A DNA stretch of 64,000 bases, taken from the NCBI GenBank assembly GCA_009889515.1, contig WUQR01000068.1:1-64000 (forward strand), read 5' to 3'. Below, one piece after another: positions 1 to 64,000 of this stretch (position 1 is the stretch's first letter; each line of letters starts with the position of its first letter). Under the pieces are notes generated by a model. The model was not told the origin of the DNA. It searched no databases and saw nothing but the letters and a program-made list of their open reading frames with translations. The position numbers and the translations under genes were made by a program. The stretch is from Nitrososphaerota archaeon (GTDB lineage Archaea; Thermoproteota; Nitrososphaeria_A; Caldarchaeales; Calditenuaceae).

Positions 1-3000
1 GATTCAGGCGTTTATCGTCTACTTTAGCCATAGGAGGTCCACCCTGTTATCTTTCAATTCCTTCTAGGATTCAGGTATTCCGAATTAATATTATATGACA
101 GGCAAATAGTTTTTCGCTTTCAATTCCTTCTAGGATTCAGGGGAAATCCCAGCTTTAAGCTGGATAAATGGGTTGAGGACCCCTTTCAATTCCTTCTAGG
201 ATTCAGGATAATATAGATAATATTGAGAAGCTGTTGGACGAGCCGCTTTCAATTCCTTCTAGGATTCAGGCTATATTCAGGATGGTCGTTTTGGAAAAAG
301 GCTAGTGATCTTTCAATTCCTTCTAGGATTCAGGGATAAGGGTTTGGTGGGTGATTATCAGCCCAGAGAGAGAACTTTCAATTCCTTCTAGGATTCAGGT
401 TACGAAATACGAAATTGATTGGCGGCGTGAAGGACTAGTTAACTTTCAATTCCTTCTAGGATTCAGGATAAGCTCCGGCGGCGTCCACTCTCCTATCGGC
501 GGCACACCTTTCAATTCCTTCTAGGATTCAGGTAGAAGCTCTGTGATATGGCGACCTTAGTTTTAGTTGACCGCTTTCAATTCCTTCTAGGATTCAGGGT
601 ATGGAGATGCATCGGTACATTGGTAAGAGCGCTATACCCCTTTCAATTCCTTCTAGGATTCAGGAGTACCGCAGCAATGTTTCGTAAGCTCTATGAGGAT
701 TTATTTCCCTTTCAATTCCTTCTAGGATTCAGGAGATACTTCAGCTGATAGAGAAGTGGCCGGGGATAATCTCCTTTCAATTCCTTCTAGGATTCAGGGG
801 TGGGGGGTGTGGCATGGCATGGAAAAACAAGCTAGACGAATCTTTCAATTCCTTCTAGGATTCAGGCTGGAAGAATGGGTTAAGGCTGAAAGGGCCCTCA
901 CACTGTTTCGGGACTTTCAATTCCTTCTAGGATTCAGGGTTAAGGGATTTGCTGACACGGGTACGGCTGACATCTTTCAATTCCTTCTAGGATTCAGGAG
1001 AGGCTCTGTCGCCGAGAGGGTTACTGGCGGAGTCGTGACCTTTCAATTCCTTCTAGGATTCAGGGTAGGCTTAGCTTTGTTAAGTGGATGCTTAATCTCA
1101 AAATCTTTCAATTCCTTCTAGGATTCAGGGTAAGCGTTTCCAGATTAGCTGGTTGATTGTTATGTCTGTCCCCTTTCAATTCCTTCTAGGATTCAGGAGA
1201 GAGAAGGGGCTATTGACAGGGATTCTAGAGCGTGTCTATCTTTCAATTCCTTCTAGGATTCAGGAACCGGTAGATGTACTTCATCCACCACTCAAGCGTA
1301 CGTCTTTCAATTCCTTCTAGGATTCAGGATCATCCTCAATAACCCGCAAGTCAGTCTTAATCTTATCACTTTCAATTCCTTCTAGGATTCAGGTCGGTAT
1401 TACAAGTGTAGATGTAGTGCTGCTTACCCGTTGCCTTTCAATTCCTTCTAGGATTCAGGTTAAGCGTGCCTGTAGGTGGAAAGGTAAAGCTTAGTGCAAT
1501 CTTTCAATTCCTTCTAGGATTCAGGGAAACTTGGCAGCCGTTCACCGGTGATGTCGGAGCTAGTCGCGCTTTCAATTCCTTCTAGGATTCAGGCTACCGC
1601 TACTACATCGTCTTGCAATCCTAAACCTCGTACTTTCAATTCCTTCTAGGATTCAGGGGTCGATATGGGCGATATACGCGAAGAGAGATCCAAAGAGTCT
1701 TTCAATTCCTTCTAGGATTCAGGAGCATCCACTTAACAAAACTAAGCCTACGCCTAAGCTCAACTTTCAATTCCTTCTAGGATTCAGGGCCGGGTATGCC
1801 TGCGGCGATTAGAATTCGCAGTTGTACCCTTTCAATTCCTTCTAGGATTCAGGAGAAAAAAGAGCAAAGCTTATATACCCACCGCCACCCTCTTCTCTTT
1901 CAATTCCTTCTAGGATTCAGGGCCCAGCACACGGGCCCGATGCCCCGCTGCACAGACCTGCTTTCAATTCCTTCTAGGATTCAGGTGCAGGCATTAATCG
2001 CTAGGCGGTAGAGCCATGCATAACATCTTTCAATTCCTTCTAGGATTCAGGATAGGAAAGTTAGGGCTTATGGAGTTGAAGCCTTGGTTTGACTTTCAAT
2101 TCCTTCTAGGATTCAGGAGTGCGTAAGCTTGTGGCTAGGGAGAAGCCACATGTTGACTTTCAATTCCTTCTAGGATTCAGGTTAAATCCAAAACCCAAAG
2201 TGATACCGCCGCTAGCCAAGGCTCTTTCAATTCCTTCTAGGATTCAGGTCTCGCTTGTGAACAATTCCACGAATTCATCCACTATGTCTTTCAATTCCTT
2301 CTAGGATTCAGGAGGGTGGCCCTGGCCGCTAGACAGTGTGCAGGGATTTTTTGCTTTCAATTCCTTCTAGGATTCAGGAGCATACACTCGCTCAGCCCTG
2401 CCTGGCTGTGGGTAGATCTTTCAATTCCTTCTAGGATTCAGGTAGCCAGACGCTTGTCATACCAAATGTAGTAGGCCACAGACTTTCAATTCCTTCTAGG
2501 ATTCAGGGACTGGCAGGTGTGACAGCTGTGACAGCTCAGGCGTTTTTGCTTTCAATTCCTTCTAGGATTCAGGGAGGTGGAGATGCCGGATGAACTAATA
2601 TCGACGTATAGCTTTCAATTCCTTCTAGGATTCAGGAGGTTTATTGGCGGCTCTACTATCGTCGAGTCCGGCCTACTTCTTTCAATTCCTTCTAGGATTC
2701 AGGGTGGGACTTGTATGACTTGAAGCTGAAGTTCGACTTGGAGACTTTCAATTCCTTCTAGGATTCAGGTTTCAAGCCTCCACGACTTCCTCGGATACAG
2801 GACTGGGACCTTTCAATTCCTTCTAGGATTCAGGTGATGGGGTCGCAAGTAGGCGAAACGGGGGAGGTGAGACGCCTTTCAATTCCTTCTAGGATTCAGG
2901 TGAACGTTTCAAACACCAAGCTACGCCGGAGCTGGTCTATCTCTTTCAATTCCTTCTAGGATTCAGGCAATATGTTCTCCGCCCGGCCCTCCTCTATCCC

Positions 3001-4190
3001 GAACCTCCTCTTTCAATTCCTTCTAGGATTCAGGTTAAGCGTGGAGGCGTATGGCGACCTAGACGAAATGACGGGCTTTCAATTCCTTCTAGGATTCAGG
3101 CGCAGGAGAAGAGCCTCCATTCACCCTGAAGATAAAGTATACTTTCAATTCCTTCTAGGATTCAGGGCATGGGCCAAGGCCGTATTCACGATAGACGACT
3201 TTAACTTTCAATTCCTTCTAGGATTCAGGGGGGAATGTATGGTTCATAGCTATGGACGACGACTTAAGCGTCTTTCAATTCCTTCTAGGATTCAGGATCG
3301 GTTACGCTCCCCCTTGAGCTTATCCTGCGTCTCTTTCAATTCCTTCTAGGATTCAGGAAATAACACGGAGTCGGGATAAGTAAACACTTAATAGCTTTCA
3401 ATTCCTTCTAGGATTCAGGGGAGAGCCTGAACCTGATGCTAGCCATGATGAAAGACTTTCAATTCCTTCTAGGATTCAGGATAGTGTTTCAAGGCGTCTT
3501 CATAGTCGTCATGAGTCTTTCAATTCCTTCTAGGATTCAGGGACGGGTAGAACAGCTCGAAGAACGCCTCCAAGCCGCCGACTTTCAATTCCTTCTAGGA
3601 TTCAGGCGGGGCGCTCGATTCAGACTGTCCACCCTGAATCCTAGAACTTTCAATTCCTTCTAGGATTCAGGTGTGTATGGGCTGCGGATTTATGGTGTTG
3701 GACAGACTAGTACTTTCAATTCCTTCTAGGATTCAGGCGCTTGCCGCAGCTCCGCCGGCCTAGCATGGTGAAAGTCTCTTTCAATTCCTTCTAGGATTCA
3801 GGAAAGGCTGAAAAGTACGGGTGGGAATTAGAGCAATGGTTTAGCTTTCAATTCCTTCTAGGATTCAGGACAACTATAACCGCCATGACTGCCGTGGTCG
3901 GGTCTGATCTTTCAATTCCTTCTAGGATTCAGGCCCCATACACTTTTGGTGATCTCCCAGCCTACACTCGGTCTTTCAATTCCTTCTAGGATTCAGGACA
4001 CCACCAAACCTAAACCCTCTACCTTTCTGATAAAACAACTTTCAATTCCTTCTAGGATTCAGGTCCTCAACGTTCCTGCAAATGAAGTCTGGCATATAAC
4101 CTTTCAATTCCTTCTAGGATTCAGGAGATAAAGTGTGATTGCGACTGTCATGCTGTTGAGCGTTTCTTTCAATTCCTTCTAGGATTCAGG
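1..4190 (-). CRISPR. CRISPR array, 64 complete 25-bp repeats plus one truncated
   Basis: A 25-bp repeat that begins CTTTCAATTCC and ends GGATTCAGG recurs from 51 to 4190, with an 8-nt remnant of another copy at 1-8, so the array continues left of the window. I counted 64 full copies and saw no variation among them, including both ends. Spacers are unique and run from about 35 to 47 nt, mostly 38-43. The reverse complement of the repeat ends in ATTGAAAG, the known crRNA 5' handle of Sulfolobales-type systems, so the precursor is read on the minus strand and the leader lies to the right of 4190. No cas gene is in the window, so the effector type is not shown here; repeat type suggests type I-A and/or III (inference). 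Confidence 0.98.
3607..3646 (-). other. CRISPR spacer 9 containing an inverted piece of the repeat
   Basis: This is the ninth spacer counted from the leader side. Its last 14 bases on the plus strand (3633-3646, CCTGAATCCTAGAA) are the exact reverse complement of the last 14 bases of the array's repeat. With the following repeat (3647-3671) it forms a perfect 14-bp stem closed by an 11-nt loop. In the crRNA these 14 nt are the 5' end of the guide, the seed side. The other 26 nt match no other spacer that I can see in this window. Confidence 0.95.
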
Positions 4191-4330
4191 TGAAGCTATT
4201 TATTTTGGTTGTGTGGTTCTATTTAAGTTTGACTTGTGTTTTAGTGGTAGGTACGGCTGTTTTTGCTCATCGCGGCTGTTTTCCGGCTTTCCATATTTCA
4301 GGACCCCCTCTGGAGTGCCCTACTTTATAT
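4191..4330 (-). promoter_or_regulatory. CRISPR leader with candidate promoter
   Basis: The region right of the last repeat is AT-richer than its surroundings and holds no credible gene. On the minus strand it carries AAACTTAAATAG (about 4214-4225), a good archaeal BRE/TATA match whose centre lies about 28 nt from the first repeat at 4190, so transcription would begin near the leader-repeat junction. A second TATA-like stretch, TATATAAA on the minus strand near 4325-4332, lies further upstream. Orientation agrees with the ATTGAAAG handle. Short ORFs across this stretch look spurious. Confidence 0.7.
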
Positions 4331-4512
4331 AGGGCTCCTGAAGAAGTCTTGGAAGCTATCTATCGTGGCAGGGTCCACTCCTTCGTGGGAAGTACTTTTC
4401 TTCCAAAAACACCTATGGCAGAGACTTCATCAACCACTCTTAGTGTAAGAACCTCTGCGTTGGGCTCCCAAACTAATTTACTACTCATTTCCATATCATA
4501 TAGATATAGATA

Positions 4513-5357
4513 ATGGATGTTATTATAAGCGCTCCTCCAGCCAAGACATTAGTAATAAGAGCGTCTCTTGGTTCAGGAATTAGATATCGATTAAGACTAG
4601 AGTATGTTCCACCACCCACCATCAAGCAGCCAACAGAGAAGCCAAAGGTAATAAGCGTTGAAGTGTCAGAGAAGTCGGTGGAGGCCGAGGTTTGGGGTGA
4701 AAGCCATGAGAAATTGTCTCGGAATGGTAAATATAGAATACGTCCGCTCCAGATATGCTTGGGAAAAGCCCTCAGAAGAGGGCCGCCAAAACCAATTCCG
4801 AAAAAAGGTAGGAAGCTTGAAGTGAGTGCACGATCAAAGACACTCTATCAGCTTTTACAAAAACCTATAGACATTGAGAGGCTAGGACGGTTCATAGAGC
4901 ACTGCGAGGACTGCAAGAGGAGTTTTCTGAGAGGATTCTTCGATAGCGAGGGTTCTGTGAATAAGGGAAATGGGGTAATTACTTGCTTTAATACAAATAC
5001 TAGGCTTCTCAAATATGTCCAGAGACTTCTCCGGTTCTAGGTATCAGAACAACCGGACCGCAACTCATGAAGAAGAAAGGGACAACCTCTACAATATTTG
5101 GGAGAATATTCATAAGTAAAAAGAATGTATACTACATCACAATAATGGTGAGAGACGTACTAAAATTCTATCAACTGGTCTGGTTCACTATAAGGCGAAA
5201 GCAACAACTCCTCGAGGAATATCTCAGGAGACGCGGGCTACTAAAGGAGAAGCCGCCTAACCAATTCTCACCCAATTATTTCTCCCCTAAAATCTCAACA
5301 CACTCATCACATATAAAACTCTCCCCCAGCCTGGCGGGGGCTCGAGAATCATCCTAA
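4513..5357 (+). pseudogene. frameshifted LAGLIDADG homing endonuclease relic
   Basis: From about 4700 onward the translation parallels the intact endonuclease at 31676-32764: RGPPKP, SKTLYQLLQKP, the second LAGLIDADG motif FLRGFFDSEGSV, then after a one-base frameshift near 5033 the tail with LGIRTTGP and FTIRRKQQ. The first LAGLIDADG motif region is missing or scrambled, and the first 60 or so residues do not resemble the intact copy. Nucleotide identity is very high around the second motif, which points to a fairly recent duplication. It lies between the CRISPR leader and mptA, whose 3' end it touches. Probably non-functional. Confidence 0.85.
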
Positions 5358-6277
5358 ACCTTATCCCTGAGGCTCTTCCTTATCTCGCCTAGGGTTGCTG
5401 AGAGCCGCGCCTCGAGGTCGTAGCTGTGAATACTCTCGATACTCCTGACATGGACCGTGAGCAACGTCTTGTCGTCAAGCGAGGAGTATCTCTGGGATAT
5501 CTGGGCAGCTACGAGCCTAGCCACGTCCTCGACGAAGAGCGGGTTGCTAAGCGCCTTCAAGACAACCCTACCCTCATCAATCCTCTTCAAGACCTCATAG
5601 GATGGAGCGCTCATACACCCTTTCACGAGGTCGGCGAGATCCAGAAGGTCTATGGTCTCACCGTCGACTAGGAAGAGCCTCACAGAGGCCATGGTCCTCT
5701 GCATGTGAGTCCCAACTATGTTATCGTCGCCGATGATGGAGTTTTTCTCCCACTCTGCGAGGGTCTTCACTGTCTGCTGTGCGCATGGGCATGCTGTGAT
5801 TCCGCTCACCGTGACGCCTATCCCCCTCCGCGTCTTCACCTTTCCCTCGAGTCTCTCGGCCTCTGCGTAGGCCCAGACGGGTATGACCTCGTAGGCCTCA
5901 ACCATGCTTGTGGGCGTCTTGGATATTCTGAACACCTCGCCCCTCAGCTCGCAGCTTGAGTGGGTGGAGTATTCGTGCCTGGCTAGGAGCTCCTCGGCGA
6001 CACGCGCGCAGACGTCCTCAAGCCTCTGCCCCGAGAATGTTGACTGGTTCACAATCTTAAACACAGACTCGTAGCTCCTGCTCGCGTGTATTCCCCTCTG
6101 ACTCTTTGGCAGGTCGACATAGACCTTGAGTAGCGGCCTCTGGACAACAACTACACCGTCGCCGAAGTGGACGCTGGCGTATGGGACTCGTATACCCACG
6201 AGCCCGACCTTCTTGACCCTTATAGGCACCTTCGCGGGCTCTGACTGAATATCTGGCAGAACTGGGCGATTACTCAA
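5354..6277 (-). CDS. mptA: GTP cyclohydrolase MptA (FolE2-like, archaeal type)
   Basis: A 307-residue protein of the MptA/FolE2 tunnelling-fold family, which converts GTP to a cyclic phosphate of 7,8-dihydroneopterin as the first step of archaeal pterin (methanopterin, tetrahydrofolate analogue) synthesis. The family Cys motif is visible as ITACPCAQQ around residue 160, and the N-terminus has the usual VGIRVPY strand. The start is TTG at 6277; a minus-strand TATA box (ATTTATAC, about 6309-6316) sits roughly 26-30 nt before the expected transcription start. It is convergent with the endonuclease relic and transcribed in the same direction as asnS. A pterin dehydratase gene lies at 22262. Confidence 0.9.
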   Translation of the reverse strand: MSNRPVLPDIQSEPAKVPIRVKKVGLVGIRVPYASVHFGDGVVVVQRPLLKVYVDLPKSQRGIHASRSYESVFKIVNQSTFSGQRLEDVCARVAEELLARHEYSTHSSCELRGEVFRISKTPTSMVEAYEVIPVWAYAEAERLEGKVKTRRGIGVTVSGITACPCAQQTVKTLAEWEKNSIIGDDNIVGTHMQRTMASVRLFLVDGETIDLLDLADLVKGCMSAPSYEVLKRIDEGRVVLKALSNPLFVEDVARLVAAQISQRYSSLDDKTLLTVHVRSIESIHSYDLEARLSATLGEIRKSLRDKV

Positions 6278-6365
6278 CTTTTAGTTCCTATGTCTGTCCA
6301 TGGACCCCCGTATAAATACCATTCACATCAAGCCGCCCCACGTAATCTTGGCTCGGGGGCACCTT

Positions 6366-7652
6366 TTACGGCTGGACCCTTGTGGGTGTTCTGGGGAAGG
6401 GGGCGGCCATTCTGACGTGTGGCAGGTCGAGAATCCATTTGAGGACCCTCTCGACGCCCATCCCGAAGCCGGCGTGTGGGACCGAGCCATACTTCCTGAG
6501 GTCGAGGTACCAAGAGTAGTCCTCTGGCCTGAGGCCCTCCTCCAGTATCCTGCTCCTCAGCTCCTCGTAGTCGTCAATCCTCACACCGCTCCCCACAATT
6601 TCACCATTCCCCCGCGGCGCCAAGAGGTCTGCGCTCAGCGTAACCTCCCTGTTTGCGGGGTCCGGCTTGTGGTAGAAGGCCTTAAGCTTTTTCGGGAAGT
6701 GCGTGAGGAAGACGGGCTTATCGAACTCGCTGGATATTATCCTCTCCTCGTCGGCGCCTATGTCTATGCCCCACTCGGCGTCTACCCCATGCCTCCTTAA
6801 AATGTCCAAGGCCTCTGCATAGGTTATCCTCGGGAAGGGCCCCTCAACTTCTTCGGTCCTTATGCTCCTACCGAGAATCTTTAGCTCTCTCTTCGAGAGC
6901 TCGTCGACGCGCAGCACCACGTATCTTACCAGCTCCTCTATAGTCTTGAGAAGGTCCTCGAAACCAGCGTAGGCCATCTCGGCCTCGACGTGCCAGAACT
7001 CTGTGAGGTGGCGGGTGGTGCGGCTCTTCTCAGCCCTAAAGCTGGGCTGGACGCTGTAAACCTTCTCCAGAGAGTAGATGGCTGCCTCTTGGTAGAATTG
7101 GACGCTCTGTGTAAGGTAGACCTTCTTGCCGAAGTAGTTTACCTCGAAGAGTGTCGCTCCACCCTCTACAGCGGCTGTGACTAGGGTGGGGCAGTCGATC
7201 TCGACAAACCCTCTAGACCTGAAGAACTCGTGGACCGCCCATATCAGGTTTGACCTAATCCTCATAACCGCAGTAACCCTCGGACTCCTCAGATAGAGGT
7301 GTCTGTTGTCGTAGAGGACTCTGGCTGTGACGCCTTTTCTTATCGGGAAGTCGTCGAGCGACTGGCCTATCGTCTTGAAGTATGTGCAGCGGACCTCCAC
7401 GCCCCCAGGCGCGCGCGGGTCGTGGGCGACGGTGCCGCGGAGAATTACTGAGGATTCGCGGCCGGCCCTGCTTGCCTCCTCGAAGCTCTCGGGGCCAACC
7501 CTGCTGGCGTTGACTGCTACCTGTATGACTCCTGTCGAGTCGCGAAGGTCGATGAAGAGGAGACGACCGTGGGATCTCTTCCTCCATACCCAGCCCCTAA
7601 GCTCGACCTCCTCGCCCTCAGGTGCGTCAAAGACCTCCCTAACACTCCTCAA
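6366..7652 (-). CDS. asnS: asparaginyl-tRNA synthetase (archaeal class IIb)
   Basis: A 428-residue class IIb synthetase: N-terminal OB-fold anticodon-binding domain (about residues 15-100, ELRGWVWRKR) followed by the catalytic core. Motif 2 reads FRAEKSRTTRHLTEF and motif 3 ends GFGMGVERVLKWI. The signature GGATLFEVNYFGKKVYLTQS is typical of AsnRS, where archaeal AspRS has GGTELF. It charges tRNA-Asn in the cytoplasm. The start is TTG at 7652, with minus-strand TATA (ATGTATAATT, about 7682-7692). A nondiscriminating AspRS is the alternative, but the motif favours AsnRS. Confidence 0.9.
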   Translation of the reverse strand: MRSVREVFDAPEGEEVELRGWVWRKRSHGRLLFIDLRDSTGVIQVAVNASRVGPESFEEASRAGRESSVILRGTVAHDPRAPGGVEVRCTYFKTIGQSLDDFPIRKGVTARVLYDNRHLYLRSPRVTAVMRIRSNLIWAVHEFFRSRGFVEIDCPTLVTAAVEGGATLFEVNYFGKKVYLTQSVQFYQEAAIYSLEKVYSVQPSFRAEKSRTTRHLTEFWHVEAEMAYAGFEDLLKTIEELVRYVVLRVDELSKRELKILGRSIRTEEVEGPFPRITYAEALDILRRHGVDAEWGIDIGADEERIISSEFDKPVFLTHFPKKLKAFYHKPDPANREVTLSADLLAPRGNGEIVGSGVRIDDYEELRSRILEEGLRPEDYSWYLDLRKYGSVPHAGFGMGVERVLKWILDLPHVRMAAPFPRTPTRVQP

Positions 7653-7692
7653 CCCAGACCATCATAGCGTGTGGGAGACCAATTATACATAG

Positions 7693-8349
7693 TTATGTCT
7701 GGCTTGTGGGTTGTGTTCTTGTCTCTGAGCCTGCCTCGTATGTGCCGAGCAGTATCATGGTTAGGGCGACAAGCTGGGCTGTGTGGCCGAGGATGTAGTA
7801 TAGAACGTTCAGGGGGGTTAGGAAGAAGAAGACATGGCTTAGGAGGAGTGCTAGGAACCCGGTAAATATTTCTCCAGACCCTCTCGGCCTCCCGCTGGCC
7901 CAGTTGTGGGCTGTCTCCACTACCACGTAGACCAGTAGCCCCGCAGAGATGATCTCGAAAAGGGGGTTGTAGATGGTGAGCAGCAGGGGGGAGAGGGCCT
8001 GCACAGCTTGGGTGGGCCTGAGCCTAGACGCGGCGTAGGCGGCCATGAAGATGACATAGGCGACGACCCTGACCACCGAGTAGATGACCTCTACAGTGAT
8101 AAGGCCTAGGACTGGGTAGAGTAGAGACCTGCCTAGAGGCCCGGCCACCGCGACCACAAACCCTACCACCGCGACCCTGAAGAGCATGGCTGCCGACATG
8201 AAGGCGAACCCCACTCCGAGGAGAAGGAAGCCCCTAGAGCCGAGAATCCTGTAGGCCCTGAAGGACTGCACAGCTATGAAGATTCCTATCAATAGGCTTA
8301 TGGCCTCAAAGACCACGTCGATTCTCAGGAGCGAGAGTATGCCTAACAA
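7693..8349 (-). CDS. polytopic membrane protein, unknown
   Basis: A 218-residue protein that is almost all hydrophobic, with about six or seven predicted membrane segments (for example around residues 10-28, 38-58, 60-80, 85-105, 125-145 and 155-200). The only charged stretches are short loops such as RAYRILGSRG and SGRPRGSGE. I recognise no catalytic motif. The layout resembles the 7-TM sensor-like membrane proteins that are common in archaea. It lies 40 bp from asnS on the same strand but has its own upstream gap, so an operon is uncertain. Confidence 0.7.
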   Translation of the reverse strand: MLGILSLLRIDVVFEAISLLIGIFIAVQSFRAYRILGSRGFLLLGVGFAFMSAAMLFRVAVVGFVVAVAGPLGRSLLYPVLGLITVEVIYSVVRVVAYVIFMAAYAASRLRPTQAVQALSPLLLTIYNPLFEIISAGLLVYVVVETAHNWASGRPRGSGEIFTGFLALLLSHVFFFLTPLNVLYYILGHTAQLVALTMILLGTYEAGSETRTQPTSQT

Positions 8350-8403
8350 CCGCTAAACCCTAATGGGGGTGGGAGAAAAAATACGTATAGTCTTGCGGCA
8401 TTC

Positions 8404-8988
8404 CTAGGCGTTTCCCGTGTAGGAGGTTTCTGGTGCTGGGCCGCCCCCGCGGAGATGAGGTCTTGCCGCGTATGCGTGGAGCCCGGTGGTCTGGTCTATT
8501 AGCTCTTTGAGGAGGTAGAAGCTTCTCTGGGAGCCGTCCTGCCTCGTCATCGTCACTCTATAGACGATTAGCTGGACTTGGTCGCCACTATTGAGCTTAT
8601 CCTCGAAGGCGAGCCTGATTGTGCTTACCGACTTGTTGTCAACTAGCAGCCACATGGGAGTCTTAACCAAGACCCTGTCTGCTCCCGTCTCGATGACTAG
8701 GTAGCCCCTGTCCAGCTCGACAAGCCTCCCGGAGAGCTGGACCTCCTCGGTTGATACTGTGAAGTTGGGAGGTGGTCCACGCCCCCACCCTCTATGGTGC
8801 ATCGATTGTGGACCCATGCCACCATGCATCGCGTTGACCCCTAGGCATGAGGACCACTGACAGCCAAGGCCAGCTCCCGGCGCTGCCTGGGCGTAGACGT
8901 TGGGCGGCTGATACAGCAGTATCGCCGCGACCAGCAGACTCGCAACACCCACAGCGACTACAGCCGATATCTTAAACCCACGATTCAT
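8404..8988 (-). CDS. secreted protein with signal peptide, unknown
   Basis: A 194-residue protein. Residues 1-34 form a signal peptide or N-terminal anchor (MNRGFKISAVVAVGVASLLV followed by a hydrophobic run ending AQA). A Cys/Met/His-rich low-complexity segment follows (CQWSSCLGVNAMHGGMGPQSMHH), suggestive of metal binding. The rest (about 80-170) is a beta-rich domain with VQLSGRLVELDRGYLVIETG, like small OB or DUF5666-type domains. No catalytic residues are recognisable. It is transcribed in the same direction as the membrane protein gene downstream, 54 bp away. Confidence 0.7.
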   Translation of the reverse strand: MNRGFKISAVVAVGVASLLVAAILLYQPPNVYAQAAPGAGLGCQWSSCLGVNAMHGGMGPQSMHHRGWGRGPPPNFTVSTEEVQLSGRLVELDRGYLVIETGADRVLVKTPMWLLVDNKSVSTIRLAFEDKLNSGDQVQLIVYRVTMTRQDGSQRSFYLLKELIDQTTGLHAYAARPHLRGGGPAPETSYTGNA

Positions 8989-9045
8989 ACAGCCCTCAAC
9001 ACAGTATACAGGACAGGCGTGATAAAAGCCACATGTACGAATCGT

Positions 9046-9876
9046 CTAACGCGGCCTCTTGGCCCCCTTGCCGGACTCAGCGAACCTCAGCAGGTTTACG
9101 AGAATCGCGATATCTGTGCGAGGTATCCTTAGACTTCCCGAGCCCTCTGCCTCGAGCTGTGCATAGCCCTTAGCAAGCCTCAGCCTGTAGCCTGTGTTGC
9201 CGCGGCACTCGTAGACTTCCTCTCGGGTTAGGGGGTCTGAGTAGATGAGGCGGGGCCTGGAGGCGATTATCCTAGCCAGCGCTTCTTCTGGTCCGAGAGG
9301 GCCGTAGAGCTCTATCAGCCTCCGAACCTCGCGAGAGGATAGAGCATTCTCTCTCGCTAGCTCTACGACGCGACCCTTGTCCTCCTCCGGCAGGTCCGAT
9401 GCGGCCACGATGGACTTTGCACTGATGCTCAAGCCCTCCTCGCGAACCCTCCCAGCCCTCTCCAACTCGTAGTACCAGGCCCTGCTTATCCCGAAGTGTC
9501 TGCAGGCCTCCTCGACACTCTTGAATACCTCCCGCTGGATCATCAGGTCTATGTAGTTTAGGAGCTCTTCGGGCGTCAGGTCTTCTTGGCTCAGGTGTAT
9601 TGAAAAGGCTATCTTCATCGCCTCCTCCTCGGATACCTCGTAGACTATTGCTGGGACCTCCTGGAGGCCCGCCCTCCTCGCCGCCTCTAGTCTGCGGGAG
9701 CCGTCAAGGACCTCGTACCTGCCATGCGCGCTGTTCCACCAGAGGATTAGGGGCTGCGTGACCCCCATTTGTCTGATGGACGTGGTGAGGGCTTCGAGCC
9801 GCTCCCTATCCACCACCTGCCTCGGGTTTATCGGGGTTTTATGGATCTGGCTGAGGGGGATTGGGGCTACTTTCAT
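9046..9876 (-). CDS. ParB-like partition protein
   Basis: A 276-residue ParB/Spo0J-family protein. The N-terminal ParB/sulfiredoxin-like domain (about 1-95) has NPRQV and the phosphate-binding box as GSRRLEAA (GERR in most ParBs). An HTH follows at about 115-145 (EEACRHFGISRAWYYELERAG), then a second helical domain. The C-terminus (190-276) is unusual and may dimerise. Its role would be DNA segregation with the ParA at 12428, although about 2.5 kb of other genes lies between them. A 4-nt ATGA overlap with the upstream small gene shows translational coupling. Confidence 0.85.
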   Translation of the reverse strand: MKVAPIPLSQIHKTPINPRQVVDRERLEALTTSIRQMGVTQPLILWWNSAHGRYEVLDGSRRLEAARRAGLQEVPAIVYEVSEEEAMKIAFSIHLSQEDLTPEELLNYIDLMIQREVFKSVEEACRHFGISRAWYYELERAGRVREEGLSISAKSIVAASDLPEEDKGRVVELARENALSSREVRRLIELYGPLGPEEALARIIASRPRLIYSDPLTREEVYECRGNTGYRLRLAKGYAQLEAEGSGSLRIPRTDIAILVNLLRFAESGKGAKRPR

Positions 9877-10154
9877 GGCTGCTTTATTCTCAGCCTCAGG
9901 ACTGGCTTCTTATTGTCGAGAACTTCGAGCACCCAGCGGGGGGTCTCGACTACCTGCTGGCAGAAGTATTGGAGGGCCATCGAGGTCAGGTCTCTCGCCC
10001 TCGTATCTGGTAGTAGCCTCCGGTAGAGGGCCCTGTACTCGGCGGAGCCTACCACGAAGTCCCGCCCCTTAACTCCCGAGAGCTCATCGGCTAGGAGGTC
10101 GCCCAGCCTCCAGACAAGCCTGAGAGCGAGCCTCTTATCCCTGAGCCGCGGCAA
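9873..10154 (-). CDS. small protein coupled to parB, unknown
   Basis: A 93-residue basic, helix-rich protein (MPRLRDKRLALRLVWRLGDL at its start) with no recognisable motif. Its stop overlaps the start of the ParB-like gene by 4 nt, so the two are co-translated. The start is TTG at 10154. Position suggests a partition accessory or DNA-binding partner, but this is inference from context only. Confidence 0.65.
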   Translation of the reverse strand: MPRLRDKRLALRLVWRLGDLLADELSGVKGRDFVVGSAEYRALYRRLLPDTRARDLTSMALQYFCQQVVETPRWVLEVLDNKKPVLRLRIKQP

Positions 10155-10173
10155 GGCAGCACCACCCGGCCCA

Positions 10174-10320
10174 TTAGAGCCCCAGCGCGCTCCTCAGAAT
10201 CCTCCGTATAAGCAAGGAGACAGGCACCCCCTCTGATGACGCCCTCTCCTCCAAAGCCCTATACAAGTCCTGTGGTAGGCGGATATGGATGTCCCTTGAA
10301 TCTTTAAGCGCCCTCTTCAA
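10174..10320 (-). CDS. ribbon-helix-helix (CopG-like) small regulator
   Basis: The C-terminal 45 residues form a typical RHH fold: strand DIHIRLPQDLYRALEERA followed by SEGVPVSLLIRRILRSALGL. The reading frame is open upstream to 10407, but that extension is Trp-rich and unlike the family, so I place the start at TTG 10320 (LKRALKDSRD...), giving about 48 residues. RHH proteins are dimeric repressors or antitoxin-like DNA binders. It sits 20 bp upstream of the small gene that overlaps parB, so it may head that operon. Confidence 0.65.
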   Translation of the reverse strand: MKRALKDSRDIHIRLPQDLYRALEERASSEGVPVSLLIRRILRSALGL

Positions 10321-10451
10321 GCTCCACCACCCCCAGCCGTGGATCACCACTGTCCAGAACCATACAATGGTTATCCATACCGATACCACCGTCTGACACC
10401 ACCCCATGGATTCGCGACAAGATATATATCTTAAGAGTGTTAGGTGAAAGT

Positions 10452-10817
10452 GTGCCGAGGCCCACGTCTGCGAGGGAGGCTGTCTGGAGCATCAGGCTGA
10501 AGCGGGAGATAGACGAGATTTTAGAGAAGGAGGCCAAGAAGCGGGGAATAAGCAAGAACGACCTCGTGAAGTCCATCATACTCGACTGGGCCTACAGGAA
10601 CGGATACAACAAGGTGCTCCACTTCAACTTCCGGAACACGACAATCACCCTCTGGGACTTCCTACTCAACCAAACCGTCGACATCACATACACGGGCGAC
10701 AAGCGTCTCTTCTGCGAGCACTGCAGGACGCATAACTGCGGCCACGTATACTACGCAGTCACGAGCATACCGGAGGTTGCTAGGAAGGTTAGGCGCGGCG
10801 AGATAAGGGTTGACTAG
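10452..10817 (+). CDS. RHH-like protein with Cys/His cluster
   Basis: About 121 residues. The N-terminal half looks RHH-like (VWSIRLKREIDEILEKEAKK then GISKNDLVKSIILDWA), and the C-terminal half carries a Cys/His cluster, CEHCRTHNCGH, likely a zinc site. TATATAT at 10422-10428 lies about 26 nt before GTG 10452, which favours a leaderless start there, although GTG 10437 is in frame. Likely a DNA-binding regulator of the partition cluster. It is divergent from the RHH gene at 10320. Confidence 0.7.
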   Translation: MPRPTSAREAVWSIRLKREIDEILEKEAKKRGISKNDLVKSIILDWAYRNGYNKVLHFNFRNTTITLWDFLLNQTVDITYTGDKRLFCEHCRTHNCGHVYYAVTSIPEVARKVRRGEIRVD

Positions 10818-10858
10818 ACTCTGAGGAATATTTTGCGGCAGGTGGATGGGCTGTCCCT

Positions 10859-11170
10859 GTGGGACTGCTCTACAGGCTCGGCCTTCTAGCCGCCATCATT
10901 GTTCTGGTAGTCGTCGGGGTTGTCCTTCTCGCCGACTGGCCGGTGGGGCTTGGCGAGTATTCCATCCAAGTCTGCAGGGGGATTGTGGAGGGCGGCCCAG
11001 CTGGTGGGAGGGTGATCTGCGAGGAGAGGAGATTTAACCTCTTCCGGGGAAGCCAAGTTTCAGGGATTCTAGGCACCGCTATACTTTCCTTGGCCCTAAA
11101 CCTCATAGTTTTCTTTGTGAGAGAGTTTGCCAGGTTTTTGAGATTCTTTCATGGGGGTGGACAGGCCTAA
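10859..11170 (+). CDS. small membrane protein, unknown
   Basis: A 103-residue protein with two hydrophobic segments (about 6-26 LLAAIIVLVVVGVVLLA and 68-86 ILGTAILSLALNLIVFF) flanking an outer loop that contains two Cys (QVCRG and VICEE). The start is GTG at 10859. It follows the RHH/zinc gene by 41 bp on the same strand. No family recognised. Confidence 0.6.
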   Translation: MGLLYRLGLLAAIIVLVVVGVVLLADWPVGLGEYSIQVCRGIVEGGPAGGRVICEERRFNLFRGSQVSGILGTAILSLALNLIVFFVREFARFLRFFHGGGQA

Positions 11171-11571
11171 AATCCCTTGAGATCCCCGCCTCTGCATTCA
11201 CAATATCACTGACGCCACCCTGTTGCCCTGTATGGAATACATAGTAAGGTAAGAAGCTGACACATTCTCATCGACTTCTACTTGGCTGGGACTATTCTGA
11301 CTGCTCTGCCGACCGTAAGCATCCTCCACCCTCTCCCCTACTTGGTGCATAGACTATGCGGATTCCGATCTAACCTAGCCCTAGCTGTCTGAGTGGATGT
11401 GAAGAGACTGGCAGCTTGGGGCAGCCGTGTCTAGGGTCTGGGATTGGCCAATCGGTTGGCGTAGCCTCCCCGCAACACTGGCTGGAGATTTGATAGATGA
11501 CATGGCCCCGGTATGATCACGGCCATTCCACAGGAAGCCCGCTAGCCAAAACAAATATAATGTGAGAGAGT
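11171..11571. other. intergenic region with 12-bp palindrome
   Basis: No credible ORF. It contains a perfect 12-bp palindrome GATTGGCCAATC at 11442-11453, which I saw only once in the window, and near its right end the TATA-like AAATATAATG (about 11552-11561) that would drive the HTH gene starting at 11572. The palindrome lies within the par cluster, so a partition site or operator is conceivable. Confidence 0.5.
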
Positions 11572-11994
11572 TTGGGGCCGGGCCTGGAGGCTTTGCCTGC
11601 GAAGAGGAGGGTTAGGGTAGAGGTTGTGAGCGACGACGGCGACAGATTAACAGTCATACTTGAGGGGAGGGTTACGAGGGAGAAGATCATGCAGCTTGCC
11701 GACCTCGTGGACCTCTACGGCGGAGGCGCCTCCCCCCAGCAGCCCATAGAGAACAAGCTGACGAGGTTGGCCAGGATGATTGAGAAGAGGTTCCCCTACG
11801 CCGAGTTCACCTCACGGGACGTGGTTGAGGCCTATGAGGCCGAGTATGGAGAGAAGCTGACCCTGAGCACGGCCTCCACCTACCTCTCGAGGCTTGCTGA
11901 GAGGGGGTTCTTGGAGAGGGCCGGCGGCATGCTAAATAATATTAGATATCGGCTGCTCAGGGGCCGGGTTGAGGAGGTTGAGGGCGACCAGTAG
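11572..11994 (+). CDS. winged-helix DNA-binding protein
   Basis: A 140-residue protein. Residues 14-45 form a short strand-rich segment (RRVRVEVVSDDGDRLTVILE), and 60-130 form a winged helix with TSRDVVEAYEAEYGEKLTLS and recognition-helix region TASTYLSRLAERGFL. The start is TTG at 11572, about 20 nt after a TATA box, so probably leaderless. Its 3' end overlaps the convergent gene at 11957 by 38 bp. Likely a local regulator of the partition cluster (inference). Confidence 0.75.
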   Translation: MGPGLEALPAKRRVRVEVVSDDGDRLTVILEGRVTREKIMQLADLVDLYGGGASPQQPIENKLTRLARMIEKRFPYAEFTSRDVVEAYEAEYGEKLTLSTASTYLSRLAERGFLERAGGMLNNIRYRLLRGRVEEVEGDQ

Positions 11995-12379
11995 CCCTCC
12001 CGGCCAGCTTCTCCAGTATCTCTAGCGCATCCTCCATCTCTCCGCTCTCCAAGGCCTGACTGAGCTCTAGCAGCCAGGCGAACCGTCTCTCGCCTAGGAG
12101 GCCTAGGTATCCGAGGAGTAGGAGGGTGTGGATGGATTGGGAGATGTTACGCAGGGCTTGTCCGAGTATTTTGGCGTAGGTTCCGCGGGAGACGCCGAGT
12201 AGCCGTGCCTTCTCTTCAAAGGTCCTCCGAGCCCCGGTCGCATAGTCCTCGGCCTCCAGCCTGAGTGCTTCAAACTGCCTCCTCGTGAGGGATGAGCCCC
12301 GGAGTAGGGCCCTGAGAACCGGGTCTTCCCCCGGAATAGAGCCCCTCTCCTCCAAAAGGAGCTCAAGCGGATAAGTCAA
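11957..12379 (-). CDS. HTH protein, sigma-70 region 4-like architecture
   Basis: A 140-residue helical protein whose middle (about 30-75) reads LTRRQFEALRLEAEDYATGA then EKARLLGVSRGTYAKILGQAL, an HTH of the type seen in DUF134/region-4-like regulators. The remainder is helical (LLELSQALESGEMEDALEILE). It lies 48 bp downstream of parA on the same strand, so it is probably part of the parA operon. Function unknown beyond DNA binding. Confidence 0.7.
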   Translation of the reverse strand: MTYPLELLLEERGSIPGEDPVLRALLRGSSLTRRQFEALRLEAEDYATGARRTFEEKARLLGVSRGTYAKILGQALRNISQSIHTLLLLGYLGLLGERRFAWLLELSQALESGEMEDALEILEKLAGRATGRPQPPQPGP

Positions 12380-12427
12380 GCATCGCCCACCTCCCTGCTA
12401 GACATTTTTGTCAACGCCACTCCCTGA

Positions 12428-13264
12428 TTAGTGCTCGCCACCCTCAAGACCCACCCCACTCTCGATAGACTCTCCACGTATTACCTCACCCCTAAGCCTC
12501 GCCAACACCTCCTCGGCCAAGGCCGCATACGCCCTCGCAGCATCCGAGTCGGGGGCATAGATTACTAGGGGTGTCCTGTGGAAGTGGCCCTCCTCAGCCT
12601 TGACGCTCATGGGGATCTCGGTCGAGAGGAGGCCGTCGCCGAGCCTGGCCCGGAGGTCGCTCCGAACCTCCCGCGTAACACGGTACCTGTTGTCGACCAT
12701 CGTGAGGAAGTGACCTAGAATCTCGATCCTCCTCCCCAGCCTCTTCCTCATCAAGTGTATTATCTGGTATAGCCTTCTAAGCCCCTCTATGCTGTAGAGC
12801 CTGGGCTGGATTGGGACGAGTACGTGGCTGGAGGCGTATAGGGCGTTGAATGTCAGGACGCCGAGGCTTGGCGGAGTATCCACCAATACGACGTCGTATT
12901 TGGAAAGTTCCGGCTCCAAGACTGTGGCCAAGACGGCCTCCCTGCCGGGCTGACGGGCAATCCTATCCTCTGCTGCCGCAAGCGACTCGTTACTAGGTGC
13001 GACATATAGCCCCGGAATCCCCGTCTCCCTGACAACTTGGCCTAGGCCTTGGACTCCGATGAGGGCTGCTGTAACGGTTCTCGAGGATTCGCCAGTGTCT
13101 ATGCCGAGGGAGAGGGCGAGGTGTCCCTGGGGGTCCATGTCGACTGCCAGAACTTTGAGGCCGTGCCTCAGGGCGAGGGCTGATGCCAAGTTGACTACGC
13201 TCGTCGTCTTTCCGACGCCGCCCTTTTGGTTGCTAACGGCTATCACCCACGTCACACACGTCAC
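12428..13264 (-). CDS. parA: ParA/SegA-family partition ATPase
   Basis: A 278-residue deviant Walker ATPase: NQKGGVGKTTS (residues 11-21) with the signature Lys, VDMDPQGH (Walker A'), and VDTPPSLG (Walker B). It binds DNA dynamically and moves plasmid or chromosome copies with its centromere-binding partner. Its start overlaps the upstream RHH gene by 4 nt, an arrangement like segAB/parFG modules. The first codons consist of a doubled GTGACGTG-type motif that also appears upstream of the RHH gene, possibly an operator. Confidence 0.92.
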   Translation of the reverse strand: MTCVTWVIAVSNQKGGVGKTTSVVNLASALALRHGLKVLAVDMDPQGHLALSLGIDTGESSRTVTAALIGVQGLGQVVRETGIPGLYVAPSNESLAAAEDRIARQPGREAVLATVLEPELSKYDVVLVDTPPSLGVLTFNALYASSHVLVPIQPRLYSIEGLRRLYQIIHLMRKRLGRRIEILGHFLTMVDNRYRVTREVRSDLRARLGDGLLSTEIPMSVKAEEGHFHRTPLVIYAPDSDAARAYAALAEEVLARLRGEVIRGESIESGVGLEGGEH

Positions 13265-13608
13265 CCCTGTCCCCCATGCCCCACACGGGCGACAAGTTCC
13301 CTAATCCCAATCTTCACCGACATCCTAAGCACCTTTGAGTAGAGCCCCCGCGGGTCGCCTAGGGGCCCCTGCATCTCGGCCAGCCTCGAGACAACACCCT
13401 CCAGCAGCTCATAGTCCTCCGGGTCTATGTAGAAGTGGACCTTCCTCCGCCTCTGCCTATCTTGGGCCCCGGGCCGGGTGGCAGGCTGCTCCGCCGGGGT
13501 CTCGGGCGATAATAGGTCCTCGATCGTTGGTAGAAGCCGGTCTAGATAATCGGATGGTATCCGCCTAGACGATGGGTCCGGCATGACGAGAGCACCCACA
13601 TCACCCAC
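13261..13608 (-). CDS. RHH centromere-binding protein (SegB/ParG-like)
   Basis: A 115-residue protein with a disordered Pro/Arg/Gln-rich N-terminus (about 1-55) and a C-terminal RHH-like domain: strand KVHFYIDPEDYELLEGVV and helix SKVLRMSVKIGIRELVARV. Length and layout match SegB or ParG, adaptors that load centromere DNA onto ParA. The 4-nt overlap with parA supports this. Upstream (13600-13640) are CACGTCAC/CATCACCC repeats resembling those at the parA start. Family assignment is from architecture and context. Confidence 0.7.
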   Translation of the reverse strand: MGDVGALVMPDPSSRRIPSDYLDRLLPTIEDLLSPETPAEQPATRPGAQDRQRRRKVHFYIDPEDYELLEGVVSRLAEMQGPLGDPRGLYSKVLRMSVKIGIRELVARVGHGGQG

Positions 13609-14040
13609 GTATTATAGGTTGCACACGTCACCCATGGGAGACATGTCCTCCGTAGTACCATAATTTATAGCCACCACGGACCTTTTACAACGTTCCACCG
13701 GATTATTCTTGTATTGTAATACTAGGTTTAAATATTAGTTACTTTCTATACTCGACTACTAAAAATATGTAGTCTATACTTGTATCTTCTCTTTTTATTG
13801 ATGAGTTTAAGGGGATGATTAACAATTCTCAGCAAGTTTATCAGTGTGCGCAAACATGGTATCTTTTAAGCTGCGTGCGCACATCTCCTGATAATCAGAA
13901 TTGTCCTACTGACTAACTGACCATTAACACGCGTTATCTAAAGTATTTCGCTGTAATACAGATATTATATAATGTTTTCGTTATCTCCTAGTGATTTATT
14001 ACTCTTACTGCGGGTCCCCATATTTCGCTGGTGGGTTGTA
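13609..14040. repeat. AT-rich intergenic region with three-block inverted repeat
   Basis: No credible gene. Between the divergent parA operon and an RHH gene lies an inverted repeat of three blocks: ACAATTCT (13822-13829), TATCAG (13839-13844) and TGTGCGCA (13845-13852) on the left, mirrored by TGCGCACA (13876-13883), CTGATA (13888-13893) and AGAATTGT (13897-13904). Further left there are small inverted repeats (GTATT/AATAC and GACTAC/GTAGTC, about 13710-13770) in very AT-rich DNA. ATTATATAATG at about 13963-13973 is a likely promoter for the next gene. A centromere, operator or origin are all possible. Confidence 0.7.
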
Positions 14041-14301
14041 ATGGCGGATACCGTGCTACTTCAGGTTAGGGTCAGTTCAGCTTTGGTAAGGAAGATTGAT
14101 GAGCTATGCAGTGAAGGTATCTTCAGAAATAGGAGTGAGGCAGTAAGCGACGCGATACGGATGCTCATAGCTAGGTACTCGAAGACCTCTCCTGAGGCCC
14201 GCACAACAGCACTCTACCTGAGCGGGAGGCTCAACAGGGCCGGCAACCCCGAGGACTTGGTCTTTACAGCTGAAACAGAGATCGTTGATAAGGAAGAGTA
14301 G
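14041..14301 (+). CDS. RHH (CopG/NikR-like) regulator
   Basis: About 86 residues from ATG 14041: strand TVLLQVRVSSALVRKIDELC, then FRNRSEAVSDAIRMLIARY, a clear RHH fold of the archaeal CopG family. The frame is open back to 13972, but that extension is hydrophobic and overlaps the promoter, so I favour 14041. It is divergent from the RHH-ParA pair and flanks the large inverted repeat, so it may regulate it or bind there. The C-terminal tail is acidic. Confidence 0.75.
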   Translation: MADTVLLQVRVSSALVRKIDELCSEGIFRNRSEAVSDAIRMLIARYSKTSPEARTTALYLSGRLNRAGNPEDLVFTAETEIVDKEE

Positions 14302-14557
14302 TGCATAGCCATTAATGCTAATTTTTCTATTTTTTACACCATCTAACGCTAATGAGCGACCTAATAGGGCGAGACAGAATCGTTTATAGAGCGGGCGGGA
14401 AGGGTAAAAATAAATAAAAAGGTGAGACACAAAAAGACACCCATCAGCATTGATGACATATTTAATCTTTACTACAAAATAAAGACAAACATATATATTA
14501 CTAAAAGCACACTATATTCAGCAGTATGATGAATGAAATATACATATCCCATACAAG

Positions 14558-15265
14558 ATGCAAAGCAATAAGGGGGTGTCGGAGGTGGCTAGCCTAGGGG
14601 TTAAAGCCAAGACAACAGCCGAGAGGAAGGGCTCTCCAGAGGACATTCTGCGGCAGATCGAGGAGCTCCGCGAGCCGATTGAGAAGACCCTCACGGACAT
14701 TCGGGAGATGATAAGCGCCCTCGACAACCCGTTGATCGGGGTTATGGAGGAGCCGCCGCCCCAGCCGCGCGGGGAGCCTCTCACGAGGAGGGGGCGGGAT
14801 GGTGAGGCTGAAGCTGGCCGCATAGGGTCTCCACCCCATGTAGGCGGGGCCGCTCTTGAGGGTGTGGCCAGCGGTGAGACGGCCGGGCCGCCAGCCCCTC
14901 CACCAATCCCCCAGACCCCACTCTCCGCAAGCGCCAGCGTCTCACGGTTCAACGCCACCGCCATCGCCTCCCTCGCAGTCTGGCTCCTAGGCCGCGACGT
15001 CTTCGAGAGGCTTGTAAACTCCCTCGCACTCAACTCTCCCAGCAACCTCTATCTAACGGCACTCCTGAGGGAGTCCGCCGACTTCGTGGCAGCGACGCTC
15101 CGGGACGAGCGCGTCTTCGCTAGGGCAGGCTCAAGCCACGAGGCCTACCTGCTATGCGTCATGCTCCTCGAGCTCTACCTCTCCAACCCCTCTCTCTCCT
15201 CCATCGGGATTGTCGCCTCTCTGATTCAGAGGCTCCTCTCACATGGTGGGGTGAAGGGCGCGTGA
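14558..15265 (+). CDS. coiled-coil protein at head of archaellum operon (ArlC/D/E- or ArlX-like)
   Basis: A 235-residue protein. Residues 20-65 are a charged coiled coil (EDILRQIEELREPIEKTLTD), 70-130 a Pro/Gly-rich linker, and 130-235 a helical domain (IASLAVWLLGRDVFERLVNS). Position, first gene before two pilin-like subunits and arlHIJ, matches where ArlX (crenarchaea) or ArlC/D/E (euryarchaea) is encoded. Function as a ring or switch component is inferred from position. The start ATG 14558 lies about 20 nt after a TATA-like stretch. Its TGA overlaps the next GTG. Confidence 0.65.
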   Translation: MQSNKGVSEVASLGVKAKTTAERKGSPEDILRQIEELREPIEKTLTDIREMISALDNPLIGVMEEPPPQPRGEPLTRRGRDGEAEAGRIGSPPHVGGAALEGVASGETAGPPAPPPIPQTPLSASASVSRFNATAIASLAVWLLGRDVFERLVNSLALNSPSNLYLTALLRESADFVAATLRDERVFARAGSSHEAYLLCVMLLELYLSNPSLSSIGIVASLIQRLLSHGGVKGA

Positions 15266-15762
15266 GCCCCTCAGGCATAGTTGGTGAGGCCTACCTTCTC
15301 ATCGTCTCCATCATCATCCTCGCAGGCTTCTCCACCGTCTACTACAGCAGCTACTCCTCGCTGGGTGAGGCGGTGAGGCTTGAGGCGCTGGAGGCCAGGG
15401 ATAGGGTTGAGAAGAGACTAGTAGTCGCAGCCATCAACTACGACGCCAGCCAGGGAGTCCTCGAGGTCTACCTGAAGAGCGTGGGGGCGCGTGGCATCTC
15501 AAGGGGCGAACTCCAAGCCTCCTCAATCTACCTAATCTCAAACGGGTACTTCCAGCACTTCGCCTACTCGGAGGGCGGAGGACCCGGCACATGGAGCCTC
15601 GAGCTCGTCTCAGACAGCCTCGGGAACGGAGTCCTCGACAGGGGAGATACTGCTAGGGCGGTCCTCAGGCCTTCTGGAGCCCTGGCCAACGGGACGTATG
15701 TGGTGAGGGTGGTGATGCCGACTGGCAGGGTTGTGGAGGAGGTCTTCTCCGTCGGGGGGTGA
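15262..15762 (+). CDS. archaellar stator protein, ArlG-like
   Basis: A 166-residue protein with one N-terminal hydrophobic helix (about 10-30, AYLLIVSIIILAGFSTVYYSS) and a beta-sandwich extracellular domain (VVAAINYDASQGVLEVYLKS, GNGVLDRGDTARAVL). This is the ArlF/ArlG layout, a flagellin-like anchor plus immunoglobulin-like domain that contacts the S-layer. I place the start at GTG 15262, which overlaps the previous stop (GTGA). The order G then F before arlH follows the crenarchaeal operon; which of the two is G is by order only. Confidence 0.7.
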   Translation: MSPSGIVGEAYLLIVSIIILAGFSTVYYSSYSSLGEAVRLEALEARDRVEKRLVVAAINYDASQGVLEVYLKSVGARGISRGELQASSIYLISNGYFQHFAYSEGGGPGTWSLELVSDSLGNGVLDRGDTARAVLRPSGALANGTYVVRVVMPTGRVVEEVFSVGG

Positions 15763-15771
15763 GGAGCGGGT

Positions 15772-16287
15772 ATGGGCTTGAGCACGGCGGTCACCGCCTC
15801 CTTTGCCCTCATGCTCCTGATAGGAGCTATGGCAAGCCTGCTCACACTCTCCTCCGAGGTCAGGAGCGGCCTACTGGAACTCTCGGAGAAGATGCGCTCC
15901 GACGGATGCCAAGCCCGGTCAGCAGTGCTAGAAGTGAAGTGGATAAATGGTTCAGAGGTGGGGGCGGGTCTGAGACTCCACTCGGGCTGCGGCCTCAAGC
16001 TCCGCGACCTAGCCTCCTCAGACCTCTACGCCTACTATTGGACCCTCTCCGGCGCCCGGGGGTTCAGCAGGCTCAGACCGGACCAAGACTGGAGAGTCTT
16101 AGAGGTAAGGGGGCCGGCGGGCTTGGAGCTCCTGAACCCCTCAACACCCGGGGCGTGGGAGGGCGTCCTAGACCCTGGGGAGGAGGCTGTGATGCTGGCT
16201 AGGCTTCCCGGAGAGTTTGACGCGGGCAGGGGAGCCGTCTTGGTTCTAGTTACGCCGGATGGTGATAGGGTGGTGGGTGGGGGTTGA
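15772..16287 (+). CDS. archaellar stator protein, ArlF-like
   Basis: A 171-residue protein with an N-terminal membrane helix (residues 3-25, LSTAVTASFALMLLIGAMASL) and a beta-rich domain with GVLDPGEEAVMLARLPG, which parallels the GNGVLDRGDTARAVL of the preceding protein, so the two are distant paralogues. ArlF binds the S-layer glycoprotein in crenarchaea. Its stop overlaps the TTG start of arlH by 2 nt. Confidence 0.7.
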   Translation: MGLSTAVTASFALMLLIGAMASLLTLSSEVRSGLLELSEKMRSDGCQARSAVLEVKWINGSEVGAGLRLHSGCGLKLRDLASSDLYAYYWTLSGARGFSRLRPDQDWRVLEVRGPAGLELLNPSTPGAWEGVLDPGEEAVMLARLPGEFDAGRGAVLVLVTPDGDRVVGGG

Positions 16288-17003
16288 GCGACGGGTCGAG
16301 GCACCTAGTCCTAAAGCTCCAGAACGAGGAGCTTGACAGGCGGATAGGCGGGATAGCCCTCCCGGCCCTGATAGTCATTGAGGGGCCGAACGACTCGGGG
16401 AAGAGCGTCCTATGCTACCAGCTGATGCACGGAGCCCTCGCGGCAGGCCTCAGGGTATGCCTCATCTCCTCGGAGGGAGGCGGCAAGACAATCGTCAAGA
16501 ACATGGAGAGCCTCAGCTTCACAGCCTCGAGACACTACCTGACAGGGAGGCTCCACGTCATCTCCTTCTACGTCAAGGACACCAAGTGGAGGCCAGAGTA
16601 CTCGAAGGTGATAATGGACAGGCTCCTCACATACATCGGCTCCAAGGCCGAGAAGTTCGACATATTCGTCATAGACTCACTCACGGTCTTCGTCACCGGC
16701 GGAGACCAGGAGGACGTCCTAACCTTCCTCTCTAGGCTCAGGATGATTTGCGAGAAGAGCGAGGTGAGCATGGTCCTAACCGTCCACCCCTACGCCCTCA
16801 CACAGGAAACACTCATCAGGATAAGATCCCTCGCCGACGCCCACTTCCTCCTCTCGATCAAAGAGGTCGGAGACAAGATCTTCAAGACGATGCAGATACT
16901 CAAGGTGCGGGGCGCCTCGAAGTCCTCCAGCCAGACGATAAGCTTCGACGTCGACCCCGTCTTCGGGATAAAGATCCTCCCATACACGCAGGTGAAGGTC
17001 TAG
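16284..17003 (+). CDS. arlH: archaellum ATP-binding regulator ArlH (FlaH)
   Basis: A 239-residue RecA/KaiC-like protein. Walker A is EGPNDSGKSV (33-42) and Walker B lies in FDIFVIDSLTVF (about 125-136). ArlH binds but barely hydrolyses ATP and docks on ArlI at the archaellum motor. The start is TTG 16284 inside the end of arlF; arlI begins one base after its stop. The length is typical. Confidence 0.9.
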   Translation: MSDGSRHLVLKLQNEELDRRIGGIALPALIVIEGPNDSGKSVLCYQLMHGALAAGLRVCLISSEGGGKTIVKNMESLSFTASRHYLTGRLHVISFYVKDTKWRPEYSKVIMDRLLTYIGSKAEKFDIFVIDSLTVFVTGGDQEDVLTFLSRLRMICEKSEVSMVLTVHPYALTQETLIRIRSLADAHFLLSIKEVGDKIFKTMQILKVRGASKSSSQTISFDVDPVFGIKILPYTQVKV

Positions 17004-17004
17004 C

Positions 17005-19815
17005 ATGTCGGAGGAGCTTGGAGGGTTCGGTTCGCTCGAGGAGGCGCTGAGGAGCAACCCACACCTCGCCGAGTATCTCGAGACGCTTGAGGGCGAGCAG
17101 CCGGTCTACGCAGTACAGCTTACGAGGGAGATGCGATACATGACGCCCGTCAACGTCCTCTACCCGATAGGCGACCCCTACTTCGTCCACATCTACTCAG
17201 ACCCAGCCGGCGTCTGGAACAACTACAGGGTAGTAATGCCCGAGATACCGCCGGGCGCTTGGAGCAGCCTCAAGGCGGTGGAGGAGGCGCTCGCCGTGCG
17301 GCTTGCAGAGCGGGACCCTCCCGAGAGCCCCGAGGAGAAGCGGGAGCTCCTCTCGGCCCTGCTGGAGGAGGTGGTGTCTGAGGACCCGTCGATGGGTCGG
17401 GGCGAGTATAGGGAGCTGAGGAGGAGGGGGGCGGTGGTGGGTGTTGTAGCAAGTCCCGAGCTTGCCGTCGCGATAAGGTATGCGGTCATCTCCGAGAAGG
17501 TTGGGCTCGGAGTGCTTGAACCCCTCATCAGAGACCCCTACATCGAGGACGTGAGCTGCAACGGAGTCGGCGCAGTCTACGTTGTCCACAAGGTCTTCGG
17601 CCCCTGCCGGACGAACATATTCTTCGAGGATGAGAAGACTCTAGACCAGTATGTCTACAGGCTCTCCCTCAGGGCGGGCAGGCCTGTGAGCATCAGGTCC
17701 CCTATAACCGACGCGGTCCTGCCCGACGGCTCCAGAGTCAACATAGTCTACGGCAGCGACATCAGCAGGAGGGGCACAAACTTCACGATAAGGAAGTTCA
17801 CCGAGAACCCGATCAGCATAACCCAGCTGATAAGGTGGAACATGATAAGCGCGAGGTGCGCCGCCTACCTCTGGCTCCTACTGGAGCACAACCTCAACGT
17901 CTGGTTCGTCGGCGAGACCGCCTCTGGGAAGACAACACTCCTCAGGGCCGCCTCCGTCTTCATAGACCCCTCAGCCAAGATAGTCTCGATCGAGGATGTC
18001 CCGGAGATAGTGGTTCCGCACGAGAACTGGGTGAGCGAGGTGACGCGGCAGGCCCAGGAGGCCGGAGAGGGCGTCGAGCTCTTCGACCTCCTCAAGGCCG
18101 CCCTCAGGCAGAGGCCCAACTACATTCTCGTGGGCGAGATTAGGGGGAGGGAGGCGGCGATAGCCTTCCAAGCCATGCAGTGCGTGGCCGACGCCTACGT
18201 AGCCAGCCCCGGAGGCGTCATCAGCATCCCAGAGCTCTACAGCTCCGCGGCCGCCGGAGTGGGGGCCGCATCGAACGGCGAGGTGAGGCTCAACGACCCC
18301 TTCTACGTATACGCCACCGCTCCGGGTGAGGGGGTCGGGCTCGCAAAATGCGTAGGGGTCAAGAGGATGTGGGCCGCATCAACGGTCAGGGTCGAGACTA
18401 GCGACGGCCTCTCAATAGTCGTCACACCCAACCACAGGTTCATAACGCTGGCAGGCGGTCAGGAGGTGGAGATAGCAGCCGAGGAGCTACTAAACAGGTG
18501 GAGGGCTGGTGAGAGGTCGATAGCCCTGGCCAAGAGGCCGCCCCCCAACCCCTGCATCCCCCTGAGCATCTACTCGGAGAGCCGCAGCCTAGTCCTCAGC
18601 GGTGATTCCTGGTGGGCCCTCGGCAGGCTGGCGGGCGGAGACTTCCTCACCATCACGCCCAGAGGGTTTGAGTGGGTTACTTGGGGGAGGGGCGCGGGCC
18701 TCGAGAGGCTTCGGGCCGCCCTCAGAAGGCTTGGCTGGAGGGGCGGTGAGAGGTGGGCAGAGGTTAGGGGGAGACGAGCAACCATCCTAGAGAACATCGA
18801 CCACAGGCTCGTCCACTGGGCCCTGATGCAGGGCCACCTCTACCGGCAGGGCGAGGCGCTGCTGGGCACGGACAGGGCGGTCGAGCCGGCCTACAGGGCC
18901 CACTACCTGAGCGGAGCCTACTCGGCCATCCGCGACGCCGAGCCCCTCCTCGAGGAAGGCGCAGGCATCTGGGCAAACGGGCTGAGCCCGCCGCGGACCA
19001 AGAAGCCTACACCGCCGGAGGAGCTGGACCCACAGCCGGACTGGGAGCCCCCAACCACTAGGTTCGAACTCCACTACGTGAAGACTGAGCCTTGGACGGC
19101 CTACAGGGCAGGCTGCCTAGCCTGGGTCCTGGGCTGCAGCACCGCCGTCCACAAGGCACATGGCACCGCCTACCTCTACCACCATCCATCAGCCGAGGCG
19201 TGGATCACCTCTGTTGAGCCGGCCGGAGGAGCCGCTGTCTACGACCTAGTCTTGGAGGGGGGTGGCTACTACATGGGGGGCCTCGGCCCGGCTCACCCGA
19301 TACAGGATACGGGGCATGGCGTGCTCTCCACGTTCCACGCGGGGAGTGTCCAGAAGCTGGTCCAGAGGCTGACTGGAGACCCCATAAACATTCCCAGGAC
19401 ATTCGTCGACAACCTCAACTGCATCGTCATCCTCAGCGCGGTCAGACACCCTGTCACGGGGAAGCTTGAGAGGAGGGTGCTGAGCGTCAACGAGCTCCTA
19501 GGCCTAGACCCGGAGACCGGGGGCGTCAACTATGTCGAAGTCTTCACCTGGAACCCCGTCGACGACTCCTTCGAGTTCAGGGGCGAGGGGACCAGCTACC
19601 TCCTCGAGGAGAAGATAGCGAAGATGAGGGGTATACCGAGGCACAGGCTCAGAGAGGTATACGAGGAGCTGAGGAGGAGGGCGGGCTTCCTCCAGAGGCT
19701 GGCCGACGCAGGGGTCCTGGACTACAAGCAGGTCTACAGGGCCGTGGCGGCTGCCTACAACCTCGGCCTGGAGGAGGCTGAGAGGGTTGCTCTCGAAGGT
19801 GCTGGGGAGGCCTAG
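17005..19815 (+). CDS. arlI: archaellum motor ATPase ArlI (FlaI) with in-frame intein
   Basis: A 936-residue precursor of the secretion ATPase superfamily that powers archaellum assembly and rotation. The extein part is about 560 residues: N-terminal domain, Walker A GETASGKTT (about 303-311), Walker B region YILVGEIRGREAA, and His box FHAGSV. An intein interrupts it after FQAMQ (residue 392), and the sequence resumes with TGHGVLSTFH (from residue 769), the uninterrupted family sequence. It overlaps arlJ by 29 nt. Splicing should restore a normal-length ATPase. Confidence 0.93.
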   Translation: MSEELGGFGSLEEALRSNPHLAEYLETLEGEQPVYAVQLTREMRYMTPVNVLYPIGDPYFVHIYSDPAGVWNNYRVVMPEIPPGAWSSLKAVEEALAVRLAERDPPESPEEKRELLSALLEEVVSEDPSMGRGEYRELRRRGAVVGVVASPELAVAIRYAVISEKVGLGVLEPLIRDPYIEDVSCNGVGAVYVVHKVFGPCRTNIFFEDEKTLDQYVYRLSLRAGRPVSIRSPITDAVLPDGSRVNIVYGSDISRRGTNFTIRKFTENPISITQLIRWNMISARCAAYLWLLLEHNLNVWFVGETASGKTTLLRAASVFIDPSAKIVSIEDVPEIVVPHENWVSEVTRQAQEAGEGVELFDLLKAALRQRPNYILVGEIRGREAAIAFQAMQCVADAYVASPGGVISIPELYSSAAAGVGAASNGEVRLNDPFYVYATAPGEGVGLAKCVGVKRMWAASTVRVETSDGLSIVVTPNHRFITLAGGQEVEIAAEELLNRWRAGERSIALAKRPPPNPCIPLSIYSESRSLVLSGDSWWALGRLAGGDFLTITPRGFEWVTWGRGAGLERLRAALRRLGWRGGERWAEVRGRRATILENIDHRLVHWALMQGHLYRQGEALLGTDRAVEPAYRAHYLSGAYSAIRDAEPLLEEGAGIWANGLSPPRTKKPTPPEELDPQPDWEPPTTRFELHYVKTEPWTAYRAGCLAWVLGCSTAVHKAHGTAYLYHHPSAEAWITSVEPAGGAAVYDLVLEGGGYYMGGLGPAHPIQDTGHGVLSTFHAGSVQKLVQRLTGDPINIPRTFVDNLNCIVILSAVRHPVTGKLERRVLSVNELLGLDPETGGVNYVEVFTWNPVDDSFEFRGEGTSYLLEEKIAKMRGIPRHRLREVYEELRRRAGFLQRLADAGVLDYKQVYRAVAAAYNLGLEEAERVALEGAGEA
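18181..19308 (+). other. intein in arlI, degenerate endonuclease domain
   Basis: 376 residues inserted in frame. It begins with Cys (CVADAYVASPGG), has a block-B-like VVTPNHRFI with the conserved His, and ends with a block F/G VYDLVLEGGGYYMGG...PIQD before Thr+1. The end is unusual: Gln-Asp instead of His-Asn. The middle holds LAGLIDADG-like but decayed helices (ALGRLAGGDFL and HYLSGAYSAIRDAE), so homing activity is doubtful. Boundaries rest on the extein FQAMQ/TGHG matching uninterrupted family members from memory. Confidence 0.88.
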
Positions 19816-21274
19816 GAGACGGGAGACAGGGCTGGGAAGGGATGCAGCCCTACTATACCTCTCAGCCCTAGCCTCAGCCATCCCCGACGACAACACATTC
19901 CTAGCAGCAGTAGCAGAGACCGAGGGCCCGCTCTCAGGCAGGCTCCAACCCCTGAAGAAGGCGGTAAGACTTGTGAATGGCTGGAGCTACCCAGTCCCCG
20001 CCGCACTCTCGGCCGCCGCGAAGACCGAGCCGCGGGACGAACTCGGCGAGCTGGCTGAGAAGATGTCCAAGGCGGTGAACATCGGGATGAGAGCCTCCAG
20101 CCTCGTCTCGACCGAATATGAGAAGATGAGGGAGCACTCTCAGATAAACTTCGAGAGGGCGATGGAGAGGGTCAAGACGATGGGCGACGTCTTCTCCACA
20201 ATCCTCAGCTCCAGCAGCTTCCTCCTCATCTCCTTCATGATAGCCTCGATAGTCTTCAGCGGGATAGACCCCTACGCAGTCCTCGCCCTAGTCTTGGGCG
20301 GAGTCTCGGCAGGCCTGGCCGGGATAGTCTACTACGTCTACAGGGTGAGCGGAGGGGGCAGCCTCCTAAACCCCTCACCCTACAGGCCCCTGACAGTATA
20401 CATCGCCTCGCGCGCCGCAGCCCCAAGCCTAATCGCCGCACTAGCCATCGTCCTCACGGCCGCAGCCCTCCTCCCCCTACAGCACGCCAGACTCCTCCTC
20501 GCAGCAGTCCCAGCAGCCCTCATAGCAGCCTACGCCCTCCCAGCCCTAAAGGTAAGGAGGGTCCCTGCGATAGATGAGCAGCTGCCATTCTTCATGAAGA
20601 GCCTCTCGGAGACGCTCGGCTCGGTCCAGCTCCCCGAGAGGGTCCTAGAAATCCTGAGGCTCAACGACTACGGCGCCTTGAAGAGGTATCTGGAGCGGCT
20701 CTACCTCCGCGTCAAGAGCGGTGTGGACTTCTTCCTCTCGCTGAGGGTGATGGCGGGAGAGTCGTCGAGCGGCCTCCTATACGAGGCGGTCGAGGTCTTT
20801 GTCGAGTCCCTCAGGAGGGGCGTGCCGGCAGGAGCCCTCGGCAGGAGGCTCTACGACTACTTGGCAGATAGGCTCGCGATGAGGAGGCGGAGGGCCCAGG
20901 TCTCCTCCTACATCAGGGGTATACTCCTGCCAACCTCCTGCGCGGTGGCGGCTATCCTCGGCCTGATGGACTCGCTCTACATACTCCTCGCAAGCTACAG
21001 CTCTCTCGCCGCGACCATCCTACCCCTCTCCCCGGCTGCGCCGCCCGAGGCCGTTACCCGCGCCTCCATGGTCATGGTAACCGTCTTCTCACTCGCGGGG
21101 AGCTTGGTCCTCCACTTCGCCGAGAGGAGGAGCGGGATACATCTCTGCCTCACATTCGGAACACTCCTACTCTCCTCAGCCCTCACATTCCTAGCCGTCA
21201 GCGCGGGCACACACATGATCCTAGACACGATGACCGGGTATGCGAGGAGCCTCAGGGAGATGGTGCCATCTTGA
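19787..21274 (+). CDS. arlJ: archaellum membrane platform protein ArlJ (FlaJ)
   Basis: A 495-residue polytopic protein of the T2SF/TadC family. Two cytoplasmic helical domains (about 40-125 and 255-365, the latter with LPFFMKSLSETLGSVQLPE) alternate with membrane groups (about 140-195, 205-255 and 375-480). It anchors ArlI/ArlH in the membrane. The start is TTG 19787 within the arlI end; GTG 19799 is an alternative. Its TGA overlaps the start of the next gene. Confidence 0.88.
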   Translation: MLSKVLGRPRRRETGLGRDAALLYLSALASAIPDDNTFLAAVAETEGPLSGRLQPLKKAVRLVNGWSYPVPAALSAAAKTEPRDELGELAEKMSKAVNIGMRASSLVSTEYEKMREHSQINFERAMERVKTMGDVFSTILSSSSFLLISFMIASIVFSGIDPYAVLALVLGGVSAGLAGIVYYVYRVSGGGSLLNPSPYRPLTVYIASRAAAPSLIAALAIVLTAAALLPLQHARLLLAAVPAALIAAYALPALKVRRVPAIDEQLPFFMKSLSETLGSVQLPERVLEILRLNDYGALKRYLERLYLRVKSGVDFFLSLRVMAGESSSGLLYEAVEVFVESLRRGVPAGALGRRLYDYLADRLAMRRRRAQVSSYIRGILLPTSCAVAAILGLMDSLYILLASYSSLAATILPLSPAAPPEAVTRASMVMVTVFSLAGSLVLHFAERRSGIHLCLTFGTLLLSSALTFLAVSAGTHMILDTMTGYARSLREMVPS

Positions 21275-21732
21275 CACAGGGCGAGCTAGTCTTCGCCGCC
21301 ATACTAGTCGTAACGGCCGCGGCGCTGGTCGGCCTCTGGCTCTCCACTAGGACTCCCAAGAGTAGGGAGGAGCCGGTAGACCTCTACCTCCAGCCCCAAG
21401 CACAAGCCCCGCGCCCCCAGAGGACCCTGCAGCCCGAGCCCAGCCGAGCGAGGCCCAGGCAGAAGCCGCCGAGCCAGCCCCAACAGGCACCACCGACGCA
21501 GAGACCAAAGATGGTGGGAGGAGCTGAGGCGGCCCGGCCCGCGGGTGTGGAGGCTGAGAAGTCGGTGGAGGGTGGCGCGGAGACTGGAGGGCCTAGGCGG
21601 GAGCAGCCCGTGGCTGGGGGAGGGTCGGTGGCGGAGGCTGAGAGGATGCTTGAGGAGGTGCTGAGCCTCTACTCAGACCTCCTCAAGGAGATGGAGCGGC
21701 TCAAGCAGCGGCTAGGGGAGAAGCTCTCTTAG
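21271..21732 (+). CDS. membrane-anchored Pro-rich coiled-coil protein, last gene of archaellum operon
   Basis: A 153-residue protein: one N-terminal membrane helix (about 5-25, VFAAILVVTAAALVGLWL), a long Pro/Gln/Arg-rich linker (40-110), and a C-terminal coiled coil (VAEAERMLEEVLSLYSDLLK). TTG 21271 overlaps the arlJ stop, so it is translated with the motor genes. I recognise no family; a tethered accessory of the motor is a reasonable guess. It overlaps the convergent PUA gene by 21 bp. Confidence 0.65.
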   Translation: MTQGELVFAAILVVTAAALVGLWLSTRTPKSREEPVDLYLQPQAQAPRPQRTLQPEPSRARPRQKPPSQPQQAPPTQRPKMVGGAEAARPAGVEAEKSVEGGAETGGPRREQPVAGGGSVAEAERMLEEVLSLYSDLLKEMERLKQRLGEKLS

Positions 21733-22197
21733 CCTCTCCACCAGCCTCCAAACCCTGTCTCCAGGGTGGTGGATGTTCTCGGCGACCCGCCCCCGGCTCC
21801 TAGGCTGTAGCGAGCCGCTCTCAACCAGCGCCCTACATATTGCCAGGGCCTTGCCATGCCTCTCATCCCTGACGACTACCAGGTCGCCCACACCAAAGCT
21901 CCCCCGGACCTCGACGACGCCGGGCCCCATGACGTCCGCCCCTCCAGCAATCTTCGCGACAGCACCCATATCGACTACGAGGCTCGGCATCGAGCCCAGC
22001 AGCGCCGCGTTTGCCCGCTCGTCTAGGGCGGGGAACCGGAGCCCGCTCTCTTCTGCAAGTATCAGGCCGTCGAGCCAGTAGAGCCTGACGCCCTCATCCT
22101 CCAGCACCGTCCCCTCCTTCACACCCCCAACCCCTAGGCCCGCAAACCCCTCACAGACCCTCCGCAAATCACTCTTACTCAGCTTGTGGAACTTCAA
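21712..22197 (-). CDS. PUA-domain protein (MCT-1/Tma20-like)
   Basis: A 161-residue protein. The C-terminal half is a PUA RNA-binding domain: PSLVVDMGAVAKIAGGADVM, then GDLVVVRDERHGKALAICRAL. The N-terminal part (KLSKSDLRRV...VKEGTVLEDEGVRLYWLDG) resembles the pre-PUA domain of archaeal MCT-1-like proteins. Likely a ribosome or tRNA-associated factor. It is divergent from the pterin dehydratase and convergent with the archaellum operon. Confidence 0.8.
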   Translation of the reverse strand: MKFHKLSKSDLRRVCEGFAGLGVGGVKEGTVLEDEGVRLYWLDGLILAEESGLRFPALDERANAALLGSMPSLVVDMGAVAKIAGGADVMGPGVVEVRGSFGVGDLVVVRDERHGKALAICRALVESGSLQPRSRGRVAENIHHPGDRVWRLVERLRELLP

Positions 22198-22261
22198 GCC
22201 AGCTACACGATGTTTAGTCTACTGCCAAGCCATAAAAGCTGCGGTGGGGCGGGGGCGTGTG

Positions 22262-22576
22262 ATGCCTAAGCGTCTGAGTAGAGCTGAGGCGGAGGAGCTA
22301 GTGGCCAAGGTTAGACCCTGGAGGCTCCGTGGAAGATACATTGTCAGGAGCTTGAAGACGCGCGACTTCGCCGAGTCCCTCGACCTCTTGAAGAGGATTG
22401 CCAGGGCTGCGGAGAGGATGGGGCACCACCCCGACGTGGAGCTAGGCTATGGATACTTGAGGCTGAGGCTCACGACCCATGACGCCGGAGGACTGACGGT
22501 CCGCGACTTCAGGCTTGCTGAGAGAGTCGAGAAGATTATTGAGGCGTGGGGCAGGTCTAGGCCTGCTGGGAGATAA
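22262..22576 (+). CDS. pterin-4a-carbinolamine dehydratase family protein
   Basis: About 104 residues from ATG 22262. It has the DCoH core: FAESLDLLKRIARAAERMGHHPDVELGYGYLRLRLTTHD with the catalytic His pair in GHHPDV and the TTHD motif, then RDFRLAERVEKI. It dehydrates 4a-hydroxytetrahydropterin; in archaea the physiological substrate is uncertain. The frame is open to 22184, but CATAAAAG near 22231 places the transcript start close to the ATG. It overlaps the 3' end of the convergent peptidase gene by 20 bp. Confidence 0.9.
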   Translation: MPKRLSRAEAEELVAKVRPWRLRGRYIVRSLKTRDFAESLDLLKRIARAAERMGHHPDVELGYGYLRLRLTTHDAGGLTVRDFRLAERVEKIIEAWGRSRPAGR

Positions 22577-23606
22577 GCCTCAGGGCCTCTAGCGTCAGCT
22601 TGTAGGCCGCCTCTAAGTCCCTCAGGTCTAGGACTAGGTGGGGTGAGTGGAGGTATCTGCAGGGCACGCCGACCACGCCGGTAGCCACACCCCTACCGTG
22701 AAGGTGAATCCTACCCGCATCCGTCGCGCTCCCAAAAACTATCTGGGACTGATAGCCCACACCAGCCCTCTCAGCCGCCCGCACCAAGAGAGAGTAGAAC
22801 CTCCTGTTCGTGATCATTGAGGAGTCCATCAGCCTCAGGGCAGCTCCGCGGCCGAGCCGGGTTATGCGGCTCTGCTCCGGGACACCGGGCGTGTCAGCAG
22901 CCACCGTCCCCTCCAAGACAATAGCGTACTCTGGGTTGACGCTGTTCACGGCAGTCGCTGCGCCCCTCAGCCCGACCTCCTCTTGGACGGTGAAGACTGC
23001 GTGGAGCTCGACTCCTACCTCCTCTGCCGCCGCTGCCCTAGCCACTAGGGCTGCAACGACACATCCGACCCTGTCGTCGAAGGCCTTACCCATGACCCGT
23101 GTGCCGAGGAGTCTAGCGAAGTGGGCGGGGAAGGTGGCGTAGCTTCCGACCTTGACGCCGGCGGCCTCCGCCTCCTCCCTGCTTGAGGCGCCTATGTCTA
23201 TGTGGAGCTCCTTCAGCTCCGGGGCCCTCTTAGCCTCCTCCTGCGTCGTGATGTGGGGTGGCTTAGCGCCTATACACCCCTCCAGCGGCCCCCTTTCAGA
23301 GTGGACCACGACCCTCTGCCCCACTAGGACCCGCGCGTCGAGACCACCCAGGGGCGCGAAGCTCAGATACCCTTCCTCGTCAATCCAGCTAACCATCATC
23401 GCAACCTCGTCCATGTGGGCCGCAAGCATAACCCTCGGCCCCCCACTGCCAATCCTGACAATCAAGTTCCCCATCACATCTCTCTCCACCGAGCCGGCAT
23501 ACTCCTCGAGGAATCCTTTGATAATCTCGGCAACCGCGTCCTCACCGCCCGGCGGCGCATAGCTCGTACTCAGCTTCTCTAAAAGCCGTAGGGCCTCCTC
23601 CATCAC
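22557..23606 (-). CDS. M42 family metallo-aminopeptidase (TET-like)
   Basis: A 349-residue dinuclear zinc peptidase of the M42 glutamyl aminopeptidase/endoglucanase family. Visible ligands: AHMDEVAMMV (His, Asp), FDDRVGC (bridging Asp), QEEVGLRGA (catalytic Glu pair), VLEGT, and a final His in YLHSPHLV. Such enzymes assemble into dodecameric tetrahedra that trim peptides after the proteasome. The length is typical. It is convergent with the pterin dehydratase. Confidence 0.92.
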   Translation of the reverse strand: MMEEALRLLEKLSTSYAPPGGEDAVAEIIKGFLEEYAGSVERDVMGNLIVRIGSGGPRVMLAAHMDEVAMMVSWIDEEGYLSFAPLGGLDARVLVGQRVVVHSERGPLEGCIGAKPPHITTQEEAKRAPELKELHIDIGASSREEAEAAGVKVGSYATFPAHFARLLGTRVMGKAFDDRVGCVVAALVARAAAAEEVGVELHAVFTVQEEVGLRGAATAVNSVNPEYAIVLEGTVAADTPGVPEQSRITRLGRGAALRLMDSSMITNRRFYSLLVRAAERAGVGYQSQIVFGSATDAGRIHLHGRGVATGVVGVPCRYLHSPHLVLDLRDLEAAYKLTLEALRLISQQA

Positions 23607-23697
23607 AAAACCGAGACCGCTGGCTCAGCATAAAAACGGTTGTTCCAAACACAACTCCGGGCATGTCTTTATCACCAGGCATCTGGCTAGGGCTAGC

Positions 23698-24489
23698 TTG
23701 GTTGGAGGGTGGCTCGGCCTGGCTAGGCTCCTCGTCCTGAAGCTCGGAGGCTCCCTAGTCACGGAGAAGAGGATGGGTGGGGCTGTGAGGGTGGAGGCGT
23801 TGAGAAGGCTCGGAGAGGCGCTCTCAGGAATCACTGACAGGCCCTTGATAATTGTTCACGGAGGTGGGGGCAGGGTCCACGAGGTGGCTGGCCAGTACCA
23901 AGTCGCCTTGGGCTCGGCCTCTCCCCACGGAGTCGAGGGGTTCATCAAGACCTCCATCGAGACCAGGAGGCTCAACCTACAGGTGACAGAGATACTCGCG
24001 GAGGCGGGGCTCAAATGCATAGGGCTTCCCTCAACCGCCGTATTCCAGACGAGGAAGGGAAAGATAGTCTCGGCCGGCCTAGACCCGATACTCGCCGCCC
24101 TAGACCAGGGCCTCGCGCCAGTCCTCACAGGCGACGTGGTCTTCGACAGGGAGCTCGGCTTCACAGTCCTCTCAGGCGACACGATAGCAGTAGACCTCTC
24201 GCTGAGGCTTGGGGCGGAGAGGCTCGTCTTCGCCACAGACGTGGACGGAATCTTCGAGCACCCCGGCGAGGGTGCTAGACTGCTGAGGGAGCTGGACAGA
24301 AAGACCCTAGCCTCGGTGAGGTTTGGAGATGTAGGAGACGTGACTGGCGGGATGGCGGCGAAGGTTGAGGAGGCCATGAGGGCCGCGGAGGCGGGTGTTG
24401 AGGTCTACGTCGTTAACGGCCTTGAACCGTCTAGGGTTGTAGACGCGCTGCTAGGAAGGGAGACGATAGGGACACATATTCTAGGATAG
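23698..24489 (+). CDS. isopentenyl phosphate kinase
   Basis: A 263-residue amino-acid-kinase fold. LVLKLGGSLVTEK is the glycine-rich loop, IIVHGGGGRVHE holds the conserved His of isopentenyl phosphate kinases, and LTGDVVFD, LSGDTIAVDL and DVTGGMAAK complete the signature. It makes isopentenyl diphosphate in the archaeal mevalonate pathway. The start is TTG 23698 about 26-30 nt after a TATA-like CTTTATC; the first dozen residues are extra compared with the core fold. It overlaps the convergent oxidoreductase by 9 bp. Confidence 0.88.
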   Translation: MVGGWLGLARLLVLKLGGSLVTEKRMGGAVRVEALRRLGEALSGITDRPLIIVHGGGGRVHEVAGQYQVALGSASPHGVEGFIKTSIETRRLNLQVTEILAEAGLKCIGLPSTAVFQTRKGKIVSAGLDPILAALDQGLAPVLTGDVVFDRELGFTVLSGDTIAVDLSLRLGAERLVFATDVDGIFEHPGEGARLLRELDRKTLASVRFGDVGDVTGGMAAKVEEAMRAAEAGVEVYVVNGLEPSRVVDALLGRETIGTHILG

Positions 24490-25479
24490 CTTTACTGGCG
24501 CACCGCTGGCCGCGGACCTGTAGCAGGCATCCTTGAAGAGCGCCACCCTCAAGCCGTCCTCCGCACTGGCTGCAGGCTTCTCCAACCCCCTGATGGCTCT
24601 GACAAAGTTGGCGAGCGGGCTCGAGGAGGGTGGGACCTCCCCCATAGGCCGCCTCACACTCTGGGCCTCACGGTCCATAAACCAGACGTTCCTAGAGCCG
24701 AGCTCGTCGAGATAGGCAAGGAGGCCGCCTGGACAGTATATCCTCAGCCTCTCGGACCAGATTGGCGCGTCGCCCATCAGAGAAATGCTTGCCACACAGC
24801 CGTCAAACCTGGCCGTGATTGCTGCCATAAGTTCTGCGCCCCACCCCTCCTTCGAGGATAAGGTTGCGTAGACCTCGCGGGGTAGCCCGCCCAATATCCA
24901 GAGCACCATGTCTATGATGTGGCTTCCAGAGTCCATGAGGAAGCCCCCGCCGGCGAGCTTCGGGTCAGCCCTCCAAGTCCCCTTCGACAGCCTTGTCCAG
25001 TCCTGGGAGAGCTGGTGCTCTATGTATACGGGCCTGCCGAGACCCTCGGGCGAGGCCATCCGCTTGATGTATCCGAATAGACCGTCTGTCCGCCTCTGAT
25101 ACCCTACAGCCACTACGCGGCCCGACTCCTCAGCAGCCCTCACCACTTCCCGCGCATCCTCCACGCTTGAGACCATGGGCTTCTCGACGAGGACGTGGAG
25201 GCCTCTCTTCAGGGCCGCGAGTATCTGCTCCTTGTGGTAGGCGTGGGGCGTGAGTATTAGGACGCCGTCGAGGGCTTCGCGGTCAAGCATCTCGATGTAG
25301 TCTGAGTATTCCTTCGCGCCTCCGAGGTGGGGTGCGGCTCCCTTCAGCCTAGCGATAGCTTCCCTGTTCGTGTCGCAGAGGGCGACGACCTCAGCGCCCA
25401 GCTCTCCGGTGAGGGACCTAGCGTGGAAGCCGGCTATGCCTCCGCAGCCTATGAAGGCGAGCCTCAGCCTCTCACTCAT
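24481..25479 (-). CDS. Gfo/Idh/MocA family oxidoreductase
   Basis: About 332 residues. The Rossmann motif is IGCGGIAGFHARS, the family motif VEKPMVSSVEDA (Glu-Lys-Pro), and the C-terminal alpha/beta domain contains GGGFLMDSGSHIIDMV with the catalytic-type His. It is an NAD(P)-dependent sugar or polyol dehydrogenase of unknown substrate. I set the start at ATG 25479 because it overlaps the stop of the upstream zinc-ribbon gene (ATGA), although the frame extends to 25497. Confidence 0.85.
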   Translation of the reverse strand: MSERLRLAFIGCGGIAGFHARSLTGELGAEVVALCDTNREAIARLKGAAPHLGGAKEYSDYIEMLDREALDGVLILTPHAYHKEQILAALKRGLHVLVEKPMVSSVEDAREVVRAAEESGRVVAVGYQRRTDGLFGYIKRMASPEGLGRPVYIEHQLSQDWTRLSKGTWRADPKLAGGGFLMDSGSHIIDMVLWILGGLPREVYATLSSKEGWGAELMAAITARFDGCVASISLMGDAPIWSERLRIYCPGGLLAYLDELGSRNVWFMDREAQSVRRPMGEVPPSSSPLANFVRAIRGLEKPAASAEDGLRVALFKDACYRSAASGAPVKLS

Positions 25480-25571
25480 TGAACCTTCCCTTGGCATTTG
25501 TCGCAGACCCTCTTACCCTTAACCATTACCAGCTTCTCAGTCTTCCTGCCGCAGAGCTGGCACCTGGGCAT
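25476..25571 (-). CDS. 31-residue double-CxxC zinc-ribbon microprotein
   Basis: On the minus strand an ATG at 25571 opens 31 codons that contain CQLC near the start and CDKC near the end, separated by a basic stretch (GRKTEKLVMVKGKRV), a minimal zinc ribbon with four Cys. Its TGA overlaps the ATG of the oxidoreductase by 4 nt, which supports real translation. Minimal zinc-ribbon proteins of this size are known in archaea; function unknown. Confidence 0.75.
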   Translation of the reverse strand: MPRCQLCGRKTEKLVMVKGKRVCDKCQGKVQ

Positions 25572-25614
25572 CCCCTCCCCAACACCCCCAAACCCCCCAA
25601 AGGCCTAGCAGGGC

Positions 25615-26445
25615 TTAACCCTTTCTCCAGCCCATGCGGGCGGCCAAGGCCAGCTTACCCACCTGCTCCAGCGAGAGCTCAGCCGGGAACCCTACAAGAA
25701 GCCTCACACCGCTAGAGGCCAAGCCCGCAATCCTCTCAGCCGCCTCCCCGACACTCCCCACAATCGAGACCCTACAAGCCTCCCGCAGACCCGGAGACCC
25801 ACCCCCCAAAGCCCCTACAAGCCTCTTCCTCCGCCGCGCATAGGAGACCAAGACCCTCTCAGCCTCCCCAGATACACCGTCGCCTATGTAGAATGGCGCA
25901 TAGACCGCTACGCCCCTCGGCGATGAGTCGGCGAATCTGCGGGCCTCCTCCTCCACACCCTCGTCAAGTAGGAGGAACGCCGTGCAGCCTAGGCTTCTGC
26001 AGATTCGTCTAGAGACGTTCTCGACATTCTCGGTCCCAAGCAGCATCAGCCTCCCATTCAACACCTCTCCCGCCGCACTACACGCAGACCAGAGGAGCCT
26101 GCCAGGCCTGATGGAGGCCTCCTCGGCGCTCAGGTAGGCTGGGTTCCCCGCAACGATACAGAGCCCCATCGAGTCGCGCCTAGAAAGTATCTCGAGGTAG
26201 CGCGGCAAGAGGCTGCTGAAGTCGCCACGCCTCACCGGGACCGTCGGAACAATAACAGGCCCCCCTACATCCTCGGAGAACCTTGCAGCGGCCTCGACGT
26301 CTGCGGGGTGGAGGTCGTCAACCACCCTCTCAGAGTCCAATACTATAACATCGAAGCCGGTACTAGACGCCGTCTCGACTATGCGGATAAGCTCTTTCCT
26401 CTTAGCCTCGCGGCTTTGACCTAGCATGCTGGGCTTCAGAGCCAA
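25615..26445 (-). CDS. luciferase-like (LLM) TIM-barrel protein, divergent
   Basis: A 276-residue alpha/beta protein. The pattern of alternating strands (FDVIVLDSE, GPVIVPTVPV, MGLCIVAGN, GVAVYAPFYIGD) and the end (VSIVGSVGEAAERIAGLASS then VRLLVGFP) resemble F420- or flavin-dependent luciferase-like enzymes such as Mer, where the end reads GTPEEVAERI. It is shorter than typical members (about 330) and no cofactor motif is clear. The start is TTG 26445 or ATG 26427. Family call tentative. Confidence 0.5.
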   Translation of the reverse strand: MALKPSMLGQSREAKRKELIRIVETASSTGFDVIVLDSERVVDDLHPADVEAAARFSEDVGGPVIVPTVPVRRGDFSSLLPRYLEILSRRDSMGLCIVAGNPAYLSAEEASIRPGRLLWSACSAAGEVLNGRLMLLGTENVENVSRRICRSLGCTAFLLLDEGVEEEARRFADSSPRGVAVYAPFYIGDGVSGEAERVLVSYARRRKRLVGALGGGSPGLREACRVSIVGSVGEAAERIAGLASSGVRLLVGFPAELSLEQVGKLALAARMGWRKG

Positions 26446-26729
26446 GCCCAGCTGGAACTAGACCACCACTCATGCCTTACCGGTACGTGGCCCCGCACGA
26501 GCTTTTAAGGATTACCGGCCCCGCCCCGCAGCTATCAGCCGCAGACACGCGGCCCACAGCATCCACAGCCCCGACCTCCTCTACCCGCGGCGAATTTTAA
26601 GGGCATATAGTCATTGATTGTTGGCGCACCTGCTTTTTTAAACCTATCACAATCTTCAGAAGCCGATCACCGGGAAAAAGGGATAGTTGGGGGCTTTGGT
26701 CTCTGGACGGGTCTTGGCGGCCTAGGCGT

Positions 26730-27113
26730 CTAGCCCTTGTACGCTATCGCGTCTATCTCTACAAGAAGCCCCTCGGCAACCATCTTGACTGCGACGGTGG
26801 TCCTGGCTGGCGGCTCCTCTGGGAAGAATTCTCTGTAGACCTCGTTCATGGCCGCGAAGTCCTCCGGCCTCGCGAGGTAGACATTCACCTTCACTACGTC
26901 TTTAAGACTTGCACCCGCGGCCGAGAGTATCTCCCTAATGTTCTCCAAAACCCTCCTCGTCTGCGCCTTCACGTCTCCACCAACCAACTTACCGGTCGCA
27001 GGGTCTATTGCCACCTGTCCTGCCACGAAGATCCATCCACCCGCCTTTATCGCCTGTGAGTAGGGCCCGACTGGGCGGGGTGCTTTCTCGGTGAAGATAA
27101 CCTCTCGAGCCAT
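26730..27113 (-). CDS. ridA: RidA/YjgF family enamine deaminase
   Basis: A 127-residue protein with the full family pattern: [24 protein letters not shown], the conserved Arg in [13 protein letters not shown], and LLVEIDAIA. RidA trimers hydrolyse reactive enamine/imine intermediates released by PLP enzymes. It lies 37 bp downstream of purB on the same strand. No odd features. The 284 bp between it and the LLM-like gene hold no recognisable gene. Confidence 0.95.
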
Positions 27114-27150
27114 AGCGTATCGGCGATAGTAATTTGTGGGGTGTAATAAA

Positions 27151-28503
27151 CTAACTGCCGCGCCTCTCCTCCTCTACAATCCTGTAGAGGAATTCTGCTA
27201 TGAGTGGTGCTAGGCCCAAGTATTCCTCTGCGCTCTTCGGTAAAATCTCGGAGGGCCTGAGTCCCTGCCTCTCCAATAGGGCCTTAACCCGCTCCAAGTA
27301 GTCGGCGCCGCCCACCCCGAGGGCCCTAAGCTCGTCAAGCAGGTCTACACCCCTCAGCCTAGCCCTTATCTGGATGGCCTCGGCGAGGATCTCAGGGTGC
27401 CTCTCCAAGTCCCTCCTAGCCTCATCCCTGTCAACCTCCATTCGCTCGAGGAAGGCTGAGAGGTTCTTGGCTCCGATTAGGAGGTGGGCTAGGGCTACCC
27501 CGTAGTTTCTCTTGATTGTCGAGTCGGAGAGGTCCCGCTGGAGTCTTGAGACTAGGAGTCTGGAGGCGAGGAATGAGAGCATGTTCGAGGCAATCTCTAG
27601 GTTTCCCTCAGCGTTCTCGAGTTCGACTGGGTTGCTCTTCTGCGGCATGGTGGATGAGCCTACGCCGCGCGGCCTCGGGTAGACTATGCCGAGCATTGTC
27701 AGGAGCCAGAGGTCTCTGCAGAGGTCGACGAGGACCATTGAGGCGACTGAGAGCTCGTAGAGGAGGCGTGAGACGTCGTCGTGTGGAATTACCTGCTTCG
27801 TCGCGAGCCAGTGGACGAGGCCCAGCGACTCGACCAGCCTCCTCGAGGCCTCCAGCGCGTCGCTTCCGAAGACCTCTACGAGGCCCGCATAAGTGCCCAC
27901 GGCTCCTGAGACCTTCCCCGGCAGCCGCATCTCACTAACCCTCCTGAGACATGTTAAGAGCCTATAGGCGTGGACTGCCAACTCCTTTCCCAGAGTTGTC
28001 GGGACTGCTGGGCGTCCATGGGTCCGCGCAACAATCGCGGTGAACCTCTCCCTATACGCGGTCTCTACTATGCTTCGCAGAAGCCTCTCTAGGGCTGGGA
28101 TGATTGCTGCTGAGATTGCGTCTCTCAGCGCCAGTGAGTGGGCCAGATTATTCACGTCCTCAGAGGTGAGGCCGATGTGTACTAGGTGGCCGACCTCCCT
28201 GAGGCCCTCCCGCTCAAGCCTCTCCCTCAGAAACCGGACCACAGCCTCCACGTCATGCCTCGTCTCAGCCTCAATCGCCTTCACAGCCTCGACGCCGCCC
28301 TCATCGAACCGGGAGACTATCTCGTCGAGCTTGGCTGAGAGCCTCCCTAGCAGGTGGGGTGCAACGCGTTCCGCGACCAGCTTCAGATACTCTGACTCGA
28401 CCCTGAGCCTATACTTCATCAGGGCCTCCTCAGAGAAGTATGACTGGAGCTCGGAGACCAGCGCCCTATAGCGCCCGTCGACAGGCGATATCGCCCCTCT
28501 CAC
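27151..28503 (-). CDS. purB: adenylosuccinate lyase
   Basis: A 450-residue member of the fumarase/aspartase superfamily. The signature is [19 protein letters not shown], with TRHDVEAVV and [13 protein letters not shown] (catalytic His) upstream. It catalyses two steps of purine synthesis, splitting SAICAR and adenylosuccinate. The N-terminus SPVDGRY is typical. It is divergent from the zinc-ribbon gene at 28588. Confidence 0.95.
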
Positions 28504-28587
28504 ACAGTCTAGCTGCAGGATGGAGGCTTAATCCCTTTCCACCTCTCCTCGGGAAGAGTAGATTAAGCCGGCTTAACCACTAATCCC

Positions 28588-29160
28588 GTGCTAACCCCCC
28601 TCGAGAAGGCCCTCCTGGAGGGTGAGCTGGGAGGACAGTCGAGGTGGAGGGCTGGGTATCTCGTAGCAGAGGATTCTGGGGAGGATGGCTCGATAATGCT
28701 CACCCTCTCTGAGGATGTTGGGGAGGGCTTTGCGGGGGTTCACAGGGTCAGGTGTTATCTCGGCAGGTTCCCCCTCAGGGCCGGCACAGTGGGTGGAGCC
28801 GTAGTCAGGCAGCACAGGGGCCCAGACACCCTCAGCCTGATACTGTTCGAGGTCAACAGGGCCCTAGTTGATGGGGGCGCACTAGTCCTCTCGGCAGAGG
28901 TCGACAACCCTGAGCGGCTGCTTGTTAAGCACGGGTTTGCCCTCATCTCGGAGCACAGACCGGGTGGCGGCGGCTTCTCGGTAACCTTCTCGAGGAAGGC
29001 ATGGAGAAAATATCTAGGCGACGCATGCCCGAGATGTGGCAGCACCCACATACTCCCACTAATCCCGCCCGACGCAAACGTCAGGAAGATCTGGACACTA
29101 TACTGCTCCTCCTGCTCCTATAACTGGAGCGTCGAGGAGCCGATAACCGAGTGGATTTAG
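28588..29160 (+). CDS. hypothetical protein with C-terminal zinc ribbon
   Basis: A 190-residue protein. The body (1-145) is an alpha/beta domain I do not recognise, with VRCYLGRFPLRAGTVGGAVV and VNRALVDGGALVLSAEV. The C-terminus has a four-Cys zinc ribbon, CPRCGSTH...CSSCSYNW. The start GTG 28588 overlooks a short divergent spacer to purB. Its 3' 80 bp overlap the convergent DUF429 gene. Function unknown. Confidence 0.7.
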   Translation: MLTPLEKALLEGELGGQSRWRAGYLVAEDSGEDGSIMLTLSEDVGEGFAGVHRVRCYLGRFPLRAGTVGGAVVRQHRGPDTLSLILFEVNRALVDGGALVLSAEVDNPERLLVKHGFALISEHRPGGGGFSVTFSRKAWRKYLGDACPRCGSTHILPLIPPDANVRKIWTLYCSSCSYNWSVEEPITEWI

Positions 29161-29710
29161 CCGGAAGATATAGAAGGCCTTCCGACTGGTCTCCGAGGGC
29201 TATGCATCTGCCTCTGTGGTGGAGTAGGGCGACGTAGGCGCAGGTCGCTGCGTCAACCATGTCTAGGCTCAGGGAGTGGGGCAGCTTGAGTCCAAGCCTC
29301 CTCAGCCCAGATGTGATGGACACCGCTCTCCTCTGGCCGCGCCTCCAGATGCCGAGAACCCTCTGAGCACCGCTCGGAAAAGTCTCAATCACCTCGAATC
29401 CCATCTCTCTGAGGAGCGCTGCAAGCCTCACACCCCTCTCCGCCAAAAGCCTCATAGACGGGAGGGAGACCGGGAAGATCCCAATACCCAGCCTCCTAAC
29501 CTCCCTGTCGCAGAGCCTGTAGCCGCGGCCCCAAGCCCCTGAAGGATAGGATAGTGGTGCATCGATAGCCACGCAGGCAGGCGCGCTGGCCCGGGCCAAT
29601 CCAGCTATCTCCTCGTCAAGCCAAGCCTCGTAAAAAACCGCCACTAGGCGCGCCGATAAAATGCAGATGGAGGAGGCCCTGCGCGGTGATGCGGTCAGGT
29701 CTATGCCCAT
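29081..29710 (-). CDS. DUF429 family protein (RNase H-like fold)
   Basis: About 209 residues from ATG 29710. It starts with MGIDLTASPRR, the first strand of an RNase H-like fold with the acidic residue, then CVAIDAPLSYP with a second Asp, and FEVIETFPSGA; this matches DUF429, predicted nuclease-like proteins. The last about 30 residues are Ser/Arg-rich and lie antisense to the neighbouring gene, so they may be an overprinted extension. GTG 29740 is an alternative start. Confidence 0.75.
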   Translation of the reverse strand: MGIDLTASPRRASSICILSARLVAVFYEAWLDEEIAGLARASAPACVAIDAPLSYPSGAWGRGYRLCDREVRRLGIGIFPVSLPSMRLLAERGVRLAALLREMGFEVIETFPSGAQRVLGIWRRGQRRAVSITSGLRRLGLKLPHSLSLDMVDAATCAYVALLHHRGRCIALGDQSEGLLYLPAKSTRLSAPRRSSYRSRRSSIVSRSS

Positions 29711-29802
29711 GAACCGTCTAGGCGTCAAAACCCGCCACACTAGCTTGTCTGGGAAGTTAAACCCTCTCCACGGCCTCTAGCGGCGCGGAGGCATGACTAG
29801 TG

Positions 29803-30591
29803 CTACAGCTTCCTCAGCACTCTCTCGAGCCACTCGGCCGTAGCGGATATGGCCTTCCACTCCACCTCAGGGCCCGTAAACGTGTGGTCCCCATCCTCAA
29901 CCACAAACTTCTCCCGAGGCTCACCGGCCCTATTGTATAGCATGTCCGCGTGGCTCGGAGGGACGACGCTGTCCCTACCACCATGGACTATGAGCAGAGG
30001 CCTTGGAGAGATCTTGGAGACTGCCTCTGATATGCTGTAGGACAGGAGGTCTCGGATGAACCTCATGCTCATCCTATACCCCGATGGCAGGTCTATGTAT
30101 TCGCCGGAGGCCGCACCACCCTTTAAGAGGGTCTTCGCGTACTCTGCCAGTGCTAGGAAGTCTGCGGGAGCGCTCCACGTGCAGACAAACCTAATCCTAG
30201 GGTCGCGTGAGGCCCTGACTAGGGAGACCGCGCCACCCATACTCAAGCCCAGCACCCCAATCCTCCCAGCGTCAACGTCAGGCCTCCCTGAGACATAGTC
30301 CAGCACACTGCCTAGGTCCTCAACCTCGCTTGTAAAAGTCGCCTCACTAAACTCTCCCTCACTCTCGCCCGAGCCATAGAAGTCGAACCGCACCACGAGA
30401 AGACCCCTCCTACAGAACTCCCGGGCAGCCCTCACAAATAGGCGGTGAGCCTCAATCCTATTCCCAGTAAATCCATGGCACATAATGAGGCTGGGGGCTG
30501 GGGAATGGTTGGGAACGTGGAACATGCAGGCGAGCCTACCCCGAGGCCCCCCCACCCAAACAAACTCCTCCCGCACAACCCAGAGCTGCAC
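29803..30591 (-). CDS. alpha/beta hydrolase (acylaminoacyl-peptidase/esterase-like)
   Basis: A 262-residue hydrolase: oxyanion-loop CHGFTGNRIEAH, RFDFYGSGESEGEF, nucleophile elbow GLSMGGAVS (Ser), Asp in VHGGRDSVVPP, and His in EDGDHTF. This is the family of cinnamoyl-esterase or BAAT-like archaeal hydrolases; substrate unknown. The start is GTG 30591; TATATAAC on the minus strand near 30610-30618 predicts a leaderless transcript. Confidence 0.88.
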   Translation of the reverse strand: MQLWVVREEFVWVGGPRGRLACMFHVPNHSPAPSLIMCHGFTGNRIEAHRLFVRAAREFCRRGLLVVRFDFYGSGESEGEFSEATFTSEVEDLGSVLDYVSGRPDVDAGRIGVLGLSMGGAVSLVRASRDPRIRFVCTWSAPADFLALAEYAKTLLKGGAASGEYIDLPSGYRMSMRFIRDLLSYSISEAVSKISPRPLLIVHGGRDSVVPPSHADMLYNRAGEPREKFVVEDGDHTFTGPEVEWKAISATAEWLERVLRKL

Positions 30592-31430
30592 ACCTCAATA
30601 CAAATAGGTTATATACGCTAGGACAGAGATGCCCATCCACCTGACCACCCAGCTGTACCGACGGAGAGTGGGGCCGGCCGGATTTGAACCGGCGACCTCC
30701 ACATCTTTGAGTTCTCCATTAAAATATCCATATTCAGTGTCTTTAGCCTTCTGTTGTAGCCTCTATTAATGCTTCGGAGAACTCGCTTCGTTATATCGGG
30801 TCTTAACCGATGGTCTTTAATAGGCTCAGACTATGATTACTACATAGGCTGAGCTATTGTGTTGTGGTATTTTCGCTCTGGTGCCTATTCCTTTATATCT
30901 ATGGGTTTGTTTGTTGGTCTTAGATAGGCTCATCGGGAGCCCCGCAGCCTGATGGATCGATGAGTCGGGTGGGCCGACGAGACACCATCTCCAGAGGCGG
31001 TGGAGGTGGTGTGGAGTGTGCGTCAGGCTGTAGTAGTAGAGGCGCCCGCTGGTGACGTGTGATGTTAGTTCCACGTCTACAGAAGGCGCTGGGCTCCGCC
31101 GCTAGGCTGAGGCCGCGCGCCCAATAGAAAGACGCGGCTATAGGCCTAGACAGAAAGATTAGACGACCATAACCACATACTCTTCCCCCAATTCTCACCC
31201 TAGCATGGGTGACCACCCCACCGTCTTTTTTGGACGGGGTGGCGGGGGGAGGGGTTGGCTGGGCTAGGGGCCTTGGGGCGGTTCGCTTGGACCGACCACG
31301 CGCCAGGGCGGCTCGCTTGGGCTGACGGACGCGTGGAGAGGGACGAGGAATACCGACGACTCCTAAGGGATTGCTGGATGGTTTCAGATGTTACGGTTGA
31401 TTCTAAAGGAAGATGGTCTAGGAATTAGGC
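30592..31430. other. gene-poor region with repeats and hairpins
   Basis: About 840 bp without a credible gene. It holds a tRNA 3' fragment (30669-30700), a 9-bp inverted repeat GAGTTCTCC (30709-30717) / GGAGAACTC (30776-30784), two copies of a GGTCTT-ATAGGCTCA motif (about 30821 and 30917), a strong GC-rich hairpin (CCACCCC...GGGGTGG, about 31213-31243), and a direct repeat GGGCGG-TCGCTTGG (about 31274 and 31307) followed by CCACGCG/CGCGTGG. It may encode a structured RNA or be the scar of an integrated element. Confidence 0.5.
30669..30700 (-). pseudogene. tRNA 3'-end fragment (tRNA-Val-like T-arm and acceptor)
   Basis: The minus strand reads variable loop AGGTC, T-arm GCCGG TTCAAAT CCGGC, acceptor CGGCCCC and discriminator A. 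This differs at only one position from the 3' end of tRNA-Val(UAC) at 48114. No matching 5' half (GGGGCCG then TGGTCT) lies upstream. It is either a tRNA remnant such as an attachment-site duplicate, or the 3' part of a disrupted, split or permuted gene. Confidence 0.7.
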
Positions 31431-31675
31431 CCCGATAGGAGGTCCCCTATCTCCGCCGGAGGGGTGTGCTCTCCGGCGGGAGGGGGTGTTATTCCTCCTG
31501 TCGGGGAGTCCCGTCTTTCTGGCGGCCTGGGCCTCCCGGGAAGGCCATGTCTCAGGACATGGCTTTTAGGGTTCCCCAGCACCTTGGGGGTGGGTTGGTG
31601 GCTGGGGATAATAGGGAGCAATATGCTCCCTCCACAAACCCCACGGCCCCTCCTGGTCCCGGGAGGAAGGCCGCC
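31431..31675. other. hairpin-rich leader of the homing endonuclease gene
   Basis: This stretch carries at least four stem-loops: CGCCGGA/TCCGGCG (about 31454-31478), GCCATGTC/GACATGGC (about 31542-31563), CCCCAGC/GCTGGGG (about 31574-31608) and GGGAGCA/TGCTCCC (about 31613-31630). Frames are open across it, but codon use is poor, so I treat it as an untranslated structured leader. A small structured RNA or mobile-intron-like ends are alternatives. Confidence 0.45.
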
Positions 31676-32764
31676 ATGGATGGGACGGGGGAGGATAGGA
31701 TGGAGAAGACTAGGCGAAGACTAACACCGGAGAAGAGGGCTAGACTCTTAGATGCGTTGAGGAGGGGTGTGGAGAAGGGGTACGGCTACGTTGATGTTTG
31801 GAGGGAGCTGAAGAAAAGCGGGATAGATGTTTCTAGGAAAGCCGTTGAGTACTGGTATTACAAGTGTTTTCCAGAGAGGGTTAGAAGAAGGGGAGAATAC
31901 CTCCCAAGAGAACTGAGAATAAGATTGTATGAAGAAGTCAGAGAGCTGAGAAGAAAAGGCCTAGGATACCGGAGAATAAGGAAGAATATCAAAGAACTTT
32001 ACGGAGTTACGCTGAACAATGCTGTAATTAGTCATTGGTGTCGTGGAATTCACACACCATACAACGGTGCAAGGATACCCACAATAGACCATCTAGAACC
32101 ATCCCCAGAGCTCGCCTATGTTATAGGTGTGGTTGCCGGTGATGGGTGGGTGGTAAAAATAAGCACAAGGAGTGGAGGATATAGGATTGGTGTCAAGGCG
32201 AAGGACAGAGAGTTCATTGAGGAGTTCGCGAGATGCTTGGGGAAAGTCCTCGGAAGAGAGCCGCCGAAGCCAATAACTGTAGAGGGTGGGAAGCTTGAAG
32301 TACGCGTCCAATCGAAGACACTATATCAGCTTTTACAGAAACCCTTTGACATTGGGATGATAAGACCACTCGCAGAATACTCCGAAGACTGTATACGAAG
32401 TTTTCTGAGAGGATTCTTCGATAGTGAGGGTTCTGTGGATAAAAATAAGGGAGAGATTTGTTGCTATAATACTGATATCAGGCTTCTCGAATACGTCCAG
32501 AAACTACTAAGGGCTCTAGGCATTGAGACAACGGGGCCGAGAATCAAAGCGAGAAAGGGGTCAATCTATAAAATATGCTATAAAATATGGGAGAGAACAA
32601 CTGTGAAGAGAAAGGACGTATATTGCATTGAAGTCAGGGCAAAGGATAGACTAAAATTCTATAGACTGGTAGGGTTCACTATAAAGCGAAAGCAACAAAA
32701 CCTAGAAGAACACCTTAAGAAACGCGGACTTCTGGTGACAAGCCACCAACCAACCCTCCCCTAA
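31676..32764 (+). CDS. LAGLIDADG homing endonuclease with N-terminal HTH
   Basis: About 362 residues from ATG 31676. N-terminal helical DNA-binding repeats (RARLLDALRRGVEKGYGYVD and YEEVRELRRKGLGYRRIRKN) precede a two-motif LAGLIDADG core: first motif LAYVIGVVAGDGWV, second FLRGFFDSEGSV, both with the catalytic acidic residue. It cuts long asymmetric DNA sites and promotes its own spread. It stands free, not inside a gene, between a tRNA fragment and tRNA-Pro. A decayed copy lies at 4513-5357. Confidence 0.88.
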   Translation: MDGTGEDRMEKTRRRLTPEKRARLLDALRRGVEKGYGYVDVWRELKKSGIDVSRKAVEYWYYKCFPERVRRRGEYLPRELRIRLYEEVRELRRKGLGYRRIRKNIKELYGVTLNNAVISHWCRGIHTPYNGARIPTIDHLEPSPELAYVIGVVAGDGWVVKISTRSGGYRIGVKAKDREFIEEFARCLGKVLGREPPKPITVEGGKLEVRVQSKTLYQLLQKPFDIGMIRPLAEYSEDCIRSFLRGFFDSEGSVDKNKGEICCYNTDIRLLEYVQKLLRALGIETTGPRIKARKGSIYKICYKIWERTTVKRKDVYCIEVRAKDRLKFYRLVGFTIKRKQQNLEEHLKKRGLLVTSHQPTLP

Positions 32765-32813
32765 TCCCTTCCCCCCACTTAATGCCCTCAGACTCATTTG
32801 CTCATTTGAAAAA

Positions 32814-32922
32814 TGGGGCCGGTGGGATTTGAACCCACGACCTCCTTCCCCAACTTGGGGGTGAAGCCCCAAGTTGACCGGGCCCGAGCCGGGCATCTTA
32901 GACCATGCTCGACCACGGCCCC
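32814..32922 (-). tRNA. tRNA-Pro(CGG) with probable 33-nt intron outside the anticodon loop
   Basis: Acceptor GGGGCCG (32922-32916) pairs with CGGCCCC; the T-arm is GTGGG TTCAAAT CCCAC. The anticodon loop is CTCGGGC, giving CGG (32886-32884) with G37, typical of tRNA-Pro; stem CCCGG/CCGGT has four clear pairs. Between the stem and the variable loop AGGTC lie 33 extra nt (32844-32876) forming a 10-bp hairpin CAACTTGGGG/CCCCAAGTTG. Removing them leaves 76 nt, so I read them as a noncanonical intron at the anticodon stem/variable loop junction. Confidence 0.8.
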
Positions 32923-32979
32923 CCTACCGCTCCAAGCAGCCGCGCAAAAAATAAACGTAATCCGGTCTGGGAGGGGATG

Positions 32980-33210
32980 TTAGACGACTATAGCGGTTTC
33001 GGTCCTCTCAACGCCGTCGATCGTGTGTATCTGGGATAGGACCGTGTCTGTCAGCTTCTTCAAGTCCTCAGCCTCTACTAGGACCAGTACGTCGTATCTG
33101 CCGGTTATCATGCACGCGAGTTTACAGCCCGAGATCTTTCCAACCTGCTCGACAACATTCTTCGCCTTACCCGCCCTAGCCCTAATGAAGACGTATGCTT
33201 GGACCGCCAC
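32980..33210 (-). CDS. stand-alone Lrp/AsnC effector (RAM) domain protein
   Basis: A 76-residue protein equal to the C-terminal RAM domain of Lrp/AsnC regulators (MAVQAYVFIRAR, GRYDVLVLVEAEDLKKL, VERTETAIVV) without an HTH. Such proteins bind amino acids and modulate full-length Lrp partners. The start is GTG 33210 about 26 nt after a minus-strand TATA (GATATAAGC). It borders the putative replication origin. A related protein is at 38537. Confidence 0.9.
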   Translation of the reverse strand: MAVQAYVFIRARAGKAKNVVEQVGKISGCKLACMITGRYDVLVLVEAEDLKKLTDTVLSQIHTIDGVERTETAIVV

Positions 33211-33843
33211 GAAGTATCCACTGCCCTAAACGCTTATATCCTTTCCTCCCCCACAAACCCTTCACAGGACCACGCAGAATCTGTGAACTGTGGAGGGCTT
33301 CTCTGTGAAACTGTGAAGTGTGAAATAGGACTCTGAGAATCTCTGAAACAGACCCATAGATGGTTCATGTATTACCATTGTATGAATGATTGCAGTTTCT
33401 GCGTATCTCTCAGGGATGCCTGATTGTTGCAGAAAATGAGCATTTCTGAGCCATTACAGTCGTGTCATAGGGCCCTTAACGATCCATAACTTTACCCGGT
33501 GAATATGGGTGGTGAAGGGTGGACGCCAACACTCCACACGCTCCACTGGAAAAGGAGGGGTTCAACAGACCTAACCCCCATTCACAGTGAAAAGCCGCGA
33601 AAAACAGCTCTTCGAACAGGATAGGCAGATTTCGGACCTGAGGCCAAAGGCCTACGACCGGCACCTCAAAGAGGTGGAATAGCCAAACTCGCTTTAACAC
33701 GCCCACCCCACCAGTTCTAATGGAAATTAACTAAAATCAACACAAACGGAGGAGGGAAAAAGAAATTAGATAAATAATTCCTCTTATCCTAGAAATTTCT
33801 CTCATGGCTACCGATAACACTGCTGGCTAGCCCTTCAATTGTT
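33211..33843. other. putative replication origin (oriC) with ORB-like elements
   Basis: A 633-bp gene-free region before orc1/cdc6. CTCCACTGGAAAAGGAGGGG at 33541-33560 resembles an origin recognition box (dyad plus G-string) on the plus strand; on the minus strand, 33574-33594 reads TTTTCACTGTGAATGGGGG, a second ORB facing the first. Several CTGTGAA repeats lie at 33268-33330. An AT-rich tract (33738-33800) could be the unwinding element and holds the orc1 promoter. Adjacency of origin, orc1 and the PolD small subunit is known in other archaea. Confidence 0.78.
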
Positions 33844-35115
33844 GTGGACGACTTTCAGTTGAAAGAGAGGGGTGACCCCCTCAGCGACCTGCTGGCGCGG
33901 GTCTCAGCCTCGTCGCGGATATTCAAGGATAGGGAGGTCTTGCGGGCCGACTATATTCCTGGCAACCTGCCGCATAGGTGGGAGCATATCAAGAGGCTGG
34001 GTGAGATCGTCTCAACAGGTCTCAAGATGCATAGGCCGAGCAACGTCTTCATATACGGCAAGACTGGGACAGGTAAGACAGCTGTCGTCAAGCACGTCTT
34101 CAAGAGGTTCTCCGCGGAGGCTGAGAGGCTCGGCATTCCACTCCGCTTCGTCTACATCAACTGCAGGATTGCGGGGACTGAGTACAGAGTCTTGGCCGAA
34201 CTCTGCGAATCCCTCGGCGTACAAGTACCATTCACGGGCCTCTCAAAGAGCGAGGTCTTCAACAGGTTCAGGAGAGCCCACACCTCATCACAGAACCTCC
34301 TGATAGTATGTCTGGACGAGATTGACGTCTTGGTTAAGGGGTTTGGGGACGCCCTGCTATACGAGCTGACTAGGATAAATGAGGGGATTGAGGGGAGCAA
34401 GCTCTCCCTCATCGGAGTGTCGAACGACCTCATGTTTAAGGAGATGCTGGACCCGAGGGTTTTGAGCAGTCTGAGTGAGGAGGAGATCGTCTTCCACCCC
34501 TACACCGCTGTAGAGCTCGTCGATATTCTGAGCGAGAGAGCTAGACTTGCCTTTCACGAAGGAGCCGTCCCCCAGTCGACCATAAACCTCTGCGCAGCCC
34601 TTGCAGCTGCTGAGCACGGTGACGCTAGGAGGGCGCTCGACCTCTTGAGGGTGGCTGGTGAGATTGCTGAGAGGAATATGGCTGAGAGGGTTGAGGAGCA
34701 GCATGTGCGCATGGCGCTTGGCGTGATTGAGCAGGGCCGCGTCTTCGAGGCCTTGACGACTCTCCCTCTCCACGGCAGGATCGTCCTCCTCGCAGTCTAT
34801 CACGCGACTCTCCGCTCACCAAGCAAAATAACCTCAGGCCTGGTCTACCAGCACTACCGCTCGCTCTGTAGCCAGCTGGGCCTCGAGCCTCTCACGGACA
34901 GGAGGATCAGCACCCTAATCTCGGAGCTAGACATGCTCGGGGTCCTCTCGAGCAACGTCATAAGCTATGGGAGGTATGGGAGGACTAGGAAGATTTCCTT
35001 GAAGATTCCGGTGGACGAGGTTAGGCAGGCGCTGGAGCGAGACGAGTTCCTATCCCACCTCTTGGACCAGGAAGTGGCTCAGGCGGGTAGCGTGGAGAGT
35101 GAGCGAGGTAGCTAG
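33844..35115 (+). CDS. cdc6: Orc1/Cdc6 replication initiator
   Basis: A 423-residue AAA+ initiator. Walker A is YGKTGTGKTA (71-80), Walker B IVCLDEIDVL (about 155-165), sensor 1 LIGVSND, and the C-terminal winged helix (about 320-410) includes KITSGLVYQHYRSLC. It binds ORB elements and loads MCM. The start is GTG 33844; the gene faces away from the putative origin and overlaps the PolD small subunit by 17 nt, so the two are co-transcribed. Confidence 0.95.
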   Translation: MDDFQLKERGDPLSDLLARVSASSRIFKDREVLRADYIPGNLPHRWEHIKRLGEIVSTGLKMHRPSNVFIYGKTGTGKTAVVKHVFKRFSAEAERLGIPLRFVYINCRIAGTEYRVLAELCESLGVQVPFTGLSKSEVFNRFRRAHTSSQNLLIVCLDEIDVLVKGFGDALLYELTRINEGIEGSKLSLIGVSNDLMFKEMLDPRVLSSLSEEEIVFHPYTAVELVDILSERARLAFHEGAVPQSTINLCAALAAAEHGDARRALDLLRVAGEIAERNMAERVEEQHVRMALGVIEQGRVFEALTTLPLHGRIVLLAVYHATLRSPSKITSGLVYQHYRSLCSQLGLEPLTDRRISTLISELDMLGVLSSNVISYGRYGRTRKISLKIPVDEVRQALERDEFLSHLLDQEVAQAGSVESERGS

Positions 35116-36535
35116 GAGGCTTGCGGTCAAGGCGATTGAGCGGGGCTACCAGCTCTCAGCCGAGGCCCTGGAAAGACTGCTCAAGGATGAGAATCCTCTA
35201 GGCCTCCTCGACGAGCTTCTCGCTTGGCTTGAGGGTAGGCGCACCAGCCAAGTAATAATAGACAGGCCCACGCTCGAGTTATTTCTGGCGGGCAGGGTTG
35301 CTCGGGCCGGGGCCCCAGAGGAGGAGCAGCCCCTAGAGATTGTCCTCGAGTCCCCCACCTATGAGGACTTGGCGATAGAGGGTGTGGCTGAGGAGCAGCG
35401 AATCTACCTGCTCTCTAGGTTCCAGTCCATTCGACGGGTCTTCGAAGAGCGGGGCCTAAGCCTCAGGCCCGCCAAGGAGCTGATGAGAGAAGGGGGCGAA
35501 GGCTATGTCGTGGGAATGGTCTTGAGCATCGTGCGCCGAGACACACACTTTCTAGTCGAGATGGAGGACCCCGTCGATACTTGGAGCCTGATAGCCCCCA
35601 CACGAGACAGGGCCCTGGCGGCGAAGATGGAGTACATTCTGCCGGACATGGTCGTCGTCTTCCGTGCGAGGTCTAGGAGGGGTCCATTGGTGGCCAGCGA
35701 CGTCTATCTACCCGACACAGCGGGGAAGAAGCAGGCTTGGAGAGGCCCCGACAAGAACATCTGTATAATCTCGGACCTTCACATAGGCAGTGAGAGACAC
35801 GCGGCAGAGAGGCTCAAAAGCTTCCTCGACTGGATCAGCGGCCCCGAGAACGAGGCCGAGAAGACAACACTCCTCATAATCAATGGAGACTTGGTCGACG
35901 GGGTGTATGTGTATCCTGGGCAGGAGTCCGAACTCAGCCTGAAGTCGTATGCCGAGCAGTTCGCTGCAGCGGCCAGAACCCTCTCAAGAATCCCGGAGCA
36001 CGTCAAGATCATCTACGTGCCGGGAAACCATGAGCCTTGCAGGAGGGCCCTCCCCCAGCCTCCTGTCCAAGCAAGGTATCGACAGCTGCTCGGGGGTGGT
36101 GGTAGGATAGTCTATGCAGGCAATCCCGCGTGGATTAGGGTCGGAGGCCTAAAGATACTCGCGTTCCATGGCCAGACTCTCGACGACGTGATACAGGCCG
36201 GGACACTCTTCAGCTACTCGACACTCCGTGAAAGGTCTAGCGAGATGATGGAGCTACTCCTCAAGGCCAGACACCTGGCACCCACACTGGGCCTCTCAAC
36301 ACCCATACTCCCCACGAGGACCGACTATCTCGCAATACCCGAGCAGCCCGACATCCTCTGCCTAGGACACACCCACGTAGCGGCCTACACAACCTACAAG
36401 GGAACACAGCTGGTAAACAGCGGCTCATGGCAGGAGCAGACAAAGCTCCAAGAGAGCATAGGCCTTGAACCAACTGTCGGAACAGTGGTCCTGCTAAACC
36501 TCAAATCACTGTCAATACGCTTCCTATCCTTCTAG
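35099..36535 (+). CDS. polB: DNA polymerase D small subunit (DP1, exonuclease)
   Basis: A 478-residue protein. An N-terminal helical region is followed by an OB domain (about 135-205, EGYVVGMVLSIVRRDTHFLV) and a Mre11-like phosphoesterase: SDLHIGS, INGDLVDG, PGNHE, FHGQ and GHTHVAAY. It provides 3'-5' proofreading for the family D replicase, and its presence excludes most classical Crenarchaeota. The start is GTG 35099 within the end of orc1. The large subunit is not in the window. Confidence 0.93.
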   Translation: MSEVARRLAVKAIERGYQLSAEALERLLKDENPLGLLDELLAWLEGRRTSQVIIDRPTLELFLAGRVARAGAPEEEQPLEIVLESPTYEDLAIEGVAEEQRIYLLSRFQSIRRVFEERGLSLRPAKELMREGGEGYVVGMVLSIVRRDTHFLVEMEDPVDTWSLIAPTRDRALAAKMEYILPDMVVVFRARSRRGPLVASDVYLPDTAGKKQAWRGPDKNICIISDLHIGSERHAAERLKSFLDWISGPENEAEKTTLLIINGDLVDGVYVYPGQESELSLKSYAEQFAAAARTLSRIPEHVKIIYVPGNHEPCRRALPQPPVQARYRQLLGGGGRIVYAGNPAWIRVGGLKILAFHGQTLDDVIQAGTLFSYSTLRERSSEMMELLLKARHLAPTLGLSTPILPTRTDYLAIPEQPDILCLGHTHVAAYTTYKGTQLVNSGSWQEQTKLQESIGLEPTVGTVVLLNLKSLSIRFLSF

Positions 36536-36645
36536 CTGGATCGGCAGGTAGGGACTGGTGTTTTTCTGCATTTGCTATATCAATTTTTCCACCCATTAAA
36601 GCCGGGTAGGATTATTTATAGAGGTCTGGCTGTTCTGAAGGCGGT

Positions 36646-38529
36646 TTGGAGGCCTCTGGAGGGAGATTTAAGCGGGAAATAGGCTGGTTCAGCGCCTTCT
36701 CCATGGGCTTCGGCGACGTAGGGGCCGACGTATTCATAGCCCTAGGGGTTGTGATGCTCTACGCAGGTGGGGCTGCTTTCATAGCCTTCGCGGTCACGGC
36801 CATAGCCTATGTAGCCATCAGCCTCTCATACGCTGAGCTGGCGCCGGCCTACCCCTACGCGGGAGGCGTACAGGTGTACTCCCTCAGGGCCTGGGATACT
36901 TTTGGAAGCTTCATCGCAGGCTGGGCAATACTACTTGACTACGTGCTATGCCTCTCACTCTTCGCCACGGCCGCAGCCGGATACTTCAAGTTCCTAATCC
37001 CCCAGGTTAAGGATTTAGCCCTGCAGCTGGGGCCCATAACCATTGGAAGCCTCGGCACTATAGCCGCTGCGATAGTCCTCCTCCTAATCGCGCTAAACTA
37101 TTTTGGCATCAAGTATTCGGCCGGGGTGGTTGCAGGGATAGTCGCGTTCGGACTTATCATCCAATCACTCGTGATCATTCTGGGATTCTTGACGGTCTTC
37201 GACCCGGCTAGATTCTCCTCCCAGCTCTTCGTGGTCGGAAACCCCGAGCCCCAAGAGGAGGTATTCTACCCTCCGGGCCTCAGCTTCTCTGAGAGCAACT
37301 TCCTATACGGTCTGACGATAGCCATGGCATCATACATTGGCGTAGAGTCGATAGCCCAGGCGGCTGAGGAGACGCGGAGGCCGCACCGCTGGATACCTAG
37401 GGCTACGATGCTCTGCGCAGTCATGGTTCCGCTCTTCGTCTTATTGTTCAGCTCAATCGCGTTGGGTGCCACAGACTGGCGGAATATCGCCGCCGCGATC
37501 GAGAACCCCATAGCAACCCTAGTGAGCATGTATCAGGTATTCGGCGCGGAGTTAGCCATGCTGGTCTCGTTCACGGCGATAATCCTCACTACCGCCTCCT
37601 CGAATACCGGGCTTATAGGGGTCACGCGGCTGGCCGCGAGCATGGGGAAACTCGGGCTCCTACCCCAATGGCTCTACGTAATCCACAGGCGATATGGGAC
37701 GCCTACGCGAGCTATAATCTTCTTCGGCATCATAGGCCTCCTACTAACCCTCCCCGGCGACATACCCTTCCTAGCTAGCCTCTACAACTTCGGCGCCTCC
37801 CTCAGCTACATCATGCTCCTCCTCTCACTGATCATCCTCAGAAACAAAGAGCCACTCGTCTACAGGCCGTGGAAATTGAAACCAACCCTTCGACTAAAGC
37901 GCGGAGATAGGGTCTACGAGATACCCCTCCTCAGCCTCATAGGCCTCATAATAGTCTCAGCAATATTCGCCCTATTCCTCCTCCTACACAGCATAGGACG
38001 CATCCTAGGCGTCGTATGGATGGCCGTCGGTGTAGCGGGCTTCTACATCTATAGAAAGCATTTTCTGAAGCGGCCTGTGAGGAGTGTTGAGGAGCAGGCC
38101 CTCGCAGTCCCCGCCGGCTACCTAATGCGTCTAACAGTTCTAGTGAGGCCGAGGGAAGATCCGAAAACGGTGGAAGAGACTCTACGCCGCTCGCTCGACA
38201 AGCGGTTCTCGCTAAAACTGCTCTCGGTAGTAGACCCGGAAGTAGAGGATGATGTGGAAGAGACGAGGCTTGAGGCTGAGAGGAACTTGGAGGAGGCCCG
38301 CAGGATGCTTGCATCTAGCGGCTTTGAGGTCGAGCACGAGGTGAGGGTGGGTAGCTACGACGAGATAGTGGATTGGGAGGTTGAGAAGGGTGGCTCCGAC
38401 TTCATAGTCCTGCTGGTCAGGAGGTTTGAGAAGGCCGTGTTAGAGAAAGAGTCCATGCTAGACTCGAAGGTACACTCAGTCCTAGTGAGGCATCCTGCTA
38501 GAGTAATGTTGCTGAGAAAGCCAACCTAG
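36646..38529 (+). CDS. APC-family amino acid permease with UspA-like tail
   Basis: A 627-residue protein: about 12 membrane segments (1-465) of the amino acid/polyamine/organocation family, including GFGDVGADVFIALG at the start and YIGVESIAQAAEETRRPHRWIP in the middle. Residues about 480-627 form a soluble domain with LMRLTVLVRPREDPKTVE and VHSVLVRHPARVMLLRKP, a universal-stress-like fold that may regulate transport. The start is TTG 36646 about 28 nt after ATTTATAG. Confidence 0.9.
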   Translation: MEASGGRFKREIGWFSAFSMGFGDVGADVFIALGVVMLYAGGAAFIAFAVTAIAYVAISLSYAELAPAYPYAGGVQVYSLRAWDTFGSFIAGWAILLDYVLCLSLFATAAAGYFKFLIPQVKDLALQLGPITIGSLGTIAAAIVLLLIALNYFGIKYSAGVVAGIVAFGLIIQSLVIILGFLTVFDPARFSSQLFVVGNPEPQEEVFYPPGLSFSESNFLYGLTIAMASYIGVESIAQAAEETRRPHRWIPRATMLCAVMVPLFVLLFSSIALGATDWRNIAAAIENPIATLVSMYQVFGAELAMLVSFTAIILTTASSNTGLIGVTRLAASMGKLGLLPQWLYVIHRRYGTPTRAIIFFGIIGLLLTLPGDIPFLASLYNFGASLSYIMLLLSLIILRNKEPLVYRPWKLKPTLRLKRGDRVYEIPLLSLIGLIIVSAIFALFLLLHSIGRILGVVWMAVGVAGFYIYRKHFLKRPVRSVEEQALAVPAGYLMRLTVLVRPREDPKTVEETLRRSLDKRFSLKLLSVVDPEVEDDVEETRLEAERNLEEARRMLASSGFEVEHEVRVGSYDEIVDWEVEKGGSDFIVLLVRRFEKAVLEKESMLDSKVHSVLVRHPARVMLLRKPT

Positions 38530-38536
38530 CACACAC

Positions 38537-38815
38537 TTACTCCCAAGTCTCCACGCCGTTCTTCTTATGCGTGTGCAGTATAACAGATGTCACAGAGCTC
38601 TTAACACCCTCCACACCGGACAGCACCTTGGATATGAACTCTCTCAACTCCTCAACACTCGAAACAGCAACCACCACTATAGCGTCATACTCGCCCGTCA
38701 CCTCATAGACGTCCAGAGTCTGAGGAAGCTTGGCAAGCCTCTCACAAACACTCTCAAGCTTCCCCGCCTCGACGAAGAGGTGAAGCACCGCCTTAACACT
38801 AGCAGACAACTCCAT
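38537..38815 (-). CDS. stand-alone Lrp/AsnC effector (RAM) domain protein
   Basis: About 92 residues from ATG 38815: MELSASVKAVLHLFVEAGKL, then LDVYEVTGEYDAIVVVAVS and VTSVILHTHK, the RAM fold without an HTH. It converges on the permease gene (7-bp gap), which might make it an amino acid sensor for that transporter, though only position suggests this. The frame is open to 38833, but ATG 38815 fits the domain edge. Confidence 0.88.
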   Translation of the reverse strand: MELSASVKAVLHLFVEAGKLESVCERLAKLPQTLDVYEVTGEYDAIVVVAVSSVEELREFISKVLSGVEGVKSSVTSVILHTHKKNGVETWE

Positions 38816-38860
38816 TAACTCGGGCACTCTCAAGCTCCCTAATTAATTTGGACCCTTATA

Positions 38861-38967
38861 TGGGGCCGGTGGGACTTGAACCCACGGCTTCCGGGTTTCT
38901 TCTGTGCCAGCTACGCTTGTTGATGGGATCTGGAGCCCGGCGCCCTACCTTGCTAGGCCACGGCCCC
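38861..38967 (-). tRNA. tRNA-Trp(CCA) with 33-nt canonical intron
   Basis: Acceptor GGGGCCG pairs with CGGCCCC plus discriminator A; D-arm GCCT/GGGC; anticodon stem CCGGG/CCCGG with loop CTCCAGA, giving anticodon CCA. The T-arm is GTGGG TTCAAGT CCCAC. An intron of about 33 nt (38897-38929) interrupts the loop after position 37, the usual archaeal site. The mature tRNA would be 74 nt. Confidence 0.95.
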
Positions 38968-39081
38968 TTCCGCCTCTCTGAGAGGTGGAAAACTACAATT
39001 AATCCTTTTCCCGTTTGATCGCTTGGCGGGAAACGTTAAAGCATGGTCTTGAAGTATTTTACCCGTCTGGTGTGATGCTCT

Positions 39082-39966
39082 GTGAAGCTGGCCAGGTTTA
39101 GGATTGGAGAGCTCACGACCTACGGGTTTGTTGAGGGGGACTACGTGGTTTCTAGAGAGGAGTTGGAGGAGGCTGTGGGCCTCGCACTACCACCCTACTT
39201 CTCGGACTTTGTTGAGAGGCTTGTCGTCGAGCAGGATTTTCGAAAACTGGTGCTGGAGGCCGCTGGGAAGGTTCCGCGCGTCTTGAAGCTCAGCCAAGTC
39301 AAACTCCTCGCACCAACCGATAATAAGCCGAAGATAATCTGCATCGGGCTCAACTATAAGGACCATGCTGAGGAGTCGAAGGCCGAGGTGCCCGAAGAGC
39401 CTATAATATTCATGAAACCCCACACGGCCCTGACTGGGCCATACGACCCTGTCGAGTATCCCTCAATCGTCACGCAGCTCGACTATGAGGCAGAGCTTGC
39501 TGTGGTTATTGGGAGGAGGTGTCGGGGCGTGAAGCCGGGCGAGGCACCAGACTTTATCTGCGGCTACGCTGCCTTCAACGACATATCTGCCAGGAACCTC
39601 CAGTTCAAGGACAAGCAGTGGACCCGCGGAAAATCATTCGACACATTCGCGCCCATGGGCCCGTGGATAGTCACGCGCGACGAGATACCTGACCCTCAGA
39701 ACCTTAGGATAATGTCCCGCGTCAACGGGGAGACGAGGCAGGACTCGAATACGAGGAACATGATCTTCGGAGTCTACTATCTGGTCTCGTTCATAAGCAT
39801 GGTTATGACGCTTGAGCCGGGCGATGTCATAGCGACGGGGACTCCTGCAGGCGTCGGGATATTTGCCAAGCCGGAGCCGAAGCTACTCAAGATTAATGAC
39901 GTGGTCGAGGTGGAGGTTGAAGGCATAGGAGTGTTAAGAAACACAATTGTTAAGGGCCGTGTATGA
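39082..39966 (+). CDS. fumarylacetoacetate hydrolase family protein
   Basis: A 294-residue FAHD enzyme: CIGLNYKDHAEESK with the catalytic His, IIFMKPHTALTGPYD, the metal-binding DYEAELAVVIG, FNDISARNLQ, and GDVIATGTPAGVG. Family members hydrolyse or decarboxylate beta-keto acids (acylpyruvase, oxaloacetate decarboxylase, homoprotocatechuate isomerase). With malic enzyme next door, oxaloacetate chemistry is plausible but unproved. The start is GTG 39082. Confidence 0.9.
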   Translation: MKLARFRIGELTTYGFVEGDYVVSREELEEAVGLALPPYFSDFVERLVVEQDFRKLVLEAAGKVPRVLKLSQVKLLAPTDNKPKIICIGLNYKDHAEESKAEVPEEPIIFMKPHTALTGPYDPVEYPSIVTQLDYEAELAVVIGRRCRGVKPGEAPDFICGYAAFNDISARNLQFKDKQWTRGKSFDTFAPMGPWIVTRDEIPDPQNLRIMSRVNGETRQDSNTRNMIFGVYYLVSFISMVMTLEPGDVIATGTPAGVGIFAKPEPKLLKINDVVEVEVEGIGVLRNTIVKGRV

Positions 39967-39982
39967 GCCTGTTTTAGCTTCG

Positions 39983-40030
39983 TGCATCAAGATTTATGCT
40001 ATTGAGGCATAAAGCATCTTTTTTGATGCA
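39983..40030. promoter_or_regulatory. nested inverted repeat between FAHD gene and malic enzyme
   Basis: TGCATCAA (39983-39990) mirrors TTGATGCA (40023-40030), and inside them TTTATGC (39993-39999) mirrors GCATAAA (40007-40013). A T-run precedes the right arm. It lies 17 bp after the FAHD stop and 78 bp before malic enzyme, so it may be a terminator of the former or an operator of the latter. Confidence 0.55.
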
Positions 40031-40107
40031 ACAACACAAGAGTAAGCGGAAAACAAATATGAGAAGCCTTATTATCTCTTAAGCATCATCTAGGGTGTGG
40101 TGGGTTA

Positions 40108-41433
40108 TTGGATCAGGTAAAGCTTGGGGAGCTGGCTGTAAAGTATTCGAGGCTTTATGGAGGTAAGATAGAGGTTCATCCAAAGGTCCCGGTCAGGGGG
40201 CTTCAGGACTTCTCGATCTGGTATACACCAGGTGTTGCTGAGGTTTGCAAGGCTATTGTGAAGAACAGAGACGAGGCCTTCAGCCTGACCAATAGGTGGA
40301 ACACGATAGCGGTGCTGACCAATGGGACGCGTGTTCTGGGTCTAGGTAACATTGGACCAGAGGCGGGCCTGCCGGTGATGGAGGGAAAGGCGCTGATCTT
40401 CAAGTATCTCGGCGGAGTCGATGCGATCCCCTTGGCCGTGAGGGCTGAGTCTCCGGAGCAGTTCATACAGGTTGCGAAGGCGTTGGAGCCGTCCTTCGGA
40501 GGCCTAAACCTCGAGGACATCCAATCACCCGACTGCTTCTACATACTTGAGAGACTCATGTCGGATCTGGAGATTCCGGTCTGGCACGACGATCAGTTAG
40601 GAACGGCCGCTGCGACGCTTGCAGCTCTCATCAACGCTCTCAAACTTACGGGCCGCTCACCTAGAGAGTGCAGGGTGGTCCTACTAGGTGCTGGTGCTGC
40701 GAACATAGCTACGGCCGTCCTCCTCGAGAAGTACTGCTTCGACCCTGGTAAGATGATCCTAATCGATAGGAATGGGATACTCCACTCTGAGAGGGAGGAT
40801 ATGGACTCGCTGATGCTGAAGAATCGCTGGAAGTATGAGATAGCCCTCAAGACGAATAGGGATAAGGTGAAGGGTGGGCTGAGGGAGGCTCTGGTGGGAG
40901 CTGACGTGCTCATAGCTGCGTCAACCCCGGGGCCGGGAGTTGTTAAGCCCGAGGATGTGGAGTTGATGGAGAAGGACGCGATAGTCTTTGCCCTCGCAAA
41001 CCCTGTGCCCGAGATATGGCCTTGGGAGGCCAAGAGGGCTGGAGCCGCCATAGTCGCTACTGGGAGAAGCGACCTCCCAAACCAGGTGAACAACAGCCTG
41101 ATATTCCCCTCAGTCTTCCGAGGAGCCCTCGACTGCAGTGCCCGCCGAATCTCCTATGAAGCGATGATCCGGGGGGCGGAGGAGCTTGCGCGATGTGCAG
41201 AAGAGAAGGGTCTCTCACCCGACTACATTATACCGACTATGGAGGAGTGGACGGTCTATCCGAGGGTGGCGGCCGCTGTCGCGCAAACCCTGTCGAGACA
41301 GGGGCTTGCCCGTCGAAAGATTAGCTATGAGGAGGAGCTTGAGCGGGCGAGTGAGATAATATCGAGGTCTAGGCGGATTCTCAGCGCGCTGGTCGATTCG
41401 AGGATTGTGGAGGTTCCGGCCTCCGAGGGTTAG
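40108..41433 (+). CDS. NAD(P)-dependent malic enzyme
   Basis: A 441-residue protein: YTPGVAEVCKAI, KALIFKYLGGVDAIP, VWHDDQLGTAAATLAALINAL with the metal-binding acids, and Rossmann GAGAANIATAVLLEK. It decarboxylates malate to pyruvate. The length fits the short bacterial/archaeal form without a phosphotransacetylase domain. The start is TTG 40108, with TTATTATCTC some 30-35 nt upstream as a possible TATA. MDH is encoded at 55585. Confidence 0.93.
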   Translation: MDQVKLGELAVKYSRLYGGKIEVHPKVPVRGLQDFSIWYTPGVAEVCKAIVKNRDEAFSLTNRWNTIAVLTNGTRVLGLGNIGPEAGLPVMEGKALIFKYLGGVDAIPLAVRAESPEQFIQVAKALEPSFGGLNLEDIQSPDCFYILERLMSDLEIPVWHDDQLGTAAATLAALINALKLTGRSPRECRVVLLGAGAANIATAVLLEKYCFDPGKMILIDRNGILHSEREDMDSLMLKNRWKYEIALKTNRDKVKGGLREALVGADVLIAASTPGPGVVKPEDVELMEKDAIVFALANPVPEIWPWEAKRAGAAIVATGRSDLPNQVNNSLIFPSVFRGALDCSARRISYEAMIRGAEELARCAEEKGLSPDYIIPTMEEWTVYPRVAAAVAQTLSRQGLARRKISYEEELERASEIISRSRRILSALVDSRIVEVPASEG

Positions 41434-41484
41434 TCGGGGGAGACTGGTTAAGGAGATATATTGTGGCTTCGTGATGAATGGCTG

Positions 41485-41907
41485 GTGGCTAGGGTTAGTC
41501 TTAGCAGGCTTGAGGCAGTCTACCTCGTCGAGCTCCATAAAATGGCTGATGGGGGGCGTACTGGGACTAGCGCTCTTGCTGCTAGGTTTGGTGTAAGGGA
41601 GGCGAGTGTGGTGGATGTGGTTAAGAGGCTTGAGGAGAAGGGACTGGTTGTGAGGGAGCCGTGGAGGTCGATATCTCTGACTAGGCGGGGAGAGTCTCTA
41701 GCCGAGCAGCTCATACACAACCACCGCGTCATAGAGACATATTTCCACAGGGTCCTCAACCTCCCAGCCCAGCTCGCATGTAGCGAGGCCCAGAAACTCG
41801 ACAGCATCTTGAGTTGGAGGACAATAGCCTCGATGTGCCGCGCCCTAAACCACCCAAAAACATGCATACACGGCGAAGAGATAAAACACTATAAGCGGTG
41901 TAGGTAG
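41485..41907 (+). CDS. DtxR/MntR-family metal-dependent regulator
   Basis: About 140 residues. N-terminal winged helix (LEAVYLVELHKMADGG, TSALAARFGVREASVVDVVKRLEEKGLV) and a dimerisation/metal domain with LIHNHRVIETYFHRVL and the closing HPKTCIHGEEI, like HPxxCPHG of IdeR/DtxR. It represses Mn/Fe uptake in relatives. GATATAT at 41451-41457 is a TATA box, so GTG 41485 is favoured over the in-frame TTG 41461. Confidence 0.85.
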   Translation: MARVSLSRLEAVYLVELHKMADGGRTGTSALAARFGVREASVVDVVKRLEEKGLVVREPWRSISLTRRGESLAEQLIHNHRVIETYFHRVLNLPAQLACSEAQKLDSILSWRTIASMCRALNHPKTCIHGEEIKHYKRCR

Positions 41908-41913
41908 AGCCGA

Positions 41914-42966
41914 CTATTGTACCACCTTTCTGAGGCGGCGAGGCCTGTCAGGGTCAAGCCCCTTCTCCAGCGCAGTATAATAGGCGAGGAGCTGGAATGG
42001 GACAACCTCGACCGCCGTCGCAAACACATGGGCTATCTTCGGAAGAGAAAGGTCGGCACCCAGCCCCCCACCCTCATGAGAGAGCATCAAGGTCTGTGAA
42101 TCCGCCGACACAGCCTCGGCGGCCACCTTCTCGAAGACCTCCAAATAGTCGCCGGGCTCCGGCGGTGCTATGAATATGCAGGCGGCATCGCTGTCGAGTA
42201 GGGAGATGGGGCCGTGCCTGAACTCGCCTATTGAGTAGGCCTCCGCATGTATTCCGCAGGTCTCCTTAAGTTTGAGCGATGCCTCGAGGGCCGCTATGTA
42301 GGAGGGGCCGTAGCCGAGGATAAAAGCGTGCCTAACATTCGCCAGCCTCTTGGCCTGCCTCTGCATAAGCCCTTCGGAGCGGTCTATTGTCTGTTCTAGG
42401 AGGATGGGAAGCATGGTCAAGTCCTCCCTAACCGAGCCCGTCCTCCCCGCTCCATGCTTGGCAGAGGCTAGGCCGAGGGCGAGGGAATAGACCGCCGCCA
42501 GCTGGGCCATGAAGCTCTTAGTTGCCGGAACAGCCCTCTCCACCCCACACCTAGCCTCTACAACGTAGCGGGCCAGAGACCCAAGCGTGCTAGCCGGAAC
42601 ACTCGTCAAAGCTAGAACGTCAACATTCTTCGACGAGGCGAGCCTAGCGGCTCTAACCGTATCCACGGACTCGCCTGACTGCGAGATGGCAACTAGGAGG
42701 TGATCCCTCTGGAGAAAGTTGTGGATGTGCTCCGAATACTCTGAGGCCTGGACCGAGTAGGCCTCAATTCCTGCGAGCCTCGAGGCGGCGTAGCTGAGGC
42801 AGAGGCCTGCGTGATGTGAAGAACCACTACTGCATGTTACGAGACACCTATACCTTGAACTTATCTCGCCCCAGAGACCATCTATCGCGCTGAGAGCCTC
42901 AAGTGTCTCACGAAAGACAGCAGGCCCCTCGCGGATCTCTCGTATCATGTGGTGGCTGGCCGTCAA
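41914..42966 (-). CDS. SIS-domain sugar isomerase (GlmS isomerase-like)
   Basis: A 350-residue protein with two SIS domains. The first has VTCSSGSSHHAGLCLSYA and ISQSGESVDTV (phosphosugar-binding Ser/Thr loop), the second AFILGYGPSYIAALEASLKLKET and EAYSIGEFRHGP. This is the isomerase half of glucosamine-6-phosphate synthase without the glutaminase, like archaeal GlmS-like or AgaS deaminases. It is convergent with the DtxR-like gene. Confidence 0.88.
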   Translation of the reverse strand: MTASHHMIREIREGPAVFRETLEALSAIDGLWGEISSRYRCLVTCSSGSSHHAGLCLSYAASRLAGIEAYSVQASEYSEHIHNFLQRDHLLVAISQSGESVDTVRAARLASSKNVDVLALTSVPASTLGSLARYVVEARCGVERAVPATKSFMAQLAAVYSLALGLASAKHGAGRTGSVREDLTMLPILLEQTIDRSEGLMQRQAKRLANVRHAFILGYGPSYIAALEASLKLKETCGIHAEAYSIGEFRHGPISLLDSDAACIFIAPPEPGDYLEVFEKVAAEAVSADSQTLMLSHEGGGLGADLSLPKIAHVFATAVEVVPFQLLAYYTALEKGLDPDRPRRLRKVVQ

Positions 42967-43013
42967 CCCCTCCTCACTACCAGCGCCTCACCCTGCCCTT
43001 AAAGGGTTGTTGG

Positions 43014-44138
43014 TCATCGCCGCGTCTTCCGGAACTTCTCGAGGTCCTCCTCTCTAATCGATATGCCGAGTCCGGGCCTTGTGGGAGGCTCGAACTCCCC
43101 ATTAGAGTGTTTAATCGCATCTCCAGCCAACGCCTCCCTGAGCGGATTAGGCCTGAGGTGGAACTCGATGATTGGCGAGTCGATTGTGAGGGCCGTGTGA
43201 AGGCTTGCGACGAATCCTATCCCACCCGCCGAGTAGTGGGGTATCAGCGGGAGACCATAGCTCCTCGCGAGAACACCTATCCTCAACATCTCCGTTATCC
43301 CACCATTCCAGGCCGCGTCAGCTTGGACAATATCGACGGCATATCTCGAGATAAGCTCCCTGAACTCGTGTATCGTGAAGGCGGTCTCGTAGCCTGCTAT
43401 CGGCACGTCCAGCTGCGCCGCTAGCCTCGCACTTAGCTCGGGATAATCAGTGGATATCGGCTCCTCGAAGAAAAGTATACCCAGCTTCTCCAATCCCCTC
43501 CCCATCCTCAAGGCCTGGTTGAAGTCGTAGACATTGTTGGCGTCCACCGCGATCCCCAGCCCCTCGCCGAATCTTTCCCTCAGAGCTGAGAGGCGTTTAA
43601 GGTCTTCCTCGATGCTGAGGCCACCCACCTTAATCTTGACGGTCTTGAAGCCGCTTCTAACATATCCCTCAACCTCCTCAATAAGCCTTGGAATATCCTT
43701 GTCAGGCCTGTAGTATCCTCCCGTTATGTATCCCTTCATCTTTCTAGAGTTACCGCCGAGAAGCCTGTGAATCGGCGCCCCGAACTCCTTCCCCGCCAAG
43801 TCCCAGAGGGCTATGTCAACCCCACTCATCGCCGAGACCACTATCCCCCTCCTCCCAAGCCTGAAGGTGGCCTTGTACATCTTGTCCCAGAGATACCAGA
43901 TGTTCGTCGACTCCTCACCCCTAACTATCCGGCTCAAAACACTGTTGACAGTAACCGCCACACTCTCGGGAGAGCCATAGCCTATCGCCTCGCCGAAACC
44001 CACACCCCCATCAGAGGTCTCAACGCGTACGAGGCAAACCTCCATCGGATGCTCAGCACCACCGACGACCGCCAGAGCATCCCTCTCATAAAACTCCGTA
44101 AACTCCAAAACCTCACAACCCACACTAGCGATCTTCAA
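43014..44138 (-). CDS. enolase-superfamily dehydratase/racemase (mandelate racemase-like)
   Basis: A 374-residue protein: capping domain (1-125) then barrel with GFKTVKIKVGG (KxK catalytic Lys), IAVDANNVYD (metal Asp), ILFFEEPIS (metal Glu), and IVQADAAWNGGITE. A late His in PLIPHYSAG may be the second base. It is a sugar-acid dehydratase or epimerase of unknown substrate. It lies 47 bp upstream of the SIS gene on the same strand, suggesting a sugar-related operon. Confidence 0.88.
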   Translation of the reverse strand: MKIASVGCEVLEFTEFYERDALAVVGGAEHPMEVCLVRVETSDGGVGFGEAIGYGSPESVAVTVNSVLSRIVRGEESTNIWYLWDKMYKATFRLGRRGIVVSAMSGVDIALWDLAGKEFGAPIHRLLGGNSRKMKGYITGGYYRPDKDIPRLIEEVEGYVRSGFKTVKIKVGGLSIEEDLKRLSALRERFGEGLGIAVDANNVYDFNQALRMGRGLEKLGILFFEEPISTDYPELSARLAAQLDVPIAGYETAFTIHEFRELISRYAVDIVQADAAWNGGITEMLRIGVLARSYGLPLIPHYSAGGIGFVASLHTALTIDSPIIEFHLRPNPLREALAGDAIKHSNGEFEPPTRPGLGISIREEDLEKFRKTRR

Positions 44139-44358
44139 GACAAAGAGAGAGGTAGCACAGAGAAATTAAACATTTTCACAATCGAGTGTAACAAGCTGGT
44201 GTGTGCTTAATCCGCGTAATCAGAAGGGGTAAGAAACTTCAACATATTCTACCAGATGATAAGAACAAGAGGTGGCAGCTAGCCATGCTTAGCCAGACAC
44301 TATCGGCGGTACTTAGGAAAGGCTTAAATAGGTTAAACCTCCTCCTAATGCGATAAAC

Positions 44359-45027
44359 ATGAAGTTATCAACAGCCTCAAGCCTGCTCGTAGCCTTATTA
44401 CTCCTATTCGCCCTCACTACAGCATCTGTCCAAGCCGCAACATCTAGCATAGACCTGATAGGCAGGTGGAGCACCCCCAAAGCGCTCACTTTCAAAATTG
44501 TGGCGAAGGGTGGTGTACCACAGTCAACCATCGATGCAGCAGTAAATGTCATAACTAGCACGCTAAGCGGATACCAGCAAGTAGGTGATGGGAGATTCGG
44601 CTATTTGGGTGTGAAAGGTGCTTTGGATGCAGTCGGTGGTGGCATTTCAGTAGGTGATATTGTTACAGGCAAAACACAAGCCGACATCATCGTGGAGCTC
44701 AAAAACGGCGCTGGCTCTGTCTTGGGTCAAGCCTTCCTAAAAAGGGATAGGGTCAACTCCTTCGTAATAGTGGGCTGCACAGTGAGGATGAGTGGAAACT
44801 TGGTTTTCGGCAGCCCGCAAGAGGTTGATTTCTTCAAAACAGTCCTAAGACATGAGCTGATACACTGCCTAGGCCTCGGCCACGCGAATGATTCCAATGA
44901 CCTCATGTACGGAACCCTCAACGCCTATCCTAAGCTCATCTCAGAATGCTTGGATGTGGAAGCTCTGAAGGCGCTTTATGTCGGCGGAGTAAGTTCCCCC
45001 CAGACGATAAATTCTAGCTGTCCGTAG
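44359..45027 (+). CDS. secreted matrixin-like zinc metalloprotease
   Basis: A 222-residue protein. Signal peptide at 1-27 (LLVALLLLFALTTASVQA). The zinc site is HELIHCLGLGH (HExxHxxGxxH) near residue 172, followed by the Met-turn NDLMYG, the metzincin signature. The fold is short like archaeal/bacterial matrixin domains. Likely extracellular proteolysis. TTAAATAG at about 44325-44332 gives a leaderless start at ATG 44359. Codon use is more AT-rich than the neighbours. Confidence 0.88.
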   Translation: MKLSTASSLLVALLLLFALTTASVQAATSSIDLIGRWSTPKALTFKIVAKGGVPQSTIDAAVNVITSTLSGYQQVGDGRFGYLGVKGALDAVGGGISVGDIVTGKTQADIIVELKNGAGSVLGQAFLKRDRVNSFVIVGCTVRMSGNLVFGSPQEVDFFKTVLRHELIHCLGLGHANDSNDLMYGTLNAYPKLISECLDVEALKALYVGGVSSPQTINSSCP

Positions 45028-45128
45028 GTATCGGCTCGCTTAGCCCTGTCTCCATATTAATGATGTTTGAGCAACCCATTTTTAGGTACCCTAGTGTAGT
45101 TTAATACAATAACTGACATCATAATACC

Positions 45129-45554
45129 ATGACTGACAATATATCAGCTAGTGAAATGGAAAGAGCTGTACGTAAAGTGAAAGATTCGTTCAACCGTGGC
45201 GACCTGAGTGTGATAGATGAAATCTATGACAAGGAGTTTGTCTATCATGGTAGTGGTGAGACGGCTCATTTGACGAGAGATGGGTGGACACAATTTGTCC
45301 GTGGAATGTTGACAGCTTTTCCAGACATGCATATACAACTGGATGAGTTCTTCACCTCGGGTGATAGGCTATGCTATCGTATAACAATATCTGGAACACA
45401 TAAAGGTGAGCTGTTAGGGCTGCCTCCTACAAACAGGAAGGTATCTATAAGGGCTATTGGCATCATGAAGTTTAGAGATGGGAAGATTATAGAACAGTGG
45501 GACGTCGCAGATGATCTGGGGATGCTACGCCAAGTCGGCGCAATACAAGACTAG
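45129..45554 (+). CDS. SnoaL-like protein
   Basis: A 141-residue cone-shaped NTF2-like fold: VRKVKDSFNRGDLSVIDEIY, WTQFVRGMLTAFPDMHIQLD, and the closing GKIIEQWDVADDLGMLRQVG, a classic SnoaL/ester cyclase-like pattern. Homologues include polyketide cyclases and many proteins of unknown role. AT-richer than surroundings, as is the protease gene before it, which may mark a transferred segment. Confidence 0.88.
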   Translation: MTDNISASEMERAVRKVKDSFNRGDLSVIDEIYDKEFVYHGSGETAHLTRDGWTQFVRGMLTAFPDMHIQLDEFFTSGDRLCYRITISGTHKGELLGLPPTNRKVSIRAIGIMKFRDGKIIEQWDVADDLGMLRQVGAIQD

Positions 45555-45868
45555 CTCCCACCAATTATTCCGTCCAGCCGAATCTATCTTGACAAGCTAT
45601 CCGCCGCACAGATCCAAAGAAGGCTGCTGAGAGAACCTACCAGCTGGCCCTGACAGTAGCGGAGACAGAATAATTCGCCCCACGCGGCGATATACAGTCG
45701 AGATAGAAGGTTTTACGACATGTAAATACTCTTGGAAGATTTGTGGCTCCTCAAACACCAGCTATCGACATAAAACCCTACAAGCCCTGCTATCCCCCCG
45801 CCAGCCAGCAGGTCCGAGTTATCCAAAAATACCCCCAACCCCCACCAATCTACGCGGGAGACAGGGAC
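45555..45868. other. intergenic region, no gene recognised
   Basis: 314 bp between the SnoaL-like gene and tRNA-Glu. A short open stretch ending near 45672 reads PKKAAERTYQLALTVAETE, which could be a broken helical gene, but it has no start. Otherwise I see nothing. Confidence 0.4.
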
Positions 45869-45943
45869 GCTCCGGTAGTATAGCCCGGTCAAGTATGCGG
45901 GCCTCTCGAGCCCGAGACCCGGGTTCAAATCCCGGCCGGAGCA
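45869..45943 (+). tRNA. tRNA-Glu(CTC)
   Basis: Acceptor GCTCCGG/CCGGAGC with discriminator A, anticodon stem CGGGC/GCCCG with loop CTCTCGA, giving anticodon CTC, and T-arm CGGGT TCAAAT CCCGG. 75 nt, no intron. No CCA is encoded. Confidence 0.96.
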
Positions 45944-46033
45944 TACCTCCTGATTCTCATCGTTTGGCGATTTTTGCATTGCTTACGGTCTATTGGACAA
46001 TACTTAACTAGGAGGCTGTAGCTTGGTTGGGAT

Positions 46034-46915
46034 ATGTGTAGGATGGTTGCGCTGAGTTTTCGCAGCGAGGCATCCGGGATTGCACTGGATGTTCTCGGAC
46101 ATCTCGTGGAGGCTTCGCGGAGCGATCCTTATCTACGGGAGATTGCCGGTGATGGCAGGCACTGTCACGGCTACGGATACGTTGCTGCTCTCAGGAGGAG
46201 GGGCCTCTGGAGAGTTGTGTATGAGAGGTTTGACGCTGAGCCCTCCCTGAGCGGCGAGGAGGCATGCGAAGCTAACCTCGAGGCGCTAGGCGACTGTGTT
46301 AAGCGGCTCTCACACATGATTGGCAACGTGGAGGAGGCGATGGTGATGGTTCACTCTAGGAGGACGCGGGGCGAGCCACGTGGAGTGCCGGCAGCACACC
46401 CCTTCAGAGAGGAGCTAATAATAACGGCTGAGGGAGGCCCCGAACTAGCCGAGCTCTACCTCTCACACAACGGAGGCGTCAAGAAGGAAGTTCTGGCAGC
46501 ACACCTAGGCATCGAAAACTACAGGCTCTACACAGACTCACACCTCTATCTCAAATACTTGGCAAAACACCTCGAGGGCGCCAGATACGAGGAGACACCT
46601 CAACTAATCGCCCGGATAGTCTCAGAGTCCAAACCACTCACAAAATCCGCACTAGACCTCTGCATACTACTATACTCGCCAACCAAAGGCCCCATGCTTG
46701 CCGCAGCATCATACGTTGCAGAGAAGAATGACGAAAAACGCTGGCGATACTACGAGCCCGTACTCATAGAGTCCAAGGGCATCACAGGATATGTCTCAAG
46801 CACAGTAAGAGACCTAATGAGAGACAGAGAGCCCGCGACGAGGTTCATGGATGGCAGAGACGGCTTCGTCGCCGTCCTGAACCCAAACATGTTGCAGATA
46901 ATAGATTTGCAGTAG
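46034..46915 (+). CDS. class II glutamine amidotransferase-like protein
   Basis: A 293-residue Ntn-type amidotransferase. Met1 is followed by Cys2 (MCRMVALSF), which becomes the nucleophile; MVMVHSRRTRGEPRGVPAAHPF and LYLSHNGGV carry the Arg and Asn/Gly of the oxyanion site. There is no synthase domain, so it belongs to the short stand-alone group (YafJ-like). Partner and product unknown. Confidence 0.85.
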   Translation: MCRMVALSFRSEASGIALDVLGHLVEASRSDPYLREIAGDGRHCHGYGYVAALRRRGLWRVVYERFDAEPSLSGEEACEANLEALGDCVKRLSHMIGNVEEAMVMVHSRRTRGEPRGVPAAHPFREELIITAEGGPELAELYLSHNGGVKKEVLAAHLGIENYRLYTDSHLYLKYLAKHLEGARYEETPQLIARIVSESKPLTKSALDLCILLYSPTKGPMLAAASYVAEKNDEKRWRYYEPVLIESKGITGYVSSTVRDLMRDREPATRFMDGRDGFVAVLNPNMLQIIDLQ

Positions 46916-46981
46916 GCATTTTTGGGTTTTGTGTGGGGGAATATTTAGGTAGCGGCTATTTTGTTGGCTTGGTAAAGGCGG

Positions 46982-48109
46982 GTGGTGTTGTCGAGGGGTC
47001 TTCGCGTTGTTTTGATGTTGGGTGTCGTAAGCCTTCTCGGCGATTTTGTCTATGAGGGTGGGCGGTCTGTATTGCCCGATTATATGAGGCAGCTGGGGAT
47101 GAGTGCCCTCTTGGTTGGGAGCGTTTTGGGGTTTGCCGAGCTTGCGGGCTGGCTGGCAAGGCCGCTGGGAGGCCTAGTCGCCGATAGGACGGGGAGGTTC
47201 AGCGCCATAGTCAGGGTGGGGTATGCGGGTGTGATCGTTGTGCCATTGATGGCATTCGCCCGCGACTGGCTGGTACTCGCGCTCTTAGTCTTTGCTGAGC
47301 GCATGCTTCGGGGATTGAGGGTGCCTGCGAGGGATGCTATGCTGGCTAGGATGAGGGGGAGTGTGGGTCTTGGGACTGCGTTCGGGCTTCACGAGCTCCT
47401 CGACCAGTTTGGCGCCACTGCGGGGCCGCTGCTCGCGGCGTTAGTTCTAGTCCTCTACAGGGATACGGGGCTCGCCCTCCTATCCCTGCTCATCCCATAC
47501 CTCTTCCTGCTAATCGCCCTTCTAAGAGTCCCAGAATATTCTGAGCCGCCCCAAAAGCTGTCCCACGCTAAGCCGACCAGGCAGGTATACCTCTTCTCAC
47601 TTGTTGTGGGGCTGAACGCGGCAGGCCTCCTCCCCCTACCCATAATCCTGTACCTCGTCTCGCTCAGCGTGGATCAGGGCTCTTGGCTGGTCCCATTAAC
47701 CTATACCCTCGCAATGATTGTTGACGCCGTCGCGGCAATGGTGCTGGGAAGAATCTTTGACAGGGCTGGACCCCGGGTCTTGGCCTCCATACTGGTCCTT
47801 GCCGTGACACCATGCCTTTTTGTCGGGGGGAGGATTGACCTTCTGCTGCTGGCTGCGGGGCTGGTTGGGGTTGTAGTCGGAGCGCAGGAGTCGGTCTTCA
47901 GGGCGATGGTGGCGCGCCTCGCGGTAGCGGGCGGTATAGGCGGCTCCTACGCGGTCTACGGCCTCGCAATAGGCGCGGGGAGCGCCGCAGCAGGCTTCAC
48001 GTATGGATTGATGGTGGACTTGGGCCTCGGCCTCCCCTACCTCCTCGCATATTCCATAGCCGCAGAGGCCCTAGCACTCATAATATTCGCCAAGGCGATA
48101 AGCTCGTAA
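46982..48109 (+). CDS. MFS transporter
   Basis: A 375-residue major facilitator with about 10-12 membrane segments. The loop-2 motif reads LARPLGGLVADRTGRF (G-xxx-D-R-xG-R), and a second-half version is VLGRIFDRAGPRVL. Shorter than average. Substrate unknown. The start is one of three adjacent GTG/TTG codons at 46982-46988. Adjacent to tRNA-Val. Confidence 0.88.
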   Translation: MVLSRGLRVVLMLGVVSLLGDFVYEGGRSVLPDYMRQLGMSALLVGSVLGFAELAGWLARPLGGLVADRTGRFSAIVRVGYAGVIVVPLMAFARDWLVLALLVFAERMLRGLRVPARDAMLARMRGSVGLGTAFGLHELLDQFGATAGPLLAALVLVLYRDTGLALLSLLIPYLFLLIALLRVPEYSEPPQKLSHAKPTRQVYLFSLVVGLNAAGLLPLPIILYLVSLSVDQGSWLVPLTYTLAMIVDAVAAMVLGRIFDRAGPRVLASILVLAVTPCLFVGGRIDLLLLAAGLVGVVVGAQESVFRAMVARLAVAGGIGGSYAVYGLAIGAGSAAAGFTYGLMVDLGLGLPYLLAYSIAAEALALIIFAKAISS

Positions 48110-48113
48110 TCTC

Positions 48114-48186
48114 TGGGGCCGGCCGGATTCGAACCGGCGACCTCCGCCGTGTAAGGGCGGCGTCATGGCCGCTAGACCACGGCCCC
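48114..48186 (-). tRNA. tRNA-Val(TAC)
   Basis: Acceptor GGGGCCG/CGGCCCC with A73, D-arm GTCT...GAC, anticodon stem CCGCC/GGCGG with loop CTTACAC, giving anticodon TAC, and T-arm GCCGG TTCGAAT CCGGC. 73 nt, no intron. The 3' end closely matches the tRNA fragment at 30669. Confidence 0.96.
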
Positions 48187-48212
48187 TATCTATGCCAGTC
48201 TCCCGCGGCGAA

Positions 48213-48773
48213 TTAATTAATCTCTTCTCGAGGGTCTTCCTTCTTTCTCAGTTTTCCGAGCCTGCTTGGCTTTATGGTGATTTTTGCGTCTGGGTAGATT
48301 ATGGTTAGTTCCTTTCCTTGGTGTATCCGGTCTAGGGCTATTGCGAGGGCGGCTATCTCGCTGTGTGGCTGGTTAGTGACTGCGACGTTGATGTCTGCGA
48401 GCTCGTAGACCTCGATGGGCACCTTGGAGGAGCCGACAACCAGTACGATGCCCCGAGTGGCGTAGGCCTCTCGAAGCTCCTCTTCCACATCCTGGATGCC
48501 GATTCCGTACATTGTGAGGTGGGCTATGTATTCGCCCTGAGCCTTCCTCTCTGCTAGGAATTTTCTCCAGTCTGGTGTGTAGCTGGCCTTGAAGCCTCCT
48601 CCCCACCTCTCGACGACCTTGGATATGCTCTCTAGGAGTGCGGGGTCATGTTCTCCGGCGAATACTACCTCGTCAGCCCCCAGTGCCCTTGCTGTGAGGG
48701 CGACATGGCTCGAGACCCTCTGGTCCCTCACAATTCTATGACCCAGCCTTAGGACTGTTATCCTCCGGGCCAA
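48213..48773 (-). CDS. trm56: tRNA (cytidine-56-2'-O)-methyltransferase aTrm56
   Basis: A 186-residue archaeal SPOUT methyltransferase. TVLRLGHRIVRDQRVSSHVALTARALGAD is the family start, LTMYGIGIQDVE and IVLVVGSSKVP form the knot, and VTNQPHSEIAALAI the SAM site. It methylates C56 in the T-loop of tRNAs. The TTG start lies 4 nt after the tfe stop, so the two genes form an operon. Confidence 0.95.
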   Translation of the reverse strand: MARRITVLRLGHRIVRDQRVSSHVALTARALGADEVVFAGEHDPALLESISKVVERWGGGFKASYTPDWRKFLAERKAQGEYIAHLTMYGIGIQDVEEELREAYATRGIVLVVGSSKVPIEVYELADINVAVTNQPHSEIAALAIALDRIHQGKELTIIYPDAKITIKPSRLGKLRKKEDPREEIN

Positions 48774-48777
48774 CCCG

Positions 48778-49284
48778 TCACTCTAGGAGCTTGTTTATCT
48801 CTGCCAGCGTATCGTCGACTGCTTTGAGGAGTTTGGAGTGGTCGTAGACCATTAATTTGCCTCCGCAGCTTGGGCATTTGAAGAATTTGTCGAGGGCCTC
48901 GTCGAAGGTGTATTTTCTGCATCCTTCGCTTCCGCACCAGTAGAGCTGGTTGGACTCGTAGTGTTTCTTCAGAATCTGGAGCCTCTCTGCAATCCTCTTT
49001 AACTGTGTTTTTACAACCCCTTGGACCTGCTCCTGCTGAAGCCTCCAGCGGAAGACCCTCTTGTTCAACTCCTTGTCAACTACTATGTCGTAGGCGACGA
49101 GTGAGAACTCGCTGAGCTGGTGTAGGAGCTTTCTAACCCTCTTCACGTCCATCTGCAGCGCTGCTGCAAGCTCATCCTCCCTCATCCCAGGCTTCGCCAA
49201 GAGTAGTTTGGCTAGCTCCTCCGCCTCCACACCACCTATAAGCCTGAAGACTGATAACAGCCCCTCCGTATCGATGTAAAACAT
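48778..49284 (-). CDS. tfe: transcription initiation factor TFE alpha
   Basis: A 168-residue protein: N-terminal winged helix (about 20-90, PGMREDELAAALQMDVKRVR, RKLLHQLSEFSLV) and C-terminal zinc ribbon with CGSEGCR and CPSCGGKLM. It stabilises the open promoter complex with TBP and TFB. Minus-strand TATA (GATATAATTC) at about 49316-49325. Divergent from the ABC protein gene. Confidence 0.95.
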   Translation of the reverse strand: MFYIDTEGLLSVFRLIGGVEAEELAKLLLAKPGMREDELAAALQMDVKRVRKLLHQLSEFSLVAYDIVVDKELNKRVFRWRLQQEQVQGVVKTQLKRIAERLQILKKHYESNQLYWCGSEGCRKYTFDEALDKFFKCPSCGGKLMVYDHSKLLKAVDDTLAEINKLLE

Positions 49285-49368
49285 TCGATGCCTCCTGTAT
49301 ACAGAAGGCGACGGCCTGAATTATATCTATCTCTGACAACCTAATCAAGGTTAGGTGTTGTAGGGGAG

Positions 49369-50307
49369 TTGGCTGGTATATTGGCGGCGGAGGCGAGGAG
49401 TGTGCGATACTCTGTGGGCGGGGCGGAGATTCTCGTCGATGTAAGCCTAATGGTGTTTAAGGGTGAGGTTACGGCGCTTCTCGGGGGCTCGGAGGGTGAG
49501 GCGCTGCTGGGCCTATGGGCTGGGATTTGGCAGCCTGTAGGCGGAGGTGTCATGGCTCTGGGCCTCGACCCGTACCGAGCGGTGGGAGAAGTTGCCCGGC
49601 GGATAGGCTATCTGCCCCCCGAGCCTTGGCTGCCGCCGGAGCTGAAGCCTGAGGTAGTAGCTGGGCTCGTTGGAAGGGGTCGTGGATTGGTTCCCCGCGA
49701 GGCTGTGGAGCGTCTGAGGAATCTTCTCAAGCGTCTGGGGAAGGAGGGTGTGATGGGGCGTAGGATTGGGCGGCTCACTGCAGAGGAGAGGCAGGCCGTG
49801 GCGGTGGCCCTAACTATGCTCCACGACCCTGAACTACTGCTCCTCTCAAACCCGTTGAGGATGCTGGGGCCCCTTGCGAGGCTTGAACTCGCATCACTTT
49901 TGAGGGAGTATGTAGAGCCGGGGCGGGCTGCTGTCTTGACTGTGGATTCTGTGGAGGAGGCTGGCTTCGCGGATAGGCTTGTTGTCTTCCGGGAGGGGAG
50001 GATAGCTGCTGCCGGGCCTCTTGACGAGCTCTCCAAGACGATAGGCGCTGAGAACTACCTGGTTATCCAAGCCATAAACACTCAGCGGGCCGTTGACTAT
50101 CTTGGGAAGATGCCTCAGGTTAAGAGGTTCTCCGTCGCTAGGGACGGCTCGATAAAGGTGTGGCTGCGAGAGTTTGAATCCGACCTGCCCCTGGTACTAG
50201 ACCTCCTGCTTTCACTAGGGCTGGGCGTGAAGCTAGTTGATGTGAGGAGGGTTGAGTATCACGTTGCCCTCCTCAACTATCTCCGGAGGGGGGCTGGAGG
50301 TAGGTGA
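49369..50307 (+). CDS. ABC transporter ATPase-like protein with degenerate catalytic motifs
   Basis: A 312-residue protein with the ABC domain layout (Y-loop strand, Q-loop region, signature, H-loop), but every key site is altered: Walker A reads LLGGSEGEALLGLWAG instead of GxxGxGKST, the signature reads LTAEE in place of LSGGQ, Walker B ends LLLLSNP in place of LLLDEP, and the H-loop has VDSVEEAGFADR in place of a His. The frame is intact and well conserved in shape, so it looks maintained. The membrane partner follows with a 4-nt overlap. Confidence 0.82.
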   Translation: MAGILAAEARSVRYSVGGAEILVDVSLMVFKGEVTALLGGSEGEALLGLWAGIWQPVGGGVMALGLDPYRAVGEVARRIGYLPPEPWLPPELKPEVVAGLVGRGRGLVPREAVERLRNLLKRLGKEGVMGRRIGRLTAEERQAVAVALTMLHDPELLLLSNPLRMLGPLARLELASLLREYVEPGRAAVLTVDSVEEAGFADRLVVFREGRIAAAGPLDELSKTIGAENYLVIQAINTQRAVDYLGKMPQVKRFSVARDGSIKVWLREFESDLPLVLDLLLSLGLGVKLVDVRRVEYHVALLNYLRRGAGGR

Positions 50308-50990
50308 GCCGGCATCTATTATTAGAGCTTAGACTTCTCCTCGCCTCACCACTCAGAATATCTGTGCCCCTAATCGCCCCGCTGGCACCGCTCCTACTCA
50401 GATATGCGGGGCTGCTGGGCCTAGACCTTGTCGAGCCCCTATTCCTCCTGATGTACCAGTTTCTGGCGATGGCTTATCTTCCATGGATGTTGGGGCTGCT
50501 CAGGGGAGGTTGGAGGCTGGTCTGGCTGCTGGGGCCGCCGGGCTCCGCCTTATCCCTCACCCCTTCATACTTGGGGTTCTTCGCACTGACATCAGCCCTG
50601 CCGCTGGCGCCCTACAGGCTCCTACACCATCTACCCGCCTCCACACCGTTTGATAGCCTTGCAGCATCGCTAACCATCTTCACACTATCAGTAGGAATGC
50701 TTCACCAGTCCCTCGCAGCACTGCTCCTCTCTAGGTCGCGAGACATGACAATTGGATGGGCGGCCGTTCTCACATACCAGTCCCTACTCATAGTCCTCGC
50801 CGCATCCCTACTCTCCCAGGGCTGGTCTGACGCCTACGCCGCCGCGGCGTTCCTCTTCCCAGTCCTCCTAGCCGTGAAGCCCCAAGCCTCCTTAGAGATA
50901 CTCCTCATAGCCGCGGGCCTCTGCCTAATCTTCTCAATAATCTTCACGTACTTGACTGTTCGCGGAGCTGTGAGGCCGGCCCCGTCTTGA
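50304..50990 (+). CDS. membrane protein partner of the degenerate ABC protein
   Basis: A 228-residue protein with about six membrane segments (around 18-35, 45-65, 70-90, 110-135, 145-170 and 190-220), like an ABC-2 type or CcmB-like permease of short length. GTG 50304 overlaps the upstream stop (GTGA), so the pair is co-translated. No substrate clue. Confidence 0.75.
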   Translation: MSRHLLLELRLLLASPLRISVPLIAPLAPLLLRYAGLLGLDLVEPLFLLMYQFLAMAYLPWMLGLLRGGWRLVWLLGPPGSALSLTPSYLGFFALTSALPLAPYRLLHHLPASTPFDSLAASLTIFTLSVGMLHQSLAALLLSRSRDMTIGWAAVLTYQSLLIVLAASLLSQGWSDAYAAAAFLFPVLLAVKPQASLEILLIAAGLCLIFSIIFTYLTVRGAVRPAPS

Positions 50991-51036
50991 AACGAGCCTC
51001 AATTTAATAACAGGATTGTTTGCGAGGTATAGCGGG

Positions 51037-51924
51037 TTGGCGATACTCGTCGACCGCAATACGCGGGTCTTGGTTCAGGGGATAACTGGGAGGCAGGGGA
51101 GCTTCCACACGGCCGAGATGCTGAAGTACGGGACGAGAGTTGTTGCCGGTGTTACGCCCGGTAGAGGCGGGTCTGAGGTGCATGGTGTCCCGGTCTATGA
51201 CTCGGTGGAAGATGCTGTTAGGGCTCATCCGGAGATAGACGCGTCCATCATTTTTGTCCCAGCGGCGGCTGCTGTAGATGCGTGCTATGAGGCCATAGAG
51301 GCTGGGATACGTCTGATCGTACTGATTACGGAGGGGATACCGACCCACTGGACAATGCAGCTTGTCAGATACGCCTCTCTGAGGGGTGTTACGATAATTG
51401 GGCCCAACACGCCGGGAGTAATCACACCGGGGGAGTGTAAGCTGGGAATAATGCCCGGGAGCGTCTTCACGCGCGGCCCAGTCGGGATAGTATCGAGGAG
51501 TGGGACCCTAACCTACGAGATAGCCCAGAACCTCACTGAGAGGGGGATAGGCCAGAGCACGTGCGTTGGGATAGGTGGAGACGCAGTCGTGGGGACAGGC
51601 TTCATAGAGATACTCGACTTGATGGGCAGGGACCCCCAGACCAAGTGCGTGGTCTTGGTTGGCGAGATAGGTGGGGACGCCGAGGAGAGGGTTGCAGAAT
51701 ACATAGTGAGGGAGAATTATCCTAAGCCGCTGGTGGCATATGTCGCTGGTAGGACTGCTCCGCCGGGTAAGAGGATGGGGCACGCAGGGGCGATAATCTC
51801 GCTGGGCATGGGTGATGCCTTGACCAAGATGAAGAGGCTGAGGGAGGCGGGTGCGAGGGTTGCCGAGACGCCGGGCGAGGTTGCAAACCTAGTAGAAGAG
51901 GCTCTGAGAACCCCTAAGAGATAG
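51037..51924 (+). CDS. sucD: succinyl-CoA synthetase alpha subunit (SucD-like)
   Basis: About 295 residues. CoA-binding Rossmann fold with VLVQGITGRQGSFHTA, IIGPNTPGVITPGE, GIVSRSGTLTYEIA, and the phospho-His motif KRMGHAGAII. It converts succinyl-CoA to succinate with ATP or GTP synthesis. I favour TTG 51037 because AATTTAATAA at 51001-51010 is the likely TATA; the frame opens to 51016. No beta subunit gene is adjacent. Confidence 0.9.
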   Translation: MAILVDRNTRVLVQGITGRQGSFHTAEMLKYGTRVVAGVTPGRGGSEVHGVPVYDSVEDAVRAHPEIDASIIFVPAAAAVDACYEAIEAGIRLIVLITEGIPTHWTMQLVRYASLRGVTIIGPNTPGVITPGECKLGIMPGSVFTRGPVGIVSRSGTLTYEIAQNLTERGIGQSTCVGIGGDAVVGTGFIEILDLMGRDPQTKCVVLVGEIGGDAEERVAEYIVRENYPKPLVAYVAGRTAPPGKRMGHAGAIISLGMGDALTKMKRLREAGARVAETPGEVANLVEEALRTPKR

Positions 51925-51925
51925 G

Positions 51926-53083
51926 CTATCTCGAGAAGCTCTCCTCAACTATACCCTCAACATAGCTGTAGTCGAGGCCCATCCCATACTCGTTAAGCGC
52001 GCCGCACAGCGCCTTGAGCGTGGCCTTAACCCTCTCAGGAGTCACTTGCCCCATGCTCCCGATCCTGATCATCCTGCCCTTCTCCTTGGAGACGCCGACG
52101 CCCACGTGAACCCCATACTTCTCGGCCATGATTTTTGCGACATCGGTGTCGCGGATGTGTTGGGGTAGTTGGATGGCTATGAGTGTTGGAGACCTGAACT
52201 GTGGCTGGGGGTATATCTCGAGCCCCAGCTCGCCTAGCGATCTGTAAAAGGCCTCTGCCCCCCTCCTATGCCTATCAATCCACTCGTCTAGGCCGGTCTC
52301 AAAAATCTTGTCCAGTGAGGCGTCGAGGCCGTAGAAGAGCGTTATGGCGGGGGTGTAGGGCGTCTCTCGGCGGGACATAAACTCTCTGTGAAGGACTAGG
52401 TCGAAGTAGGCGGGCCTCCTCTTGAGCGACTCAATCTTCTCCCAAGCCCTCTGGGAGACGGCGACGATGGCGAGGCCAGGCGGCCCGGCAAGACACTTCT
52501 GAGTCCCAGCAACCAGAACATCTATGCCCGCGCCGTCAAAGCTGAACGGCACCCCTCCCAGAGAGGTGACAGCATCCACTACGAGCAACGCCCCGGCACG
52601 CCTGCAGGCGCCCGCAATCTCTTCAATGTTGGGGGCCAAGGCCCCTGTGGAGGTCTCGTTATGGACCAGCAGGACCACATCGACGTCGCTATTCTCCTCA
52701 AGCCCCCTCTTCACGTCCTCCACCGTCGGCGCCCTGTTCCATGGAACCTCTATAATGGTTGTATTCGCCGAGTAGTATCTCGCCGCCGCGGCCATCCGCT
52801 CGCCGAACTGGCCGCCCACAAAGGCTAAGACCTTGTCGCCGCTCTCTATTGTGTTGGAGACAGCTGCCTCTACTCCGCCGGTTGCGGAGCAGGTGAGTAG
52901 GAAGACATCCTGTCTCGTCCCAACCACCTTCTTGAGCTTCTCTATGAGCTGGGCGTGAAACTCCTTAAACTCCTCTCCCCTGTGGTTTATCAGCCGCCCA
53001 CCCATGGCCCTGTAGGACTCCTCAGGAATATCGGTCGGGCCTGGAAGCATCAGGATGTCGCGCCAGCTTCTACGCAGCTCCAC
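51926..53083 (-). CDS. class V aminotransferase (serine/alanine-glyoxylate type)
   Basis: A 385-residue PLP enzyme: MLPGPTDIPEES at the start, LVVDAVTSLGGVPFSF with the PLP Asp, and GTQKCLAGPPG with the Schiff-base Lys. In archaea lacking classical SerC, members of this family are thought to make phosphoserine or serine. Its divergent neighbour is SerA, which supports a serine-pathway role. One-base gap to convergent sucD. Confidence 0.9.
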   Translation of the reverse strand: MELRRSWRDILMLPGPTDIPEESYRAMGGRLINHRGEEFKEFHAQLIEKLKKVVGTRQDVFLLTCSATGGVEAAVSNTIESGDKVLAFVGGQFGERMAAAARYYSANTTIIEVPWNRAPTVEDVKRGLEENSDVDVVLLVHNETSTGALAPNIEEIAGACRRAGALLVVDAVTSLGGVPFSFDGAGIDVLVAGTQKCLAGPPGLAIVAVSQRAWEKIESLKRRPAYFDLVLHREFMSRRETPYTPAITLFYGLDASLDKIFETGLDEWIDRHRRGAEAFYRSLGELGLEIYPQPQFRSPTLIAIQLPQHIRDTDVAKIMAEKYGVHVGVGVSKEKGRMIRIGSMGQVTPERVKATLKALCGALNEYGMGLDYSYVEGIVEESFSR

Positions 53084-53182
53084 TTCCCCACTCCTGCAAC
53101 GAATCCATTAATAAACCATCATCAAGCCCAGGTTAATAATAAAAGTAGGAGCATCTCGGCTCGATAGTGGTCGGAGAGTGGT

Positions 53183-54109
53183 GTGGAGAGGGTACTCGTC
53201 GCATGCCCCTTCAGCGAGAGGCTTTTAGACGCTCTACGCGGGGCTGGGGTTGAGGTTGATTACAGGCCTAAGGCTTCGCAGGAGGAGCTCGACGAGCTGT
53301 ACACAGGGTACGACGGCCTAGTAGTCAGGGGGAATCTCCGGGTTAGGCCGGTCAAGGGTCGGGGGCGGCTCAAGGTCATAGTCAGGGCGGGCGCGGGCGT
53401 CGATAACATAGCAGTGGAGGAGTTCGCGGGGCTGGGCGTCAAGGTCTTCAACACTCCTGACGCTGTTGCCGAGTCTGTCGGAGAGCTGGTCATAGGCCTC
53501 ATGATAAGCCTCTCCCGCGGAATAGTGAGGGCTGCATCAGCACTCTCCAGAGGCGAGTGGTTGAAGCAGGGTCTCATGGGCCAAGAGCTCGCTGGCAAGA
53601 CACTAGGCATCATCGGGCTGGGCAGGATAGGGCGAGTAGTGGCGCGGATAGCCCACGCCATGGGGATGAGAATACTAGTCTATGACGTGGTAAAGTTTGA
53701 GCCAGAGACCCTCGCACAATACAAGGCTGAGCAAGTAGATCTTGAGAAGCTGCTGTCAGAGTCAGACTATATCACAATACACGCGCCGCTCACGGAGGGG
53801 ACGAGAGATATGATAGGTGAGAGGGAGCTCAGGATGATGAAGAAGACCGCGTATCTAATCAACACTGCCAGAGGGCAGATCGTTGACCAAGAGGCCTTGA
53901 AGCGCGCCTTGAAGGAGGGGTGGATTGCGGGGGCCGCCCTAGACGTCTTCGCCGAGGAGCCGCCGCGGGACTTAGAGCTTCTGAGCCTCCCAAACCTAAT
54001 CCCCACACCGCACATAGGGGCTCAGACCAAGGAGGCGCAGGAGAAGGCCGCTCTCGAGGCCGTGCACATACTGCTGAGGGAGCTTAAGGGGGTACGGGCC
54101 GGACCATAG
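53183..54109 (+). CDS. serA: D-3-phosphoglycerate dehydrogenase-like protein, short form
   Basis: A 308-residue D-2-hydroxyacid dehydrogenase. GIIGLGRIGRVVARIA is the NAD fold, YLINTARGQIVDQEAL carries the catalytic Arg, AEEPP the Glu, and TPHIGAQT the His. It lacks the C-terminal ACT or substrate-binding domains of long SerA, as in several archaea. It shares a 100-bp divergent promoter region with the aminotransferase, pointing to serine synthesis. Confidence 0.88.
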   Translation: MERVLVACPFSERLLDALRGAGVEVDYRPKASQEELDELYTGYDGLVVRGNLRVRPVKGRGRLKVIVRAGAGVDNIAVEEFAGLGVKVFNTPDAVAESVGELVIGLMISLSRGIVRAASALSRGEWLKQGLMGQELAGKTLGIIGLGRIGRVVARIAHAMGMRILVYDVVKFEPETLAQYKAEQVDLEKLLSESDYITIHAPLTEGTRDMIGERELRMMKKTAYLINTARGQIVDQEALKRALKEGWIAGAALDVFAEEPPRDLELLSLPNLIPTPHIGAQTKEAQEKAALEAVHILLRELKGVRAGP

Positions 54110-54191
54110 GGGCCCGCCTTTGCGGAATTTGAATGGTATGTAGCGGATACTCGGCTATTGGCTTAAATATGATACGCGCTCCAGTAGAATC

Positions 54192-55694
54192 GTGCCAAGT
54201 GCCAGTAGAGTCTCCCTCATCGGGGCTTTAGGAGTGGTGCTGCTAGCTGTTGCGATGGCCCTACCCGCAGCCTATGCGCAGGCCTACAACATCACGGTCG
54301 AGGATGCTAGGATAAAGGTCAGGCTCACATACCCTCCCGAAGTCGAGGTAGGCTCCTGCTTCAACGTCCAGATAGAGGTTACAGCCCTCTCGGCACTAGA
54401 CAGTCTCAACCTCACCCTCAAGATAATCTACTTCTACGACAGTCAGAGCCAAACCCTCTACAATCAAGTATTGATAAACGATGTGGACGTGTCGGCCCCC
54501 AGTGTAGTATTATTCAAGAACATAGGCCTCTGCATACCAACACAAGTTGCTGCAGATCCTTGGCTCGAGGCGAGGGTAATCTTCAACTATTTCACAGACA
54601 GCACCCCCGTAGAGATAACGAACACATTCTACATGAGCACCGTGAGGCAGATATCCTATGAGCGGCTATCCGCTAGGCTCGCAGACGCGAACCAAGAAAT
54701 CTCGAGGCTGAGGTCCGAGGTAGCGGCCCTGAAGGCTGAACTTGAGGAGGCTGCCGCGAGGGAAGAAGCCCTGAAGGCGAAGATCGATGAGCTGACCCAA
54801 GTCAAGGAGGATTTGGAGAAGAGGCTGGCCGAGCTTCAAACCCTTAAGAGCGAGTTGGAGAAACAGCTGTCAGACCTCACCAGCAGGTATAGCCAGCTGC
54901 TGGTGGACAACTCCGCGCTACAGGAGCGATACAAGACCCTGATGGACAACTACGCAATCCTCCAGAAGAGCTATGAGGAGTTAAGAAAGGACTATGACGC
55001 GGTCTCAAGAGACCTATCATCGACCAGAAGCCTCTACAGCGAGCTACAGTCTAGGCACGAGTCCTTGAGAGCATCATACGAGGATTCTGTCAAGACTTTG
55101 GGCCAGTTGGAGGGGTCCTTGAAGGAGCTTGAGAGGCAGCGCGAGGTTCTCGAGGCGATGCTGGCCCAGGCCACCGGGGAGAGCGGCTTCTTCAAAAACG
55201 TCGCTGTTGGACAGGGTGTCGGGCTGGTCGCCCTAGGTGGCGGCGTCGCAGCCTGGATGTTGATGAGGAGGAGGGGTAAGGCCGCAGCGGTTGGGGGCCA
55301 AACAGCTCCCACGCCCCCTCCACCTTCGCCACTGCCCACAAACCCAACCACCAACCAGCCACCCTCAACAGCAGCCAACCCCGAACAGCTAAGCGCGGCG
55401 GAGCGCGCAGCCAAGGAGCCAGCACACGTAGAAGAGGCGCCGGAGAGCGAAGTGGTCCAGAAGGTAATCTCAGGCAGAAGGGTCACTATCCCCTCACGTC
55501 TGGCCGAGAGGCTAGGCATAGGTATAGGGGACAGCATAAAGATAGGGCTGCTAGGCGACAGGCTGATTCTCGTCCCGATAAGGGCTAATGGAGCAGCTTA
55601 TCCGCAGCCTCCTGAGCCTGCCTCACAACCTCGACACTCTTCAGAAACTCGCGCCGCTCAGAATCATCAAGATCGAGCTCGATTATTCGCTTAA
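54192..55694 (+). CDS. predicted transmembrane coiled-coil protein with cytoplasmic AbrB domain
   Basis: A 500-residue protein with five parts: signal peptide (1-30, ending AAYAQA), a beta-sandwich extracellular domain (35-150), a long coiled coil (about 155-325, many leucines with LEKRLAEL and LEKQLSDL), one membrane helix (about 338-357, followed by RRRGK on the inside), a Pro-rich linker (370-415), and a SpoVT/AbrB domain (about 421-463, ISGRRVTIPSRLAERLGIGIGDSIKI). The last 36 residues are encoded antisense to the malate dehydrogenase gene. It could carry an outside signal to DNA directly. The arrangement is read from sequence; function is inference. Confidence 0.82.
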   Translation: MPSASRVSLIGALGVVLLAVAMALPAAYAQAYNITVEDARIKVRLTYPPEVEVGSCFNVQIEVTALSALDSLNLTLKIIYFYDSQSQTLYNQVLINDVDVSAPSVVLFKNIGLCIPTQVAADPWLEARVIFNYFTDSTPVEITNTFYMSTVRQISYERLSARLADANQEISRLRSEVAALKAELEEAAAREEALKAKIDELTQVKEDLEKRLAELQTLKSELEKQLSDLTSRYSQLLVDNSALQERYKTLMDNYAILQKSYEELRKDYDAVSRDLSSTRSLYSELQSRHESLRASYEDSVKTLGQLEGSLKELERQREVLEAMLAQATGESGFFKNVAVGQGVGLVALGGGVAAWMLMRRRGKAAAVGGQTAPTPPPPSPLPTNPTTNQPPSTAANPEQLSAAERAAKEPAHVEEAPESEVVQKVISGRRVTIPSRLAERLGIGIGDSIKIGLLGDRLILVPIRANGAAYPQPPEPASQPRHSSETRAAQNHQDRARLFA

Positions 55695-56514
55695 CACCGC
55701 TGAGCCCCAAAACAGCCGGCACCACGCTGCATACACCATCCACGCCATACTCGCCCCTCAGGTAGACGCTGGAGGGAATGACTGCGTCAGTATCCTTTAG
55801 GATAGCCTCGGCCATAAGCATCACGCCAGCCCCCGGGGCATGGCTTGCCGACCACCCCTTAAGGGATATCACCTCGGCACCAGCCTTCCTAGTCCTCTCG
55901 ACCAGTTCACCGATCTTCTCCCGCGACAGGAGTGAGGTGAGCGGCTTACCGAGTACATGAGTTAGGCGCGGTAGGAGGACCATATTGTCGCCGTGCTCTC
56001 CTATTATGGGGCCGACGATAGATGAGCGCGAGACCCCCAGCTCCTTGGCAACCAAGTATCTGAACCTGCCAAAGTCCAGCAGGCCGCTAAACCCTATAAC
56101 CCTCTCCCTCCCAAACCCGGTCTTCCTCAAGGCAACATAGGTCATTACGTCGAGGGGATTTGTTACTACTATGACCTTGGAGTTTGGCGCATATTCCCTA
56201 ACCTTCTCTGAGACGTCCGCGACTATGGCAGTGTTCTTCTGGAGGAGGTCCATCCTCGTCATGTCGGCCTTCCGAACTACTCCAGCCGTAATAACCACCA
56301 AATCCGCTCCCGCGATATCCTTATAGTCATTCGACCCAGTTATCTCCACGTCTATCCCAAGTATCGAGGCCATGTGAGAGAGGTCCAGCGCCTCACCCTG
56401 CGGCAGCCCCTGCACAATATCCACTAGGACAAGATCTCCCAAACCCTTCAAAGCAATATGTATCGCCGCTGAAACTCCAACCCTTCCACACCCGATAACA
56501 CCTATCAGAGGCAC
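55585..56514 (-). CDS. mdh: malate dehydrogenase (LDH/MDH superfamily)
   Basis: A 309-residue NAD(P)-dependent enzyme: GVIGCGRVGVSAAIH dinucleotide fold, VVRKADMTRMDLL with the Arg of malate-specific enzymes, VTNPLDVMTY, and the catalytic His in IGEHGDNMV. It interconverts malate and oxaloacetate. Its 3' end overlaps the convergent AbrB-protein gene by 110 bp. Confidence 0.92.
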   Translation of the reverse strand: MPLIGVIGCGRVGVSAAIHIALKGLGDLVLVDIVQGLPQGEALDLSHMASILGIDVEITGSNDYKDIAGADLVVITAGVVRKADMTRMDLLQKNTAIVADVSEKVREYAPNSKVIVVTNPLDVMTYVALRKTGFGRERVIGFSGLLDFGRFRYLVAKELGVSRSSIVGPIIGEHGDNMVLLPRLTHVLGKPLTSLLSREKIGELVERTRKAGAEVISLKGWSASHAPGAGVMLMAEAILKDTDAVIPSSVYLRGEYGVDGVCSVVPAVLGLSGVKRIIELDLDDSERREFLKSVEVVRQAQEAADKLLH

Positions 56515-56578
56515 AAAATACCACTGGAGAGAGTTCTAAAAAAGGTATTCTACGTGGCTCACCCCCTCTATAGCTTGG

Positions 56579-57478
56579 ATGACCGTGGCGGCGATTTCGA
56601 GGGGCGTATACATGGTGGACACTGGCGGCCTCGGATACAGGAACACTGTTGCAGCATACATTGTGAAGGGGGAGAGGTACGCGGCGGTCGTGGACACTGG
56701 TTATGGCTCATCCACGAGACGTATGGCAGAAGCAATAGCGAAAGCCAACGCCGCGGATAAGCTCAGATACATAATCCCTACACACGCCCACCTAGACCAC
56801 TGCGGGGCGACGGGAGACTTAGCAAACATCTACAAGGGGGCCGAGGTCTACGCCCACGAGCGGGCGCTCCCTCACATCATCAACCCCGCGAGGCTGCTGG
56901 AGAGTGTCAAGGCGATCTACCCTGCCTACGCACTGGCCGCTATGGGCGGTATGAAACCTGTCGATGAAAACAGGGCGCGAGTCATGGATGATGGTGAGGA
57001 AATAGACTTGGGTGGACTCACTCTCCGCTCAATCTACACGCCAGGCCACGCCCCACACCAATTATCCATCCAGATAGTGGAGCTGGGCTACATAGTGACC
57101 GGAGACGCCGTCCCATCCAAATACTCGTTCGGCGACTACTACATCCCCAACATAGTCCCGCCGAGATACGACCTAGACCAAGCACTTCAGAGCCTCAAGA
57201 AGATCTTCGACCTAGAGCCCCGCCTCCTGCTCACCCCTCATTTCGGGCCAATCCTGCCATCCAAGAGCCTGTATGAGAAATACGTGTCGGTGATTATGGG
57301 GGCGGTGGAGGCTGCGAAGGAGTTGATTGGGAGGGGTGAGGGGTTGGAGGCGTTGAGGTCTAGGCTGGCCGTCGCAATTACGGGTGGAACCGATTTGTCG
57401 GGCCTTCACCCCTCCATACAGGTCGGGGTGATATTCGCGGCGCTCGCACTCTACCAGACCTACAGGTCATCCACGTAG
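56579..57478 (+). CDS. metallo-beta-lactamase fold hydrolase
   Basis: A 299-residue protein: IVKGERYAAVVDTGYGSS, IPTHAHLDHCGATGD (HxHxDH dinuclear site), IYTPGHAPHQ, VTGDAVP and LTPHFGP, giving a complete metal set. Similar to glyoxalase II-like or SoxH-like hydrolases; substrate unknown. The 3' end overlaps the convergent phosphatase by 19 bp. Confidence 0.9.
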   Translation: MTVAAISRGVYMVDTGGLGYRNTVAAYIVKGERYAAVVDTGYGSSTRRMAEAIAKANAADKLRYIIPTHAHLDHCGATGDLANIYKGAEVYAHERALPHIINPARLLESVKAIYPAYALAAMGGMKPVDENRARVMDDGEEIDLGGLTLRSIYTPGHAPHQLSIQIVELGYIVTGDAVPSKYSFGDYYIPNIVPPRYDLDQALQSLKKIFDLEPRLLLTPHFGPILPSKSLYEKYVSVIMGAVEAAKELIGRGEGLEALRSRLAVAITGGTDLSGLHPSIQVGVIFAALALYQTYRSST

Positions 57479-58260
57479 CGGAAGCTGACGCCCCCCGCAC
57501 CTATCTCCGCGACCGCGGGCCTGATGCCGTAGAACCTGCAGGAGAATACCGTGTAGAGCTTTCCTCCGAAGAGGGCCTCATAGCCTGCGGGAACAGGCTC
57601 GTGGGCCCTAAACAGCCTCTCACACCCGCTCGCCTCCAAAAACCTCTCAAGCACCCTACGCCCAAAAACCCTCGCACCTCCTCCACGCGGGCTGGGCCCA
57701 AACCCGTCCACACCCTCTCTCGGATCGTTCCAAAGAACCTGGAACACAACCTCATCCTCCAAATCCTCACCCTGCTTCCCCCGCGAAGCGACATCCCGTA
57801 TAGAGCTGGCACCCTCCGGAACCCCTCCATGCACCAGTATCGAGGACCGGTTGAAAACGCCGCCTATAGGCAAAGTAGAGTAGAGGTTAGCGAAGAGGCC
57901 GTAGGCCCCGGGGCCAAGCCTCCTCGACACCACCTCATAGAACCCATAGTACATATTCATCTCCCTAGTCTCGTGGTTCCCCCTCAGAAGGTATATTCTC
58001 TTGGGCTCGTCCCGCTTAGCTTCGAGCAATCTGACAATATTCTCCAACTGGTAGGGGCCCCGGTCCACGTAGTCGCCGAGAAAAATTATGACGCCACTCC
58101 CCACCCTCTCTAGGACTCGCTCAGTCGTCTCCAAGTCGCCGTGAGTATCGCCAACAACAACCGCGCTCTTGGCCTCAATCTCGAGGACTGCGCTCTCGGC
58201 AGAGAGAATTGGAGTAGCCTCCTCCACAACCTTCTTAACAGCGCCCAAGCCCAGCGACAA
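57460..58260 (-). CDS. PPP-family serine/threonine protein phosphatase
   Basis: A 266-residue protein with all PPP signatures: VVGDTHGD (GDxHG), FLGDYVDRGPY (GDxVDRG), LLRGNHETREMN (GNHE), VHGGVP, WNDPREG, and FRAHEPVP. This is archaeal PP1-arch, a metal-dependent cytosolic phosphatase. The length is near-typical. The start is near 58260; a longer or shorter form is possible. Confidence 0.93.
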   Translation of the reverse strand: MSLGLGAVKKVVEEATPILSAESAVLEIEAKSAVVVGDTHGDLETTERVLERVGSGVIIFLGDYVDRGPYQLENIVRLLEAKRDEPKRIYLLRGNHETREMNMYYGFYEVVSRRLGPGAYGLFANLYSTLPIGGVFNRSSILVHGGVPEGASSIRDVASRGKQGEDLEDEVVFQVLWNDPREGVDGFGPSPRGGGARVFGRRVLERFLEASGCERLFRAHEPVPAGYEALFGGKLYTVFSCRFYGIRPAVAEIGAGGVSFRYVDDL

Positions 58261-58404
58261 GACCCAAACAACACTATATCCCCAGTATTTCTAAGTAGCC
58301 TTGCAGAAAATAGAAGCGCCAAAACTCTTGCCTGCAACGTATTTATCCCCAGCCCCCCACTCTTAGGCAGCTACTCGAAACCGCGGAGCAGTTGAGAAAT
58401 ATAT

Positions 58405-58429
58405 AATCACAGTATAGGGGACTGTGATT
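58405..58429. promoter_or_regulatory. 9-bp palindromic operator over the hemerythrin start
   Basis: AATCACAGT (58405-58413) and ACTGTGATT (58421-58429) are perfect inverted repeats around ATAGGGG. The right arm overlaps the TTG start (58428), and ATATATAAT just upstream (58398-58406) is the TATA box, so a bound dimer would block both initiation and leaderless translation. Confidence 0.75.
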
Positions 58430-58904
58430 GGATAATCTAATATTCTCAAGGCTGGTGTGGTTGTCTGTGAGGCCTAGGAAGCTGGAGCTTGGAGAACTCC
58501 TAAATATGCTCGTAGAGGAGCATAGACAGGTTAAGTCTCTGCTCAACAGGCTCAACACCCTCCTACAGGAGGAAAGATACGCGGAGGTAGCAGAAGAACT
58601 CAACAACTTCAAACCATACCTAGACCAGCACATAATAGACGAGGAGGCGACAGTCCTCAAGGTGCTCTTGGACGCTTATGGGAGAGAGGGCGCCGAGCGC
58701 GCGATAAAAGTCTTCCAAGAACACAAGGAGATACACCAGCTAATCTCAGAGATGCGGTCTGCAGCCCTGTCTTCACCCGAAGGACTGGCTGAGAAGAGGG
58801 ATAGGCTTAGAACCGTTCTAGAAAGGCATTTTAGGGCTGAGGAGGAAGAGGTTTTCCCATGGGCGCTAGACACCGTGAGAAAGAGGCAGGGGAAGCCCAT
58901 ATGA
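58428..58904 (+). CDS. hemerythrin/HHE-domain protein
   Basis: A 158-residue four-helix protein: LVEEHRQVKSLLNRL, LDQHIIDEEATVL, FQEHKEIHQLISEM and LERHFRAEEEEVFPWA. The His/Glu spacing fits a diiron site as in hemerythrin or Ric-type iron-cluster repair proteins. Starts leaderless at TTG 58428. It sits beside the divergent V4R/HTH regulators, so an oxygen, NO or redox response is possible. Confidence 0.88.
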   Translation: MDNLIFSRLVWLSVRPRKLELGELLNMLVEEHRQVKSLLNRLNTLLQEERYAEVAEELNNFKPYLDQHIIDEEATVLKVLLDAYGREGAERAIKVFQEHKEIHQLISEMRSAALSSPEGLAEKRDRLRTVLERHFRAEEEEVFPWALDTVRKRQGKPI

Positions 58905-58947
58905 TACTAGAGAACCCTGAAGACGGCTCCCCTAGGACGAGGCCACA

Positions 58948-59811
58948 TCAGACCCAGACGGCGAAGTCACATACGTCAGCCATGTTTGCTTGGCAGAGCG
59001 TCTCAACGCATGAGACGTTCGTCAACCCGAACGCCTCCTCAAACAGGCCGGAAAGGAAGCCTCTGAAGAAGTGGCTCCTGTTAACACTCACGCCGGGACG
59101 CCGCTTTGAGCACTCGAAAAGCTCCTTAACACCGATCCTCCAAACCATCTTGCTAGAATCGGCTTGGTAGTTCTCCAACACGCACCAGCCGGCAGCCTGA
59201 ACCTCAGCCAGGGATAATCTGACCAGCTCATCACCCGTCAGTGACGTCTCAGCCCTGAGGTTTTTCGCAAAACTCTCACCATATCTACGCCCCATGTCGT
59301 ATAATAGCGCGTTAGCCGCGTCGCCTAGCTTCTCCCTCAGGTGCTCCATCATGTCGCAGAAGTAGTCGACCGTAAATACGACGGCCCTCTTATCGCCCAT
59401 CATGATGGGGAACATGTGGCTATTTACAGCGACGCCCTTGACTAGCGCCCCATTCACCGAGACGCTCTCAACCACGCCGAGACCGCCGAGACTATACTCT
59501 ATCCCCTCAGGGCTCAACCCGGAGTCAGTATAGTCCACGAAAAGGGAGACGAGCAGCCCTCCATCGGAAATCTTAACCAGGGAGCCTCCCAAAACGTCGA
59601 CAGTTTTCTTCGAAGCGATGCTTGAGAGGAGGACGATAAGGCCCGCCAGGTCGGGCGCTATGGCTGTCACCTCGGCGACGCTTCTACCCTTCCTGACGCA
59701 CAGAGAAGGTAGAGAAGTTGGGACGCGAAATGTCTTGTCGGTGGAGAGATTCCCTGGGTAGTACTCGTGGCTTAGGTCTCGTGGCCTCGCTGCGGCGGGG
59801 GTTGCGACCAC
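58948..59811 (-). CDS. V4R-domain sensor protein
   Basis: About 288 residues from GTG 59811. The middle is an ACT-like region (about 45-130, EVTAIAPDLAGLIVLLSSI). The C-terminal half is a V4R (XylR N-terminal/4-vinyl reductase) domain with YDMGRRYGESFAKNLR, RSHFFRGFLSGLFEEAFG and three Cys late in the chain (SCVETLCQANMADVC), probably ligand or metal binding. TTTATAA on the minus strand (59835-59841) makes GTG 59811 the leaderless start and rules out upstream Mets. Confidence 0.82.
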   Translation of the reverse strand: MVATPAAARPRDLSHEYYPGNLSTDKTFRVPTSLPSLCVRKGRSVAEVTAIAPDLAGLIVLLSSIASKKTVDVLGGSLVKISDGGLLVSLFVDYTDSGLSPEGIEYSLGGLGVVESVSVNGALVKGVAVNSHMFPIMMGDKRAVVFTVDYFCDMMEHLREKLGDAANALLYDMGRRYGESFAKNLRAETSLTGDELVRLSLAEVQAAGWCVLENYQADSSKMVWRIGVKELFECSKRRPGVSVNRSHFFRGFLSGLFEEAFGLTNVSCVETLCQANMADVCDFAVWV

Positions 59812-59861
59812 GTGATTAACACACATGTACATGCTTATAAATTTTGTCAATCAGTTTGTCT

Positions 59862-59881
59862 TTAAGTCCGTCAAGACTTAA
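59862..59881. promoter_or_regulatory. 7-bp inverted repeat in the V4R/HTH divergent promoter
   Basis: TTAAGTC (59862-59868) and GACTTAA (59875-59881) flank CGTCAA. It lies between the TATA box of the V4R gene (59835-59841, minus) and that of the HTH gene (59893-59901, plus), so one protein bound here could control both. Confidence 0.65.
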
Positions 59882-59955
59882 TTTTGTGGAAAACTTTATA
59901 TAGATGTTACCCCCCTAAATTTAACAGATGTTGTTTGACTAACAAAAACTCAGGA

Positions 59956-61086
59956 TTGGCCACTGCGTCAAAAAGTGTAAATCGCAACGACGAGTTCATC
60001 GAACTCCTCGACGCCCTTAAAAGATACGGCCCACGAAACCTCTCACTCATCTCCATGCTGACAGGAATACCAAGGGAAACTGTCCGGTATAAAGTGAAGA
60101 AGCAGCTAAAGAACCTCGGATTCGAAATCCAGATGGTTCCCAATTTCTACAGAATGGGTCTCACAAGACTCTGCGCAAGACTATCATTCACCAAGAACGG
60201 ATTGAAGATAGCGCGACACATCCTAGACGAGCTGGGCAGAAACTCATACCTCTCATACTACGGCAAAATAGCATTCAGCAACGACTACCTAGTCCTAATC
60301 AACCCTCCATCAAAATGGGCCAGTGTGTTCGGCGAACTCTTCAACAACCTTCAAGATGAGGGGGTAGTAGAGAGCTTCGAGATGAGCGAGATCAAAGAAG
60401 TCGGATACCCACACGTATCATACCGCCTCTTCGACTTCGAAAAAGGCACTTGGAAAATAGGTGAGGAAGGTGAACCAGCATACGAAGGAGTAGTCTCGAT
60501 GCAAAAGGCATCTAGTGAAGAAGCGGCCAACTACCTTCTGGATTCGACGGATCTAGCAATAATCACGGAGTTGCTGGGTGACGCATTTAGACCGCTTACA
60601 AAGATATCGCCGAGTATCGACCGCGACCCAAGACTACTAAGATACCACTTCCAAGAACATATAGTCAGGAAAGGTCTAATCGCAGGCTACGTATTAAATC
60701 GGTTCCCAAGCGGAAATGATGCTCCTAATCTTTCTAGAATATGGGTCAAGATAGACGCGCTCCCTACTTCCAAGCTTTGTGATTTCTCAAAAGCAGTTGC
60801 TTCATCACCTTTCTGTAAATTTTATCAAGTCTTAGAGGACAACACGCTGCTCACATACTTGCTTATTGATCAGCAATTTTCATCAGCCATCAGACATCTC
60901 TCAAACATATTCACAGAATATGGCGTAAGAGGTGAGTCGTTCATAATAGAAGACTCTACGTCATTTACATTAACTAAAGAGCTGTTTAAGGATGGTTATG
61001 GTTGGTTAAAACCCTTCATAAATCTATCATCAATACTAACAAGTAAAGGAATAGGACCAGTGGGGGTGGAGTCTAAGTCAACTTAG
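59956..61086 (+). CDS. HTH transcriptional regulator, archaeal two-repeat type
   Basis: About 376 residues. N-terminal winged helix (about 10-50: FIELLDALKRYGPRNLSLIS, LTGIPRETVRYKVKKQL) then a long alpha/beta region with a second HTH-like segment (LAIITELLGDAFRPLTKISP). Similar two-repeat regulators are known in Thaumarchaeota and Aigarchaeota. TTTATATAG at 59893-59901 puts the start after about 59920, hence TTG 59956. Likely regulates the adjacent V4R gene and itself. Confidence 0.78.
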   Translation: MATASKSVNRNDEFIELLDALKRYGPRNLSLISMLTGIPRETVRYKVKKQLKNLGFEIQMVPNFYRMGLTRLCARLSFTKNGLKIARHILDELGRNSYLSYYGKIAFSNDYLVLINPPSKWASVFGELFNNLQDEGVVESFEMSEIKEVGYPHVSYRLFDFEKGTWKIGEEGEPAYEGVVSMQKASSEEAANYLLDSTDLAIITELLGDAFRPLTKISPSIDRDPRLLRYHFQEHIVRKGLIAGYVLNRFPSGNDAPNLSRIWVKIDALPTSKLCDFSKAVASSPFCKFYQVLEDNTLLTYLLIDQQFSSAIRHLSNIFTEYGVRGESFIIEDSTSFTLTKELFKDGYGWLKPFINLSSILTSKGIGPVGVESKST

Positions 61087-61341
61087 AATGGATCTTTTCC
61101 AATTGGTGGGCCCTGCATCACTTAATCACCTATGTGTAGCTGTCGGTGTATCGTTTATAAGCTTTTTCCTTTAAAACAATGATTTAGTTTTTTGTTTGGG
61201 AATTAGGAAAAGTTGGAGTCTGGGTTTAGGGGTGGTTTAGGCTTTCTGGGCGTGGTTTTTTCTTATATTTAAACTTATTTGGAGCCGGTTGGCCGTTGAA
61301 TACTTTTATTGGTGTGCGTTGTGTTAGGCGGTTAGTCTGCG

Positions 61342-62535
61342 TTGCTGTCAATCAGGTTGACTGGTGGGCTTCCGCGGGACTTTTGGATCCTCTTACTCTC
61401 ACTTTTCTTAATTAACATGTTTGGGCTTGGGTTTAGCCCGTTCATGGCCTATTTTCTCCGCGAGATTGGTGGGAGTGTTGGTGAGGTTGCCCTTGTCTTG
61501 GCGGTCTCGCGGGTTGCGTATACGTTGTTTCTCGTGGTTGGCGGGGTGGTTGGTGATTTTGTGGGTAGGCGGCTGCCCCTGGTAGTAGGGCCTATCGTCA
61601 TCGGATTCTCATACATTGCGTTGTCGGGTGCCAAGTCTTGGAGTGATGCAGTAATTCCCCTAACCTTCTCGATGCTGCCTGTGGCCTTCACGGCTCCGGC
61701 AGTCTTCGCATACATAGCGGATGTGGTTGATGAGTCGAGGTATGGTAGGGCGTATGGAGTCTACTTTGCAGTTATCAACCTAAGCGCAGTCCTAGGGTAC
61801 CTCATAGTCGGCCACATGATTGAAGTGTTTGGATACGGTGTCAGCCTCATAGCGGTGGGTGTAGCATCGATCTTGACTGCGCTAATCAGGGTCTGGCTCA
61901 GAGAGCCTAGGAGGCAGCGTGTGGATCGCCCAGTTATGGCATATGTGAGAGAGGCCTATGGACAGTTGAGGCGCAGATTCATATCCCTGCTGATCCTGTC
62001 GCGTGGGCTTTACCTCGGGCTCGCATCCATGATGAGTTCGGTCATAATTCCATTGTGGGCCAGGGAGATCGCCACGCTGGGCGAGGCCCAGCTCTCATTC
62101 ATATTCGCCATAGAGGCGGCCATCTACTCCATACTTGCGCCAATAGGTGGTAGGCTAGTTGAGTCTCAGAGATGGTGGCTTCGACTCAGCCTACTCGAGC
62201 TTCTGATAAAGATCCCCGCCCTACTCATTCTTATCTCTGCTTCAACTTTTCTCCAGCTCCTCCTCGTCATGTTGCTGGACTCGGGGCTGGCCATATTTAT
62301 CATACCTGCTCTTGACTCTCGCCTCTCTTCCGGTCTTGCAAGCATACACCGGGGCGCCATCTGGGGCCTACAACAGTCCATCACCTCGGCTGCCACAATC
62401 GCCCTCATACTGGTTGGCGGGTATGCGTGGGAGCTGTTAGGCCCCATGAGAACAGTCCTCATGTTCTTGGCCTATCCGGTAGGAATGATGCTGTTGATTC
62501 TTGCTTTGGCTAGGGCTGGCGGTGAGGGCCGGTAG
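61342..62535 (+). CDS. MFS transporter
   Basis: A 397-residue protein with 12 predicted membrane segments. Loop 2/3 motif: VVGDFVGRRLPLVVG (GDxxGRR), and a central basic loop (LREPRRQRVDRP). Drug or metabolite exporter-like; substrate unknown. The start is TTG 61342. The preceding 255 bp hold T-rich sequence but no gene. Confidence 0.88.
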   Translation: MLSIRLTGGLPRDFWILLLSLFLINMFGLGFSPFMAYFLREIGGSVGEVALVLAVSRVAYTLFLVVGGVVGDFVGRRLPLVVGPIVIGFSYIALSGAKSWSDAVIPLTFSMLPVAFTAPAVFAYIADVVDESRYGRAYGVYFAVINLSAVLGYLIVGHMIEVFGYGVSLIAVGVASILTALIRVWLREPRRQRVDRPVMAYVREAYGQLRRRFISLLILSRGLYLGLASMMSSVIIPLWAREIATLGEAQLSFIFAIEAAIYSILAPIGGRLVESQRWWLRLSLLELLIKIPALLILISASTFLQLLLVMLLDSGLAIFIIPALDSRLSSGLASIHRGAIWGLQQSITSAATIALILVGGYAWELLGPMRTVLMFLAYPVGMMLLILALARAGGEGR

Positions 62536-62647
62536 TTTTTCCGGCTCGCTGAATCATCAGGCTAATTGTTTGTGAAAAGGATAATCAGTAAACAGTAAGC
62601 TAAATATCCCTTGGAGTCAGCCGGCAGAATGGCGATTAACAGAAGAG

Positions 62648-63544
62648 GTGTATGCGTTGGGGCTTGATGTGAAAAGGCAGGAGGCCAGTCTTCTAGCAGG
62701 CGTTGACCCCGCCCTTCTAGCAGGCTTCATTAGGCGTGTTCTCAACTACCTAGGTGTAACAGTTCTGAGGCCGAGTATCAACAATAGAAATGGTGGCAGC
62801 AGGATTGTCTATCCTCAGGCTGACGCGTTATTCAGGACTAGCGGGGAGGAGACTGTCAGGATGCTTGAAGCCCTAACATCGATGGGGGTCTTTAGAAGGA
62901 TGCTCTTGGAGGTTGTCAAGGTCTGCCCGAACTGTGGCTCACCCTCTATAGAGATGAGGGAAAAATGCCCCTCCTGTGGTGCAGAGACAACGATACAGTT
63001 CTTCGCGGGAGCTATGCCTGCCTGCCCCTCCTGCGGGGAGAGGCTGGACGGGTCAACGGCTCTAATGACTTGTAGGGGCTGTGGATCAAGCTTTACGCTC
63101 CAGAGCTGCAGGGATGTCCCGCTCTACATGTATGTCCTAGCTAGCCCGTCTGAGGAGCAGCGGAGTGTTTTGGCCGAGTGGGCTGGGCGGGGCCGAAACT
63201 CTGAGAGCCTCTCCATAGAGATGGTCAAGGTTATTGACGCCTTTGCAGAGAGGCTGGACAAGATCCTAGACGAGTACTTCAAGGCGCGGCCGATGTATCA
63301 GGTGTCCCAAACCACATCTGTCCAGCCGCAGGGCGGAGTTACACAGATACAGCTGGCACCACACCTCGCAAAGACTTACCAAGTCGTGAGAAATAAGGGC
63401 AAAGTCACCGCCCTCGACGTCTCGATAGAGACCGGCCGATCTAGGCCCTTAGAGAGTGTATACTTGAACCAGCTCGTGGCTCTTGGATTGGTCGCGAAGC
63501 ATAGGGTGGGTAGGAAGCTATACTTTACACCGAAGGCGCAGTAG
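62648..63544 (+). CDS. multi-zinc-ribbon protein with C-terminal winged helix (TackOD1-like)
   Basis: A 298-residue protein. Residues 60-95 form a helical region; about 95-160 hold three to four CxxC knuckles (CPNCGS, CPSCGA, CPSCGE, CRGCGS plus a lone Cys); 200-230 is helical; the end (240-298) is a winged helix (TYQVVRNKGKVTALDVSIET and VYLNQLVALGLV). Zinc-rich output domains called TackOD1 in TACK archaea look similar, but I cannot confirm the family. Probably a transcription regulator. Confidence 0.65.
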   Translation: MYALGLDVKRQEASLLAGVDPALLAGFIRRVLNYLGVTVLRPSINNRNGGSRIVYPQADALFRTSGEETVRMLEALTSMGVFRRMLLEVVKVCPNCGSPSIEMREKCPSCGAETTIQFFAGAMPACPSCGERLDGSTALMTCRGCGSSFTLQSCRDVPLYMYVLASPSEEQRSVLAEWAGRGRNSESLSIEMVKVIDAFAERLDKILDEYFKARPMYQVSQTTSVQPQGGVTQIQLAPHLAKTYQVVRNKGKVTALDVSIETGRSRPLESVYLNQLVALGLVAKHRVGRKLYFTPKAQ

Positions 63545-63586
63545 GGTTACAATTATAACGCGGGTTCTCCCGGACTCTACTAAGGA

Positions 63587-64000
63587 ATGCCTCGGCTTGG
63601 AGTAATCTTCGACCTCGATGGGACCCTGATAAGGTTTCCTGAGCCTTGGATAAGGGAGGCTAGGATGGAGTTTCTAGACTGGCTTGTAAAGACTTTCCCG
63701 GTGGATGTCGAGGCTATAGATGAGCTTTCCATCCCGCAGATAATCGAGAAGGTCGCTAATGGTGACCGCTCGAGGTATAGGCATCTCCGCGAGGTTGCCA
63801 ACTCGATATATGTTAGGCGGGAGATGGAGGCTGCTGAGAACGCGGCTGTCAGGGAGGGGGTTGTCGAGCTGTTGGAGGAGCTTAGAAGGATGGGCGTGTC
63901 GATGAGCATAGCAACCAACAATTGTAGGGATGCTGCCATACTCTCGCTGGACACAGCCGGCATAAGGGAGTACTTCGACTGCGTGGTGAGTAGGAGTGAT
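63587..64000 (+). CDS. HAD-family hydrolase, N-terminal part cut by window end
   Basis: From ATG 63587 the frame stays open to the window edge (138 codons): GVIFDLDGTLIRF is HAD motif I with both catalytic Asps, and VSMSIATNNCRDAA is motif II (Thr). A helical cap lies between. It is a phosphoglycolate-phosphatase-like enzyme. The minus-strand ORF across this stretch is a shadow. Confidence 0.9.
   Translation, partial: MPRLGVIFDLDGTLIRFPEPWIREARMEFLDWLVKTFPVDVEAIDELSIPQIIEKVANGDRSRYRHLREVANSIYVRREMEAAENAAVREGVVELLEELRRMGVSMSIATNNCRDAAILSLDTAGIREYFDCVVSRSD

Follow-up and report, generated by a model that had tools for sequence, protein, structure and literature searches.

A motif-dead ABC domain retained beside a six-helix membrane protein in Calditenuaceae archaea

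An ABC NBD in which all catalytic motifs are lost adjoins the TFE gene in eight of 12 genomes of the family Calditenuaceae (Caldarchaeales), representing three of its four genera. The copy described here lies in the window, that is, the whole 64,000-nucleotide stretch of contig WUQR01000068.1 that was analysed (Table 1), and by its sequence the gene product is an ABC-2/DrrA-like NBD with a C-terminal ferredoxin-like domain. The explanation that I favour, with moderate confidence, is a lineage-specific pseudo-ABC pair, in which the motif-dead NBD has been kept, folded but non-hydrolytic, to cap a six-helix membrane protein from the cytoplasm. I advance more tentatively, as something that may well not hold, the broader claim that a whole ABC transporter has become an ATP-independent membrane complex with both copies of its motor dead, serving as a regulated gate, receptor or scaffold across the family. 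As far as sequence can tell, the pair is probably a scaffold or regulator in this family of hot-spring archaea, and not a pump.

Table 1. Features of the locus, in window coordinates
Feature	Position	Strand	Remarks
Pseudo-ATPase: ABC NBD that retains no catalytic motif, followed by C-terminal domain	49369..50307	+	312 aa, TTG start
Membrane partner, six-helix	50304..50990	+	228 aa, GTG start
Stop/start overlap of pseudo-NBD and membrane genes (GTGA, 4 nt)	50304..50307	+
Former Walker A/P-loop, residues 39-45, GGSEGEA, shortened, without Lys	49483..49503	+	alignment
Former signature motif, residues 136-142, LTAEERQ	49774..49794	+	alignment
Former Walker B, residues 156-163, LLLLSNPL	49834..49857	+	alignment
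Former H-loop, residues 189-194, VLTVDS	49933..49950	+	alignment
Ferredoxin-like C-terminal domain, residues 225-297	50041..50259	+	pLDDT 82-90 at 231-290; VIA-align rows span 225-297
RGGW motif of membrane protein, candidate docking loop	50502..50513	+	GGW invariant in 7/7 aligned members
AT-rich, TATA-like element	49319..49332	.	84-bp TFE/ABC intergenic region; conserved in six same-genus genomes
Trm56	48213-48773	-
TFE alpha	48778-49284	-	divergent to ABC gene
Succinyl-CoA-ligase-like gene	from 51016 or 51046	+	3' of membrane gene

Loss of the catalytic motifs

By its curated cut-off, Pfam places the window protein in PF00005 (ABC_tran, 30.1 bits against a cut-off of 25, spanning profile positions 3-135 of 137), as it does the orthologues from G007 (33.2 bits) and G008 (38.2 bits), which belong to two further genera of the family. 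In a search of its own genome (G000), the window protein was, at 32.2 bits, the weakest whole-domain match among 55 PF00005 matches, and its best NCBIfam match, drrA, scored 72.1 bits against a cut-off of 312.

Compared with an active paralogue of the same genome, Walker A (GPNGAGKTT) has become the shorter GGSEGEA with its lysine gone, the Q-loop Q/E is P, the signature reads LTAEERQ, Walker B LDEP is LSNP, the D-loop LD is LG, and the H-loop TTH is TVD. The window protein thus has none of the features of a functional ABC ATPase (Walker A GK[ST], Walker B Asp-Glu, signature, H-loop His), and a scan of its full 312-aa sequence found no GK[ST] elsewhere. A sequence-only reading of this locus had listed the Walker A lysine, the signature, the Walker B acid pair and the H-loop histidine as replaced; each of these replacements is confirmed, with the Q-loop and D-loop lost besides.

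An alignment of 61 sequences, the eight orthologues and 53 comparison NBDs from the G000 genome and its relatives, extends this to the family. All eight orthologues lack the Walker A Lys, the Walker B Asp, the D-loop Asp and the H-loop His, and all have a shortened P-loop, while GK[ST] is found in 53/53 comparison NBDs, which, read by eye, also have the Walker B DE in 52/53 and the H-loop His in 49/53. Because the losses are common to every orthologue and every comparison NBD keeps GK[ST], the loss of motifs is not a matter of chance; the check that the sequence-only reading had named, whether homologues have the same substitutions, finds the Walker A lysine lost in 8/8. In place of an LSGGQ-type signature the orthologues have LTAEE, LSAEE, LSAEG, LSSED, LPAED, LSESE or LSEGE. 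The least altered is that of G008, which alone among the eight retains a Walker B Glu (LVLIEEP) and one signature Gly (LSEGE).

Distribution and selection

Among the carriers are a Candidatus Calditenuaceae archaeon, archaeon HR02 (HRbin02), a Thermoproteota MAG and an uncultured archaeon. A search with the single window sequence recovered orthologues from the other five genomes of its genus (g1), at 93, 85, 78, 77 and 65% identity, and at 29% and 28% identity in G007 (132.9 bits) and G008 (115.3 bits), the next match scoring 90.4 bits. This search is the independent check on a pseudo-NBD profile that was built with the eight orthologues, and is therefore circular for them, and that returned the same eight at 439-532 bits both from 44 genomes of the order and from 398 genomes drawn evenly from the phylum. 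The next-best profile matches reached 125 and 150 bits in the order and phylum sets, respectively, and the seven such loci that were read all have Walker A and Walker B intact.

All eight orthologues lie divergently beside TFE. I read 30 TFE neighbourhoods from the 56 genomes with a TFE match, and the other 22, six of which had shortened flanks, have no ABC gene beside TFE, including all four of genus g2. The AT-rich element in the intergenic region could serve either the TFE gene or the ABC gene.

In the phylogeny, the dead orthologues form one clade with a support of 100, and their sister group, also with a support of 100 but less certain than this value suggests because of long branches, consists of active NBDs, including one from the window's own genome (L117, G000:C139:73489-74262). 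The most likely history is a single loss of ATP binding and hydrolysis before the three Calditenuaceae genera diverged; the residues that replace the motifs differ between genera, so an independent later loss is conceivable.

Reading frames are open in all eight orthologues and none is frameshifted. In the six genomes of genus g1, the dN/dS of the pseudo-NBD is 0.09-0.19 in 15/15 pairs, far below 1 and close to the 0.07-0.12 that the active L117 NBD gives over 15 pairs from these genomes, and thus does not fit decay; TFE gives 0.03-0.10, and the membrane partner 0.17-0.32 in the 13 of 15 pairs for which a value is defined (two are undefined). The dead protein is constrained about as tightly as an active NBD, with neither the relaxed selection nor the broken frames of a pseudogene. 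What has shifted is the place of the constraint, conservation now being comparatively low in the old catalytic columns: invariant columns of the dead family number 3/7 in Walker A, 2/7 in the signature and 6/8 in Walker B, with 2/4 and 4/6 in the remaining motifs, against 9/9 in Walker A, 7/7 in the signature, and 7/8, 4/4 and 6/6 in an active control. Walker B is fairly conserved within the genus as LLLLxxPL (the 6/8 columns above), and this suggests that the region retains some structural role. The C-terminal domain, in which a DG..WL..F pattern is invariant, has a lower dN than the NBD in 15/15 pairs and a lower dN/dS in 11/14 defined pairs; its enrichment in invariant columns (50/81 against 98/222) is within chance, being reached by 52 of 303 circular shifts.

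The sequence-only reading had proposed that selection maintains a non-hydrolytic role, and the loss common to three genera, the intact frames and the dN/dS of 0.09-0.19 all agree with it. It had also described frame and fold as intact. The frame is open throughout; for the fold, the near-full-length profile match and the purifying selection speak in favour, but the NBD core is of low confidence in the AlphaFold model.

The C-terminal domain and the membrane partner

AlphaFold, given a five-row alignment, modelled the pseudo-NBD at a mean pLDDT of 48.8 overall, and part of the C-terminal domain, residues 231-290, confidently. Residues 230-293 are modelled as beta-alpha-beta-beta-alpha-beta, so that in the prediction the NBD is followed by four strands and two helices, as in type V/ABC-2 exporters. 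Type V exporters carry such a module as a regulatory domain (PMC11466899). In VIA-align the first rows for the C-terminal domain are HMA domains (Z 9.0, rmsd 2.3, 67 aligned), a likeness that reflects a general and common small alpha/beta fold and implies no function. None of the best 50 VIA-align rows for this domain is a NosF or ABCA chain, nor is DrrA1-3_C among the Pfam matches of the window protein. For the whole chain, the best Foldseek matches include TM_1403, NosF and ABCA-type NBDs, all of them weak (TM-score about 0.26), low scores that follow from the poor modelling of the NBD core.

A hydropathy count gives the membrane partner six hydrophobic segments, and with the 4-nt gene overlap this upholds the coupling to a six-helix membrane protein that was read from the DNA at the outset. 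An NTGA stop/start overlap is present in 7/7 pairs and, read by eye, is in frame in 6/7, the start in G003 being out of frame with the remainder of the membrane gene. A profile of the membrane partner, also run on the 44 genomes of the order, matched in seven of the 398 phylum genomes, and all seven carry the pseudo-NBD. In G007 the partner is 231 aa long with six segments, is followed by the same ligase gene and has in common with the membrane protein of the window an RGGWR loop; against the genus-g1 membrane family it gave an hhalign E of 0.0011, and against the genus profile 11.3 bits, compared with at most 3.3 in 300 shuffles and 5.5 for 28 other membrane proteins. On this profile match and the synteny, I accept that the G007 protein is related to the genus-g1 family. 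The pairing is not universal, since G008 has the pseudo-NBD with no membrane partner at the locus, where a convergent gene is next, and the profile matches nothing elsewhere in that 88%-complete genome. The partnerless G008 gene (L053, G008:C6:33343-34275) overlaps the convergent gene by 18 bases at its 3' end.

Pfam finds ABC2 in none of the seven members (0/7), and AlphaFold models the membrane protein poorly (mean pLDDT 48.4). A comparison with the L115 permease family of this order, an ABC-2 family, gave an hhalign P of 0.038 over 52 columns, and one with the L114 permease is uninformative, the alignment consisting only of fragments of 45-73 residues. A two-copy architecture or a fusion with a known permease was considered and set aside, as Pfam returned nothing and hhalign no more than the L115 value. 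From its context, the membrane protein is likely of ABC-2 ancestry. In HRbin02 (G002) the 3' end of the membrane gene is present twice more, at G002:C18:22689-22904 (L054, L110), with 98% identity over 228 bp, and at G002:C6:44492-44677 (L055, L111), with 72% over 296 bp; both copies end about 17-20 bp past the stop codon, and ORFs near them give, from their translations, the impression of transposases.

In the pseudo-ABC pair as I envisage it, an ABC-2-type NBD subunit with a ferredoxin-like module of the regulatory-domain type would have lost ATP binding and hydrolysis, and the former NBD would now serve in protein-protein contact, probably seated on the membrane protein. Docking may occur through the RGGW loop, much as an NBD sits on a coupling helix, and the C-terminal domain might dimerise, sense a ligand or gate. 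On this view the pair would not be an ATP-driven pump but a passive gate, a receptor or a regulator. That the membrane protein evolves faster than the cap, and that one genome has the cap but no partner, may point to an additional role for the cap.

Alternative explanations and known systems

Completing the active site of a partner NBD needs an intact signature. In an ABC dimer each ATP site is made of the Walker A/B of one NBD and the signature of the other, and degenerate NBDs are common in heterodimeric exporters (PMC7756269). This invites the alternative, also raised by the sequence-only reading, that the pseudo-NBD is the dead half of such an exporter, with the active NBD, and perhaps a second membrane subunit, encoded elsewhere; the G000 genome has many intact ABC-2-type NBDs, and the active type that is sister to the dead clade is present in it. 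However, the degenerate NBD of a heterodimeric exporter has a signature able to complete the site of its partner, and the window protein has not: with both Walker and signature motifs gone, a pseudo-NBD homodimer would be left with no ATP site, pairing with an active NBD would yield no complete site, and the pseudo-NBD could not be expected to complete the site of an active partner.

The search for that partner points the same way. There is no active NBD in the operon, and inspection of 20 G000 regions showed no orphan DrrA-like NBD; the NBDs outside these regions have ORF lengths that give the impression of sugar, peptide or ribose importers. Intact NBDs do exist, but of three candidate active systems traced through the 44 genomes, which are incomplete MAGs, none is present in all eight carriers. 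L114, the best match in the window's own genome, is part of an intact ABC pair on a 4.4-kb contig (G000:C81:1-4422); elsewhere in the genus, relatives of its membrane subunit do not exceed 32% identity. The L115 membrane subunit is missing from G005 and G007, and that of L117 from G007 and G008. I therefore regard a heterodimer with an active ATPase as unlikely. Contamination or recent transfer is possible for the L114 contig.

Also quite unlikely is a nucleotide sensor, in which the pseudo-NBD would bind nucleotide or another ligand in a non-canonical way. Some pseudoenzymes do keep or relocate ligand-binding residues (PMC10211241), and an A-loop-like Tyr14 is kept in some members. However, G005 has Cys and G007 has Leu in place of this Tyr, 8/8 orthologues have a shortened phosphate-binding loop without its Lys, and no alternative GK[ST] is available. 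I give little credence to the view that function lies with the membrane protein, as an ordinary channel or carrier unrelated to ABC systems, and that the pseudo-NBD is only its chaperone or stabiliser; the lack of an ABC-2 Pfam match for the membrane protein would suit this, but the membrane protein is under weaker constraint than the pseudo-NBD (dN/dS 0.17-0.32 against 0.09-0.19), and G008 retains the pseudo-NBD without the membrane gene. Finally, decay toward a pseudogene, to which the many motif changes, the partner lost in G008 and the absence of the locus from genus g2 could be put down, is effectively ruled out by selection and open frames (8/8, with dN/dS far below 1) and sits badly with the maintained gene overlap, so that the refutation named by the sequence-only reading, intact homologues with frameshifts here, came out against decay.

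The NBDs of NosF, TM_1403, ABCA1/4/7 and DrrA are working ATPases. These ABC-2/type V NBDs with a regulatory domain have the same domain order as the window protein, NBD plus C-terminal module (module as described in PMC11466899), and the likeness is seen also by Foldseek, PDB sequence matches and NCBIfam drrA; the window protein differs in that every motif is lost and in having a short membrane partner that matches no Pfam family. In TM287/288, TmrAB and ABCG5/G8, catalytic residues of the degenerate NBD are likewise replaced and the replacements conserved among orthologues, but there an active NBD stands alongside and one ATP site is complete (PMC7756269), whereas here the sole NBD of the operon is dead in Walker and signature motifs. 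The second NBD of B. subtilis RbsA and NupO also misses the Walker A lysine, and that of NupO the Walker B Asp and Glu too, but each is fused to another NBD in one importer chain (PMC11466899), whereas the pseudo-NBD is free-standing with its own membrane gene. L117, which with its relatives falls in the sister group of the dead clade, is unlike the pseudo-NBD in being 258 aa long with intact motifs and in having a 507-aa membrane protein as its pair. Single dead NBDs beside active ones are well known, and the fused NBDs of RbsA and NupO that miss the Walker A lysine have been described; a search of the open-licence literature turned up no description of the present family, nor of an operon in which the sole NBD is completely dead.

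If the pseudo-ABC pair is as proposed, then an ABC motor is reusable without its fuel, as a free-standing NBD kept by selection in three genera, and nature would have separated the structural role of the NBD from its catalytic one. The proposal makes a testable claim, namely that the pseudo-NBD binds no nucleotide yet forms a stable complex with the membrane protein.

Elsewhere in the window, at 17005-19815, 31466-32764 and 4513-5040, the translations of several ORFs give the impression of an intein-bearing secretion-type ATPase and of homing-endonuclease-like proteins, and these ORFs appear to have peptide stretches in common. Two tRNA matches, at 32814-32922 and 38861-38967, are 107-109 bases long, which is longer than usual and suggests introns.

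Follow-up and report, generated by a model that had tools for sequence, protein, structure and literature searches.

The gene and its product

The window, that is, the whole 64,000-nucleotide stretch of DNA that was analysed, carries at positions 54192-55694 of the forward strand one ORF with a GTG start codon that encodes a protein of 500 amino acids. A TATA-like box of its own precedes the gene, in the 82-bp gap that follows a dehydrogenase gene. The first-pass annotation had described a beta domain, a coil, a membrane helix, a Pro-rich tether and an AbrB domain in that order; all five are present, and the limits of the ORF were exact. The features of the locus are as follows.

54139..54145, + strand: TGTAGCG box, 16 bp before the TATA-like box; candidate site for AbrB binding (conserved in congeners, recurrent across the order)
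54162..54169, + strand: TATA-like promoter box CTTAAATA (conserved in an alignment of six congeners)
54192..54278, + strand: predicted signal peptide, residues ~1-29 (N-terminal hydrophobic helix in all relatives)
54279..54650, + strand: predicted extracytoplasmic beta-sandwich domain, residues 30-153 (AF2 pLDDT 87.5, nine strands)
54657..55181, + strand: coiled-coil rod, residues 156-330, with an unbroken heptad register (AF2 helix 156-327; lengths in 30 relatives)
55200..55265, + strand: predicted Gly-rich membrane segment, residues ~337-358 (uncharged and conserved in position across all relatives; lowest pN/pS)
55266..55274, + strand: RRR, putative positive-inside signal, residues 359-361 (basic cluster kept in most relatives)
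55275..55451, + strand: Pro-rich flexible tether, residues 362-420 (pLDDT <50; pN/pS 0.61)
55452..55589, + strand: AbrB/MazE DNA-binding domain, residues 421-466, with the loop SGRRVTIP (PF04014 above cut-off; pN/pS 0.14)
55590..55694, + strand: C-terminal extension, probable run-on (overlaps the malate dehydrogenase gene at 55585-56514, - strand)

The C-terminal AbrB/MazE domain was recognized by PF04014 over residues 430-466 (1.6e-7, 31.6 bits against a cut-off of 24.7), and its loop, S427-G428-R429-R430-x-T432-I433-P434, is invariant across 22 aligned AbrB-carrying homologues. The last ~32 residues of the protein overlap the convergent malate dehydrogenase gene, with 110 bp shared (55585-55694), and the residues past the AbrB domain are probably run-on sequence. 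Their pN/pS of 2.1 with a very low pS is the pattern expected where constraint acts on the opposite strand.

In the beta domain, C56 and C114 are invariant in 30 relatives. No convincing sequence homologue of this domain was found in Pfam or PDB, and its fold matches to arrestin, adaptin-appendage and CARDB domains were set aside as generic beta sandwiches (TM-score ~0.5 or less). AF2 modelled residues 156-327 as a single unbroken helix with pLDDT mostly above 90, and matches of the coil to SMC, Rad50, EzrA, crescentin and similar proteins were dismissed as matches of composition. For residues 329-427 the pLDDT was below 50, so that the membrane segment is not confidently modelled; in this species the segment has a modest hydropathy, with a 19-residue Kyte-Doolittle maximum of ~1.5 (1.2 to 2.4 in relatives). 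The signal peptide and the RRR cluster point to an N-out/C-in topology. The stalk protein would lie in the membrane, possibly as a dimer.

Selection on the parts of the protein

Within the genus, the lowest pN/pS values belong to the membrane segment (0.11) and the AbrB domain (0.14); those of the beta domain (0.25) and the coil (0.24) are intermediate, and the linker/tether has the highest (0.61). The AbrB domain and the membrane segment are therefore under strong purifying selection.

The distance from Y156 to E330 is 174, 181 or 188 residues in 30 of 30 relatives, always 6 modulo 7, and this rule holds among proteins as low as 27% identical. At least six changes of coil length were placed on the tree, every one by whole heptads. 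Furthermore, the hydrophobic register runs continuously from end to end in every relative except L010 and L013, in which a few windows shift. These observations suggest that the phase of the rod, and not just its length, is under selection. The core of the coil has Leu at 77% of d positions and mostly Tyr, Leu or Ile at position a. With ~25 uninterrupted heptads and 0.15 nm per residue, the rod would measure ~26 nm, which suits either a rigid spacer or a phase-coupled transmitter.

Distribution and history of the family

Matches were found in 46 of the 61 genomes searched. Five congeners have full-length matches with the same architecture at 67-88% identity, and the architecture recurs across the order at 27-33%; because of this recurrence the ORF is not a chance one. 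The family belongs to the Caldarchaeales (Aigarchaeota), which are hot-spring archaea: among the congeners is a Candidatus Calditenuaceae record, and wider relatives come from Calditenuis, Pelearchaeum and Wolframiiraptor. A profile of the beta domain detected the ectodomain in 38 of 44 Caldarchaeales genomes, with weaker matches in other families of the phylum. The AbrB tail was present in 31 of the 38 ectodomain-bearing Caldarchaeales, and PF04014 matched 24 of 30 relatives.

The seven Caldarchaeales species without AbrB (four of genus g7 and three of genus g6) have stalks that end in a short Pro-rich or charged tail. Outer relatives in the phylum, among those read, have the signal, the beta domain and the coil without AbrB, and most of these also have the membrane helix and a poly-Pro tail. 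Thus, the expectation that homologues would share the whole architecture was borne out in congeners and across the order, but not in the seven species or the outer relatives read. On the tree, AbrB-less species are nested within AbrB-bearing clades at two separate places, suggesting that an older surface-stalk family probably gained AbrB once and lost it at least twice. Since AbrB-less relatives occur both within and outside the order, AbrB is an accessory to a stalk whose function is older and independent of it. The AbrB-less stalks L062-L064, L068-L070 and L076, from several lineages, end in a predicted cytoplasmic poly-Pro tail (LPPPPPPPP).

The AbrB-tail profile separated the family by a clear gap, with family members at E 3e-14 or better. 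Fifteen matches outside the family, picked mostly among the longer ORFs, were considered as other membrane AbrB proteins and rejected: those 15 proved on reading to be PhoU-type fusions or soluble AbrB, and none had a comparable stalk and membrane helix. The idea that AbrB had been split off as a separate gene where the stalk lacks it was also rejected: five of the seven species gave no AbrB-tail match, and G027 and G029 gave weak matches (E 5.6e-6 or worse) that are not of the family type. A conserved operon partner was likewise discarded, as synteny holds within the family only, and no linked toxin gene was seen in the neighbourhoods examined. In a different part of the host genome (G000:C146, L081:1028-2657), a small AbrB-like ORF at 1028-1225 overlaps the start of a DNA cytosine methyltransferase-like ORF.

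A promoter motif that accompanies the AbrB domain

Upstream of the TATA-like box, TGTAGCG is common to the six congeners, one of which has TGTATCG, and Wolframiiraptor relatives with quite different neighbouring genes have the same box or its complement. Two genera first drew attention to the motif, and the test then covered the remaining ones. Within 150 bp upstream of the gene, exact TGTAGCG occurred 0.58 times per AbrB+ species vs 0.02 in shuffled sequences. With up to one mismatch it was found in 30 of 31 AbrB+ species (1.94 vs 0.37 in shuffles), whereas six AbrB- species remained at chance level (0.33 vs 0.35); the seventh, G014, has no TGTAGC upstream. GTAGCG was present in 23 of 31 AbrB+ species and in none of the seven AbrB- species (Fisher p = 0.0005, an optimistic value as related species are treated as independent). 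Furthermore, in an unbiased count TGTAGCG ranked first among all 7-mers, and its halves as 6-mers were common to 8 of 11 genera, against a null maximum of 4-6. The box is repeated at ~10-bp spacing in several genera, about one per helical turn, and some genera have an extra copy directly downstream of the TATA box. The motif is weak or absent in the AbrB-carrying genus g2 (L010, L013), which counts against a regulatory role.

Genus g6 provides a natural loss series: L027 and L030 keep AbrB and the boxes, and L022, L024 and L026 have lost both with intact flanks. In the AbrB- species the boxes are gone and the TATA region is kept. Compared with G028, these species differ at 11-16 of 38 site-block positions vs 3-6 of 59 flank positions. 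Between the two AbrB+ species, 6 of 38 and 9 of 59 positions differ, respectively. In two separate genera, then, AbrB and the boxes have disappeared together. Such joint occurrence of motif and domain argues, indirectly, for real DNA binding, with AbrB itself as the candidate binder of TGTAGCG.

Across the 64-kb window, four of the five exact TGTAGCG boxes lie inside ORFs; the box at 54139 is the sole one outside. A global regulon of tandem boxes was considered and rejected, as TGTAGC pairs across 44 genomes were no commoner than a reversed control. Of 30 tandem TGTAGC loci that we read, 26 were inside ORFs, and all four outside precede a stalk-AbrB gene.

Comparison with known systems

Transmembrane transcription regulators have been described before and are common in archaea (PMC10269533). 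ToxR, CadC and the archaeal ArnR/ArnR1 resemble the present protein in joining a DNA-binding domain and a membrane span in one protein with no kinase (PMC10269533, PMC6396743). Here, the PF04014 domain, the conserved membrane segment and the RRR cluster are predicted to lie in one polypeptide. Unlike these regulators, the present protein has AbrB instead of the usual helix-turn-helix, and its DNA-binding domain is C-terminal and on the inner side, preceded by a signal peptide and an extracellular rod. AbrB is not mentioned in the main text of the survey of such regulators (PMC10269533).

The outer part recalls SlaB, the S-layer anchor of Sulfolobales, with which it shares a signal peptide, a beta-sandwich head, a long coiled-coil stalk and a C-terminal membrane helix (PMC10903991, PMC6911244). 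In contrast to SlaB, it has one beta domain rather than two or three, a longer coil (174-188 vs about 132 residues of helix), and an inner Pro-rich tail with AbrB, where the passages on SlaB describe no inner domain. There is also no adjacent slaA-like canopy gene: the neighbours in the window are enzyme genes with their own strands and promoters, and synteny differs elsewhere. The SlaB model NF040788 scored 17.7 bits, far short of its cut-off of 700, with a match in the coil alone.

The AbrB part falls with the swapped-hairpin AbrB/MazE/Sso7c4 proteins (PF04014; PMC5222340) by its domain match over the cut-off, its GR-V-T-I-P loop and the following helix. However, the members known so far are either small soluble dimers or fusions, for example of the PhoU type, the SGRR-x-TIP loop signature is specific to the stalk-AbrB family, and the helix arginine of Sso7c4 (R22) and AbrB (R23) is replaced by Ala.

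The first-pass annotation had stated that no described family has this order of parts. In the open-access subset of the literature that was searched, we found no published description of a stalk, a membrane helix and AbrB combined, which agrees with the statement; the statement does not extend to transmembrane regulators, which had already been described (PMC10269533). The concept of a membrane regulator is thus not new, and what is unusual is that the inner, C-terminal end of an S-layer-like stalk carries AbrB.

A proposed autoregulatory stalk and its alternatives

On balance, we lean towards autoregulation: a membrane-anchored one-component regulator of unusual topology, an S-layer-like stalk with AbrB at its C-terminus, would act on its own gene via the TGTAGCG boxes. 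The signal peptide would take the beta domain outside the cell, and the continuous coiled-coil rod would hold it off the membrane. One helix would cross the membrane, and the flexible Pro-rich tether would present the AbrB domain to the chromosome, where it would bind the boxes that lie immediately before the TATA box of the gene encoding it, a position that would allow either activation or repression. From the membrane, the stalk protein would thereby set how much of itself is made, working as transmembrane one-component transcription regulators do. The earlier idea that an outside domain is joined to an inside DNA-binding domain with no kinase is supported, as are the parts and their order. 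Two further observations count against regulation: two of the DNA-contacting arginines of Bacillus subtilis AbrB, R8 and R23, are not conserved (Q423 and A438 here, in an ungapped alignment), and seven species do without AbrB.

The data speak for autoregulation rather than for a response to any known stimulus; an outside signal, if there is one, seems likeliest to be the state or load of the surface layer. We advance only tentatively, and with appreciable doubt, the fuller scheme in which the stalk would sense the state of that layer through its rigid, phase-locked rod and directly set its own transcription through AbrB, a one-gene feedback loop from membrane to promoter that would have arisen when a surface stalk captured AbrB at the base of the Caldarchaeales.

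The protein could instead be mainly a structural surface stalk, a SlaB-like S-layer anchor or an adhesin, with an inner AbrB domain that ties the chromosome to the envelope and does not regulate transcription. The outer part follows the SlaB plan, from the signal through beta sandwich and coiled coil to the C-terminal membrane helix (PMC10903991); this plan, the older and wider AbrB-less form and the lack of a conserved neighbouring operon would all fit. Yet a general tether would require no boxes specific to its gene around the TATA box, and no decay of those boxes once AbrB is lost, and we regard this explanation as rather unlikely.

Domains of the AbrB/MazE kind also bind proteins, as MazE does. 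Such binding, together with the loss of R8 and R23, would be compatible with another regulator occupying the TGTAGCG boxes while the AbrB domain serves in protein interaction, in oligomerisation or as partner of a toxin-like protein. The joint loss of boxes and AbrB in two genera and the neighbourhoods examined, where no toxin gene is linked, speak against this alternative, which we consider unlikely. Least probable, and by our estimate very improbable, is release of the inner AbrB part as a soluble regulator by a protease; the single Gly-rich membrane helix and the long unstructured tether would suit cleavage, but neither a cleavage motif nor a linked protease was seen, and release alone leaves unexplained why the membrane segment with RRR is the most constrained region.

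If the autoregulatory reading is true, a surface stalk, rather than a sensor/HTH protein, would here be the scaffold of a membrane-anchored regulator. An envelope protein would then have a simple means of setting its own level with no signalling cascade in between, in archaea of which most are uncultured. TGTAGCG is a concrete candidate DNA site for this AbrB family, for which none is described in the literature searched, and the natural loss series, in which AbrB and the sites disappear together, makes its function directly testable.

Other features of the window

Rfam identified two more tRNA genes in the window, at 38861-38967 and at 32814-32922 (- strand). At 107-109 bp they are longer than usual and probably contain introns, and ARAGORN missed both with bacterial settings.
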